In this document: positions 1 to 32,035 of the stretch, piece by piece
How the letters are laid out: every line of letters starts with the position of its first letter
Numbering within the stretch: the stretch's first letter is position 1
IMG/VR virus record: IMGVR_UViG_3300025324_000025
Coordinates: 1-32,035 of that record
Length of the DNA: 32,035 nucleotides
Reading direction: 5' to 3' (one strand)
DNA from: a virus
Translations under genes and position numbers: made by a program
Notes under the pieces: model-generated
Told to the model about the DNA's origin: nothing
The model's database searches: none
The model's input: only the letters and a program-made list of their open reading frames with translations

Positions 1-1407
1 CGTAGTGAACACTCCAGGCGCTGCCACACTCACTGCTGTAACATTTAAGGCTGTAATAGTAACCGAAACGTTACTATTAGTAATAATAGGATTCAAAGCC
101 CCAATTACACGCCCGTTGCTTTGCATAATTGTCATTGATTTATTTGCTGCAAAATCAGCGATAGAAGACGCGCCACGCGATCCGTTCACCGCAGCCCAAT
201 TATCAAGACAATTGTTCCATAATAAATTATACAAAGGGAAGGTATCGAGATTAGCTCGCAAGGTAGCACCCGAAGTTTCACTTCCAATGCTTCCGCCATT
301 TGCTGCAATGTATCCAAAAGGCGCTGTTCCATCATCTGAAAAAGTTTTTTGACCAGTTCTAGGAGAGCATGTAACTGCGTCTGTCATATCGTAGGGAGTA
401 TATTGCTCAGTAGGAATCACCGTACCGGTATACATACACGGTTTAATGAAATCTAAAATAGTGGTAGCCCCCAAAGGCAACTTTATTCTCAAAAACAGGC
501 CATCATTTCCACAACTCCCGAGTACTTTTCCGGTTACCGAGGGCACCGTGAAGGTAGTATGATATTTTATCCATTCTGAAGTGGTCGTGAAAGTTTCAGC
601 TGTACTGTCGACAACGGCAGAGGGAGACCCGCCGTCCCCAAAAAATTGCGCAACTGATAACCTTAATTGATTGGCTCCTGCCAATGACCTCGCCCAAATA
701 GAAAATGTGACCTCTACTTCTGTTAAGTTTTGAACTTTATTAGTAATAGGAATTTGAACAAATTTATATGTTTCAGTGCCTTGCACAGTGCAGGTATACC
801 GACAAAATTGCAAAGGTGTAATATCTCCTGCTAAAGCCGTACTTCCCAAAGTAAAATTTATAAATTCTATTTTATCAGTGGCCGTCGTATTACTTTTTAG
901 AAACCAAATATCAGGCCCAAAATTAGAGGACGTATGAGCAAATCCAGCATGCGCCCCGGGGGCTATTTTAAATGCGGTAGAGGCAATAGGTGTTGGGCTA
1001 CTTCCAAAATTATTATGGAGCTGACTATTTACAATCAAATTTTGCAATCCATTATGAGTTTCTGGGGCAGGTCCCGACTGAGTCTGACCTGGGAAATTAT
1101 TTTGATCCCATTGAAAAACATTATTAATGTCATAGACTCTAATATAATATTGATTTTCCGCATCGGTAGAGTCTTGTTCCCAATAAAAAGGCCCTTGAGA
1201 ACCATTAGCATCAAATAAAATTGAGTTATATCCTCCAATCACTGTAGTTGGCCACGGGATAGTTCCCTCTGGGTCTTGATAAACAATTTTTTGCACGCTA
1301 GGATTTTGGCTTTCAAAGGCCTGTAAATAACCGGCCCCAAGCGGCTTGCCAGTTAAGTCAGCGACGTACCATTTCGGATTTGGGGCAAGAGTATATGTAA
1401 TTGTCAT
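1..1407 (-). CDS. Tail collar/fibre protein, N-terminal part (cut by window edge)
   Basis: The reading frame opens at ATG 1407 and has no stop down to base 1, giving 469 residues. The start region (MTITYTLAPNPKWYVADLTG) and the following 'GAGYLQAF' and 'YWEQDSTDAENQYYIRVYD' stretches resemble head-proximal parts of phage tail fibres. The middle looks like a carbohydrate-binding-type beta sandwich. Near residues 380-450, 'APFGYIAANGGSIG' and 'NKSMTIMQSNGRVIGA' resemble the first half of a tail-collar domain, which normally ends in a His-rich stretch that is missing here. That missing half is found at 30887-31537 on the same strand, and joining base 31537 to base 1 keeps the frame exactly. It lies just downstream of the ejection-protein genes, where P22-like phages keep late tail genes. 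The tail role is a confident inference; the receptor is unknown. Confidence 0.75.
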   Translation of the reverse strand, partial: MTITYTLAPNPKWYVADLTGKPLGAGYLQAFESQNPSVQKIVYQDPEGTIPWPTTVIGGYNSILFDANGSQGPFYWEQDSTDAENQYYIRVYDINNVFQWDQNNFPGQTQSGPAPETHNGLQNLIVNSQLHNNFGSSPTPIASTAFKIAPGAHAGFAHTSSNFGPDIWFLKSNTTATDKIEFINFTLGSTALAGDITPLQFCRYTCTVQGTETYKFVQIPITNKVQNLTEVEVTFSIWARSLAGANQLRLSVAQFFGDGGSPSAVVDSTAETFTTTSEWIKYHTTFTVPSVTGKVLGSCGNDGLFLRIKLPLGATTILDFIKPCMYTGTVIPTEQYTPYDMTDAVTCSPRTGQKTFSDDGTAPFGYIAANGGSIGSETSGATLRANLDTFPLYNLLWNNCLDNWAAVNGSRGASSIADFAANKSMTIMQSNGRVIGALNPIITNSNVSVTITALNVTAVSVAAPGVFTT

Positions 1408-1421
1408 TCCAAACTCATTTT

Positions 1422-3287
1422 TTAAAATAAATGTTTAAATAAAGCATTTGTAGTATTCCATCCACCGGATGCTAAAGCCGAGCCTCCTAAAATTTTCAGG
1501 CTATTTTTAATAAGTTTTTTTGTAGCACCTGGAGTGCGCCTGTTTTTAGCCAGAGCATTTTTTATTTCCGTGTTAAGGTGGTAACCGGGATTATCACGCG
1601 ATGCAATCCCAATCCCTTTATGTTTTGCTTTGGTTAAAATTTTTGTAACTTTCTCTGGATCGTAATCCTCCGGATCGCTCCTGGCCGAGAGGAGATCATC
1701 TAATTCTGGATAAGATCTAATTTCAAATTCTCCCTTAAAAGGCGCATCAGCTGCTAAATAATGGCCGGCTAAGTTAGTACCATTTTGTGCATCGTAGTCT
1801 CCCAGCCCCTTGATTATTAAATTTTTAATTCCATGATCTGCGGCTCGCAATACGTCAGCTTGGCTTTTTAATATTTTTGGAGAGTTAGCAGAAGATAAAA
1901 AAACCCGGCGAGCTTCTAAAGCATTCCCAATATTCTGATTGTCTAAAAGATTTTTATAAGCCTCTGTGGGATTAAGAGGATTTTTATTCCTTCCATAATC
2001 TTCAGTTCCTAAGGGGAATTTTTTTTCAAAAACTTTATCAAAATTTTTTCCTAGTGCATTTTTTAATTCTATTGCTTGGCGGGTTTTTGAAGTAAGAGGT
2101 AAATTTTCCTCGTCACTGTCCTCTCCGAAAGCATGGTCATGTTGAAGAGTGGCCCCTAAACTATCCCCCAGCCACCCCCGCATATTTTGAGGAGCATAGG
2201 GGTTATCTCTTAAAATAGGATAATTTTTAGCATTATTTAAATCTTTAAGTTTATCGGCTGCGGATCTTTTAAATACATTTTTAGTAGTGCTAGTGGAGCG
2301 GCCTTCTCGCAAGTAAGATTGCATCGCTGGCTTTAATAAATTTGAATTAACCGAAGTTTCTCCGTGCGTTAAAAGAGCCTCTTGTGCGGGAGAAATTTCT
2401 GATGAATTTTTAATAGTGTTAAATATAGAAGTAAGAGCACGTGCATTTCCTACGGTAGGAGCAGCAACCATTTTGTCGTAGGCATCATTTATTCCGCTAT
2501 CATTATTAGGAAAAGCCATTTTTAAATTTTCACCAAATCCTGGAGAAATAGCTGATTCAATAGCCATTCTATTATCTTCTAATTTTTCAGCCGCACTAGA
2601 GGGCACTTCTTTGGATTTAGGAGATACATTTACTTTATATTCTATACCAGTGGGTAAAGGATGGTCGCCGGCTTCATTTGCATGACTAACCGCAGTTACG
2701 GCCTTTAAATAATTTGCTTTTCTTAAGGCTTTTAAATTTTTTATTCCGTCTGCGGCGATTTCGTCCGCGGTAGGCCCAGCCAATAGCCTAGTTAACCCCG
2801 TGCCTGCTACATCGGCTGCCTCTATTCCTCCTACAATCGCTGGCCCATACATCCCAATATTTTTAGCCACTCGGTTAAGAGGTGTGTTAGGAATTCCTAA
2901 TGCCTGACTTAGGTGATAAGGAATAAAGCCGCCACCCTGGTTTTTTTCCACAATTTTGCGCGCAGCTGAAGGCAACCAGTTAGTCGCGTCTCGACTGGGA
3001 TCGGCTAGTGCCTCGTCAAATCTAGACCCTCCTTCTACGGCTCCAACTAACCCACTTTCCAGCGCATGTCCGCCGATGGCTTTCCAAGAGGGGGAGGATG
3101 GTAAAGAGGCACGCGCAGGCTTCACGCCGCCTTTGGGGGGAGCAGATTTGCGTTGGCCAGTTCCACCGGCTAACTCCCAGCCGGGACCGGGAGGGGAGGG
3201 AGAAGCAGCGGAGTTCGATGGTCCACTACCCCCGGCTAATTCCCAACCGTCTCCGGGGGGGGAGGGAGTAAGATTACCTATGCGCAT
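1422..3287 (-). CDS. Ejection (internal virion) protein, P22 gp16-like by position
   Basis: This encodes 621 residues, close to the 609 of P22 gp16, and it is the third large gene after the gp10-like gene, which is where P22 has gp7-gp20-gp16. Ejection proteins leave the capsid with the DNA and form a conduit across the envelope. I see no enzymatic motif. The protein is polar and helical with two short Ala/Gly hydrophobic stretches (about 150-175 and at the C-terminus). The first ~50 residues contain two copies of a Pro/Gly/Trp-rich unit (SPPGxGWELAGG) encoded by GC-rich DNA unlike the rest of the gene. The start at 3287 follows a purine-rich GGGGGGAA site and overlaps the preceding gene by 14 nt. 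Assignment rests on synteny and size, not on recognised residues. Confidence 0.6.
   Translation of the reverse strand: MRIGNLTPSPPGDGWELAGGSGPSNSAASPSPPGPGWELAGGTGQRKSAPPKGGVKPARASLPSSPSWKAIGGHALESGLVGAVEGGSRFDEALADPSRDATNWLPSAARKIVEKNQGGGFIPYHLSQALGIPNTPLNRVAKNIGMYGPAIVGGIEAADVAGTGLTRLLAGPTADEIAADGIKNLKALRKANYLKAVTAVSHANEAGDHPLPTGIEYKVNVSPKSKEVPSSAAEKLEDNRMAIESAISPGFGENLKMAFPNNDSGINDAYDKMVAAPTVGNARALTSIFNTIKNSSEISPAQEALLTHGETSVNSNLLKPAMQSYLREGRSTSTTKNVFKRSAADKLKDLNNAKNYPILRDNPYAPQNMRGWLGDSLGATLQHDHAFGEDSDEENLPLTSKTRQAIELKNALGKNFDKVFEKKFPLGTEDYGRNKNPLNPTEAYKNLLDNQNIGNALEARRVFLSSANSPKILKSQADVLRAADHGIKNLIIKGLGDYDAQNGTNLAGHYLAADAPFKGEFEIRSYPELDDLLSARSDPEDYDPEKVTKILTKAKHKGIGIASRDNPGYHLNTEIKNALAKNRRTPGATKKLIKNSLKILGGSALASGGWNTTNALFKHLF
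3166..3268. repeat. Two GC-rich 37-bp repeat units inside the ejection gene
   Basis: Units at 3166-3202 and 3232-3268 match at about 31 of 37 positions, beginning CCGGCTAA and ending GGGGAGGGAG. The second unit with its flank can fold on itself (CCCCCGG pairing with CCGGGGG across a 17-nt loop). The first has CCGGC/GCCGG. Both are in frame and encode a SPPGxGWELAGG peptide on the minus strand. Composition is far more GC-rich than the surrounding gene. This resembles palindromic repeat elements that insert in frame into proteins, but a local duplication is also possible. Confidence 0.6.
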
Positions 3288-4071
3288 TATTCCCCCCTAT
3301 TTTTTTAACCCATAAACGACCGTTAGAATAATGATAGGCTGTATTGCCAATTACGATGGGATTTCCTTTTTGTAACTCACGTGCCTGCGAGTCGGACAAA
3401 TTTAAATTTTCTAAAAGAGACATTTGATAAGACGGTAAATCCCATGAGGGCAATTGAGGATCTTGAGTAGCTCTTAGAGATGCTGTGGGAGCCGATGGAG
3501 ATGTCCGTGTTGCCCCTGGCAATCCAATCAATTTATTTCCTAATGCGGCTCGTGCAGCTTGTTTATAGGGCTGCACTAGCGCATTTGGCCCTCCCCGGTA
3601 GGGAATTCCCAAAAAATTATCGGCTAAATGAGTGATAATATTTATTTTGTTAACTGCATTCGCATCTTGATGAGCAATTTGAGGCTGAAAAGTTCCTCCT
3701 AATTTCCCCAGAGTGGCTCTTCTAATTTGAGCAGCTTGTGGGGTGGAAAGTCCGGCAGTTCCTCCTCCAGAAACGGCAGCTCCTGGTCTGTTCCCATAAT
3801 TTAAAACTTGGTGAAGTGCTGCCTGCAAAGGATTTACTAAATTATTTTTTTGGGTAGCAGTAAAATAAGGACTGGATAAAGCATTCGTCACGGATGGTAG
3901 CATATTTGCCAACATTTGAGATTTTAGAAGTTCAGGTTGAGCCTTAGCTTTAGCGCGTGCAATTTGACTCGCATACATAGCCTGCCGTAATACATTTCCT
4001 TGATGAAGCGCTGTTACTACGGGATTCCCCGCGGTCATCGGATTAAGTAAAGCAGTAAATGGTAATCTCAT
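3274..4071 (-). CDS. Putative ejection protein (P22 gp20 position)
   Basis: This 265-residue protein is rich in Ala, Gln, Asn and Leu and has no transmembrane helix or enzymatic motif I recognise. It begins MRLPFTALLNPMTAGNPVVT, followed by a helical Gln/Ala-rich segment (about residues 30-100) and a Gly/Ala/Thr-rich linker. The C-terminal ~60 residues contain 'ALRATQDPQLPSWDLPSYQM'. It lies between two other ejection-type genes, which is the only basis for the role. It is shorter than P22 gp20 (471 residues). A possible ribosome site (AAGAGA) precedes ATG 4071. Confidence 0.5.
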   Translation of the reverse strand: MRLPFTALLNPMTAGNPVVTALHQGNVLRQAMYASQIARAKAKAQPELLKSQMLANMLPSVTNALSSPYFTATQKNNLVNPLQAALHQVLNYGNRPGAAVSGGGTAGLSTPQAAQIRRATLGKLGGTFQPQIAHQDANAVNKINIITHLADNFLGIPYRGGPNALVQPYKQAARAALGNKLIGLPGATRTSPSAPTASLRATQDPQLPSWDLPSYQMSLLENLNLSDSQARELQKGNPIVIGNTAYHYSNGRLWVKKIGGNNAHR

Positions 4072-4102
4072 TTTAGAGTTCTCTTCTTAAATAAAGCAAA
4101 TT

Positions 4103-4756
4103 TTAAAATCCAAATGTATGTGCCAGGCCTTCTCCCATTTGAGCAATTCCTCCAATAGTGCTCGCGGTATTTGCGTTCTGTCCAGCTGACTCGCCAGCGG
4201 CTGTTTCTCCCATCGCCCCTGCTTCGCGACCGTATAAATTCAACAGTTGATTAGCCGAGCCTTGTCCCCCTCTCATTAAATTATATTCCGCCCCCCCATA
4301 TTGACGATTCAAGCTCATCACATGGTTCATCCAATTTTGTAAATCTTGGGAAGAAATATTTTCTGCATTTTGTTCTACCTGAAAATCATATGGACTACTC
4401 CCAACCATCCCATATTGTGAACCCGCATTTTGTGCAGAGCGTACCGCTTGTTGTTGCATAAATTTAGCATACGGGGACTCTTGGTAGGCATCCATCATTT
4501 GGTTAGTAAATTCCTCTGGGTCAGCCATACTGTGAGCCCATTCTTCATATTCAGGGATAGCCTCTTGACCAGCTTCCATATATGGCTGTTCAGCATTTCC
4601 TCCCATTTGAGCCCATTTTTCATAGGCTGCTTGGGCGGCTGAAAATGGGGCGCCAGAATTAATTCCGACGCCTCCTAAAAAACTACCTAATCCGCTTAAA
4701 AAATTTTTATTTTTTAACGTAGTTGGTATCCAAGATGGAAAATGTGATTTTGCCAT
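4103..4756 (-). CDS. Putative ejection / DNA-transfer protein (P22 gp7 position)
   Basis: This encodes 217 residues, near the 229 of P22 gp7. After a basic start there is a glycine-rich hydrophobic stretch (FLSGLGSFLGGVGINSG, residues 19-35). Then comes a Gln/Ala/Met-rich helical body and a Gly/Ala-rich tail ending GIAQMGEGLAHTFGF. This composition, with small residues, glutamine and amphipathic helices, is typical of podoviral internal virion proteins that enter membranes. GAGGAA lies 7 nt before ATG 4756. It is the first of three adjacent ejection-type genes. The role is inferred from synteny and composition. Confidence 0.55.
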   Translation of the reverse strand: MAKSHFPSWIPTTLKNKNFLSGLGSFLGGVGINSGAPFSAAQAAYEKWAQMGGNAEQPYMEAGQEAIPEYEEWAHSMADPEEFTNQMMDAYQESPYAKFMQQQAVRSAQNAGSQYGMVGSSPYDFQVEQNAENISSQDLQNWMNHVMSLNRQYGGAEYNLMRGGQGSANQLLNLYGREAGAMGETAAGESAGQNANTASTIGGIAQMGEGLAHTFGF

Positions 4757-4768
4757 TCTAATATTCCT

Positions 4769-5041
4769 CTATGGAAAATTTACCCATGTATTACTACTTT
4801 CTTTATAAAGTTGTGCACTATCCACATCTGTATTATAAATCATTAATCCATTTTTTAAATTTTTTAGTTGATCCCGTTGCGCAGTCGTCACATTAGGTAA
4901 ATTTACCGTGGTGCTTGTCAAAAATTGACTTAAGTTTTGCCGGTCTGCAGCTAAAAATAAATTCCACGTATCACTTAAATGGCGCCCATCTCTCCCTACA
5001 ATTGCGTCGTATAAGGGATACTGATCAAAGTCTAATGGCAT
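4769..5041 (-). CDS. Small tail protein with fibre-type C-terminal motif
   Basis: This protein of 90 residues starts MPLDFDQYPLYDAIVG. Its end, 'KNGLMIYNTDVDSAQLYKES' followed by NTWVNF, is the 'xMIYNTDTxxxxxY..xxWxxF' pattern often seen in phage tail fibre and collar proteins. It occupies the slot of the tail needle gene (gp26) in P22, directly after the gp10-like gene, but is far too short to be a full needle (233 residues in P22). A GGAG site lies 7 nt before ATG 5041. It may be a structural tail component or adaptor; function not shown. Confidence 0.5.
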   Translation of the reverse strand: MPLDFDQYPLYDAIVGRDGRHLSDTWNLFLAADRQNLSQFLTSTTVNLPNVTTAQRDQLKNLKNGLMIYNTDVDSAQLYKESSNTWVNFP

Positions 5042-5047
5042 ATTATT

Positions 5048-6826
5048 TTACTCCGGTAATTGCGAAACTGCCCATGCAGCCCCAAAAATAGCAAAAGGAT
5101 AAGGATCATAAAATTCTATTTTTACCACCCACCCTTGCCCTCTTGGGATCGTTCCTAATTTTCTATAAACCGTCCTAAAAGTTCTGTTTCCTATGGTGCC
5201 CATTGGGGCCTTCAACTTATATCCATAACTTGTGCCGCCGTCCTTAGAAACAGCCAGGTACAAATGCATATTATTTGCTACAAAGTCTGGCACCTGTAGG
5301 CCTTGCGCCATGTCTATTTGAAATCTGTCCACGCGTAATCGCTGATAGCCTGGCGGGCATAAGACGCGTGTAATGCGCGCTCTTCGAATAGCCTCACTAT
5401 TATTAGTGTAAGTATTCACATCCAAAATATACAAAATTGGTTTTTTATAATCTCCAACATAATTAATTCCGTTTAAATTTCCGCCGCATTGCGCTGGATG
5501 ACGATCACCATTCAAAACTTCCTCCTCATGCCAAAATTTTCCTTGGTCACTTCCAGGATCAGCTTGCGTAAAATTAAATATCATTGCTTGCGATTGAGAA
5601 ACATTAAACACATAAGTATGATTAGCAGCCGTAAAATTCATTCTATAAAAAATAAGACCATTCTCTTTTATTAAAAATGCTCGGCAATCTGATATTTGCT
5701 GATTAGCATAGTACTGTGCCAATTCGTAATCTAATGCGCGGGTGCTCACCGGTAATGCTTCGGTACCACGTACCATCATGACAGCACCCAGTCCATTGCG
5801 TGCCTTGGAAAGAAAAAATATTAAATCAAAATCTGAAACGGCGCTCCCAATAGCAGCACACCCATATTCCATTAATAAAGAATTATTCCTACGAAAAGGT
5901 AAAATAAATCCGATCCCTGCATTCTCCCATACCTCCGTGAAATATTCTGAGAAAAAATAAATTCTTCGGTGCAAAGTTTTACACGCAACAATAGTGCCTG
6001 GATAACTTTCGATAGCACCCTGTTGTAATACGCCTAAGCTAGTAATAGTGTTGGTTGGAGTTCCATCGCTTGTTAAAAGAATGGGAGTATTAGAATAAGC
6101 ATTCTCCTGGGATGAAGCCACTCGGATATGCGTTGCATCTACCCAAATCGCGTAATAGGTGTCTGTATTATTTAAAGGGCTTGGCAACGTACCCGTCGTA
6201 CTCACCGTAAACGGCACGCCGGTTTGATAATTATCGGTGGTGGATAAAATTAACCAATTATTAAGCCCAGTAGAGTCAGCGGTAAATGTACTAACATCGG
6301 GGCCCCACACAACAGCTTGGAGAAACATAGAAATCTGAAAATTAGGAGTTCCACCATCAATTACGCCGATAAAATTATCTAAGGTAAAAGCATCAATTGG
6401 GTGGCCTGGGAAATGCGTATCAGTAATTTTTATAAAAAAAGAATGTACGGTGTCCCAAATATAGCCGTTCACTCCGTCCACAAATAATATTTGATTATCA
6501 TTGGCAGTAATCCCTACATATCCAGACGAAGTATTTTCTAAATATCCTAAGAGACTCACTGTCCCATTGAAGGTTTGTCGATATATTCCATTTCCAACCA
6601 CAATGTATTGAAAATCTAGCAACGTGTATTGGGCTCGTACGCCTTCAGTTTGTTCTGAAAAAACATACTGCGTATTCTTAAGCCCGGAGGTATAAAGTTG
6701 AGATTTTGGTTTTTTTCCCTCCGGGTCTCGGTATTCAAAACAGTTAATTGCGCGCTCGGCGTCAATATTAAGAAGCCGTTGTTTATTAAAGCTGCCGACA
6801 ATATTAAAATCAGTAGTAGGAATCAT
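5048..6826 (-). CDS. Tail accessory / packaged-DNA stabilisation protein, P22 gp10-like
   Basis: This encodes 592 residues from ATG 6826, which has AGGTGA 5 nt upstream; a longer frame upstream overlaps the preceding gene and lacks such a site. The N-terminus (MIPTTDFNIVGSFNKQRLLN followed by DAERAINCFEY) and the repeated 'FQYIVVGNGIYR', 'NQILFVDGVNGYIWD', 'RRIYFFSEYFTEVW' blades fit the Phage_stabilise family, whose P22 member (gp10, 472 residues) extends the portal-tail channel and stops DNA leaking. It sits immediately downstream of the gp4-like gene, as in P22. The extra length is mainly in the middle beta-rich region. Family assignment is from memory of sequence pattern and synteny. Confidence 0.75.
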   Translation of the reverse strand: MIPTTDFNIVGSFNKQRLLNIDAERAINCFEYRDPEGKKPKSQLYTSGLKNTQYVFSEQTEGVRAQYTLLDFQYIVVGNGIYRQTFNGTVSLLGYLENTSSGYVGITANDNQILFVDGVNGYIWDTVHSFFIKITDTHFPGHPIDAFTLDNFIGVIDGGTPNFQISMFLQAVVWGPDVSTFTADSTGLNNWLILSTTDNYQTGVPFTVSTTGTLPSPLNNTDTYYAIWVDATHIRVASSQENAYSNTPILLTSDGTPTNTITSLGVLQQGAIESYPGTIVACKTLHRRIYFFSEYFTEVWENAGIGFILPFRRNNSLLMEYGCAAIGSAVSDFDLIFFLSKARNGLGAVMMVRGTEALPVSTRALDYELAQYYANQQISDCRAFLIKENGLIFYRMNFTAANHTYVFNVSQSQAMIFNFTQADPGSDQGKFWHEEEVLNGDRHPAQCGGNLNGINYVGDYKKPILYILDVNTYTNNSEAIRRARITRVLCPPGYQRLRVDRFQIDMAQGLQVPDFVANNMHLYLAVSKDGGTSYGYKLKAPMGTIGNRTFRTVYRKLGTIPRGQGWVVKIEFYDPYPFAIFGAAWAVSQLPE

Positions 6827-6834
6827 TTTTTCAC

Positions 6835-7575
6835 CTACCCATAAGATAAAATAGTTTGCCAGTAAAATGGAGAAGGGCCAGTCAAAATAAAAGAAGGACG
6901 AATGGTCAAATCTATATCGTTTGCTGCTTCCAATGCCCACATATATTTCTGATAGTCTTCTTCCATCAGAGGCGTCCAGTTAGCCGAAGGATAATAAGAT
7001 GCAAATTGGCGAGCCAACAAATATTGGAATGTTAAATAATATTGAGGAGGAAGACCTTCCAAACTCTGTTGTTGGGTAACCGAATTTAACATACATTTTA
7101 TATTTAATTCGCATGGATAAGGCTGATCTGGCTTGGGGTAGACTGTCAAAACAGAATGAGTTTCTTGCGGATTAAGCATTATGAAAGCTGGCCGCGTTGT
7201 AACATTTGTTTGACGCACTACATTAAAATATTGAGTCCGCGTGATAACTTGAATAGGATAGGATAATTGAGTATCGCCGGCAGTTGGCAAAAAATAATTC
7301 GCAAAAGTTAAATCTACTACTCGGTCCGACACAATATCTACGCCAGGGCCGTTTCCCACTAAATAAACATCTTTTCCTGGCGTAAAAGTAAAATTTAATT
7401 TTTTTAAATAAGGAATGTAAATGCTGTCCGCACTCCACATATTTAATGTGGCATTTATTAGTTGAAGTCCCGTCCTCAACATAAATGCATCCGGAGTTTC
7501 AGTGACTGCTAATTCCCCAATCAAAAAAAGGGAGTCAACAATTAAGTCTGTGGTAGTCGGAATAATCTGACTCAC
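6835..7575 (-). CDS. Head-completion / tail accessory protein, P22 gp4-like
   Basis: This encodes 246 residues. The N-terminal region (TDLIVDSLFLIGELAVTETP, then LINATLNMWSAD) has the helical 'ALR.IG....TP....GLQ.LN.ML..W' pattern of P22 gp4-type tail accessory proteins, which bind the portal after DNA packaging. The remainder is beta-rich. Near 165-215 a helical stretch (LPPQYYLTFQYLLARQFASY) is typical of this group. The gene lies between capsid genes and the gp10-like gene, as in P22. P22 gp4 is shorter (166 residues) and carries a muramidase motif that I do not see here. Confidence 0.7.
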   Translation of the reverse strand: MSQIIPTTTDLIVDSLFLIGELAVTETPDAFMLRTGLQLINATLNMWSADSIYIPYLKKLNFTFTPGKDVYLVGNGPGVDIVSDRVVDLTFANYFLPTAGDTQLSYPIQVITRTQYFNVVRQTNVTTRPAFIMLNPQETHSVLTVYPKPDQPYPCELNIKCMLNSVTQQQSLEGLPPQYYLTFQYLLARQFASYYPSANWTPLMEEDYQKYMWALEAANDIDLTIRPSFILTGPSPFYWQTILSYG

Positions 7576-7596
7576 ACGCTTTCTCCCTTATTTTAA

Positions 7597-7836
7597 TTAT
7601 TTTACGGGAAAGGCTACTTTATCTAATCCTTTAGCAAGACTGCGCGCAAAGTCGGCTGCTTTTTCTCCATCGTTGGTCATGTAAGCATCCAATTCCTTTG
7701 CCTGAGCAGGAATAACGGGGGCTCTCCCAGCATATTTATTCCGACTCATTTGACTAGATTTAACGAATGAGTCCATTGAGTCAGATTGCGTCACCAACCG
7801 GTTCTGACTGCTTCTTTCGCTTTTTGATTTTTTCAT
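7597..7836 (-). CDS. Small basic protein of unknown function
   Basis: This encodes 79 residues, with a Lys/Ser/Arg-rich first half (MKKSKSERSSQNRL) and a helical second half ending DFARSLAKGLDKVAFPVK. ATG 7836 has AGGAG 8 nt upstream. It overlaps the 3' end of the next upstream gene by 56 nt in another frame, so the pair is probably translationally coupled. It lies between coat and gp4-like genes, a place often used for small head proteins. I do not recognise a family. Confidence 0.6.
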   Translation of the reverse strand: MKKSKSERSSQNRLVTQSDSMDSFVKSSQMSRNKYAGRAPVIPAQAKELDAYMTNDGEKAADFARSLAKGLDKVAFPVK

Positions 7837-7978
7837 TTTTAATTTCTCCTAATGTGCAATTTGAATTATTAAAACTCGGGTGAGTAAACCACTCTTTTGT
7901 TTTTAAAAAGTCCATGACCTGATCGTCGGTAACCACTTTCATTCCAAAATTTTTACTGTATATACAGGTCAAAGACAT
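7781..7978 (-). CDS. Small protein downstream of the coat gene, unknown function
   Basis: This encodes 65 residues from ATG 7978, with AAGGA 8-9 nt upstream. The first half (MSLTCIYSKNFGMKVVTDDQ, then VMDFLKTKEWFTHP) could be a small alpha/beta fold; the end is Lys/Glu-rich. The 'V-DDQVMDFLKTKEWFTHP' stretch resembles short conserved phage proteins next to P22-like coat genes, but I cannot name a family. It overlaps the following gene by 56 nt. Confidence that it is translated comes from its ribosome site and tight packing in the operon. Confidence 0.55.
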   Translation of the reverse strand: MSLTCIYSKNFGMKVVTDDQVMDFLKTKEWFTHPSFNNSNCTLGEIKNEKIKKRKKQSEPVGDAI

Positions 7979-7996
7979 TTTTTTATTCCTTTTTCT

Positions 7997-9220
7997 TTAG
8001 CCAGAAGGCAACGCCGAAATTAAACGACACACGTACTGTGGATGGAAAACAAAACCGGTTAATAAATCTAACCGCATGTAGTTAACATAATTTAGGATGT
8101 CACCCACTTGCGTAATGGTGAGGGAGAGTCCCGTGTTCGGATCCACTGCTGTACCAACCATTGGCACTTGTAATTTATACAAGGGAGGACACACGATATC
8201 TAACCCCCGCATAGGGTAGGCCAAATTCACCGCATGATTTCCATAGGTGGTGACTGTGGCTCCGTTAGGAACGGCATTACTTACATTTCTTTGGGGGTTA
8301 GTGGAATCAGAAATAATAGCCGGGCTAACTTGAATAGTAATCGCACTACCCGAAGAATTTGCGGGCGCAGTAATCACGAACTGCATATTACTACCCGTGG
8401 ATTTCTTAGTAATATTATTTACGCTTTGCACTCCGGAAATTGAAATAATATCTCCTGGCAAAAAGTAATTTGCCACCGGTGAAGTAGCACCACTCAACAC
8501 AATAGTACTACCAGACCCCACTGCACCATTCACTAAAAGAGTATCGCCGCTGTGTGAAACAGGCCCTACCCCAGCATAGTGGGCTGCAATTTGTTGAGAT
8601 TGAAATGCATCAAAATAAGAAATGTGTCCGATAGCAGAATTTCTAACAATTTTTTCGTTAAAAACAGGTGTGAAGTTAGTTTGCACCCCTTGCTTTAACA
8701 GACTGGCATCATTAATACTCAAAGCCACATAAGCATCTTTTGATAAATTGACACCCTGGGATAAAAGTTTTGCACCAGCCAGATCGACGGCCCCAAACGA
8801 GTTAATAGCCGATGAAGCACTCCCGGTGAAGATATAAGATTGCAATTCTGCAGCCAAAGCCAAGTCAGTTTCTAATTGACCAATGATATTTTGAACAGCG
8901 GGCTGAATAAATTCTTGGTTGAAATCTTCAATTCTCAACTCCAGATCGGCAATCGTGTACTCAATCAAAGTATGGTATTGATGCGCGACCGTTAGATTTT
9001 CTACCGTTTGAACGATACCTTGTGGCACTGCGGTTGGCCCGTCGCCCACAATGTACTGGTTCCTTCTACGTAATTGAATAGTGTCACCAACTTTGTAGCC
9101 ACTGCTCGTGAAATCTTTTTGATACATCCGAGAGCCAGTAACAATAAATGGGCAATTGATAGAAAATTCAGCCAAAGCAAGGTTCGCTACTAACTGCGTG
9201 GTAATAAAATTATTTTGCAT
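7997..9220 (-). CDS. Major capsid protein, P22 coat (gp5)-like
   Basis: This encodes 407 residues, close to the 430 of P22 coat protein. The start MQNNFITTQLVANLALAEF matches the 'M.NNFLTTQ.VA..AL..L' opening of P22-type coat proteins. The following 'GYKVGDTIQLRRRNQYIVGD' and the 'HTLIEYTIADLELRIEDF' block fit the HK97-fold N-arm and P-domain of that family. The central section (about 230-310) is Ser/Thr/Val-rich and may be the family's inserted domain. ATG 9220 is chosen because AGGAG lies 9 nt upstream; an ATG at 9226 lies only 3 nt from it. It forms the capsid shell with the scaffold encoded upstream. Confidence 0.85.
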   Translation of the reverse strand: MQNNFITTQLVANLALAEFSINCPFIVTGSRMYQKDFTSSGYKVGDTIQLRRRNQYIVGDGPTAVPQGIVQTVENLTVAHQYHTLIEYTIADLELRIEDFNQEFIQPAVQNIIGQLETDLALAAELQSYIFTGSASSAINSFGAVDLAGAKLLSQGVNLSKDAYVALSINDASLLKQGVQTNFTPVFNEKIVRNSAIGHISYFDAFQSQQIAAHYAGVGPVSHSGDTLLVNGAVGSGSTIVLSGATSPVANYFLPGDIISISGVQSVNNITKKSTGSNMQFVITAPANSSGSAITIQVSPAIISDSTNPQRNVSNAVPNGATVTTYGNHAVNLAYPMRGLDIVCPPLYKLQVPMVGTAVDPNTGLSLTITQVGDILNYVNYMRLDLLTGFVFHPQYVCRLISALPSG

Positions 9221-9284
9221 TCTCATTCACTCCTAAAGGCTAGAAGTGGGTAGAGAACCAATCTCTTTTTTATTCCACAACCAG

Positions 9285-10094
9285 CTATCGTTGATTAAAT
9301 TTTCCTGCGCGCATCAAATTAATGATGTCCTCCACAGGAGTGTTTTCATTTACGATAGTGGGATTTGGTGCAGGCATGTTCCTAGCCGTGCCTAAGGGAG
9401 AGGGCTTTGCCGAGGCAGCCGCTTTCTTTCCCAACCCAGCCACTAACGCATGAGATAGCTTCGCCATCTCCATTCGTTGGTTTATAGGGTGGAGTTTAGA
9501 AATTCGTGCCAGCTCCTCAGGATTTTTACCTAGGTGGTACAGTACTTCACCGGCTGAACCTGCGCCTTGTTCCGGAAGAGTCAAGGCATAATCTGCCATG
9601 GCTTGACTAATGGGGACATTTTCACCGCGTACTACATCGTCAAAATCGTCGTACTTAGTAGAAAAATCATCCAAATACTTCCCAAACTTACTGCGTAGGT
9701 TGGCTACATGAGCATTACTCATGTCCGTTAGCTTCTGCTTTTCCTGCACTTCACGTTGCTGGAGAGCATAAGTCACTGCCTTCTGAATAGTACTGTCCTG
9801 CGCTTCGACAGCTGGGTCCACAGGGGCTGACCCTTGAGGTGACGAGACTTTTTGGAGTTCAAATTGCGTCATAGCAAGTTGTTCTTGAAGAGCAGCAATT
9901 TCTCTAGCATGTTTTCTTTTTTCCGCGGTTAAGCGTTTTTGAACTGCTAGCGATTCGTCTCCACTATGGGAAGGTTTCCCATCATTGGGCTTCGAATCTG
10001 ATTTTGCTTGGTCTTCTTGAGGCTCTCCTACAGTTTTCATCACTTCATTCGGATTGATATCCAATCCGAGATTTTCTGTCTCAGTGGCTGACAT
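9285..10094 (-). CDS. Scaffolding protein
   Basis: This encodes 269 residues from ATG 10094 (GGAG about 11 nt upstream). The N-terminus is acidic and disordered. Residues about 55-90 form a charged coiled coil (KRLTAEKRKHAREIAALQEQ), followed by another helical section and a short C-terminal helix (DIINLMRAGKFNQR). P22 scaffold (303 residues) is similarly helical, with a basic C-terminal helix-loop-helix that binds coat protein. Position directly between portal and coat genes is the P22 order. Function: directs procapsid assembly and is then released. Confidence 0.8.
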   Translation of the reverse strand: MSATETENLGLDINPNEVMKTVGEPQEDQAKSDSKPNDGKPSHSGDESLAVQKRLTAEKRKHAREIAALQEQLAMTQFELQKVSSPQGSAPVDPAVEAQDSTIQKAVTYALQQREVQEKQKLTDMSNAHVANLRSKFGKYLDDFSTKYDDFDDVVRGENVPISQAMADYALTLPEQGAGSAGEVLYHLGKNPEELARISKLHPINQRMEMAKLSHALVAGLGKKAAASAKPSPLGTARNMPAPNPTIVNENTPVEDIINLMRAGKFNQR

Positions 10095-10244
10095 ATTTTT
10101 CTTACTCCGGCATGCTTCTGCCCGCACTTTACGCGTTTGCGTTCGCCCGTGAATATTAGGCGCTCACGTTCGCCCCGCTTAATAAGCGTATTGAAATTAT
10201 AAACCTTTGAAACATTCGGCAGGTATACTACCCGTAGCATTTAG
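10095..10244 (-). promoter_or_regulatory. 150-bp gap upstream of scaffold gene with possible -10 box and repeats
   Basis: This is the only sizeable non-coding gap inside the late operon. On the minus strand it has TATAAT (10201-10196) without a convincing -35 box. Next comes a small hairpin CGCTT-ATT-AAGCG and two direct copies of CGTTCGCCC (plus strand 10140-10148 and 10167-10175). It could hold an internal promoter or a leader that raises scaffold and coat expression. No protein-coding frame here has a ribosome site. Confidence 0.3.
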
Positions 10245-12413
10245 CTACGTTTCTTGTTGATCATTTTTAGAATTATGCTTATGAAGATCTATCATTCTTT
10301 CCTGATGCTTATTGCGATCATTAATCATTAATTCCGTGAGTTCCTTTTGGAATCTAGATTTGTCCAAATCAGATTTGTCCCCTTCCGTCTGCATTTTTTG
10401 CAATAATGCAATCGTTTCATTTTGTAGCCGTTGTTCGTCGAGGTCATGCTGCTTTTTTTGATTATTAAGTTGTTGGGCTCTCAACATGAGGTCTTGCTGT
10501 TTATTGCGCAGTTCCATTTGTTGCATTTGTTGCTCTGGCGACGGAGGAGGGGGCGGAGCTGGAGGTTCCCCTTTTTCTTTTGCCAAAATATTGGGGGGAA
10601 CTAAGGTTTTAAGTCTTTCCACCATTTGTGGCATAAATTGTATATCCAAATTCATCGCCCACAGATCAGCAATTAAAGGGAAGACTTGAGGGGCCATTGA
10701 AACCGTTTGCTGAAAGAAGTCTAATGCAACATCTTTTTGAACGGCATAACTAGGGCCTGCACTAATTTCAATTTCAAATTCGCCGCGTGTTAAAGTATTT
10801 AAAACTGAACCATCTTTTTGTTTTTTATTAAAAGTGACTCTTTCGGTTTGGCCGTCCAATTTAGAAAGATTCATAAAGTGCTCGTTGTCCCCTATTACAT
10901 AAGGAAGTAGGTCATTAACGATGCGCCCACCTTGAGCAATCGCTTGGTTTAAATTGTCAAAAAATAAATAGGTCGCCAATCCGCCAGATAATTTTCTTTC
11001 GCGTTGTGCGCCTTGGCTGGCATTCTTTGCCATCATTACTTCTTGTTCACTGAATCCCAGAATCTGTTTAATGTCTTCTCCCAATTTAATAGCGTTTTGC
11101 ATTAGTTGAGGTGACATATCCCAGGGGGGCATTTTCTGTGGCATCTGGCCCGTTTTAGGATCCGGCACGGCTTTTAAAATACCATGCTGTAATTCAGGAT
11201 TTCGCCAAAGTTGTTCTTGTCCTTTAATATTGGCCGGGGTGCCTAGCCATTGCTCTCTGCGCCTATTTTTAATTTCTGTGATGATTTCAGAATTTACATA
11301 ATTCAGCGCGCGTTGGGGGTCTCTGGCATCGGCAATAAAAGATTTTGTGTATTGGTAACCTTGTAAATAATAACTATCGCCGTCCACAAAAATTATTCCT
11401 AATTGTCTGGATGGCCACTCACTCCAAGAAATAACTTGATCTTTAATCATTTGATAAACACGAATTTTATAATCTTTAGTTTTACGACGAGCTCGAATAT
11501 AAGGAAAATTTGCAGTAATTATTTTCTCTACGACGGAACCAGTTACAATAGATTCTTGTTGATGATGCACCTTTTGTGCTTCTTCCCATTCTGATTCGGT
11601 GACTACCTGGCCATCTGAGAGTTCTAAAATTGTTAACGGGAACCAGTGCTTTCTATACTCTTTATAAACCGTAATAGTTTTTTTGTTCACCCATTGATAA
11701 TTTCCCGTTAATGTGGAAGGAGTAAAAGATACAGGATTTTGAATGTCGGGGTGAGCCGCATAAAATTGAGTGAGGGGCATATCGTAACTCACTCCAGAAT
11801 AATCTCCATCCCCTTTATGAGGCATAATGGCACTTAAATCCCACACTGCTCTGGTGGGATCAGTAATAAGATTATAAAAGGGAAAATATTTAAAACTATA
11901 CGGGCTTGCATAATCCAACCCTACTTCAAATGCTCCCCACCCAATGAAAAAGGCAGATTTAAATGCATGTTGATAAATAAGATCCGTTTGATTGGTGTAG
12001 GCAATCGTTCGCAATAAATCTTGGCGTAAATTAATTTCCTCTTGCGTGGCTTTTCCATCGAGTGATCTTACCATTAAATCTGCTCTATTCTTTCTTTGCT
12101 CCCCCAATGCTTTCTTCAATGGTTCGGATAATTTATTAAAAGTCAGTGGGGTTTTTCCCAACCGCTGGAACTCAGATCGTTCGCCGTCACTCCATTGGGC
12201 TTTTACGGCAAAAGTAATATCGGAGAGCCCACGCGTAATATTTTCTTGAAAGCCACCTGTAAAAATATTCACGTGTTCGCGGGCTGTATCTAAGATATGC
12301 AGCTGATCGATTCCAGCTTCCCTCATAGCAGCTAGACGCTCATCTTGCAAATCTGCAATTTTTTTCTCAGGTAATCTTTCGATCTCTTGAGTGTCGGGAG
12401 TTTCATTAATCAT
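10245..12413 (-). CDS. Portal protein, P22 gp1-like
   Basis: This encodes 722 residues against 725 for P22 gp1. The N-terminal 'QWSDGERSEFQRLGKTPLTF', 'NKLSEPLKKALGEQRKNRAD' and later 'FIGWGAFEVGLDYASPYSFK' are the hallmark regions of the P22 portal family. The protein forms the dodecameric DNA gate at one capsid vertex. The last ~110 residues are a Gln/Lys-rich coiled coil after a Pro stretch (PPAPPPPPSPEQQMQQME), matching the helical barrel at the C-terminus of P22 portal. The ATG at 12413 has GAGG 5-8 nt upstream. It follows a Tad2-like gene with a 2-nt gap and precedes the scaffold gene. Confidence 0.9.
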   Translation of the reverse strand: MINETPDTQEIERLPEKKIADLQDERLAAMREAGIDQLHILDTAREHVNIFTGGFQENITRGLSDITFAVKAQWSDGERSEFQRLGKTPLTFNKLSEPLKKALGEQRKNRADLMVRSLDGKATQEEINLRQDLLRTIAYTNQTDLIYQHAFKSAFFIGWGAFEVGLDYASPYSFKYFPFYNLITDPTRAVWDLSAIMPHKGDGDYSGVSYDMPLTQFYAAHPDIQNPVSFTPSTLTGNYQWVNKKTITVYKEYRKHWFPLTILELSDGQVVTESEWEEAQKVHHQQESIVTGSVVEKIITANFPYIRARRKTKDYKIRVYQMIKDQVISWSEWPSRQLGIIFVDGDSYYLQGYQYTKSFIADARDPQRALNYVNSEIITEIKNRRREQWLGTPANIKGQEQLWRNPELQHGILKAVPDPKTGQMPQKMPPWDMSPQLMQNAIKLGEDIKQILGFSEQEVMMAKNASQGAQRERKLSGGLATYLFFDNLNQAIAQGGRIVNDLLPYVIGDNEHFMNLSKLDGQTERVTFNKKQKDGSVLNTLTRGEFEIEISAGPSYAVQKDVALDFFQQTVSMAPQVFPLIADLWAMNLDIQFMPQMVERLKTLVPPNILAKEKGEPPAPPPPPSPEQQMQQMELRNKQQDLMLRAQQLNNQKKQHDLDEQRLQNETIALLQKMQTEGDKSDLDKSRFQKELTELMINDRNKHQERMIDLHKHNSKNDQQET

Positions 12414-12415
12414 TT

Positions 12416-12679
12416 TTACCTCTCGCTCCCACTATGTGGGATTACCATTTCAGTTTGGAATATTTCCCAGTCGTCGCTTTCTAAATCTTCTACCTCTGGG
12501 ATCCACGGAGTCATCGGAGAATTTTCCGAAATTGAAACCATTATTACTACCTTAATGCCAGGCATTTTACAGATATAATTTATAGTTCGTGCATCAAAAA
12601 GCCCCTCACTAGAAATCCATTTTTGTCTCGTAATTCCCTTCACTTCTGAAAGTTTTTTAAAAGCTTCGTAAAATTTCAT
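12416..12679 (-). CDS. Tad2/DUF2829-like protein (possible Thoeris anti-defence)
   Basis: This encodes 87 residues. The start MKFYEAFKKLSEVKGITRQKW matches the 'MNFxEAxxxLxxGKxVxRxxW' opening of DUF2829, and the end has W59-x-P61-x(3)-D65-L-x(2)-D69-D-W71-E, matching the family's 'W.PS..D(ML)...DWE' ending. Members named Tad2 bind the signalling molecule made by the Thoeris defence system and so block it; many family members are untested. ATG 12679 overlaps the terminase stop (ATGA) with GAGG upstream; an in-frame GTG at 12688 is less likely. The insertion between terminase and portal means late-operon expression. Family match is strong from pattern; function is inferred. Confidence 0.65.
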   Translation of the reverse strand: MKFYEAFKKLSEVKGITRQKWISSEGLFDARTINYICKMPGIKVVIMVSISENSPMTPWIPEVEDLESDDWEIFQTEMVIPHSGSER

Positions 12680-14262
12680 ATTTCCCACCTCATGACTGGA
12701 TTAAATGTACTGACTTCTTCGGACGACTCAAATTTTTCTGCTGTAACGCGAGAGGATGCAAATTGCAATAGACCATATTGCAGTGCATCGTGGATATGAG
12801 AGAAATCATTTTTGTTTGGAACTTCCTGGTAACGCTCATCCCCACTCCGACTTATTCGTTTGTAATGATAACCGTTCAGAAATCCTTTGCGCAGTACGGG
12901 ACAGTTCTCCCGCGCCAATTGAAATGCCGGGGCGCCATCGATCATCGTATTTAAAAAATAACGCACAGCACCAATTCTTGCGGCCACCTCATTAGTATCG
13001 GCTGCTTGGGTGGTTATTCCAAGCGAATTTAGTTCTCCGATGCAACTTAGTTCCTCGTATATATCGTCGCGACTAGCCCCGCTAGGATCAGCCCACGAGC
13101 CTTCTACTTGCATGTGAGGAAAATGTAATGCCAATCCAGGCATCACCATATTTTTAGCAAAGGTGCGTATTCCCATGTCCTGCGTAGTGAATTCTCTTAT
13201 TATTAGTATTTTTCCTCTCGAAGAAATTTGAAAAACAATACACGCTGGAGTCAATCCAAAATCCCACCCTAAGTGCAAGGGCAATTCTAAAGCTGCCTGA
13301 ATGCTCGGAACAGAATGCAAATCATCATTATATTCTGGGTACACTCTTTTTCCAGATTCAACCATTCCGTATTTTCCAGAGCAAAATACTTTAATGAAGC
13401 CCTCTGATCTCTTTTCAGCTAACTTGGGGTAGTAGTCGGGACTTAAGTTTTCAAAATTATCCGCTGCTGGATTAGCCTGATAATTCCCCCATTTATCTTT
13501 TGCATAAGACCCATCGTCATTTAAGAGAAGCCCAGATGGCTGGTGAAAAATTTTATAGTTTGGAGTTGGATTTAATTCAAAATCTTTATAAATCCAATGA
13601 TCTTCATCGGGAGGGTTTGTATCACAAATAATCCCGCTCCAATAGGGAACATTACAAAAATTCTTGGATGGATAACGCCCATTCACACGGCCAATTAAAT
13701 GATGTAATACCACTTGAGGTACTTCTGAAATTTCATTTATGTAGGCTCCTGTAGCTTCTAGCGATTTCAACTTACGCACGTCTTCCGGTCGATCCAATGC
13801 AATAAAAACTAGCTCTAGCTCTATTACTCCTTTCCCGTCATTAAAAATATGCTCATAGGTGAGCAATGGTTTCTGACGCTTTTTTATTACTCCTAATTCT
13901 CCAAACCAGGTTAACCACGTTTGCAGAGTCGTAGATTGCAACTCACCGCTAGTGTTGCGAATAATTACCCATTTTGCTTTGCGTCTTCCATTGCTCCAAG
14001 GCGGCATGCGACAAGCCTGCTCAACAATTTTATGAATGCAGGCTGTAGATTTTCCTGAGCCATACGGCCCCATAATGAGCTGCACAAAGGTAGTATCTTC
14101 AGAAAATTTTTTCGCTGTGGGGTTAGGATAATACGTGCGCTTAGGATGGCCAAAAATAATAGTGGAGTCTTCTTCAAATTGAATATGCAATGAATCTTGG
14201 CGAGCATGATCTGTTTTAAGTTGACTAACTTCACGCCTAATATTTTCTAAGGAGGGGATCAT
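12676..14262 (-). CDS. terL: Terminase large subunit
   Basis: This encodes 528 residues (P22 gp2 has 499). It is the ATP-driven packaging motor and headful nuclease. Walker A is GPYGSGKST at residues 65-73. The hydrophobic strand with acidic end 'ATGAYINEISEV' (171-181) is the Walker B region. RNase H-like nuclease acidic residues are in 'HLGWDFGLTPACIVF' (D334), 'WADPSG' (D392) and 'SHIHDALQYG' (D492). It acts at the portal vertex with the small subunit encoded 130 nt upstream. It starts at ATG 14262 (AAGGAGG upstream), overlapping the zinc-ribbon gene by 26 nt, and ends in an ATGA overlap with the Tad2-like gene. Confidence 0.92.
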   Translation of the reverse strand: MIPSLENIRREVSQLKTDHARQDSLHIQFEEDSTIIFGHPKRTYYPNPTAKKFSEDTTFVQLIMGPYGSGKSTACIHKIVEQACRMPPWSNGRRKAKWVIIRNTSGELQSTTLQTWLTWFGELGVIKKRQKPLLTYEHIFNDGKGVIELELVFIALDRPEDVRKLKSLEATGAYINEISEVPQVVLHHLIGRVNGRYPSKNFCNVPYWSGIICDTNPPDEDHWIYKDFELNPTPNYKIFHQPSGLLLNDDGSYAKDKWGNYQANPAADNFENLSPDYYPKLAEKRSEGFIKVFCSGKYGMVESGKRVYPEYNDDLHSVPSIQAALELPLHLGWDFGLTPACIVFQISSRGKILIIREFTTQDMGIRTFAKNMVMPGLALHFPHMQVEGSWADPSGASRDDIYEELSCIGELNSLGITTQAADTNEVAARIGAVRYFLNTMIDGAPAFQLARENCPVLRKGFLNGYHYKRISRSGDERYQEVPNKNDFSHIHDALQYGLLQFASSRVTAEKFESSEEVSTFNPVMRWEI

Positions 14263-14413
14263 GTTCCGACCTTTCTGTGGATTTTTTTTCGTAGGTGGAA
14301 TAGCGCGTCAAGCAATGTAAACATTTTCGACGTCGTTTAATTTCGTCTCGATTCTCAATATAGCGGGTGCCTAATACAGCCGAGTCCGGCCAATTACACT
14401 TTGGGCATAACAT
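14237..14413 (-). CDS. NrdR-type zinc-ribbon mini-protein
   Basis: This encodes 58 residues from ATG 14413 (AGGAAAGG site upstream). The first 40 residues read MLCPKCNWPDSAVLGTRYIE, then 'RDEIKRRRKCLHCLTRYSTYE'. This is the C-x2-C...TR..E....I.RRR.C..C..R(F/Y).TyE signature of the zinc ribbon that begins NrdR, the repressor of ribonucleotide reductase genes. The ATP-cone that makes up the rest of NrdR is absent. It overlaps the 3' end of the terminase small-subunit gene by 20 nt and the start of the large-subunit gene by 26 nt, so it is embedded in the packaging operon. It may be a DNA-binding or packaging cofactor; regulation of host nrd genes is only a possibility. Confidence 0.7.
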   Translation of the reverse strand: MLCPKCNWPDSAVLGTRYIENRDEIKRRRKCLHCLTRYSTYEKKSTERSEHDPLLRKY

Positions 14414-14894
14414 CGTCTCGTCCTTTCCTCTTAGAGGCCGTGGATGGCTTGGATGACGAGTCCGATGGAATATAATAATTTTCTTCTTTCTGTTCACGCA
14501 GTTGCGTTTTTAATTCTTCTATCTCTTCTGCTAACTCCATATTTTCTGCTTTGGATGAAAAATATTTCCAGAATTTTCTTTCTAAATACCATTGCGCTCC
14601 GTGCGCGCCAGGTAAATCATTTTCAATTTTATGAAGTCGAGAAATAATATGCTCTCTAAAAATAGTAGCCAACGACTTAACTAAGCGAGAATGCATGCTG
14701 TCTACATTATGATGCAAATCCAATCTGCCTTGGCGTAATATCACTTTAAATCTGTCGTAAGACATGCCGGCGCATTCCGCTGCAATCGCATGGGGGATTC
14801 CCTCTTGAATGTAACCAGCAATTTCCTTTAACGTTTTTTCCGTGAAAATTGTAGTATGACCAGGCGCTTTATTTAATTTTGGAATGGACGGCAT
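14394..14894 (-). CDS. terS: Terminase small subunit
   Basis: This encodes 166 residues (P22 gp3 has 162). The N-terminal region contains a helix-turn-helix-like stretch: 'IAGYIQEGIPHAIAAECAGM' followed by SYDRFKVILRQGR, typical of small terminase subunits that recognise the packaging site. A long charged coiled coil follows (about residues 115-145) and the tail is basic and Ser-rich. GAGGAAA precedes ATG 14894. It is the first packaging gene, just after a small membrane-protein gene. No other function fits the position. Confidence 0.8.
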   Translation of the reverse strand: MPSIPKLNKAPGHTTIFTEKTLKEIAGYIQEGIPHAIAAECAGMSYDRFKVILRQGRLDLHHNVDSMHSRLVKSLATIFREHIISRLHKIENDLPGAHGAQWYLERKFWKYFSSKAENMELAEEIEELKTQLREQKEENYYIPSDSSSKPSTASKRKGRDDVMPKV

Positions 14895-14901
14895 TATTTC
14901 C

Positions 14902-15045
14902 TCACCGATGTTCGCTCCACGCTAAAAATTTTTTCTTCATCCATAAGAACATTTCTTTCAGCCGCGCATAGGTTAGTTTTCCAAGCTGGTAACTTCCCAG
15001 CACAAGAACTACAATAATGACAATACTATTTAGTGCATGCCACAT
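14902..15045 (-). CDS. Small single-pass membrane protein at head of late operon
   Basis: This is a 47-residue frame found by reading upstream of the terminase genes. It starts MWHALNSIVIIVVLVLGSYQ, so residues 7-22 form one hydrophobic membrane segment. A basic amphipathic tail follows (LKEMFLWMKKKFLAWSEHR). A very strong AGGAGGAGG ribosome site lies 7 nt before ATG 15045, and its stop lies 7 nt before the terminase small-subunit start. Candidates include a minor holin/pinholin or a membrane factor; neither is shown. A possible -10 box lies 30 nt upstream. Confidence 0.65.
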   Translation of the reverse strand: MWHALNSIVIIVVLVLGSYQLGKLTYARLKEMFLWMKKKFLAWSEHR

Positions 15046-15074
15046 TTTCAGCCTCCTCCTACTTCTATCTTTCC

Positions 15075-15125
15075 ATTATAATCGCACAGCTCTCCATTGA
15101 AGTAAAAACTATGATCCATTAGACT
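15075..15125. promoter_or_regulatory. Divergent promoter region between late operon and 15161 gene
   Basis: On the minus strand a perfect TATAAT (15080 to 15075) lies 30 nt ahead of the membrane-protein start, with only a poor -35 (ACTTCA) at 17 nt; late transcription may need an activator. On the plus strand TTGAAG (15097-15102), 17 nt, TAGACT (15120-15125) is a plausible sigma-70 promoter for the gene at 15161. The two overlap, so they may compete. Confidence 0.4.
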
Positions 15126-15160
15126 TTCCATCTGTATTTATCAACTAAAGGGAAACCGTT

Positions 15161-15394
15161 ATGGAAAATTTACCTGACTCTTCTCCTACTTCCGACAAAA
15201 AAGTATGGAAAGGGGATACGCAAAAAGATTTAATCACAATGCTTAAACAGACTCAAATGAGCCTACGCGAGCAAGCCGACACCCTACAAACGGACGCTCA
15301 CAAGTTACTCTCGTTACGCGCTCCTCTCTTAGAAAGAGTTAGAGAGCTTGATTTTGTTTGCTCTCTCGTTCAAAAAATAGAAACTCCTCTATAA
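15161..15394 (+). CDS. Small coiled-coil protein, unknown function
   Basis: This encodes 77 residues. After a polar N-terminus (MENLPDSSPTSDKKVWKGDT) the rest is one predicted helix with heptad-like leucines (MLKQTQMSLREQADTLQTDA, then LLSLRAPLLERVREL). GGGA 8 nt upstream of ATG 15161 serves as ribosome site. It is transcribed away from the late operon and followed by a hairpin and a U-rich terminator, so it is probably its own transcription unit. I recognise no family. Confidence 0.6.
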   Translation: MENLPDSSPTSDKKVWKGDTQKDLITMLKQTQMSLREQADTLQTDAHKLLSLRAPLLERVRELDFVCSLVQKIETPL

Positions 15395-15401
15395 CTACCA
15401 T

Positions 15402-15475
15402 ATCCCCTCCCCTCTCCTATAAACCATTCAAGAGTGGACTTGTAAACGTACATTGCGAACGGTGGGGGAGGGGAT
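15402..15475 (+). ncRNA. Structured GC-rich element (possible small RNA or terminator)
   Basis: ATCCCCTCCCC (15402-15412) pairs perfectly with GGGGAGGGGAT (15465-15475). Inside are a near-matching pair (ACCATTC with GAACGGT) and two mini-stems, CAAG/CTTG and TGTA/TACA, giving a branched fold of about 74 nt. A short T run (TTTT) comes 6 nt after. It is not a tRNA: the T-arm consensus is missing. It could be a terminator for the upstream gene, a 3' RNA fragment or a protein-bound dyad. Confidence 0.35.
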
Positions 15476-15500
15476 TCTGCCTTTTAATATAGTGAAGTTA

Positions 15501-15533
15501 TCGACATATCAAAAAAATGTGTCGATTTTTTTT
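15501..15533 (+). terminator. Probable intrinsic terminator
   Basis: TCGACA (15501-15506) pairs with TGTCGA (15520-15525) and is followed directly by eight Ts. The stem is short and only half GC, so it would be a weak terminator for the 15161 gene. The same TCGACATATC sequence recurs at 15541, so the dyad could alternatively be a protein-binding site. Confidence 0.45.
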
Positions 15534-15572
15534 CATTTTTTCGACATATCCGCCAATCACAGTCATCACTAA

Positions 15573-15584
15573 GTCATCGATGAC
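15573..15584. promoter_or_regulatory. Palindromic operator-like site with flanking half-sites
   Basis: GTCATCGATGAC is a perfect 12-bp palindrome. Direct copies of its half (GTCATC or GATGAC) occur on both sides, at about 15562 and 15590. The GTCA core also occurs in the operator at 15723-15743. Together they look like a cluster of binding sites for one phage regulator, perhaps an RHH protein encoded nearby. Confidence 0.4.
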
Positions 15585-15715
15585 AGCACGATGACAATGA
15601 CAAATCAGCAAATTATAGACCCATAAAGAACCATTATAGTCCCTCAGCGAGATTTAAATTGGCCGAATTCGTGTCTATGACATTTATTCGGTTTTGTGAA
15701 TTGTTGCTTTGAGGG

Positions 15716-15745
15716 TTGACAATGTATGTCACTATGACATACAAT
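15716..15745 (+). promoter_or_regulatory. Sigma-70 promoter with operator in the spacer
   Basis: A consensus -35 TTGACA (15716-15721) and TACAAT (15740-15745) are separated by 18 nt. Almost the whole spacer is a perfect inverted repeat, TGTATGTC-(5 nt)-GACATACA (15723-15743). A protein bound there would block RNA polymerase, so the promoter should be repressor-controlled. It drives the plus-strand genes from 15788, whose start has GGAG 8 nt upstream. Confidence 0.75.
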
Positions 15746-15787
15746 TACATTGCATATTAAATCCTAACTCGTCATCAGGAGATAACA

Positions 15788-16126
15788 ATGAGTGCTAAAA
15801 ATACCTTACAGGCCGTTCCTTCTCGCCTTCAATTATTCGACCTTCATCTTCAAATGGAGGAAAAAATTAAAAAGCTAAAATGGCTGGCCGCTGAAAAGAA
15901 AAAACTCGAAACAGAATATGATGAAATTGCCACCGAGGTGAAAACTTACTTGGGGTCGGAGCAATCTTTTAAAAACTCAGAAGGGCATGAACTTGCCACC
16001 TATAAATCTCAAATTCAAGTCCGGTTCAATCAAAAAAAATTAGAAACCGACTTACCAGATATTTATGAAAAATATTCAAAAACATTTGGATTGAAATTGG
16101 AATTTAGAGTTTTTAAATTAATTTAA
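15788..16126 (+). CDS. Coiled-coil protein, possibly recombination-associated
   Basis: This encodes 112 residues. Residues 15-55 form a charged coiled coil (MEEKIKKLKWLAAEKKKLET). The second half, 'HELATYKSQIQVRFNQKKLE', then LPDIYEKYSKTFGLKLEFRVFKL, resembles the short region 'LATY...RFD...F..D.PELY.KY....R.FR.K' found next to, or at the end of, YqaJ-type phage recombination nucleases. No nuclease motif is present here, and no YqaJ gene is in the window. GGAG precedes the ATG. It is the first gene after the operator-controlled promoter. Confidence 0.5.
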   Translation: MSAKNTLQAVPSRLQLFDLHLQMEEKIKKLKWLAAEKKKLETEYDEIATEVKTYLGSEQSFKNSEGHELATYKSQIQVRFNQKKLETDLPDIYEKYSKTFGLKLEFRVFKLI

Positions 16127-16145
16127 TAAAAAAAGGAATAAAAAA

Positions 16146-16556
16146 ATGAATAACATGCAAGCTGCTCCCTTCCCCCGATTTATACGAGTAGGTTCTCATA
16201 CCATCAACTTAGATAATCCTCCCTCCTGCTTAATGTCTGAATCCACTCTCACCCGCGGGATGTTCGGCGGTCACATTGTTTTGAATGAATTAACATTAAG
16301 CAACCTGCGCAACCAAACCCCAGACTTTTCACAATCCATTTTTACAGTCTGCCGGTTCGATCCCTTTCCATGGTTTCATCTTAATTTATCTCTTGCAGTA
16401 TTTTTATACTGCGATTTAGAGAAGGCTGACTTTCGGGGGGCAAACCTCGCCGGCACAACCTTCGTTAATTGTAATCTCTCTGGCGCTCAATTTTTGGCCG
16501 CAGCCACCACACAAACAGTATTTTTAGAGAACCACGGAGATTTTACAATTGAATAA
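16146..16556 (+). CDS. Pentapeptide-repeat protein
   Basis: This encodes 136 residues. Residues about 85-125 carry A(D/N)LxX-type repeats: 'CDLEKADFRGANLAGTTFVN' then CNLSGAQF, the signature of a short right-handed quadrilateral beta helix. Larger relatives mimic DNA and inhibit gyrase, but with only about five to six coils this one cannot be assigned that role. The first 80 residues are not repetitive and contain 'IRVGSHTINLDNPPSCLMSE'. AAGGAA precedes ATG 16146. It overlaps the following TTG-start gene by 8 nt. Confidence 0.65.
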   Translation: MNNMQAAPFPRFIRVGSHTINLDNPPSCLMSESTLTRGMFGGHIVLNELTLSNLRNQTPDFSQSIFTVCRFDPFPWFHLNLSLAVFLYCDLEKADFRGANLAGTTFVNCNLSGAQFLAAATTQTVFLENHGDFTIE

Positions 16557-16743
16557 AAAAAAAGACAGATTTTATAGTTCTACCACTATTCATCTTGGGC
16601 ATGCAGAAAGAGACATTTTGGAGCACTTTAGAGTAAAAATGGGGAACAGTTATTCTCAGACTATGAAAGAGGGACTGCATCATTTATATAATTTATATAG
16701 CACTATGAAGATAGAATACTATGAAAAGGAAATATTAAAATGA
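16549..16743 (+). CDS. RHH-like small regulator (first of tandem pair)
   Basis: This encodes 64 residues, starting at TTG 16549 with GGAG 9 nt upstream. 'RFYSSTTIHLGHAERDILEH' followed by FRVKMGNSYSQTMKEGLHHL fits a ribbon-helix-helix fold: a short beta strand with alternating residues, then two helices. The next gene has the same plan (F..TT(I/V)(H/R)L...E...L.HF..K(M/L)G), so the pair likely arose by duplication. They may bind the operators upstream. The stop overlaps the next start (ATGA). Confidence 0.55.
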   Translation: MNKKKDRFYSSTTIHLGHAERDILEHFRVKMGNSYSQTMKEGLHHLYNLYSTMKIEYYEKEILK

Positions 16744-16928
16744 CAAAAAATATTAAAAAATTTACTTTTCACACCACCGTACGTTTAACCGAGGAGGAAG
16801 TAAAAATATTAGCTCATTTTAAGGAAAAGTTAGGACTGGGAGGGTCGTGTATAATTCGATTAGCGGTGCGGCAGCTTGGAGAGGAGGGGGCACTGGGTCG
16901 GTACCTAAGTAGGGCATCCAACAGTTAA
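16740..16928 (+). CDS. RHH-like small regulator (second of tandem pair)
   Basis: This encodes 62 residues. 'FTFHTTVRLTEEEVKILAHF' then KEKLGLGGSCIIRLAVRQL matches the strand-helix-helix pattern of Arc/MetJ-type DNA-binding proteins and parallels the preceding gene. It starts at ATG 16740, four bases inside that gene's end, implying coupled translation. The C-terminus (GRYLSRASNS) is short and polar. It is the last gene of the block and converges on the lysis operon. Confidence 0.6.
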   Translation: MTKNIKKFTFHTTVRLTEEEVKILAHFKEKLGLGGSCIIRLAVRQLGEEGALGRYLSRASNS

Positions 16929-16958
16929 CTTATTCGTTAAAAACGGCTTGAACAAAAG

Positions 16959-16986
16959 TCGGCGTGCACAATTTCCTTCACGCCGA
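16959..16986 (-). terminator. Intrinsic terminator between convergent units
   Basis: TCGGCGTG (16959-16966) and CACGCCGA (16979-16986) form an 8-bp GC-rich stem with a 12-nt loop. On the minus strand the stem is followed by CTTTTGTT, so it should end the lysis transcript arriving from 17087. On the plus strand it is followed by As, so it is a poor terminator in that direction. Confidence 0.6.
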
Positions 16987-17039
16987 AAAAATAATCGGAT
17001 ATTTTATTTTCAATAAATTATTTTAAAATCAATGGGATA

Positions 17040-17056
17040 TAGTAATTAAATTACTA
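17040..17056. repeat. Perfect 17-bp AT-rich palindrome
   Basis: TAGTAATTAAATTACTA lies between the terminator and the holin stop. It has no T tract and no promoter around it. It may be a protein-binding site or part of the termination region. Confidence 0.35.
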
Positions 17057-17086
17057 TGAGGAGTAGCATTCCTTACATTCCATACA

Positions 17087-17608
17087 CTATTTTTTAAGAG
17101 ACTCGGACGGGGGATCTTTTTTAGGCTCTTTCGGTAACTTATAAAAGCCCCCAAAATAATACCCAATAATAGACCCGGCCCACACTGTGTTAAGCGATCC
17201 AATCAGCATATAAAACAAGTCCCGATCACTTGCATCAGCGGTGGTGAAGGCAATTATAAAACATAAACTTCCAAATAATAATGTGCTCGTTACCACCAAA
17301 AAAGGCCTTATCCAATCTTGGCGCCCAATAGCCTTGGTGACTTCCACTTCATGCAACCGCGCAGACGTCCGATCAGCTGCAATAATATTTTCCAAATCAA
17401 ATTGATGTTCTAGCTCAAATTGTTTGAGCTTGAGAGCTGCTTCTGGACTAGCCGAAATTTTAGAAATAATATCTTCCTCAGAGGTAGGGTCAGCTCCAAA
17501 TAATCCGGCTATCCCAGAAACCAATAATCCAAGAGGTGCACCTATGCCGCCCAAAGCACTCCCCAATAACGGTGCTACCTTAGAGACCACCTTCGCTAAA
17601 TTACTCAT
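17087..17608 (-). CDS. Holin, 3-TM family
   Basis: This encodes 173 residues from ATG 17608 (MSNLAKVVSKVAPLLGSALG). The longer upstream frame overlaps the lysozyme gene and is unlikely to be used. A glycine-rich hydrophobic segment (about 10-37) is followed by a charged helix containing 'FELEHQFDLENIIAADRTSA'. Two strong membrane segments come next: 'WIRPFLVVTSTLLFGSLCFI' and a second ending in WAGSIIGYYFGGFYKLP. This layout, with 'RQDWIRPFLV' before the second helix, matches 3-TM holins of the GTA_holin_3TM type. It sits directly after the lysozyme gene and would permeabilise the inner membrane at lysis. Confidence 0.75.
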   Translation of the reverse strand: MSNLAKVVSKVAPLLGSALGGIGAPLGLLVSGIAGLFGADPTSEEDIISKISASPEAALKLKQFELEHQFDLENIIAADRTSARLHEVEVTKAIGRQDWIRPFLVVTSTLLFGSLCFIIAFTTADASDRDLFYMLIGSLNTVWAGSIIGYYFGGFYKLPKEPKKDPPSESLKK

Positions 17609-17624
17609 ATTTTTTTCTCTAAAA

Positions 17625-18083
17625 TTATTTATTAGAAAAATACACGGGAGGGGGAAGCTCTCCAGTGCGTAATACGGCTGCAATCCGCCTAGCTCTGCCA
17701 GGAACTTGGGCGGCATAAAGAGAGTTTAAAAATTCTTTTGCGGCTTGCGAAAAATTGGAATTTTTCAAATGTTCTAGGGTTTTTTTAAAGGAAGAAAAAG
17801 TGCCCTCTCCCGCAAAGCAAAAATTTATTAATGCTAGTTGTCGGGGCAAATCAAGTCTTTCAAAAAAAGAATAATTTTGTGAAATAAAATTAATAAAATA
17901 ACGAATATCATTTCGGCAAAGATAGTCCGCTTCATCAACATTTCGCAACCCCACTCCTTCGAGATTACGGCCCTTCCCAATTGTAAGCCATGCATGTTTA
18001 GAAGAATCCCGATAAGGTTTGAGCACGCACCCTTCTTCAAAAGACGCCCATTGTAATGAAAGTTCTATTAGATCGGTATTCAT
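17625..18083 (-). CDS. Endolysin, GH24 (T4-type) lysozyme
   Basis: This encodes 152 residues. The catalytic triad of GH24 is visible: E17 in 'FEEGCVLKPYRD', D26 nine residues later (same spacing as T4 E11-D20) and T34 in 'LTIGKGRNLEGVG'. D-to-T spacing is two longer than in T4. The C-terminal 'VPGRARRIAAVLRTGEL' is typical of the family. It cleaves peptidoglycan glycan strands. There is no signal peptide, so it depends on the holin encoded next. Start 18083 is favoured because AGAGGA lies upstream; an in-frame ATG at 18122 has no such site and would lie inside the zinc-protein gene. Confidence 0.87.
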   Translation of the reverse strand: MNTDLIELSLQWASFEEGCVLKPYRDSSKHAWLTIGKGRNLEGVGLRNVDEADYLCRNDIRYFINFISQNYSFFERLDLPRQLALINFCFAGEGTFSSFKKTLEHLKNSNFSQAAKEFLNSLYAAQVPGRARRIAAVLRTGELPPPVYFSNK

Positions 18084-18084
18084 T

Positions 18085-18231
18085 CTAATGCATGTCCTCT
18101 TTATTTGAGCGAAATTCTTCATTCAAAATTACCAGAGGATCGCCAGCTAGGCCACATTTAACACAATAGTAATATTGAGTCTCACCAGAACAAACTTCCA
18201 TTGGTGCTTTGCAACAGCGACTATAAATCAT
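18085..18231 (-). CDS. Zinc-ribbon-like mini-protein
   Basis: This 48-residue frame begins MIYSRCCKAPMEVCSGETQY, followed by YYCVKCGLAGDPLVI. Cysteines 6, 7, 14, 23 and 26 could bind one zinc. GGAAG lies before ATG 18231, and the stop is one base ahead of the lysozyme ATG, so it heads the lysis operon. Function unknown. The 'C..C' knuckle with following 'GLAGDP' resembles rubredoxin-like phage mini-proteins. Confidence 0.6.
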   Translation of the reverse strand: MIYSRCCKAPMEVCSGETQYYYCVKCGLAGDPLVILNEEFRSNKEDMH

Positions 18232-18310
18232 ACTTTTCTTCCACCTATTTTTTAAATTCTATAGAGAAGAAGAAGGAAAATAAAACTAAAATTTCCCCGC
18301 CCTTTTATAG

Positions 18311-18355
18311 AACTCCCAACCAATAAAAAATGGTGTTTTTTACTAGCTGGGAATT
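18311..18355. repeat. Long imperfect inverted repeat in the replication-lysis gap
   Basis: AACTCCCAAC (18311-18320) pairs at 8 of 10 positions with GCTGGGAATT (18346-18355). Within it AAAAAA (18325-18330) faces TTTTTT (18336-18341) around TGGTG. There is no T tract on the minus strand after it. It could be a 5' leader structure of the lysis transcript or a terminator-like element. Confidence 0.4.
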
Positions 18356-18446
18356 GTTCTCTCGTCATCAAGAACTTTAATATTGTGGTGTAAGTCACGG
18401 AATATATCAATAATAAATTTATTTAAAACACAGCAGAACAAAGCCC

Positions 18447-18492
18447 TTCCAACCTAGTTTCCTGTTAATTTGGAGGGGAAACTAGCTTGGAA
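18447..18492 (-). terminator. Strong hairpin overlapping the end of the helicase-loader gene
   Basis: The 16-nt arms 18447-18462 and 18477-18492 pair at 15 of 16 positions around a 14-nt loop that contains the stop codon of the gene at 18465-18941. On the minus strand the stem is followed by GGGCTTTGTTCTG, a weak U-run. It probably ends or attenuates the replication transcript before the lysis genes, or protects its 3' end. Confidence 0.5.
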
Positions 18493-18941
18493 TGTCCTCC
18501 TTTTGTCCTTACCCAGGCCGCTTCACAATAATTAACGCCACTTTTTTCTTCGTATATTTTTTTATAACTTTCAAACCTCATCCGCTTTTCGGGCGTTCCG
18601 CCATAAAAATTTAGCGCCCACCTTAAAAAATCTATATAGCCTTTAGATGGGAACTGTTCATTTTCCACTGAGGATGGAAAAGAGCCGTAAGGAGAGCGCC
18701 TTTCCCATTCTACCTTTTTGCAAAGTTGGGCAAATTCTCCAACGGTAGGACGAAAGCTAGGGTGGGTGATGTGAACAACGGAAGCAGCAGCCAGAAGAAC
18801 CGAGGGGGAGTACCTCTCTAAATCCTTTTCCCACATTTTTACGGTGTCCTCCCATAGGTCTTCTTCTCTGCTGTTTGTCCAGTTAGTCCCATATTTGAGA
18901 CTAAATATTCTAAATACTTCTAAAATGGCCATGGATTTCAT
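18465..18941 (-). CDS. Helicase-loader-like protein (lambda P-like)
   Basis: This encodes 158 residues. The region 'YSPSVLLAAASVVHITHPSF' followed by RPTVGEFAQLCKK resembles the 'P..P...EF..LC' segment of lambda P/DnaT-type proteins that bring host DnaB helicase to the phage origin. An aromatic N-terminal helix (AILEVFRIFSLKYGTNWTNS) precedes it. It directly follows a winged-helix replication protein gene (8-nt gap), the lambda O-P arrangement. GGGGGA lies before ATG 18941. No ATPase motif is present, consistent with a P-type loader rather than DnaC. Confidence 0.55.
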   Translation of the reverse strand: MKSMAILEVFRIFSLKYGTNWTNSREEDLWEDTVKMWEKDLERYSPSVLLAAASVVHITHPSFRPTVGEFAQLCKKVEWERRSPYGSFPSSVENEQFPSKGYIDFLRWALNFYGGTPEKRMRFESYKKIYEEKSGVNYCEAAWVRTKGGHSKLVSPPN

Positions 18942-18949
18942 TCGTCCCC

Positions 18950-19879
18950 CTATTCTTCAATGTGCTTTTTTGGATTAGGGGTGGTTACCACATACACTTG
19001 TTCCTCGTGCTCTATCATTTTTTCTTTCTCTTTTTGAGCGCGCAAATACTTTCCAAAATTGGACAATTTTTGAGTATCTCCTTTGGGATTCCTTAAAATT
19101 TCATGGTCATCTTCCCAACGCCGTTGAACTAAATAAGTATCCGGATATTGAACATACCCATCTTTCCATTTTTGGTCATAAAGTTTTCTCCACGCAATAT
19201 CCCCTAGAATTTGATCAATAATTGTGCTTGCTTTTAAACGGTTAAATATTTGATATGCGCGATGTTTTTTAGAATGCAGTGGGTAACAGGCCCAAAACTC
19301 TAAAAACTCTCTACCGGCGTATTTTGAGTCATTTTTAATGGTTGAAACGGGTTTATGAGAAGACTTTTCCAAATTTTTAGAATTTTCTCTCTTTTCCACG
19401 ATGGTACAATTTTGATCTTCTTGCGTTTGGTCAACTTCGTTGGCCATATTATTTATACCAGTATTGTTATTTATATCCTTATAGTTATTTATATGCACGT
19501 CTTTACCGCTCGGGCGGTAATCCGCTGGGGCGGTTTTTGACCCACCGGTTGAACCAATTTGTTCAAGAAACTCTCTCCCGCATAAAACATGAATGGTCTG
19601 CCCCATAAAACGCCCCCCTTTTCCAGTCGGTTGATGGTATTCAATCAAACGACATTTTTTGAGGTAAGCCATCGCGGATTTAATGCCTTTCTCGCTGATC
19701 CCAAAATGTTTTCTAATCTGGGCTTTATTTACCTCCCAGGATGGGGGTAAGGTGGAAAGGTAGACCCAAATGCTTAGGGCTATTGGATTGTAAATTTTCT
19801 GAACTACTTGAGTGTTAACAATTGCATATGGAATTTTTTCTTGCGTAACTTTATTGAAGTCTAATTTTTGAATGGACAT
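18950..19879 (-). CDS. Replication initiator-like protein with N-terminal winged helix
   Basis: This encodes 309 residues from ATG 19879, which has AAGGAG 6 nt upstream. Residues about 20-100 read as a winged helix: 'NPIALSIWVYLSTLPPSWEV', 'NKAQIRKHFGISEKGIKSAM' and 'YLKKCRLIEYHQPTGKGGRF'. This is the HTH_36 type found in phage O-like and plasmid replication proteins. An Asn/Glu-rich linker (130-190) contains clustered NN repeats. A C-terminal domain follows, with 'FWACYPLHSKKHRAYQIFNR' and 'YPDTYLVQRRWEDD', common in phage replication proteins. The linker could hold the origin, as in lambda O, but I see no clear iterons. It is divergent from the RHH gene at 20042. Confidence 0.65.
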   Translation of the reverse strand: MSIQKLDFNKVTQEKIPYAIVNTQVVQKIYNPIALSIWVYLSTLPPSWEVNKAQIRKHFGISEKGIKSAMAYLKKCRLIEYHQPTGKGGRFMGQTIHVLCGREFLEQIGSTGGSKTAPADYRPSGKDVHINNYKDINNNTGINNMANEVDQTQEDQNCTIVEKRENSKNLEKSSHKPVSTIKNDSKYAGREFLEFWACYPLHSKKHRAYQIFNRLKASTIIDQILGDIAWRKLYDQKWKDGYVQYPDTYLVQRRWEDDHEILRNPKGDTQKLSNFGKYLRAQKEKEKMIEHEEQVYVVTTPNPKKHIEE

Positions 19880-19935
19880 AGCCAACTCCTTTGAGGTAAT
19901 TAACAAATAAGCTTGGATTTCTTAAACGCTCACCT

Positions 19936-19978
19936 ATCTTTCAACTTATTTCACAGTATGTCAATCAATAGATTGATT
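19936..19978. promoter_or_regulatory. Operator palindrome with overlapping minus-strand -35 box
   Basis: AATCAATAGATTGATT (19963-19978) is a perfect palindrome in the intergenic region between the divergent replication and RHH genes. On the minus strand TTGACA (19964 to 19959) overlaps it; a -10 17-18 nt away is weak (AAAGAT). On the plus strand TTGATT (19973-19978) lies 17 nt before TAGGCT. A regulator bound here, perhaps the RHH protein at 20042, would control both directions. Confidence 0.5.
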
Positions 19979-20041
19979 TAAATTAGTCAACATGGTAGGC
20001 TCCCATTCGTATTAGTTTTAACCACGGTTAGGAGCTTAAAA

Positions 20042-20239
20042 ATGAAAAAAGATATGTATGGAAGACGGGGACGATTGCCATTAAATGTATATTTACCCCC
20101 TGAAATGATCGCCGAGCTTCACCAACAAGCATTGGATGAAGGCCTATTTTTGTACAGATATGTGGAAAAAATATTTGACTCCTATCTTAAAAAAAATAAA
20201 AGAACAAAAAAGGTTGCATTCTCTAAAAAAGAAGGTTAG
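20042..20239 (+). CDS. RHH transcriptional regulator at head of early operon
   Basis: This encodes 65 residues. 'GRLPLNVYLPPEMIAELHQQ' followed by ALDEGLFLYRYVEKIFDSYL gives a beta strand then two helices, typical of Arc/CopG-type proteins. The flanks are basic (MKKDMYGRRGR and KKNKRTKKVAFSKK). TAGGAG lies 7 nt before the ATG. As first gene after the palindrome at 19963 it is a good candidate autoregulator of the early and replication operons. Confidence 0.65.
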   Translation: MKKDMYGRRGRLPLNVYLPPEMIAELHQQALDEGLFLYRYVEKIFDSYLKKNKRTKKVAFSKKEG

Positions 20240-20331
20240 CATTAAAAATATAAATATTTATTTATAGAAATATTTATGGGGGGCCTTAACCTAAAATGAT
20301 CTGTCTCCCCTTTACAAAACGGTAGGAAATT

Positions 20332-20436
20332 ATGAACTTCTATATTTTACGATTTATTAAAAATAATTCAAATTTCCACCAAGAATGTCCCCTCTGTGGA
20401 GGGATACATGGTCACAATAGCGAATGTCAAAGGTGA
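20332..20436 (+). CDS. Tiny zinc-knuckle protein
   Basis: This 34-residue frame begins MNFYILRFIKNNSNFHQECP, followed by LCGGIHGHNSECQR. The CPLCGGIHGHNSEC part can bind one zinc through C-x2-C and a later His/Cys. AGGA lies 5-6 nt before ATG 20332. It is placed between two clear genes in the early operon. Function unknown. The 92 nt before it are AT-rich with short inverted repeats. Confidence 0.55.
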   Translation: MNFYILRFIKNNSNFHQECPLCGGIHGHNSECQR

Positions 20437-20460
20437 TAAATAATAATAAGGAGAATAGAA

Positions 20461-20697
20461 ATGTTAGTGTTGACTAGATCAGTGGGCGACCGGATTTTTA
20501 TTAATAACGGATTGATAAAAATTCAAATAGTAAGGGTGAATGGTAATCAGGTACACGTTGGAGTAGATGCCCCTAAAGAATTCTCAATTTTAAGAGAGGA
20601 AGTTTTCCACCGGTATACTCGAGATAATTCCTTCCCTCCGGGAAAGCCTTCTTCACATAACACCCCAATTGAATCAATAATTTTTGTAACGGAGTAA
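20461..20697 (+). CDS. csrA: CsrA-family RNA-binding regulator
   Basis: This encodes 78 residues; host CsrA is about 61. MLVLTRSVGDRIFINNGLIK and 'GNQVHVGVDAPKEFSILREE' follow the family closely, with the RNA-contacting L4, R6 and R45 (equal to E. coli R44) in place. The last ~22 residues (NSFPPGKPSSHNTPIESIIF) are an extra tail. CsrA dimers bind GGA motifs in mRNA leaders and block or stabilise translation. The ribosome site here is AAGGAGAA, itself a GGA motif, so self-control is possible. Phage copies may reprogram host metabolism or motility; this is inference. Confidence 0.88.
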   Translation: MLVLTRSVGDRIFINNGLIKIQIVRVNGNQVHVGVDAPKEFSILREEVFHRYTRDNSFPPGKPSSHNTPIESIIFVTE

Positions 20698-20701
20698 AAA
20701 T

Positions 20702-20884
20702 ATGAATAATAAAAATGAAAAATTTATTGAAAGAATTTTTAGTATTTTACATTCATCTATCGAAAATAAAAAAGAGCATCTGGAAATTATTTTAGAAGAA
20801 GTTCGGTACGATGAATTTATTAAAACTATTACCTCACTGAAGGAAAGAGGGGCCATTCAAAAGAAAAGACATCAGGAGACCTAG
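20702..20884 (+). CDS. Small helical protein, unknown function
   Basis: This encodes 60 residues, highly charged and probably all helix (MNNKNEKFIERIFSILHSSI then ENKKEHLEIILEEV). GGAG in the end of the CsrA gene serves as ribosome site, so the two are coupled. I recognise no family. Confidence 0.5.
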   Translation: MNNKNEKFIERIFSILHSSIENKKEHLEIILEEVRYDEFIKTITSLKERGAIQKKRHQET

Positions 20885-20885
20885 A

Positions 20886-21005
20886 ATGGATAAATCCAAT
20901 TTTGAAAATGAAGAAGAGTTTGACGAGGTGGACTTTAGATCAGAATTTTCAGATGAAAAATTTTCTTTTGAAAAAATCGAAGCAAAATATATAAATTCTA
21001 TTTAA
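20886..21005 (+). CDS. Very acidic mini-protein
   Basis: This 39-residue frame begins MDKSNFENEEEFDEVDFRSE, with 14 Asp/Glu against 5 Lys/Arg. GGAG lies 6 nt before ATG 20886 and starts inside the end of the preceding gene. Such short acidic phage proteins sometimes mimic DNA or block host enzymes, but nothing here shows that. Confidence 0.5.
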   Translation: MDKSNFENEEEFDEVDFRSEFSDEKFSFEKIEAKYINSI

Positions 21006-21015
21006 GGATGAGAAT

Positions 21016-21231
21016 ATGAATAAAAAAATAGGTATGAAAAATTTATCGAGCTTTCATAAAGATTATAAAAATTTAAATTTTATGGAGGAATTACGAGCAG
21101 ACTACGAAAAGGAAAATGCCGATTACCATAAATTTGATAAAAAATTATTGTTACAAACCGCAGGGGCAATTTTAGCACTCAATTTTGCTACCGAGGGTGT
21201 AGTAAATTACATTTTACCTTGGATCAAATAA
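21016..21231 (+). CDS. Small protein with C-terminal hydrophobic segment
   Basis: This encodes 71 residues. The first half is charged (MNKKIGMKNLSSFHKDYKNL). Residues 46-69 (LQTAGAILALNFATEGVVNY then ILPW) are hydrophobic and could insert in a membrane. GGAT lies 7 nt before the ATG. Its stop directly abuts the first repeat-protein gene. Function unknown. Confidence 0.5.
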   Translation: MNKKIGMKNLSSFHKDYKNLNFMEELRADYEKENADYHKFDKKLLLQTAGAILALNFATEGVVNYILPWIK

Positions 21232-21435
21232 ATGAAACCGATCATCAATAAGATACGGAATAATGTAGCGGATGCGCTAGTGGATGAGTTAGTGCATAAG
21301 GCGTTGGATAAAGTATTGGCTGAGGTCTCAGGTGAGATATGGACCCCAGTATGGCATCAAGTAGCGGAGCCAGTACTCCAGGAAGTACGGGATCAAATAA
21401 TGAGTGAAAGGATTGTATCAAGTAAAGGAAAATAA
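21232..21435 (+). CDS. Tetrapeptide-repeat small protein (copy 1)
   Basis: This encodes 67 residues: MKPIINKIRNNVADALVDEL, then 'HKALDKVLAEVSGEIWTPVW'. A valine or isoleucine tends to recur every fourth residue (x-x-[KEQ]-[VI]). The regular phase is clearest in the C-terminal half (VWHQVAEPVLQEVRDQI). It is the most diverged of the first four copies and lacks the shared MKNKVG start. It begins right after the preceding stop with no strong ribosome site, so coupling is likely. Function unknown. Confidence 0.6.
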   Translation: MKPIINKIRNNVADALVDELVHKALDKVLAEVSGEIWTPVWHQVAEPVLQEVRDQIMSERIVSSKGK

Positions 21436-21657
21436 ATGAAAAATAAAGTTGGTGAAAGGGTAACAATCAAGATTCGAATGCAAGTACAGGGAAAAGTAGG
21501 GAAGCAAGTACGGACTAAAGTAGAGCAGCAAGTATGGAACGAAGTATCTGATAAAGTAGCGGACGAAATGCCAGGGCAAGTAAAGAATGCAATATGGCAT
21601 AAAATATTTCAGCAGATAGTATGGAATAAAATATCTCATAATTTGGTAAAACAATAA
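21436..21657 (+). CDS. Tetrapeptide-repeat small protein (copy 2)
   Basis: This encodes 73 residues, starting MKNKVGERVTIKIRMQVQGK. From residue 16 on it is a string of x-x-[KQE]-V units (QGKVGKQVRTKVEQQVWNEV). At DNA level the units are 12 nt with GTA or ATA as the V/I codon after AAA, CAA or GAA. The end 'IWHKIFQQIVWNKI' is nearly repeated in copy 3. AGGA upstream of the ATG is the ribosome site. The lack of other conserved features suggests the repeat itself is the functional part. Confidence 0.65.
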   Translation: MKNKVGERVTIKIRMQVQGKVGKQVRTKVEQQVWNEVSDKVADEMPGQVKNAIWHKIFQQIVWNKISHNLVKQ

Positions 21658-21673
21658 CCTTTAAAAGAAATAA

Positions 21674-21877
21674 ATGAAAAATAAAGTTGGTGAAATAGTA
21701 AGGAAAAAGTTACGTATTCAAATACACGAGGAAGGATGTGAGGAAGTATGTGAGGAAATAAACCACGAAGTATGGGAGGAAGTACACTCGGGAATAACCA
21801 ATCAAGTACCGGACGAAGTATGGCATAAAATATTTCAGGAGATAGTATGGAAAATAACCTTTCAAGGAAATAAATGA
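21674..21877 (+). CDS. Tetrapeptide-repeat small protein (copy 3)
   Basis: This encodes 67 residues. The start MKNKVGEIVRKKLRIQIHEE repeats that of copy 2, and the 15-20 nt before the two ATGs are also alike, so the start was duplicated together with its leader. The body 'CEEVCEEINHEVWEEVHSGI' keeps V/I at every fourth residue. It ends WHKIFQEIVWKITFQGNK. It overlaps the start of copy 4 by 4 nt (ATGA). Confidence 0.65.
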   Translation: MKNKVGEIVRKKLRIQIHEEGCEEVCEEINHEVWEEVHSGITNQVPDEVWHKIFQEIVWKITFQGNK

Positions 21878-22068
21878 AAAATAAAGTTGGGGAAATAGTA
21901 GAAATCAAGCTTTGGTCGGGAGTAGGGTGGCGAGTAGGGATGCAAATAGGGGGCAAAGTAGGGGGCAAAGTATTGAACGAAGTAAGGGAGGAAGTACGGG
22001 AGAAAATAGGGAATGAAGTAAGGTGGAAAGTAGGACGGCAACTATGTCATATCTTAACGAAAAAATAA
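21874..22068 (+). CDS. Tetrapeptide-repeat small protein (copy 4)
   Basis: This encodes 64 residues, starting MKNKVGEIVEIKLWSGVGWR. It contains ten consecutive unbroken x-x-[KQE]-[VI] units (21922-22041), for example 'GGKVGGKVLNEVREEVREKI'. If helical, a four-residue period gives a hydrophobic stripe drifting about 40 degrees per unit, which would favour a right-handed coiled coil (inference). It precedes the Sak4-like gene by 13 nt. Confidence 0.65.
   Translation: MKNKVGEIVEIKLWSGVGWRVGMQIGGKVGGKVLNEVREEVREKIGNEVRWKVGRQLCHILTKK
21922..22041 (+). repeat. Ten tandem 12-nt units, consensus rTAnGGnnnvAA
   Basis: Reading from 21922, ten units fit without insertion or deletion. The fixed part is AA followed by GTA or ATA at every junction; the middle bases vary with a bias to G. 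The units are coding (copy 4). The same unit recurs in arrays near 21490-21600, 23470-23580, 24994-25232 and 26090-26450. Confidence 0.75.
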
Positions 22069-22081
22069 TGGAGAGTAAATC

Positions 22082-22768
22082 GTGGGAAAATTAGTATATA
22101 TTATAGGAGAAAGTGGCTCTGGAAAAAGCACTTCCATTCGTACTTTAAATCCGCAAGAGACCTATATAATCAATATTTGTAATAAAGACCTCCCTTTTCC
22201 AGGTTCAGCGAGCATGTATCAAGAAAAATCTGAGAACAATCCTGGAAATTTATTTTTTTCGAATGAATATCGAATAGTTGGTAAATTAGTGGACGCAATT
22301 AGCGAAAGAAGACCAGAAATAAAAACTTTAATTATTGATGATTTTGGATATCTTATTACTCATCAAATTTTTGCGAGCGCTACTGATAAAGGATACGACC
22401 GCTTTACTCTTATTGCTAAATGTCTTCATGAATTTTTGGAAAAACTTCAAATGACTAGACAGGATTTGTATATATTTTTAATGTGGCATACAGATCAAGA
22501 AGAAAACAAAGTAAAATTAAAATCTTTTGGAAAAATGATTGATAGCCATTCCAAGCCAGAAGGGATGCCTGCTATTATTTTGCATACCCAAATTGTTGAT
22601 GGAAAATTTAAATTTTTAACCCAAAATGACGGCGTTCATTTAGCGAAAAGCCCATTAACTATGTTTGAAGATACTTTGATAGATAATGATCTAAAAATAA
22701 TTATCGAGCGCATGAAACAATTTTATAATAAAACCATGACTAACCCGGAGACAGACAATGAAATTTGA
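22082..22768 (+). CDS. Sak4-like RecA-fold ATPase
   Basis: This encodes 228 residues from GTG 22082 (GGAG 9 nt upstream). Walker A is GESGSGKST at residues 9-17, and Walker B is in 'IKTLIIDDFGYLI' (around 80-90). The short N-terminus, the polar 'ETYIINICNKDLPF' after Walker A and the 'LYIFLMWHTDQEENKVKLKS' strand match phage AAA_24 / Sak4 proteins, which work as single-strand annealing recombinases. It overlaps the following SSB-like gene by 11 nt; the Sak4-SSB pairing is common in phages and supports the call. Confidence 0.75.
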   Translation: MGKLVYIIGESGSGKSTSIRTLNPQETYIINICNKDLPFPGSASMYQEKSENNPGNLFFSNEYRIVGKLVDAISERRPEIKTLIIDDFGYLITHQIFASATDKGYDRFTLIAKCLHEFLEKLQMTRQDLYIFLMWHTDQEENKVKLKSFGKMIDSHSKPEGMPAIILHTQIVDGKFKFLTQNDGVHLAKSPLTMFEDTLIDNDLKIIIERMKQFYNKTMTNPETDNEI

Positions 22769-23192
22769 TCCTAAATCAAAAAAAGAAATAGAAGATATGA
22801 TCTTGATCCCAGCTGGACAATATGTGATTAAAATAATAAAGGCTTTCGAAAGAAACAACTCTTATTCTGGCGAATCAGAAATTAATTTAACTATGAATAT
22901 TTTGAATGATAATTATACAAAACCTTTGTTTGATTCTTTATCTGGAAAGGGAACGAAAATAAAAAAACTTAGAAGTTTTTGTGAAGCTGCACATTTAATG
23001 GATTCTTACGATTCTCATCAATTAACACCTGAACAATGTGTGGGAAAAATTTTAAAAGCTAACGTAAAAAAAAGAGGAGAATGGACTAATCCGGCAGGTC
23101 AAACTATAGAGGCGACCAATTATATAGATTCTTACAGCTCCCATGAAAATATTTCACAAGAATCGATGAAAGAAGATGATTTACCATTTTAA
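22758..23192 (+). CDS. SSB-like protein (DUF669 type)
   Basis: This encodes 144 residues. 'ILIPAGQYVIKIIKAFERNN' and 'GESEINLTMNILNDNYTKPL' fit an OB-fold opening. 'KIKKLRSFCEAAHLMDSYDS' followed later by 'CVGKILKANVKKRGEW' resembles DUF669/phage single-strand-binding proteins. The acidic end EDDLPF is the classic SSB C-terminal tail that recruits partner enzymes. GGAG precedes ATG 22758. It partners the ATPase encoded just upstream. Role: coating single-stranded DNA during phage replication or annealing. Confidence 0.65.
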   Translation: MKFDPKSKKEIEDMILIPAGQYVIKIIKAFERNNSYSGESEINLTMNILNDNYTKPLFDSLSGKGTKIKKLRSFCEAAHLMDSYDSHQLTPEQCVGKILKANVKKRGEWTNPAGQTIEATNYIDSYSSHENISQESMKEDDLPF

Positions 23193-23220
23193 AAAATTAA
23201 ATTAAATGTGAGTAGTTGTT

Positions 23221-23436
23221 ATGCAGCTAGTATGGAATGAAAAATTAGCAATCAAGCTTCTGATACGAGTACGGGCGCGAGTATGGTGGCTAGTATGGGA
23301 TAAACTAGGGAAGAAATTACGGGGTCAAATAAGGGATGAAGAATGGATGCCAGGAGGGAACCAAATAAAGGAAGAAGTATGGAACAGAGTAAAGAACCAA
23401 GTATTTGAGAGGTTAAAAAAAATAAATGAAAAATAA
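23221..23436 (+). CDS. Tetrapeptide-repeat small protein (copy 5)
   Basis: This encodes 71 residues: MQLVWNEKLAIKLLIRVRAR, then 'VWWLVWDKLGKKLRGQIRDE'. It has the four-residue hydrophobic period, Trp-rich, and lacks the MKNKVG start. There is no convincing ribosome site (TTGTT before the ATG). The last 11 nt overlap copy 6. Located between the SSB-like and DUF6745 genes. Confidence 0.55.
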   Translation: MQLVWNEKLAIKLLIRVRARVWWLVWDKLGKKLRGQIRDEEWMPGGNQIKEEVWNRVKNQVFERLKKINEK

Positions 23437-23626
23437 GGTGGGGAGAGTAGTAATGAATCAACTAACCGGGGAAGTAGCAGGTAAAGTAGGTGTACTATGG
23501 GGGCAAATGAGGGGGCAAGTAGAGGAGAAAGTATGGGAGAAAATACAGGAGCAATTATGGAGCACAGTACCAGACCTAGTGATGCCCCTAGCTGAGCTAA
23601 TCAAACAAACTAAGGAGCTAAAATGA
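23426..23626 (+). CDS. Tetrapeptide-repeat small protein (copy 6)
   Basis: This encodes 66 residues. The start MKNKVGRVVMNQLTGEVAGK is the shared cassette start, followed by '[QE]-[VM]-x-x' units (GQMRGQVEEKVWEKIQEQLW). It ends PDLVMPLAELIKQTKELK. The stop overlaps the DUF6745 start in ATGA, so it is co-translated with a larger conserved gene. Confidence 0.6.
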   Translation: MKNKVGRVVMNQLTGEVAGKVGVLWGQMRGQVEEKVWEKIQEQLWSTVPDLVMPLAELIKQTKELK

Positions 23627-24531
23627 AAATAGAAAAATTAACTAAAGAGCAAACCGGCAAATTCCCATATTATGTAAAAAAATGGACAGATATCGGTTTA
23701 TCAACTGAGCCAGCAGATCGTCCACGTGCGGAAGCAGCCATTAAATGGATGTACGCGCAAGCCAAATTATCAGAACCAGAAATTATATGGACACGCTCGC
23801 CTTTTGAAAATTATTTAAAATTCAATAAATTAGTTGATAACACTGATCAAACTTTTGATCCATGGAGTTCAATTTTTGGATGCCACGATGCAAACTGGTT
23901 GGGTTTTTATGATTTTTTTCGTGAAGAGTGTGGTCTTGTAAAAGAAACTGATCCTCTTCATGGTCTTTTTGAATTATCGAAATCCTGTGGGTGGTGCTTA
24001 CCATGTGAACATATGTGTTTTATGTCAGATAGGCCATTAAAAATAAACAAAGATGCCGCGGGAAGACTGCACAGCACTACTGAAGCTGCGCTTGAATATA
24101 GAGACGGGTGGAAGTTGTACCAAATTCATGGGGTGACGGTGCCCGACTTTTTTATTACTGATCCCAAAAAAATAACTATCGATCTGATCGACAAAGAAAA
24201 TAACGTGGAAGTTAAAAGAATAATGATAGGATTATATAAATCTGGAATTCAGGATTACATTTTTGATAGTGGCGCAACATTAATTGATGAAAAAAAAGAT
24301 ATTCATTCTGGGTTGCCAATTAAATTATGGAAAAAAACACGTACAAATGATACGGATATTGTAATGGTAGAAATGTTAAATACTACAAAAGAACTAAATG
24401 ACGCCGGCCAATATATTCATAAACCTTATTATATTCGAGTAAAACCCGATATTACCAATGCGCTTGAAGCAGTGGCATGGCACCATAATCAATCTCTGGA
24501 AGAATATTTAGAAACTGAGGTGGGGACTTAA
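23623..24531 (+). CDS. DUF6745 protein, unknown function
   Basis: This encodes 302 residues. The order of motifs matches DUF6745 proteins. There is an N-terminal helical segment with 'PADRPRAEAAIKWMYAQAKL', then 'CFMSDRPLKINKDAAGRLHS' followed by TTEAALEYRDGWKLYQIHGVTVPDF (here residues 130-180). Then come 'EVKRIMIGLYKSGIQDYIFD' with SGATLIDE, and a C-terminal 'ALEAVAWHHNQSLEEYL'. The family is widespread in bacteria, some members carrying leucine-rich repeats; no activity is known to me. Cys residues at about 118-133 (SCGWCLPCEHMC) may bind metal. GGAG precedes ATG 23623. A HEEH protein, often its neighbour in bacteria (my recollection), is 0.9 kb downstream. Confidence 0.75.
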   Translation: MKIEKLTKEQTGKFPYYVKKWTDIGLSTEPADRPRAEAAIKWMYAQAKLSEPEIIWTRSPFENYLKFNKLVDNTDQTFDPWSSIFGCHDANWLGFYDFFREECGLVKETDPLHGLFELSKSCGWCLPCEHMCFMSDRPLKINKDAAGRLHSTTEAALEYRDGWKLYQIHGVTVPDFFITDPKKITIDLIDKENNVEVKRIMIGLYKSGIQDYIFDSGATLIDEKKDIHSGLPIKLWKKTRTNDTDIVMVEMLNTTKELNDAGQYIHKPYYIRVKPDITNALEAVAWHHNQSLEEYLETEVGT

Positions 24532-24551
24532 AAAATTAAAGGTAAAATTGT

Positions 24552-24965
24552 ATGATTTTTAGGAGTATTAAGAGGTGTCCAAGATGCAATAAAATTCCAA
24601 AAATTAGGTATGGTAAGATCGAGCCATCTCGCCTGTATGTTTGGTATTATATAAAATGCTGCTCCTTTGTAGAATATGGTTACACCAAAAAATCTTGCCA
24701 AGATATCTGGAGAATCAAAATAAAACACTATAAAGAAAAGAGGAAAAAAATGAAATTTGAAATATTAAATGAAAATATTAAACAAGAAAAACAAAAGGTT
24801 TTATTTAAGCTTTTCGAACTTTCTAATGCAAACATCCAATTATGTTTTAAAAAAAATAGTAACACAGAATGGGAGTCTCTTTTAACTATTAGCCAAGATG
24901 GATCTATTGAACTCCAAACGTCAGCCTTCAATCAAATTCTAGCTGATATTTATGAAAAAATGTGA
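24552..24965 (+). CDS. Lar-like zinc ribbon fused to a small C-terminal domain
   Basis: This encodes 137 residues. Residues 8-60 (RCPRCNKIPKIRYG, 'YVWYYIKCCSFVEYGYTKKS' then CQDIWRIKI) follow the C-x2-C...W...C..C....(S/T)..EAI..WN.R plan of Lar, the restriction-alleviation protein. Residues 67-137, starting MKFEILNENIKQEKQKVLFK, are a separate domain. ATG 24750 at that boundary has a strong AGAGGA ribosome site, so the second domain can be made alone. The two may be an old fusion or overlapping products. Role of the first part in blunting host restriction is by analogy only. Confidence 0.55.
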   Translation: MIFRSIKRCPRCNKIPKIRYGKIEPSRLYVWYYIKCCSFVEYGYTKKSCQDIWRIKIKHYKEKRKKMKFEILNENIKQEKQKVLFKLFELSNANIQLCFKKNSNTEWESLLTISQDGSIELQTSAFNQILADIYEKM

Positions 24966-25200
24966 AGCTAGGAGGAAAAATCGTTGGATGAAAGTAGGGG
25001 GTCAAGTATACGCGCAAATAGGGGTGGCAGTAGAGGAGAAATTATGGGGGGAAGTAAGGGATTCAGTATTTGAGAAATTATGGGATAAAGTAGGGTATCA
25101 AGTAGACGTGGAAGTACGGGAGAAAGTAGAGAAGGAAGTACGGGAGGAAGTATGGGATAAAGTAGGGGTGCAAGTATGGGATAAAATGTGGAACAAGTAG
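24952..25200 (+). CDS. Tetrapeptide-repeat small protein (copy 7)
   Basis: This encodes 82 residues, starting MKKCEARRKNRWMKVGGQVY. From residue 15 it is 16 unbroken x-x-[KEQ]-V units (24994-25185), for example 'REKVEKEVREEVWDKVGVQV', the longest array in the window. The array then has an 11-nt unit which breaks the frame, and copy 8 carries on in the new frame. The gene overlaps the end of the Lar-like gene by 14 nt. Confidence 0.6.
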   Translation: MKKCEARRKNRWMKVGGQVYAQIGVAVEEKLWGEVRDSVFEKLWDKVGYQVDVEVREKVEKEVREEVWDKVGVQVWDKMWNK

Positions 25201-25232
25201 GGGAGAAAGTAGTGGAACAACTAAGGGAGAAA
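24994..25232 (+). repeat. Longest 12-nt repeat array, with one 11-nt unit
   Basis: Sixteen 12-nt units run from 24994 to 25185, then an 11-nt unit (25186-25196), then three more 12-nt units from 25197. The single missing base shifts the frame between copies 7 and 8. The units share the AA-rTA junction seen elsewhere. Confidence 0.75.
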
Positions 25233-25460
25233 GTAGAGATAGGAATTAATATATCATCCAAAATACGGAATAAAATACGGCGGGAGGTAAAACAGCAAGT
25301 AGACAATAAAGTTTGGGATGAAGCATGGCGCCCAGTAGTGAAGCAAGTAAATGAGCGAGTATTTGATCAAGTACCGTTACGGTGGAGCGTAATGGACGAA
25401 ATTTATTCTAAATTAAAAACTAAAGCAGGAGAAGAAAATGCAAAAAGTAAAAGTAACTAA
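25188..25460 (+). CDS. Tetrapeptide-repeat small protein (copy 8, frame-shifted continuation)
   Basis: This encodes 90 residues from GTG 25188, starting MEQVGEKVVEQLREKVEIGI. The repeat units continue those of copy 7 with a one-base shift; adding one base would fuse the two into a 169-residue protein. After 'NISSKIRNKIRREVKQQVDN' the period weakens. Ribosome site is poor, so translation may depend on coupling to copy 7, or this could be a degraded 3' half. It overlaps the start of the HEEH gene by 23 nt. Confidence 0.5.
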   Translation: MEQVGEKVVEQLREKVEIGINISSKIRNKIRREVKQQVDNKVWDEAWRPVVKQVNERVFDQVPLRWSVMDEIYSKLKTKAGEENAKSKSN

Positions 25461-25776
25461 CCGAGGTCGTCAAGGGGATGTTTACTTAAAAAAAGTAAAA
25501 TTGCCAAAAGAAATTATCGTAAAAGAATTTCCCAATAATAAAATTATTTTAGCATTCGGAGAAAAAACTGGGCATCATCATAGATTTGAGACGGCCAATG
25601 TTAAAATGTTTGTTGCAAAAGATGGTAGCGGAAAAACTTATGTATTAATTACTGAATATTCAGCCGAATTAAAACATGAGGAGCATGATCCCGTTATATT
25701 TAATCCTGGTGCTTACGAGGTGTTAATTGCTCGACAATGGACTGATGCCGAAGAGCCCGTTAAGGTTGAGGATTAA
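25438..25776 (+). CDS. His-rich 'HEEH' protein, DUF6745-associated
   Basis: This encodes 112 residues. 'GRQGDVYLKKVKLPKEIIVK', 'LAFGEKTGHHHRFETANVKM' and 'AELKHEEHDPVIFNPGAYEV' followed by ARQW form a pattern I recall from small bacterial proteins (GDV...GE.TGHAH...L.HEEH.PI...G.Y.V..QRE) encoded beside DUF6745 genes. The conserved HHH and HEEH histidines suggest metal binding in a beta-sandwich. GGAG precedes ATG 25438. Here the DUF6745 gene lies upstream, separated by Lar-like and repeat genes. Function unknown. Confidence 0.6.
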   Translation: MQKVKVTNRGRQGDVYLKKVKLPKEIIVKEFPNNKIILAFGEKTGHHHRFETANVKMFVAKDGSGKTYVLITEYSAELKHEEHDPVIFNPGAYEVLIARQWTDAEEPVKVED

Positions 25777-25797
25777 TTAAAAAAATAGGAGAAAAAA

Positions 25798-25986
25798 ATG
25801 TGGTGGAATTTTCTTAAAAATACATGTACGCACCCTATTATAAAAAAAATAGATAAAAAAATTAGTCAACATACTTGTGATTGTTGCCATAAAGAGTTGT
25901 TTATTCAAGAGGAGATAAATTCTGAAGTGGTAGAAAATCCCAATAATTTTTATGAAAAGTATGCGCTGGAAGAGGTAAAAATTTAA
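25798..25986 (+). CDS. Small Cys/His protein, unknown function
   Basis: This encodes 62 residues with a possible zinc site in 'CTHPIIKKIDKKISQHTCDC' followed by CHKEL. The rest is acidic (IQEEINSEVVENPNNFYEKY). GGAG lies 6 nt before ATG 25798. It abuts copy 9 of the repeat family. Confidence 0.5.
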   Translation: MWWNFLKNTCTHPIIKKIDKKISQHTCDCCHKELFIQEEINSEVVENPNNFYEKYALEEVKI

Positions 25987-26280
25987 ATGTTTTCTAAAAT
26001 TAAATCTATGATGAAATGTCTTTTTTTGAGAGAAGACTTAAAAAATAGTCCTGGTGAAAAGCTAGCGGAAAAGCTAGGCGTGCAAGTCGGCAAACAAGCA
26101 AGGGCTCAACTATACGATCAAGTATTCTATCAAGAATTCAATCAAGTATTCGATCAAGTACACGATCAAATAACGGATCAAATACCATGGAGGGTACTTG
26201 TGAAAGAGCTGAGGGATCTCGAACTAATAAAATTATTAGAGTATAGGAGAAATAACCGGAGCAATCACGGAAGGAAATAA
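25987..26280 (+). CDS. Tetrapeptide-repeat small protein (copy 9)
   Basis: This encodes 97 residues. A unique N-terminus (MFSKIKSMMKCLFLREDLKN) is followed by repeats of a different flavour, (Y/F/D)-(D/Q)-Q-V/I: 'LYDQVFYQEFNQVFDQVHDQ' then ITDQI. Here the 12-nt unit is mostly GTA-n(4)-GATCAA. So the family's central two residues drift as a block within one gene. The tail is basic (YRRNNRSNHGRK). Confidence 0.6.
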   Translation: MFSKIKSMMKCLFLREDLKNSPGEKLAEKLGVQVGKQARAQLYDQVFYQEFNQVFDQVHDQITDQIPWRVLVKELRDLELIKLLEYRRNNRSNHGRK

Positions 26281-26296
26281 TAACCGAAGTAATTAA

Positions 26297-26512
26297 ATGA
26301 AAAATAAAGTTGGTAAAACCGTAGCATTCAAGCCTTGGTCGGAAGTAAGTTGGGGACTAGAGATGCAAGTAGGGGGCAAAGTAGAGATGCAAGTAAGGGG
26401 CAAAGTAGGGATGCAAGTATGGAACGAAGTGGATCAAATATTTGATCAAACACGGGATAGAGCAGTATGGTTCGCAATTATCACCGAGCTTCAGGGACTT
26501 ACTAAAAACTAA
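26297..26512 (+). CDS. Tetrapeptide-repeat small protein (copy 10)
   Basis: This encodes 71 residues, starting MKNKVGKTVAFKPWSEVSWG, the shared start. Then 'GGKVEMQVRGKVGMQVWNEV' units, with a 9-nt unit near 26430 that keeps the frame. It ends FAIITELQGLTKN, similar in feel to the end of copy 9 (VKELRDLELIKLLEY). The 5' leader retains repeat-like sequence (ACCGAAGTAATT). Confidence 0.6.
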   Translation: MKNKVGKTVAFKPWSEVSWGLEMQVGGKVEMQVRGKVGMQVWNEVDQIFDQTRDRAVWFAIITELQGLTKN

Positions 26513-26523
26513 AGAGTAAAATT

Positions 26524-26712
26524 ATGAGCAAAAATTGGTTTTATCATGACTATTTATATTCCGATCTGCTTACACATTCTGTGATATGTAGACTTTGCAG
26601 TAAAAATTTTAGCATCCCTACGGACTACTCTGAGGGAGGGTCTGCTAAGCTGAATATGGACAAAGAAATATGGGAACATTTTCGGGATACTCATTCAGAG
26701 GTACTTCCATGA
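26524..26712 (+). CDS. C2H2-like zinc-finger mini-protein
   Basis: This encodes 62 residues. 'SVICRLCSKNFSIPTDYSEG' followed by 'NMDKEIWEHFRDTHSEVLP' gives C-x2-C ... H-x4-H, the layout of a single zinc finger, with an enlarged linker. Such single fingers occur in phage early regions, role unknown. The stop overlaps the next ATG (ATGA). Confidence 0.6.
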   Translation: MSKNWFYHDYLYSDLLTHSVICRLCSKNFSIPTDYSEGGSAKLNMDKEIWEHFRDTHSEVLP

Positions 26713-26912
26713 AACCTGGGAAACTATTAAGTAACAAATTAAGCTATGACTTGTGTGGTGGCTGGGTCACCCCAATGGTATGGGGGAGGGTGAAAAATAC
26801 TATTTGTATAGAGGTACAAAAGAAAATATTACAGAATAAAATTTTTCGGGTAAAACCCATATTTGAAGAGTTAGACTTAATGAAAACTCAGAGCCTCACA
26901 AATGAAAAATGA
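26709..26912 (+). CDS. Diverged member of the repeat family (copy 11) or unrelated small protein
   Basis: This encodes 67 residues from ATG 26709, starting MKPGKLLSNKLSYDLCGGWV. 'VWGRVKNTICIEVQKKILQN' keeps hydrophobic residues near a four-residue period, but the 12-nt DNA pattern is lost. It is coupled to both neighbours by overlaps. I count it as a possible decayed copy. Confidence 0.45.
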   Translation: MKPGKLLSNKLSYDLCGGWVTPMVWGRVKNTICIEVQKKILQNKIFRVKPIFEELDLMKTQSLTNEK

Positions 26913-27147
26913 GCCAGGAAAATGTGTTAGAGAACTAATTGCGCCCATTTTTTGTGGCAACGTTGGCGGGGCAGGTTTTAGTTTTATGGGTCCTCAGAAG
27001 GAATGGGAAGATATGTGTTTTTCGGTGGATATACGATTAACAATGCACCTCCCATGGAATCTTTACTGCACGGTATGGAAAAAGGTTCCATACCCGATTG
27101 CACAATATCTTTACGAACTCCGCCGGATCCAGAAGAATGAAAAATAA
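26902..27147 (+). CDS. Small protein with family-like start, unknown function
   Basis: This encodes 81 residues, starting MKNEPGKCVRELIAPIFCGN. The first bases (ATGAAAAATGAGCCAGG) resemble the family's start, but the body (GGAGFSFMGPQKEWEDMCFS) has no tetrapeptide period. It overlaps both neighbours by about 11 nt. Confidence 0.45.
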   Translation: MKNEPGKCVRELIAPIFCGNVGGAGFSFMGPQKEWEDMCFSVDIRLTMHLPWNLYCTVWKKVPYPIAQYLYELRRIQKNEK

Positions 27148-27388
27148 TTCGCCTAAATTATTAAAGGATAAGAAAGCGGCTTATATATGGGTGAACAAAA
27201 CGCGACTATTAAGGGATAAAATATTTCACTCTGCAACAAGCAATATATGGGAAAAAATGGACGCCGGCGTCACCTTTAAGGTAAGAACGCAACTATCCAA
27301 TAATATTGATTATACAGATATTAATATGATAGACGATAATATAAAAGAACAGATTTTTAATGATCTAAATTTAAAAATCAAAAAATAA
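27137..27388 (+). CDS. Small protein with family-like start, unknown function
   Basis: This encodes 83 residues from ATG 27137, starting MKNNSPKLLKDKKAAYIWVN; a longer frame to 27098 has no ribosome site. A weak echo of the period is seen in 'LRDKIFHSATSNIWEKMDAG'. The tail is acidic then basic (DYTDINMIDDNIKEQIFNDL). It may be a far-diverged repeat-family copy. Confidence 0.45.
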   Translation: MKNNSPKLLKDKKAAYIWVNKTRLLRDKIFHSATSNIWEKMDAGVTFKVRTQLSNNIDYTDINMIDDNIKEQIFNDLNLKIKK

Positions 27389-27400
27389 TAGGAAAAAAAA

Positions 27401-27568
27401 GTGAGGAATAAATATAATAAAAAATGCCCTATGTGCGAATGCTTAATAGACTGTGTTGATAAGCCCGTTTATTCTGCAGTGAGAAATATTTATTTTTGCA
27501 CTTTGGAATGTTTTTTAAAATATGATCGAATTTATGTGCCCGAAAAATCAATGGAGAAATTAAATTGA
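27401..27568 (+). CDS. TRASH/MYM-like zinc mini-protein
   Basis: This 55-residue frame opens with GTG 27401 (AGGA about 8 nt upstream). 'KKCPMCECLIDCVDKPVYSA' followed by VRNIYFCTLECFLKYDRIYVP matches the C-x2-C ... (Y/F)FC-x3-C layout of TRASH-type zinc knuckles. These are found in metal-sensing or DNA-associated proteins; no role can be assigned. The stop overlaps the next TTG start. Confidence 0.55.
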   Translation: MRNKYNKKCPMCECLIDCVDKPVYSAVRNIYFCTLECFLKYDRIYVPEKSMEKLN

Positions 27569-27693
27569 GACTGTTAGGTAGATTGCTGTTAACCATCCCA
27601 TTAATTTTTGCACTCATTTTATTTGGATTGTCAGGATTTATTGCCGGATTGATTATTTATTTCTTATTAGGATATGTTTTTTTAGGAGACTAA
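27565..27693 (+). CDS. Small membrane protein, last early gene
   Basis: This 42-residue frame begins at TTG 27565: MRLLGRLLLTIPLIFALILF, then GLSGFIAGLIIYFLLGYVFLGD. It has one long or two tight hydrophobic segments after a basic start. The start overlaps the previous stop (TTGA), suggesting coupling. It ends 7 nt before the terminator. It could be a small superinfection-exclusion or lysis-related protein; not shown. Confidence 0.5.
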   Translation: MRLLGRLLLTIPLIFALILFGLSGFIAGLIIYFLLGYVFLGD

Positions 27694-27699
27694 CCTAAA

Positions 27700-27738
27700 A
27701 AAAGACCTGCTACTAGGGAGAGAGAGAGCAGGTCTTTT
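27700..27738. terminator. Strong bidirectional intrinsic terminator
   Basis: AAAAGACCTGCT (27700-27711) and AGCAGGTCTTTT (27727-27738) form a perfect 12-bp stem with a 15-nt loop. As precede and Ts follow, so it works on both strands. It separates the plus-strand early operon from the minus-strand late operon that ends at 27746. Confidence 0.88.
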
Positions 27739-27745
27739 AAACATT

Positions 27746-27985
27746 TTAATAACCAGAACGTTTCATACCTTCCGATTCTCTTTTTCTATGTTTTTCGCTT
27801 TTATTATATTTTCTACCCGCTGCCGCTTCATGGGCTTTTGCTAACTCTTTTTCTGTTCTTTTATGTGCCGCACTAGCTTTTTTAGCAGAGACCGCAGCTT
27901 TTTTTAAATGATGCGCGACTTTTTTTCCTTTCATAGCATGCGATTCATCTTTTCTATCTTTTTCGGTTTGATGATACTTTTTCAT
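27746..27985 (-). CDS. Small basic Lys/Ala-rich protein, unknown function
   Basis: This encodes 79 residues from ATG 27985 (AGGAAAGGA upstream; a longer frame to 28024 has none). An imperfect duplication is visible: 'KYHQTEKDRKDESHAMKG' at the N-terminus and 'KYNKSEKHRKRESEGMKR' at the C-terminus, joined by an Ala/Lys/His-rich helix (HHLKKAAVSAKKASAAHKRT). Strong positive charge suggests nucleic-acid contact, perhaps a histone-like or virion DNA-associated protein. It is the last gene of the late operon before the terminator. Confidence 0.6.
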   Translation of the reverse strand: MKKYHQTEKDRKDESHAMKGKKVAHHLKKAAVSAKKASAAHKRTEKELAKAHEAAAGRKYNKSEKHRKRESEGMKRSGY

Positions 27986-28091
27986 TTTTCCTTTCCTATT
28001 TTGATTAAAAAATAATCTTATCATTTATTTAGGGTAAATTTCCAATAAAAAAAATTTCGATTTTATGATTTATAAAATTCTATTAAAAAAA

Positions 28092-29414
28092 TTATGCTAA
28101 GACCAAGGGGCCAGAAATTTGGATTTCTCCAGAATTTGATAAGTCGGCCACAGTGAGATTTGCTCCCACTCCAGCAGCACATTGAACTAATACGCCGGCG
28201 GTAGAACCACCCCCCACAGAAATTCCTATATTCACCCCGGTTACTCCTGTTACATATCCAAAATTTAATGGCTGACGAGAAGGGGAACTTGCGGTGGTTA
28301 ATCCAGTTAAATGAATTAAAACAGGATCTCCAGCTACTGCGGAGCCCTTGGAACTCCATACAATATCCATCCAAACTGTGCTCACCCCATTAGTGGTAGA
28401 TAAATATCCTTCTGCAGCACTGAGCGTAAAATTATTTCCGCTGTTATCGGACATGGTGGGAGTAAAGGGAACTAAATCTGATTCTAATAAAACAGGAACA
28501 TCATCCTGGTAAATTCCATTTTGAACATTGAGAGTCCCAACTCCTTTATTACCACCCAAAGGTGCACCTATTTGTACGCCTTGAATTCCAAAAACAGCGC
28601 CGTCAGTTGGATCAATGAGAATGTAGTTATCCCCGTCAATTCGAAAAGTATAAAGAGTATTGGAACGGTTATAGCTGATATAAGTGTCCGCGTCGAATGT
28701 AAGACCTGGTTCTACTCCTCCATCAAAATCCAAATGAAAATTTTCATCCCCCACTCCTATAATCCCAGCAATCGGAGCGCTCGAATATCCAACGGCTAAC
28801 CCGCCATTTAATATATTCATGCCGTTAATAGTGAATGTAGCAATTTGAGTTCCTGTAGGCGTAGTAGAATTGCCTGCGCACCATACGTCTACCGCCGTGG
28901 CTGCATTTCCATAACCTGTTCCTCCTCCTAAATTTAAGGTATTAGAACCGGACAGACACGAAGCAAATCCCCAGACAAATGGCAACTCTGGGTTATCATA
29001 ATGGAGAGATGCTATGCGAAATGCTTTATTTCCAGTATCGGTATCGCTTGCTAATAATTGAATGTCGTCCACATTTCCTAAAATATGAATAGGCGCCTCA
29101 GGTGAGGTAGTACCAACTCCTAAATAACTTAGAGTTTTATTCCAAAATAAATCAGTCGTGTAAGAAAGACCAATTGTTTCTGATGAGTCCGCTGTTAAAA
29201 AAGTTCCCGTATCGCCAACTGGAAGACGTGTCGCATTAAAAGTAGAGTCCCAAGCAAATAAATCTCCAGCTGTAGTCAGGGGAATTAATGAAGAATATAA
29301 AAATCCGTAATTATCTCCCGGGGCATATGGAGAACGCGCTAAACATAAAATATCCGAGGCTTCAAATATGGTGGTAGGATTTGCGCCATAGAGTTGTTCC
29401 CAGTTAAAAGCCAT
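28092..29414 (-). CDS. Tail fibre/spike-like protein
   Basis: This encodes 440 residues, rich in Gly, Ser, Thr and Asn and beta-structured. The N-terminus 'MAFNWEQLYGANPTTIFEAS' is followed by 'NKTLSYLGVGTTSPEAPIHI', the 'GIGT.sP...LHV' pattern that often precedes fibre domains. The C-terminal ~130 residues ('FTPTMSDNSGNNFTLSAAEG' onwards) look like a receptor-binding or head domain. GAGGGG lies upstream of ATG 29414. It likely forms trimers at the tail; the target is unknown. Confidence 0.65.
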   Translation of the reverse strand: MAFNWEQLYGANPTTIFEASDILCLARSPYAPGDNYGFLYSSLIPLTTAGDLFAWDSTFNATRLPVGDTGTFLTADSSETIGLSYTTDLFWNKTLSYLGVGTTSPEAPIHILGNVDDIQLLASDTDTGNKAFRIASLHYDNPELPFVWGFASCLSGSNTLNLGGGTGYGNAATAVDVWCAGNSTTPTGTQIATFTINGMNILNGGLAVGYSSAPIAGIIGVGDENFHLDFDGGVEPGLTFDADTYISYNRSNTLYTFRIDGDNYILIDPTDGAVFGIQGVQIGAPLGGNKGVGTLNVQNGIYQDDVPVLLESDLVPFTPTMSDNSGNNFTLSAAEGYLSTTNGVSTVWMDIVWSSKGSAVAGDPVLIHLTGLTTASSPSRQPLNFGYVTGVTGVNIGISVGGGSTAGVLVQCAAGVGANLTVADLSNSGEIQISGPLVLA

Positions 29415-29425
29415 AACTAACCCCT

Positions 29426-29569
29426 CTATTGATAAACCATGGTGGTACCATCCTGATACAACATTGAACTTCCATCTTGATAGAGCATGACGCCCCCTCC
29501 AATGGGATCAGTTCCAATGTAGTAATTCCCATAATTGAGAATAGTAACGAGACCACCATAAATAAACAT
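29426..29569 (-). CDS. Tiny beta-rich structural protein
   Basis: This 47-residue frame starts MFIYGGLVTILNYGNYYIGT and ends with three short repeats, MLYQDGSS, MLYQDGTT, MVYQ. AGGAA lies about 6 nt before ATG 29569. Its stop lies 11 nt before the tail-fibre start. Such Tyr/Gly-rich repeats recall fibre-tip or attachment peptides. Placement among tail genes suggests a virion part; not proven. Confidence 0.5.
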   Translation of the reverse strand: MFIYGGLVTILNYGNYYIGTDPIGGGVMLYQDGSSMLYQDGTTMVYQ

Positions 29570-29578
29570 ATTATTTTC

Positions 29579-30559
29579 CTAGCTAATAGTCGTTCCCGCC
29601 AGAAGATAATAAGTCACTCCGTCAATGGTAAATGCTATTTTTTGCAGCGTTCCGCCAATTGTGGTACCGGCTGCCGTAGTAATATAGGTCGAAGCACTTC
29701 CAGAAAGCTCAAATAAATTAGTGGCTTTTCCATATAAATAAATCATGGAATTCAATGTTAACGAAGCAATGGTATTTGTACCTGCAAACATTCGCATGCC
29801 CGTCACATTTGTGAGAGTTCCTCCAGTAGCTCCGTAGTCTGCCCAAACTGGGGCAGTTTGGCCTGCATTAATAGTAGCAGCACTTATATCAAATTGAGCA
29901 AATACAGGGGCTGTCCAGGATGAACCGGATAATGTACCAGTAGGGATAATTTTTCCTTGCACACCATAAAGGAAACCCCCGGATGCTCCAACTAGAGTTA
30001 CCTCACCACGTACCCCAACCAAATTACCGCTTGTCATGGTGGTAGCAGAACCGGTGATCTTAGAATAAAAAGCCCTAACCGTACCGGGAGTAGCCGAGGA
30101 TGTGCTGTCAGTAATAGTCGACGGCGTAGCAAGCGTAGAATTCAATACTAAATTGCTAATTCCAAATAAGGCTGGGATTGGTCCTTGAACTACAAAAATT
30201 GCTCCCGCATTATTAGTGCCTCTACTTACAGAAATAGTTTGACCTTCAAATAATTGACCAATATTTTGAAAATCACTCGATCTTTGCAAGATCGCAGCCA
30301 CTCCGGTGGCTCCTTCTTGCGTGCATGTATAAATTCCATTTTCGTTGGCATTAGTTTGGGCTTGAAATAATACACGGTCATTTACTAATACGGACTCGCC
30401 GTCAATTGTTAAAGCACCGGTCGCATACGTAAAAGTAGCCTCTACTCCATTATTGGAGGGACCATTTAAATAAGTGCCGCTCTGATTAATAGTGGCCACT
30501 ACCTTAACTGGGGTCAAAGCTGGCTTTAAGATAAAAGTTTCATGAGATGTAATACCCAT
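29579..30559 (-). CDS. Tail/fibre structural protein
   Basis: This encodes 326 residues from ATG 30559 (GGAG 6 nt upstream). The first ~120 residues contain 'LTIDGESVLVNDRVLFQAQT' then NANENGIYTCTQEG, a fold repeated in many phage fibre and tail-appendage proteins ('DRVLV..Q.....NGIY.....'). The rest is Gly/Thr/Ala-rich beta structure. It lies between two small structural genes in the late operon. It probably forms part of the adsorption apparatus. Confidence 0.65.
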   Translation of the reverse strand: MGITSHETFILKPALTPVKVVATINQSGTYLNGPSNNGVEATFTYATGALTIDGESVLVNDRVLFQAQTNANENGIYTCTQEGATGVAAILQRSSDFQNIGQLFEGQTISVSRGTNNAGAIFVVQGPIPALFGISNLVLNSTLATPSTITDSTSSATPGTVRAFYSKITGSATTMTSGNLVGVRGEVTLVGASGGFLYGVQGKIIPTGTLSGSSWTAPVFAQFDISAATINAGQTAPVWADYGATGGTLTNVTGMRMFAGTNTIASLTLNSMIYLYGKATNLFELSGSASTYITTAAGTTIGGTLQKIAFTIDGVTYYLLAGTTIS

Positions 30560-30591
30560 TTTTTTCTCCATTAAATTTTAAATTTTTAATT

Positions 30592-30876
30592 TTAACTTCC
30601 CACTACAATATTGGTCGCTGTAGTACCGCTGGTATTTATTCTTAGCGAAAATATAGGATGAAAAACACCAGCCACTAAATTCAAAAGTACTTGGGTAGTG
30701 CCGTCCCATTTCACATAAGATACATTACCACTTGTTCCTAAATATAACCACGTCATATATTCACCATAATCAACGTCTAAAACTGGCGTGAAGGTTCTGG
30801 CTACTCCAGACAAAATGCGTTGGGGACCATTTTTTTGGAGAGGATCTAAGGATGGGATTTGAATTGGATTAGTCAT
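30592..30876 (-). CDS. Small tail/spike protein
   Basis: This encodes 94 residues. 'DYGEYMTWLYLGTSGNVSYV' followed by KWDGTTQVLLNLVAGVFHPI and 'RINTSGTTATNIVVG' is a beta-rich pattern common in small phage structural proteins (TWLY.G..G...V...DG..V.......G...P.....I...GTTA..IV.G). AGGAAA precedes ATG 30876. It directly follows the tail-collar gene. Confidence 0.6.
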   Translation of the reverse strand: MTNPIQIPSLDPLQKNGPQRILSGVARTFTPVLDVDYGEYMTWLYLGTSGNVSYVKWDGTTQVLLNLVAGVFHPIFSLRINTSGTTATNIVVGS

Positions 30877-30886
30877 AAAAATTTTC

Positions 30887-31537
30887 CTATAGTTTCACAA
30901 ATAAATTCATAAATATAGTCGGCTGCATTAAAGATACTTTTTCAATTCCTGTCTGAACCGTCGTCAAAGTATCGTCGTTGTCAATAGATAGGCCGCCAGC
31001 CGCATCTACTACATTCCCACCACCAAGGGTATAATTGGTACCACTATTTTGAGTATGGAAATGATAAGGGGTGTCGGTGGTATAACTGCTACCTGTATAA
31101 ACCCCTAAAGCAGTCGTCAACATATGCGTACCACTACCTGCTGATAAAATTGGTACAAAATATCCAGCAATAGCATCAGTTAAATTATCACTCACCGTAA
31201 TGGTGGTAGTAGTTAAGCTGGTTGCCGTTACATAATAAATTGTATTGGCGGATAAACCTGTCGGTAACGCTCCTCCCGTATTATAAAATTGCACCGGAGT
31301 TCCTGCCGCCCAGACTGGCGATTGCGCGGTGGATAAAGTAATAACGTTGGTAGTATTAATAATTGTATTGGGCTGCGTACCTGCTACTGTCACTTCAAAT
31401 ACGGTAGGAATTAAAGCATCAGCTAATGTTAAAGCTAAATTAAAAGTAGATGCCCCTGTTGAAACCACATAGTAAGTAGTATTAGCGGTTAATAAATCAG
31501 TCACCCCATCTGGAAAAATCACCGTGGGCAATGTGCC
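30887..31537 (-). CDS. Tail collar/fibre protein, C-terminal part (continues at base 1)
   Basis: This is the last 216 residues and stop of the tail gene whose first 469 residues lie at 1407-1. Joining 31537 to 1 gives an unbroken frame reading ...APGVFTT-GTLPTVIFPDG..., about 685 residues in all. Two repeats of an '(L)PTGL.ANT.YYV.....TTF' motif occur (TANTTYYVVSTGASTFNLAL and SANTIYYVTA). The end 'TDTPYHFHTQNSGTNYTLGG' and 'QPTIFMNLFVKL' are the His-rich and terminal strands of tail-collar domains. The open frame extends upstream to 31993, but that part is antisense to a foreign BIG2 gene. Confidence 0.75.
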   Translation of the reverse strand, partial: GTLPTVIFPDGVTDLLTANTTYYVVSTGASTFNLALTLADALIPTVFEVTVAGTQPNTIINTTNVITLSTAQSPVWAAGTPVQFYNTGGALPTGLSANTIYYVTATSLTTTTITVSDNLTDAIAGYFVPILSAGSGTHMLTTALGVYTGSSYTTDTPYHFHTQNSGTNYTLGGGNVVDAAGGLSIDNDDTLTTVQTGIEKVSLMQPTIFMNLFVKL

Positions 31538-32035
31538 GGTGGCTTCGGTCGCCGTGGATCCCGGCGCCCCTTCGATCATTGTCGGCCAGACCGTCCAACT
31601 CAACGCCACTGCCCGCGATGGCTCGAACACAGTGCTCACCGACCGGACGGTGACCTGGAGCTCCAGCAATGCCGCTGCCGCATCGGTGAACGCATCGGGG
31701 CTGGTCACAGGAGTGGCGACCGGGAGTGCCACCATCACAGCCACAGTCGACGGGGTCTCAGGCAGCTCGACCGTCACGGTGAGCCAGGTGCCGATAGCGA
31801 CCATCACCGTGACGCCCGATCCCGCCAGCGTGGAAGAGAAGAAGACGCTGCAGCTCACTGCGACGGCGCGCGACGCCGGCAGCGCGGAGCTGACCGGGCG
31901 GACGATAGTCTGGGCGTCGAGCAATAACTCCATCGCCGCCGTCTCGCAGACCGGCCTGGTCACAGGTATCGCACCAGGATCCGCGACGATCACTGCCTCG
32001 TCGCCGGGTGGCGGCGCCGGTGGATCGTCGCCCAG
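31538..32035 (+). other. GC-rich bacterial BIG2-domain fragment, probable assembly chimera
   Basis: From about 31530 the composition jumps to strongly GC-rich with GC-ending codons. The plus strand has an unbroken frame from GTG 31533 to the window end (167 codons). It encodes two Ig-like BIG2 domains: 'IVGQTVQLNATARDGSNTVL' to 'GLVTGVATGSATITATVDG', then 'VEEKKTLQLTATARDAGSAE' to 'GLVTGIAPGSATITA'. These belong to bacterial surface proteins. No start or stop lies within the phage-free part. The fragment interrupts a phage gene whose halves join perfectly without it, so it is best read as a misassembly rather than an insertion. Confidence 0.75.

Follow-up and report, generated by a model that had tools for sequence, protein, structure and literature searches.

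Tad2 is a viral protein that soaks up a bacterial alarm molecule. Members of the proven anti-Thoeris type (SPO1, Hgm and Mod) are characterised as homotetramers whose ligand pockets lie at protomer boundaries, and by the binding of gcADPR, hisADPR or cyclic dinucleotides, which counters Thoeris or CBASS. Structures have been solved for several members of its domain family (PF11195, Tad2-like, formerly DUF2829), among them SPO1 Tad2 of a Bacillus phage (gp34.65; PDB 8SME, 8SMF and 8SMG), HgmTad2, which is the same protein as AcrIIA7 (8KBI to 8KBM), SptTad2 (8WJD) and ModTad2 from a Myroides odoratus prophage (8V3E and 9EIB), the last of which was solved with hisADPR. The pocket that binds gcADPR in Tad2 has been described in a review as consisting of the loops b1-b2, b3-b4 and b4-a3, strand b4 and helix a3, with alpha-2 forming part of the dimer interface (PMC12043709). 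With regard to genomic position, a described counterpart of the gene reported here is SKUL_8 of Pseudomonas phage Skulduggery, a DUF2829 fusion gene located between the large terminase and the presumed portal SKUL_10 (annotated as hypothetical), although it carries an extra N-terminal domain and a longer Tad2 form, and the phage is otherwise unrelated to ours.

The gene that we studied lies in a 32,035-base IMG/VR virus record, the whole of which was analysed and is hereafter referred to as the window. Packaging, head, ejection-type and lysozyme genes occupy its minus strand, and its plus strand encodes a RecE-like fragment, CsrA, a Sak4-like annealing protein, DUF669 and DUF6745; judging from this gene content, the minus strand is probably late and the plus strand early. 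The initial annotation had described an 87-residue Tad2-like protein, embedded between terminase and portal and translationally coupled to the former, and the ORF is confirmed. It comprises 87 codons for 87 amino acids (MKFYEAFKKLSEVKGITRQKWISSEGLFDARTINYICKMPGIKVVIMVSISENSPMTPWIPEVEDLESDDWEIFQTEMVIPHSGSER) on the minus strand (12679-12416), running from an ATG at 12679-12677 to a TAA at 12418-12416. Domain and profile matches verify both neighbours, namely the large terminase subunit, TerL, upstream (12676..14262, minus strand) and a P22-like portal protein downstream (10245..12413, minus strand). The TGA stop of TerL (12678-12676) shares bases with the Tad2-like ATG in a 4-nt ATGA overlap that can be read directly from the DNA (12676..12679, minus strand), and only 2 nt separate the TAA from the portal ATG (12413-12411), a tight packing that fits the proposed coupling. 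A Shine-Dalgarno-like AGGTGG stands 5 nt ahead of the ATG, and the corresponding GAGAGG of the portal gene is located within the 3' end of the Tad2-like gene. An alternative GTG lies 9 nt further upstream and would add three residues, but the better ribosome-binding site belongs to the ATG. A search for an internal promoter found no minus-strand promoter-like site between the end of TerL and the start of the portal gene, and promoter-like sites in the region showed no excess over the shuffled expectation. On the same strand, further downstream, follow a head scaffolding protein (9285..10127; phrog_8865, 5.5e-14) and a P22-type coat (major head) protein (7997..9226; PF11651, 8.8e-28). Upstream lies a candidate small terminase subunit (14394..14894, minus strand; phrog_4102, 3.4e-5), with an NrdR-type Zn-ribbon ORF (14237-14413, minus strand; PF22811, 1.3e-14) between the two terminase genes.

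The window protein is a member of the PF11195 domain family, as had been proposed under the older name DUF2829: the profile matches at E 6.1e-8 and 33.5 bits over its positions 1-72 of 73, that is, essentially its full length, and above the curated Pfam cut-off of 25 bits. On its own, the protein reaches PDB sequences at best with an E of about 0.7 (Tad2 chains, a weak match), and a profile of its relatives from the same junction retrieves Tad2 chains by sequence at 4.5e-11 to 1.5e-8. Its identity to these relatives is at most about 36%. Direct searches of IMG/VR with the window Tad2-like protein and with the window portal found no relatives, and the family was reached via a search with TerL. 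When long family members, SPO1 Tad2 among them, are aligned with it, R18, W21, W59, P61, D65, D70 and W71 are kept in the window protein, the last five making up a C-terminal W.P...D....DW motif; Arg18, Trp21, Trp59, Asp65, Asp70 and Trp71 correspond to residues of SPO1 Tad2 itself, and the same C-terminal motif is found in ModTad2. The WNG motif after b1, in contrast, is absent: W21 is kept, but N22-G23, invariant among the five long Tad2 members aligned, is replaced by I-S. Also absent, according to both the model and the alignment with SPO1 Tad2, is the alpha-2 segment of roughly 20 residues between b2 and b3, which ModTad2 likewise possesses. This shortened middle is common to the family found in the junction, whereas a longer loop after W21 occurs only in the window protein and a few other members.

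An AlphaFold2 model built with 30 family members in the alignment (pLDDT 85) consists of helix 3-9, strands 15-18, 33-38, 45-50 and 56-58, helix 63-67 and strand 71-74, and it has the Tad2 core fold (a1-b1-b2-b3-b4-a3-b5). VIA-align superposes it on SPO1 Tad2, SptTad2, ModTad2 and HgmTad2/AcrIIA7 with Z 9.2-10.1 and an rmsd of 1.6-1.9 over 64-66 residues, so that the predicted fold agrees with all of the solved Tad2 proteins considered, in support of the Tad2-like assignment of the initial annotation. The match to SPO1 Tad2 has a Z of about 10 over 64-65 residues, those to HgmTad2/AcrIIA7 and SptTad2 a Z of 9.2-9.7, and ModTad2 is the best Foldseek match. The AcrIIA7 structure 8KBI gives a Z of 9.6, with other Tad2 proteins equally close. 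HgmTad2/AcrIIA7 and SptTad2 share the N- and C-terminal motifs, yet their chains of 101-104 residues contain a long middle insertion, in place of which the window subfamily has a shorter middle. All non-Tad2 rows of the fold search have a Z below 5, and a match to a virion-neck protein (8qkh_S; rmsd 8.1) was set aside as unspecific. Since the loops, strand b4 and helix a3 named in the review (PMC12043709) are all seen in the model, the described pocket elements are present. The expectation of a Tad2 ligand pocket is thus borne out as far as its surrounding elements are concerned, but not for the alpha-2 segment or for the N-G after the conserved Trp, and the pocket-forming assembly of the modelled protein may differ from that of Tad2. 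The gene, packed on the late strand before the portal, scaffold and coat genes, encodes a protein with the Tad2 core fold that belongs to a short subfamily lacking alpha-2. Because its sequence has neither the alpha-2 segment nor the WNG motif, we would class the protein as Tad2-like rather than as a proven anti-Thoeris Tad2.

These losses bear on what the protein does. It might be a Tad2-fold protein that has moved away from sponging signals and now, as a small late product, targets a protein of the host or the phage without binding a nucleotide signal, for instance as an AcrIIA7-like CRISPR inhibitor or in host takeover. This is the main rival to a sponge, and a possibility that we entertain tentatively. 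The missing alpha-2 segment and WNG loop speak for it, as does the structural match to AcrIIA7, which has the same domain and has been described as a CRISPR inhibitor (PMC6739104). On the other hand, nucleotide ligands are present in structures of AcrIIA7 itself (PDB titles 8kbj and 8kbk), and the window protein retains the fold core and several of the conserved residues. Both losses, together with the low identity of the window protein to its slot relatives and its weak matches, on its own, to Tad2 chains, are counted against a sponge. Far less probable, to the point of being hardly credible, is that the gene is a decayed, non-functional Tad2 remnant, retained merely as a spacer for translational coupling. 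Such a remnant might have a shortened middle and low identity to proven members, as is observed, but the frame is open and has a ribosome-binding site, the domain match is full length, and dN/dS is low in close pairs of the family (see below). Moreover, since the relatives share the same architecture, the shortened middle is a stable form.

The relatives also show that the location of the gene, rightly described as lying between TerL and portal, is not peculiar to the window genome but is a recurrent cargo slot of its lineage. A TerL scan gave 80 relatives with 48-76% identity, 58 of which contain both TerL and portal with a complete junction (counts at the junction were tallied by hand). In these related podoviruses the junction holds a single-domain Tad2-like gene in 32 cases out of 58, only other cargo in 17, and in the remaining nine TerL and portal abut or nearly so; after clustering at 95% TerL identity (n=52), the counts are 27, 17 and 8, respectively. 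This recurrence, taken with the low dN/dS of close pairs (given below), makes the placement more than a chance one. The slot measures 0-5.2 kb, which in the larger Tad2-positive records amounts to some 8% of the genome, and it barely fits the Tad2-like gene in the window and in L003, L049/L050 and L076. Nearly all single-domain copies recovered by searches of whole records sit in it, the exceptions being L059, L093 (G031) and L094 (G052). Single recognised cases of other cargo include a cytosine methylase, an HNH endonuclease, DUF3310, DUF551 and an Acb2/Tad1-hairpin protein, and other recurrent families of the slot have no assigned function. One of these, whose motif is INFPGQN...PRIGHLY, was seen at 37 loci (e.g. 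L044:3221-3592).

It would be tempting to infer from the location that the protein is a virion-assembly or packaging accessory that works with the terminase or the portal protein, and the tight spacing in the window and the slow, TerL-like evolution of the gene in close pairs are in line with this idea. We nevertheless consider it unlikely. A packaging or virion component should always be present, and 26 of the 58 complete junctions are without a Tad2-like gene; nine of these have TerL and portal abutting and 17 more contain other cargo. Since this is so, the gene is accessory cargo and not part of packaging, and the virion-associated role that had been raised for it is made improbable by those relatives whose TerL and portal have nothing between them. 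The clear fold matches are furthermore all Tad2 proteins, the neck protein mentioned above being the sole row of its kind, and the pattern of sequence divergence suggests exchange, as described next.

In close pairs among the relatives, dN/dS of the Tad2-like gene is about 0.04-0.12 (a rough estimate, as dS is high), and within these pairs the gene is under purifying selection. Protein identities of Tad2-like and TerL in close pairs are 0.91/0.91 and 0.89/0.87, yet over all pairs the two identities correlate with a Spearman coefficient of only 0.30, and in some pairs the Tad2-like protein is more similar than TerL. This combination of low dN/dS and TerL-like identity in close pairs with a weak overall correlation and pairs exceeding TerL suggests that the gene is constrained yet also exchanged, which argues against a fixed partner of packaging. 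The strong conservation in close pairs, about that of TerL, is slow for a gene engaged in an arms race; it counts against a sponge and in favour of the non-sponge role introduced above. The opposite direction is indicated by one relative, in which an Acb2/Tad1-hairpin gene (L016:9968-10207; 80 aa; PF24729, 7.1e-14) lies directly upstream of the Tad2-like gene, with 13 nt between them, and, by its domain match, would represent a second sponge family in the same slot. Such a neighbour was seen in only one of the 50 records searched, and this rarity is again counted against the sponge.

For the family as a whole, a late position is not uncommon. Of 33 IMG/VR records that have a canonical DUF2829 gene and in which TerL was detected, 20 carry the two on the same strand and no more than 6 kb apart, compared with 9.3 out of 33 expected within that distance under uniform placement on either strand; because several of the 33 records are related, the comparison is only indicative. 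Cultured phages differ in this respect, as the DUF2829 gene lies shortly ahead of the major capsid gene in Vibrio phage 1.127.O, past the lysis genes in Acidovorax phage AP1, and next to regulators in Klebsiella phage SopranoGao. A separate observation is that the DUF2829 proteins of Pseudoalteromonas phage vB_Pun_Y3 (L100), Skulduggery (L102) and AP1 (L104) are fusions that all begin with the same additional domain, whose motif is GYLVEY.D....H....GYISWSP..VF...Y. In addition, a longer Tad2-like gene (about 130 aa) is present in the records of ten relatives; in the set examined (L083-L092 and L118), it resembles the window gene in its PF11195 match and differs from it in having two domains and lying on the strand opposite TerL (strands were compared by hand; one of the ten genes is cut by a contig end). 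A DUF669 homologue occurs in the neighbourhood of this two-domain gene in three records, and a Planctomycetota MAG contig contains both the single-domain and the two-domain form. No second, two-domain copy was found in the window. A model of the two-domain paralogue made without an alignment had a pLDDT of 40 and was left unused.

The initial annotation had regarded a late position as odd for an anti-defence gene, an objection that loses its force because Thoeris can respond to a late product. Previous studies have shown that the phage major head protein sets off Thoeris in both S. aureus and Streptococcus equinus (PMC12578639), and that the TIR protein SpbK responds to a phage portal protein (PMC11984713); given these triggers, late timing fits an anti-Thoeris role. 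We favour, with about an even chance of its being correct, a late-expressed sponge for a nucleotide signal that has a trimmed Tad2 fold. Besides the timing, this reading draws on the PF11195 match and the core fold, the retained conserved residues and pocket elements, the recurrence of the gene in the slot of the relatives, the Acb2/Tad1-hairpin neighbour and the purifying selection in close pairs. Under this reading, the Tad2-like gene, cargo in the accessory TerL-portal slot of a podovirus lineage, would be translated late, just ahead of or together with the capsid proteins. A capsid or portal component would set off the synthesis of an alarm signal by a host defence, the coat protein of the window (7997..9226) being the proposed trigger by comparison with other phages (PMC12578639). 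Because the Tad2-like gene immediately precedes the portal, scaffold and coat genes on one strand, the sponge would appear with the trigger. It would then bind a nucleotide-type signal, either of the ADP-ribose type (TIR/Thoeris) or a cyclic dinucleotide, and the sequestered signal would not switch on its effector before lysis. If this holds, counter-defence genes should be sought not only among early genes but also where the late packaging operon has small accessory slots, as there are defences that wait for capsid or portal proteins before firing, and the Tad2 fold would tolerate trimming to a smaller size. A bolder version, which we regard as doubtful, is that the lineage reserves its TerL-portal junction for late counter-defence and fills it with Tad2-type sponges lacking alpha-2, made in step with the capsid and portal proteins that trigger TIR-type defences, that some members rely on the early-strand two-domain paralogue at the start of infection, and that the signal bound by the minimal form may not be that of known Tad2 proteins.

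The best cultured TerL relatives, with about 33-39% identity, are phages of Pelagibacter, Methylophilales, Pseudoalteromonas, Cronobacter and Burkholderia, among others. TerL relatives were also found in MAG contigs labelled Thaumarchaeota, Planctomycetota, Riflebacteria and Parcubacteria. We rejected these labels as a clue to the host, since they span four unrelated phyla and probably reflect binning noise, and weak ThsB-TIR matches in two of these MAGs were likewise not counted as evidence for a Thoeris-bearing host.

Several features elsewhere in the window deserve mention. The CsrA homologue of the plus-strand region (20461-20697; PF02599, 1.1e-18) is followed by a series of short look-alike ORFs (MKNKVGE..., rich in V, K, W and E) amid the recombination genes at 21016-26512 on the plus strand, for example 21436-21657, 21674-21877, 21874-22068, 24952-25200 and 26297-26512, and this region coincides with a marked shift in GC skew. 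At the end of the contig, a V/T/A-rich, repeat-like ORF on the minus strand (30887-31993) has a GC content of 0.53, compared with about 0.40 elsewhere, and possibly represents repeats or a chimeric end.

Follow-up and report, generated by a model that had tools for sequence, protein, structure and literature searches.

Free-standing tetrapeptide-repeat genes of a tailed phage as a probable detached, unit-shuffled module of DUF6745 proteins

What does a phage gain from ten small genes that are made almost throughout of the same 12-nt repeat, and how do these genes relate to those between which they lie? The question arises from an IMG/VR virus record (IMGVR_UViG_3300025324_000025:1-32035), whose entire 32,035 bp we refer to as the window. 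Its minus strand encodes packaging and head proteins of a tailed phage (portal, large terminase, major head protein), whereas the plus strand carries an early region that starts at ~20 kb. Here, between positions 21,232 and 26,512, ten small ORFs of 64-97 aa form four blocks of tetrad units, x-x-[QKE]-[VI], each encoded by 12 nt (Table 1). The first-pass annotation had described at least ten such genes in four blocks; all ten were found, with a length range slightly wider than the 67-97 residues it gave. The pattern AARTA-7-AARTA-7-AARTA matches the plus strand 27 times and the minus strand not at all, the reversed AARTA pattern, used as a control, has no match in the window, and the 12-nt period is also recovered by Tandem Repeats Finder. 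The period and the pattern thus agree with the AA-rTA earlier said to be fixed at each junction, although "fixed" is a slight overstatement: the five bases that close a unit, counted in 85 units of the window, read A in 78%, A in 81%, G in 67%, T (conditioned on V, I or L) and A in 87%.

Table 1. Array ORFs of the window and the two conserved genes among them.
Feature	Position	Strand	Description
Array ORF 1	21232..21435	+	67 aa; 0-nt gap to preceding ORF 21016-21231
Array ORF 2	21436..21657	+	73 aa; start MKNKVGE; AAAGGAAA precedes start
Array ORF 3	21674..21877	+	67 aa; start MKNKVGE
Array ORF 4	21874..22068	+	64 aa; start MKNKVGE; overlaps ORF 3 by ATGA
Array ORF 5	23221..23436	+	71 aa
Array ORF 6	23426..23626	+	66 aa; start MKNKVG; stop overlaps DUF6745 start (ATGA)
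DUF6745 protein, unfused form (without internal array)	23623..24531	+	302 aa; PF20530 E 1.1e-36; window-excluded profile E 3.5e-43
Array ORF 7	24952..25200	+	82 aa; Tandem Repeats Finder array 25029-25236
Array ORF 8	25188..25460	+	90 aa; 23-nt overlap with HEEH start
HEEH protein	25438..25776	+	112 aa; GHHHR...HEEH motif; phrog_27831 E 2e-11; window-excluded profile E 1.5e-18
Array ORF 9	25987..26280	+	97 aa; DQV-type units 26106-26169
Array ORF 10	26297..26512	+	71 aa; start MKNKVGK

The array ORFs abut or overlap their neighbors, with gaps of -23 to +28 nt, and because of this tight spacing, including the ATGA shared by ORF 6 and the DUF6745 gene, they appear to belong to one operon with the Sak4-like (phrog_2872, E 2e-58), SSB-like (SSB/DUF669), DUF6745 and HEEH genes. 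The same stop/start overlap makes translational coupling of ORF 6 and DUF6745 likely. A CsrA gene (20461-20697) is found near the array region. At the sensitivity of a single-protein scan, neither the Sak4 nor the DUF6745 protein of the window led to a close relative of it in IMG/VR.

Whether such AG-rich, low-complexity DNA is under coding selection at all was explored with stop codons. Arrays were gathered by DNA pattern, with no open frame required, and the expectation was obtained by shuffling the same columns within each locus. Counted over 63 genomes (1,495 distinct spacers), stops in the x-x-Q-V frame number 6 where 147±8 are expected, and the other two frames lie near expectation (155 versus 145 in +1, and 210 versus 189 in +2). 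These counts omit three unrelated simple-repeat loci (L051, L079 and L156); with the three included, a smaller set gave 28 stops against 75 expected. The arrays are therefore kept open in one frame only and are protein-coding, which bears out the earlier view of a genuine translated family and disposes of random low-complexity DNA, the explanation which that annotation had itself named as fatal to its proposal.

Within a genome, the third codon bases of the unit are near-constant, and codons 1 and 2 vary at their first and second bases (heterozygosity ~0.4-0.7 at the variable bases versus often <0.2 at third bases), a rule that is looser in the window and in the most diverged genomes. Codon usage was rejected as the source of these fixed bases because the choice of codon follows the slot and not the amino acid. 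Thus, in one genome (G023) Gly is GGG in slot 1 (17/17) and GGT in slot 2 (13/13); a second (L193) has the same split for Gly (GGG 7/7 versus GGT 16/16) and encodes Val as GTT in slot 2 (8/8) and as GTC in slot 4 (86%); in a third (G019) Val is GTT in slot 2 (6/6) and GTC in slot 4 (99%). In the window, 89% of the slot-4 Val codons are GTA, compared with 29% in other long ORFs. The fixed bases themselves change from lineage to lineage (CAAGTC, CAGGTC, CAAGTA, AGCAGCCTC, AACCTC, AGCGTC, GCCGCA, AGC AGC CTC), so that a universal DNA motif of the CAAGTC/AAGTA kind was rejected, and a nucleotide-level role shared by all arrays is unlikely. The array of MW202476 had been suspected, from its x-S-S-L peptide, to lie in another frame, which a reading of the DNA rejected. 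Single differences between units with identical neighbors comprise 281 nonsynonymous and 12 synonymous changes (4% synonymous versus 24% expected), a count that is not a clean test of selection because exchange of existing units, and not new mutation, may account for part of it. The constant third bases may reflect shared descent together with selection for amino-acid change, or a requirement at the nucleotide level.

Comparison of near-identical strains gives a view of how the arrays change. In five assemblies the 597 nt of the DUF6745 core are identical and the flanks agree at 98.2-99.99% over ~10-12 kb (L411 matches L412, L413 and L416 at 99.9% over 9.8-11.2 kb and L415 at 98.2%), yet these assemblies differ in array content. 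Upstream they carry one to five array genes, and downstream the array genes are extended by whole units or fused together, always in frame, with some of the five contigs ending close to the arrays. In two further pairs that are near-identical, the difference amounts to one or two whole units. These strain differences come from metagenome assemblies, in which repeats can be misassembled; because near-identical strains differ in array-gene number and fusion, the array units appear to be shuffled in register.

The origin of the free arrays is indicated by their relation to DUF6745. In many phages, here termed fused, the array lies inside the DUF6745 protein, between an N-terminal part and the C-terminal core, as in gp38 of the mycobacterial prophage prophiGD102-1, whose internal array consists of x-x-Q-L units. 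DUF6745 loci were collected by the core alone, independently of any array, yielding 80 loci in 51 lineages. Free arrays accompany none of the 15 fused lineages and 31 of the 36 unfused ones, as judged on the available DNA (Fisher 5e-9), and a separate count of fused DUF6745 found them in 0 of 30. Among the matches listed for long records of fused phages, arrays fall within one gene only, and one record has none. Long records ascertained by their arrays include several with an unfused DUF6745 (G155, G157, G159 and others), and in some large array records (G018, 102 kb; G156, 98 kb; G172, 50 kb) DUF6745 was not detected. Such mutual exclusion is expected if the array module is supplied either in cis or in trans, and the window, with an unfused DUF6745 and ten free arrays, has the tetrad repeat in trans and not both. 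On this evidence, the free arrays are the repeat domain of DUF6745 in detached form.

The HEEH protein, which is small and carries GHxHR and HEEH motifs, is encoded at 71 of the 80 DUF6745 loci. It lies directly upstream of DUF6745 in an actinobacterial genome and beside it in Microcystis phage Ma-LMM01 (gp175/gp174) and in prophiGD102-1 (gp37/gp38, with HEEH as gp37). In one bacterial genome, the flanking genes may resemble the STM4014/STM4015 group. A link to RtcB and RNA repair was rejected, as RtcB adjoins DUF6745 in only one contig (L110/L387). The array blocks had earlier been placed between unrelated conserved genes. The identities then given to the neighbors (Sak4-like, SSB, DUF6745, HEEH) are correct, but two of them are part of the same system as the arrays. 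The first-pass annotation missed this connection, in which the arrays are a repeat domain split off from the DUF6745 protein next to them and HEEH is the conserved partner of that protein.

AlphaFold2 predicts two helices for the protein of window array ORF 2 (residues 4-44 and 47-72, pLDDT 70), in agreement with the helical structure proposed earlier. The evidence speaks neither for nor against the filament or right-handed coiled coil that the first-pass annotation had raised as a possibility. For a fused DUF6745, the N- and C-terminal parts are modeled with confidence and the array as a long, low-confidence helical hairpin (residues 62-190, pLDDT mostly ~50-66). The array models overall are only moderately confident (pLDDT ~55-70). 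The DUF6745 model had no match in the PDB at E <0.001.

The array family is widespread in viral metagenomes, where a single stretch contains up to 21-26 gene copies. Many DNA-pattern hits proved to be simple repeats of unrelated proteins and were removed by accepting only arrays with heterogeneous units. The starts and ends of the array genes recur within a genome and are particular to it (MKSVHKQI...HEISS, MNSVK...ENE, MKNV...KQNIKL). A few PHROGs of unknown function match the arrays weakly, and searches of Pfam, NCBIfam and PADLOC recovered neither the free-standing array family nor a link between DUF6745 and HEEH. Membership of a known anti-phage defense family was rejected, as the array, DUF6745 and HEEH proteins of the window had no match among PADLOC models. 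A full-text literature search for DUF6745 found no paper, and none was found on the array family either.

No phage family of this kind was thought to have been described. This holds for the genes themselves, but not for their repeat, since gp54 of mycobacteriophage Tweety, the closest known counterpart, is a described protein with a 12-bp tetrapeptide repeat that follows the third-base rule: its 48 units of 12 bp are invariant at bases 3 and 6-12 and vary only at bases 1, 2, 4 and 5. Its authors drew attention to the constancy of the third positions in 2007 and proposed that variation is selected (PMC2884959). Two reviews report later work in which Tweety escapes the defenses of the prophages Phrann and MichelleMyBell through gp54 mutants with more or fewer tetrapeptide repeats, a tunable counter-defense (PMC9262239, PMC8549241). 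Like gp54 and its relatives Che8 gp57 and PMC gp51, the arrays consist of 12-bp tetrapeptide units with two constant and two variable residues and invariant third bases; the slot-1 codons of gp54 (GGG/TGG/CAG) resemble the NGG of the arrays studied here, and repeat number in the gp54 family varies among relatives and escape mutants. Unlike the arrays, gp54 is a single gene with AA as its constant pair and unique N- and C-terminal parts; it has neither DUF6745 or HEEH homology nor a free-standing multi-gene repertoire, and a comparison with DUF6745 profiles gave no match and no detectable core homology. The window genes thus follow the repeat logic of gp54 but are not members of its family. They may do the same kind of job, a suggestion made by analogy, since gp54 is not homologous to the DUF6745 core.

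DUF6745 proteins with internal tetrads (prophiGD102-1 gp38; MW202476 UOF77368.1) have the same repeat type, in QV, QL, NL, SV and SL variants, and the same third-base rule, and gp38 also has a HEEH neighbor, as in the window. They differ in holding the array within the protein, whereas the window distributes it over ten genes of its own. The VR2 element of bbp36 in Bordetella phage BMP-1 is also repeated in frame a variable number of times, within a phage gene that is not essential (PMC2884959). Its element of 24 bp, against the 12-nt array unit, is likened to the arrays by description only. TALE repeats, which are DNA-binding units of 34 residues, also combine a constant repeat with two variable residues and diversify by unit shuffling, a shared design for which no homology is claimed. 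Pentapeptide repeats are short-period repeat proteins as well, forming a five-residue beta-helix, in contrast to the period of four and predicted helices of the arrays. What is new here is a much larger, multi-gene form of a kind of repeat known from one phage protein.

We propose that the ten small genes are free copies of the helical tetrapeptide module that is found inside DUF6745 in related phages and a mycobacterial prophage. Because the unit is 12 nt long and codons 3 and 4 are near-constant, recombination between arrays would preserve frame and register, and could continually produce new combinations of two variable residues per unit on a constant amphipathic helix hairpin. By analogy with Tweety gp54, the variable modules would give a DUF6745-HEEH activity its specificity or geometry, and this activity would serve as a tunable counter-defense in conflict between phage and host or between phages. 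The parts of this proposal differ in strength. That the genes are a protein-coding, DUF6745-linked, unit-shuffled repeat family is highly probable. The proposal as a whole, a diversifying helical-repeat repertoire that serves DUF6745 and provides a tunable counter-defense, stands at an even balance for and against. A role of the arrays in host or phage conflict, argued from gp54, is somewhat less than evenly balanced. More tentative still is the fullest version, in which a multi-gene, recombination-shuffled repertoire of tiny helical proteins, split from DUF6745, would act in trans as interchangeable specificity modules in a counter-defense resembling antigenic variation, with register-keeping recombination confining variation to first and second codon bases.

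One rival reading is that the arrays function chiefly as DNA or RNA (protein-binding sites, an RNA sponge or a recombination substrate) and that the peptides are a by-product. Third bases set by slot, against codon usage, are consistent with this, as is the nearby CsrA gene, since GGA-rich units would suit an RNA sponge. However, stops are purged solely in the x-x-Q-V frame, array-gene starts and ends are conserved per genome, the fixed nucleotides differ wholly among lineages with no common motif, and the arrays have neither an Rfam match nor a consistent RNA structure or stable conserved fold (z +2.3 to -3.5), which together make the reading improbable. We consider it equally improbable that slippage-prone in-frame repeats are spreading selfishly or neutrally, without function. 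The fast change in copy number and length, the low complexity and the unfused-DUF6745 lineages in which no array was found all suit such an expansion, but it sits poorly with the purged stops, the nonsynonymous excess, which is not random drift, the strict alternation with the DUF6745 repeat domain, and a hydrophobic fourth residue that even copies with strong divergence (L081) retain over ~16 units.

Predicted helix hairpins, a hydrophobic period of four residues and the cis/trans alternation would also be expected if the small proteins and DUF6745 assembled together into a helical scaffold or filament, with the varied residues tuning packing and no arms race; we regard this structural role as unlikely, as it leaves unexplained both the excess of amino-acid change at slots 1 and 2 and the up to 21-26 differing copies per genome. 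Two codons of each unit vary, at their first and second bases only, a pattern that looks targeted, as a diversity-generating retroelement or similar hypermutation would make it. This source was rejected and is extremely improbable: reverse transcriptase (PF00078) is absent from the 12 records searched, namely the window and 11 array-bearing records, some of which may be fragments, and many genomes conserve the adenines of unit bases 8-9, contrary to what adenine mutagenesis would produce.

The reading of the arrays as a shuffled module of DUF6745 links a large, unannotated family of small phage genes to the conserved, uncharacterized DUF6745-HEEH pair of bacteria and phages and to Tweety gp54, the only tetrad-repeat protein for which a role has been reported. 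What was an oddity in 2007, the invariance of third codon positions, becomes a rule that is general and open to test, and known carriers of DUF6745-HEEH (Ma-LMM01 and prophiGD102-1) open the way to experiments. If the analogy with gp54 holds, phages would keep up a reshuffled set of proteins with no reverse transcriptase, through a unit of 12 nt whose recombination is always in frame.

DUF6745 and the HEEH protein are conserved partners in phages and bacteria alike, the latter being encoded at 71 of the 80 loci collected by the DUF6745 core alone. Comparison of the window copy of HEEH with Pfam returned no significant match. At locus L492 (G155), from about position 8747, a DUF6745-like tail and a HEEH-like start apparently lie within a single protein, in which the two partners may have become fused naturally. 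On one contig only (L110/L387), an RtcB RNA ligase gene adjoins HEEH and a DUF6745 protein containing a tetrad array. The early region of the window is headed by a CsrA homologue.

The biggest array cluster among those seen, at L453 (7.1 to 17 kb), comprises 26 array ORFs in a single 17-kb locus. Closely downstream of the window array genes, two ORFs with a decayed four-residue pattern are perhaps degenerate array copies. At L393, three ORFs begin like array genes and continue into non-repeat, unrelated sequence, and possibly represent new genes derived from array genes.

Coordinates of neighbouring and array-related features
Feature	Location	Detail
HEEH protein	window 25438-25776	GHxHR...HEEH
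CsrA homologue	window 20461-20697	PF02599, E 1e-18
ORFs with array-like start	L393 (G021) 7049-7246, 7698-7892, 9688-9891	MKSVHKQI, MKSVHRHI
ORFs with decayed pattern	window 26670-26912, 27098-27388
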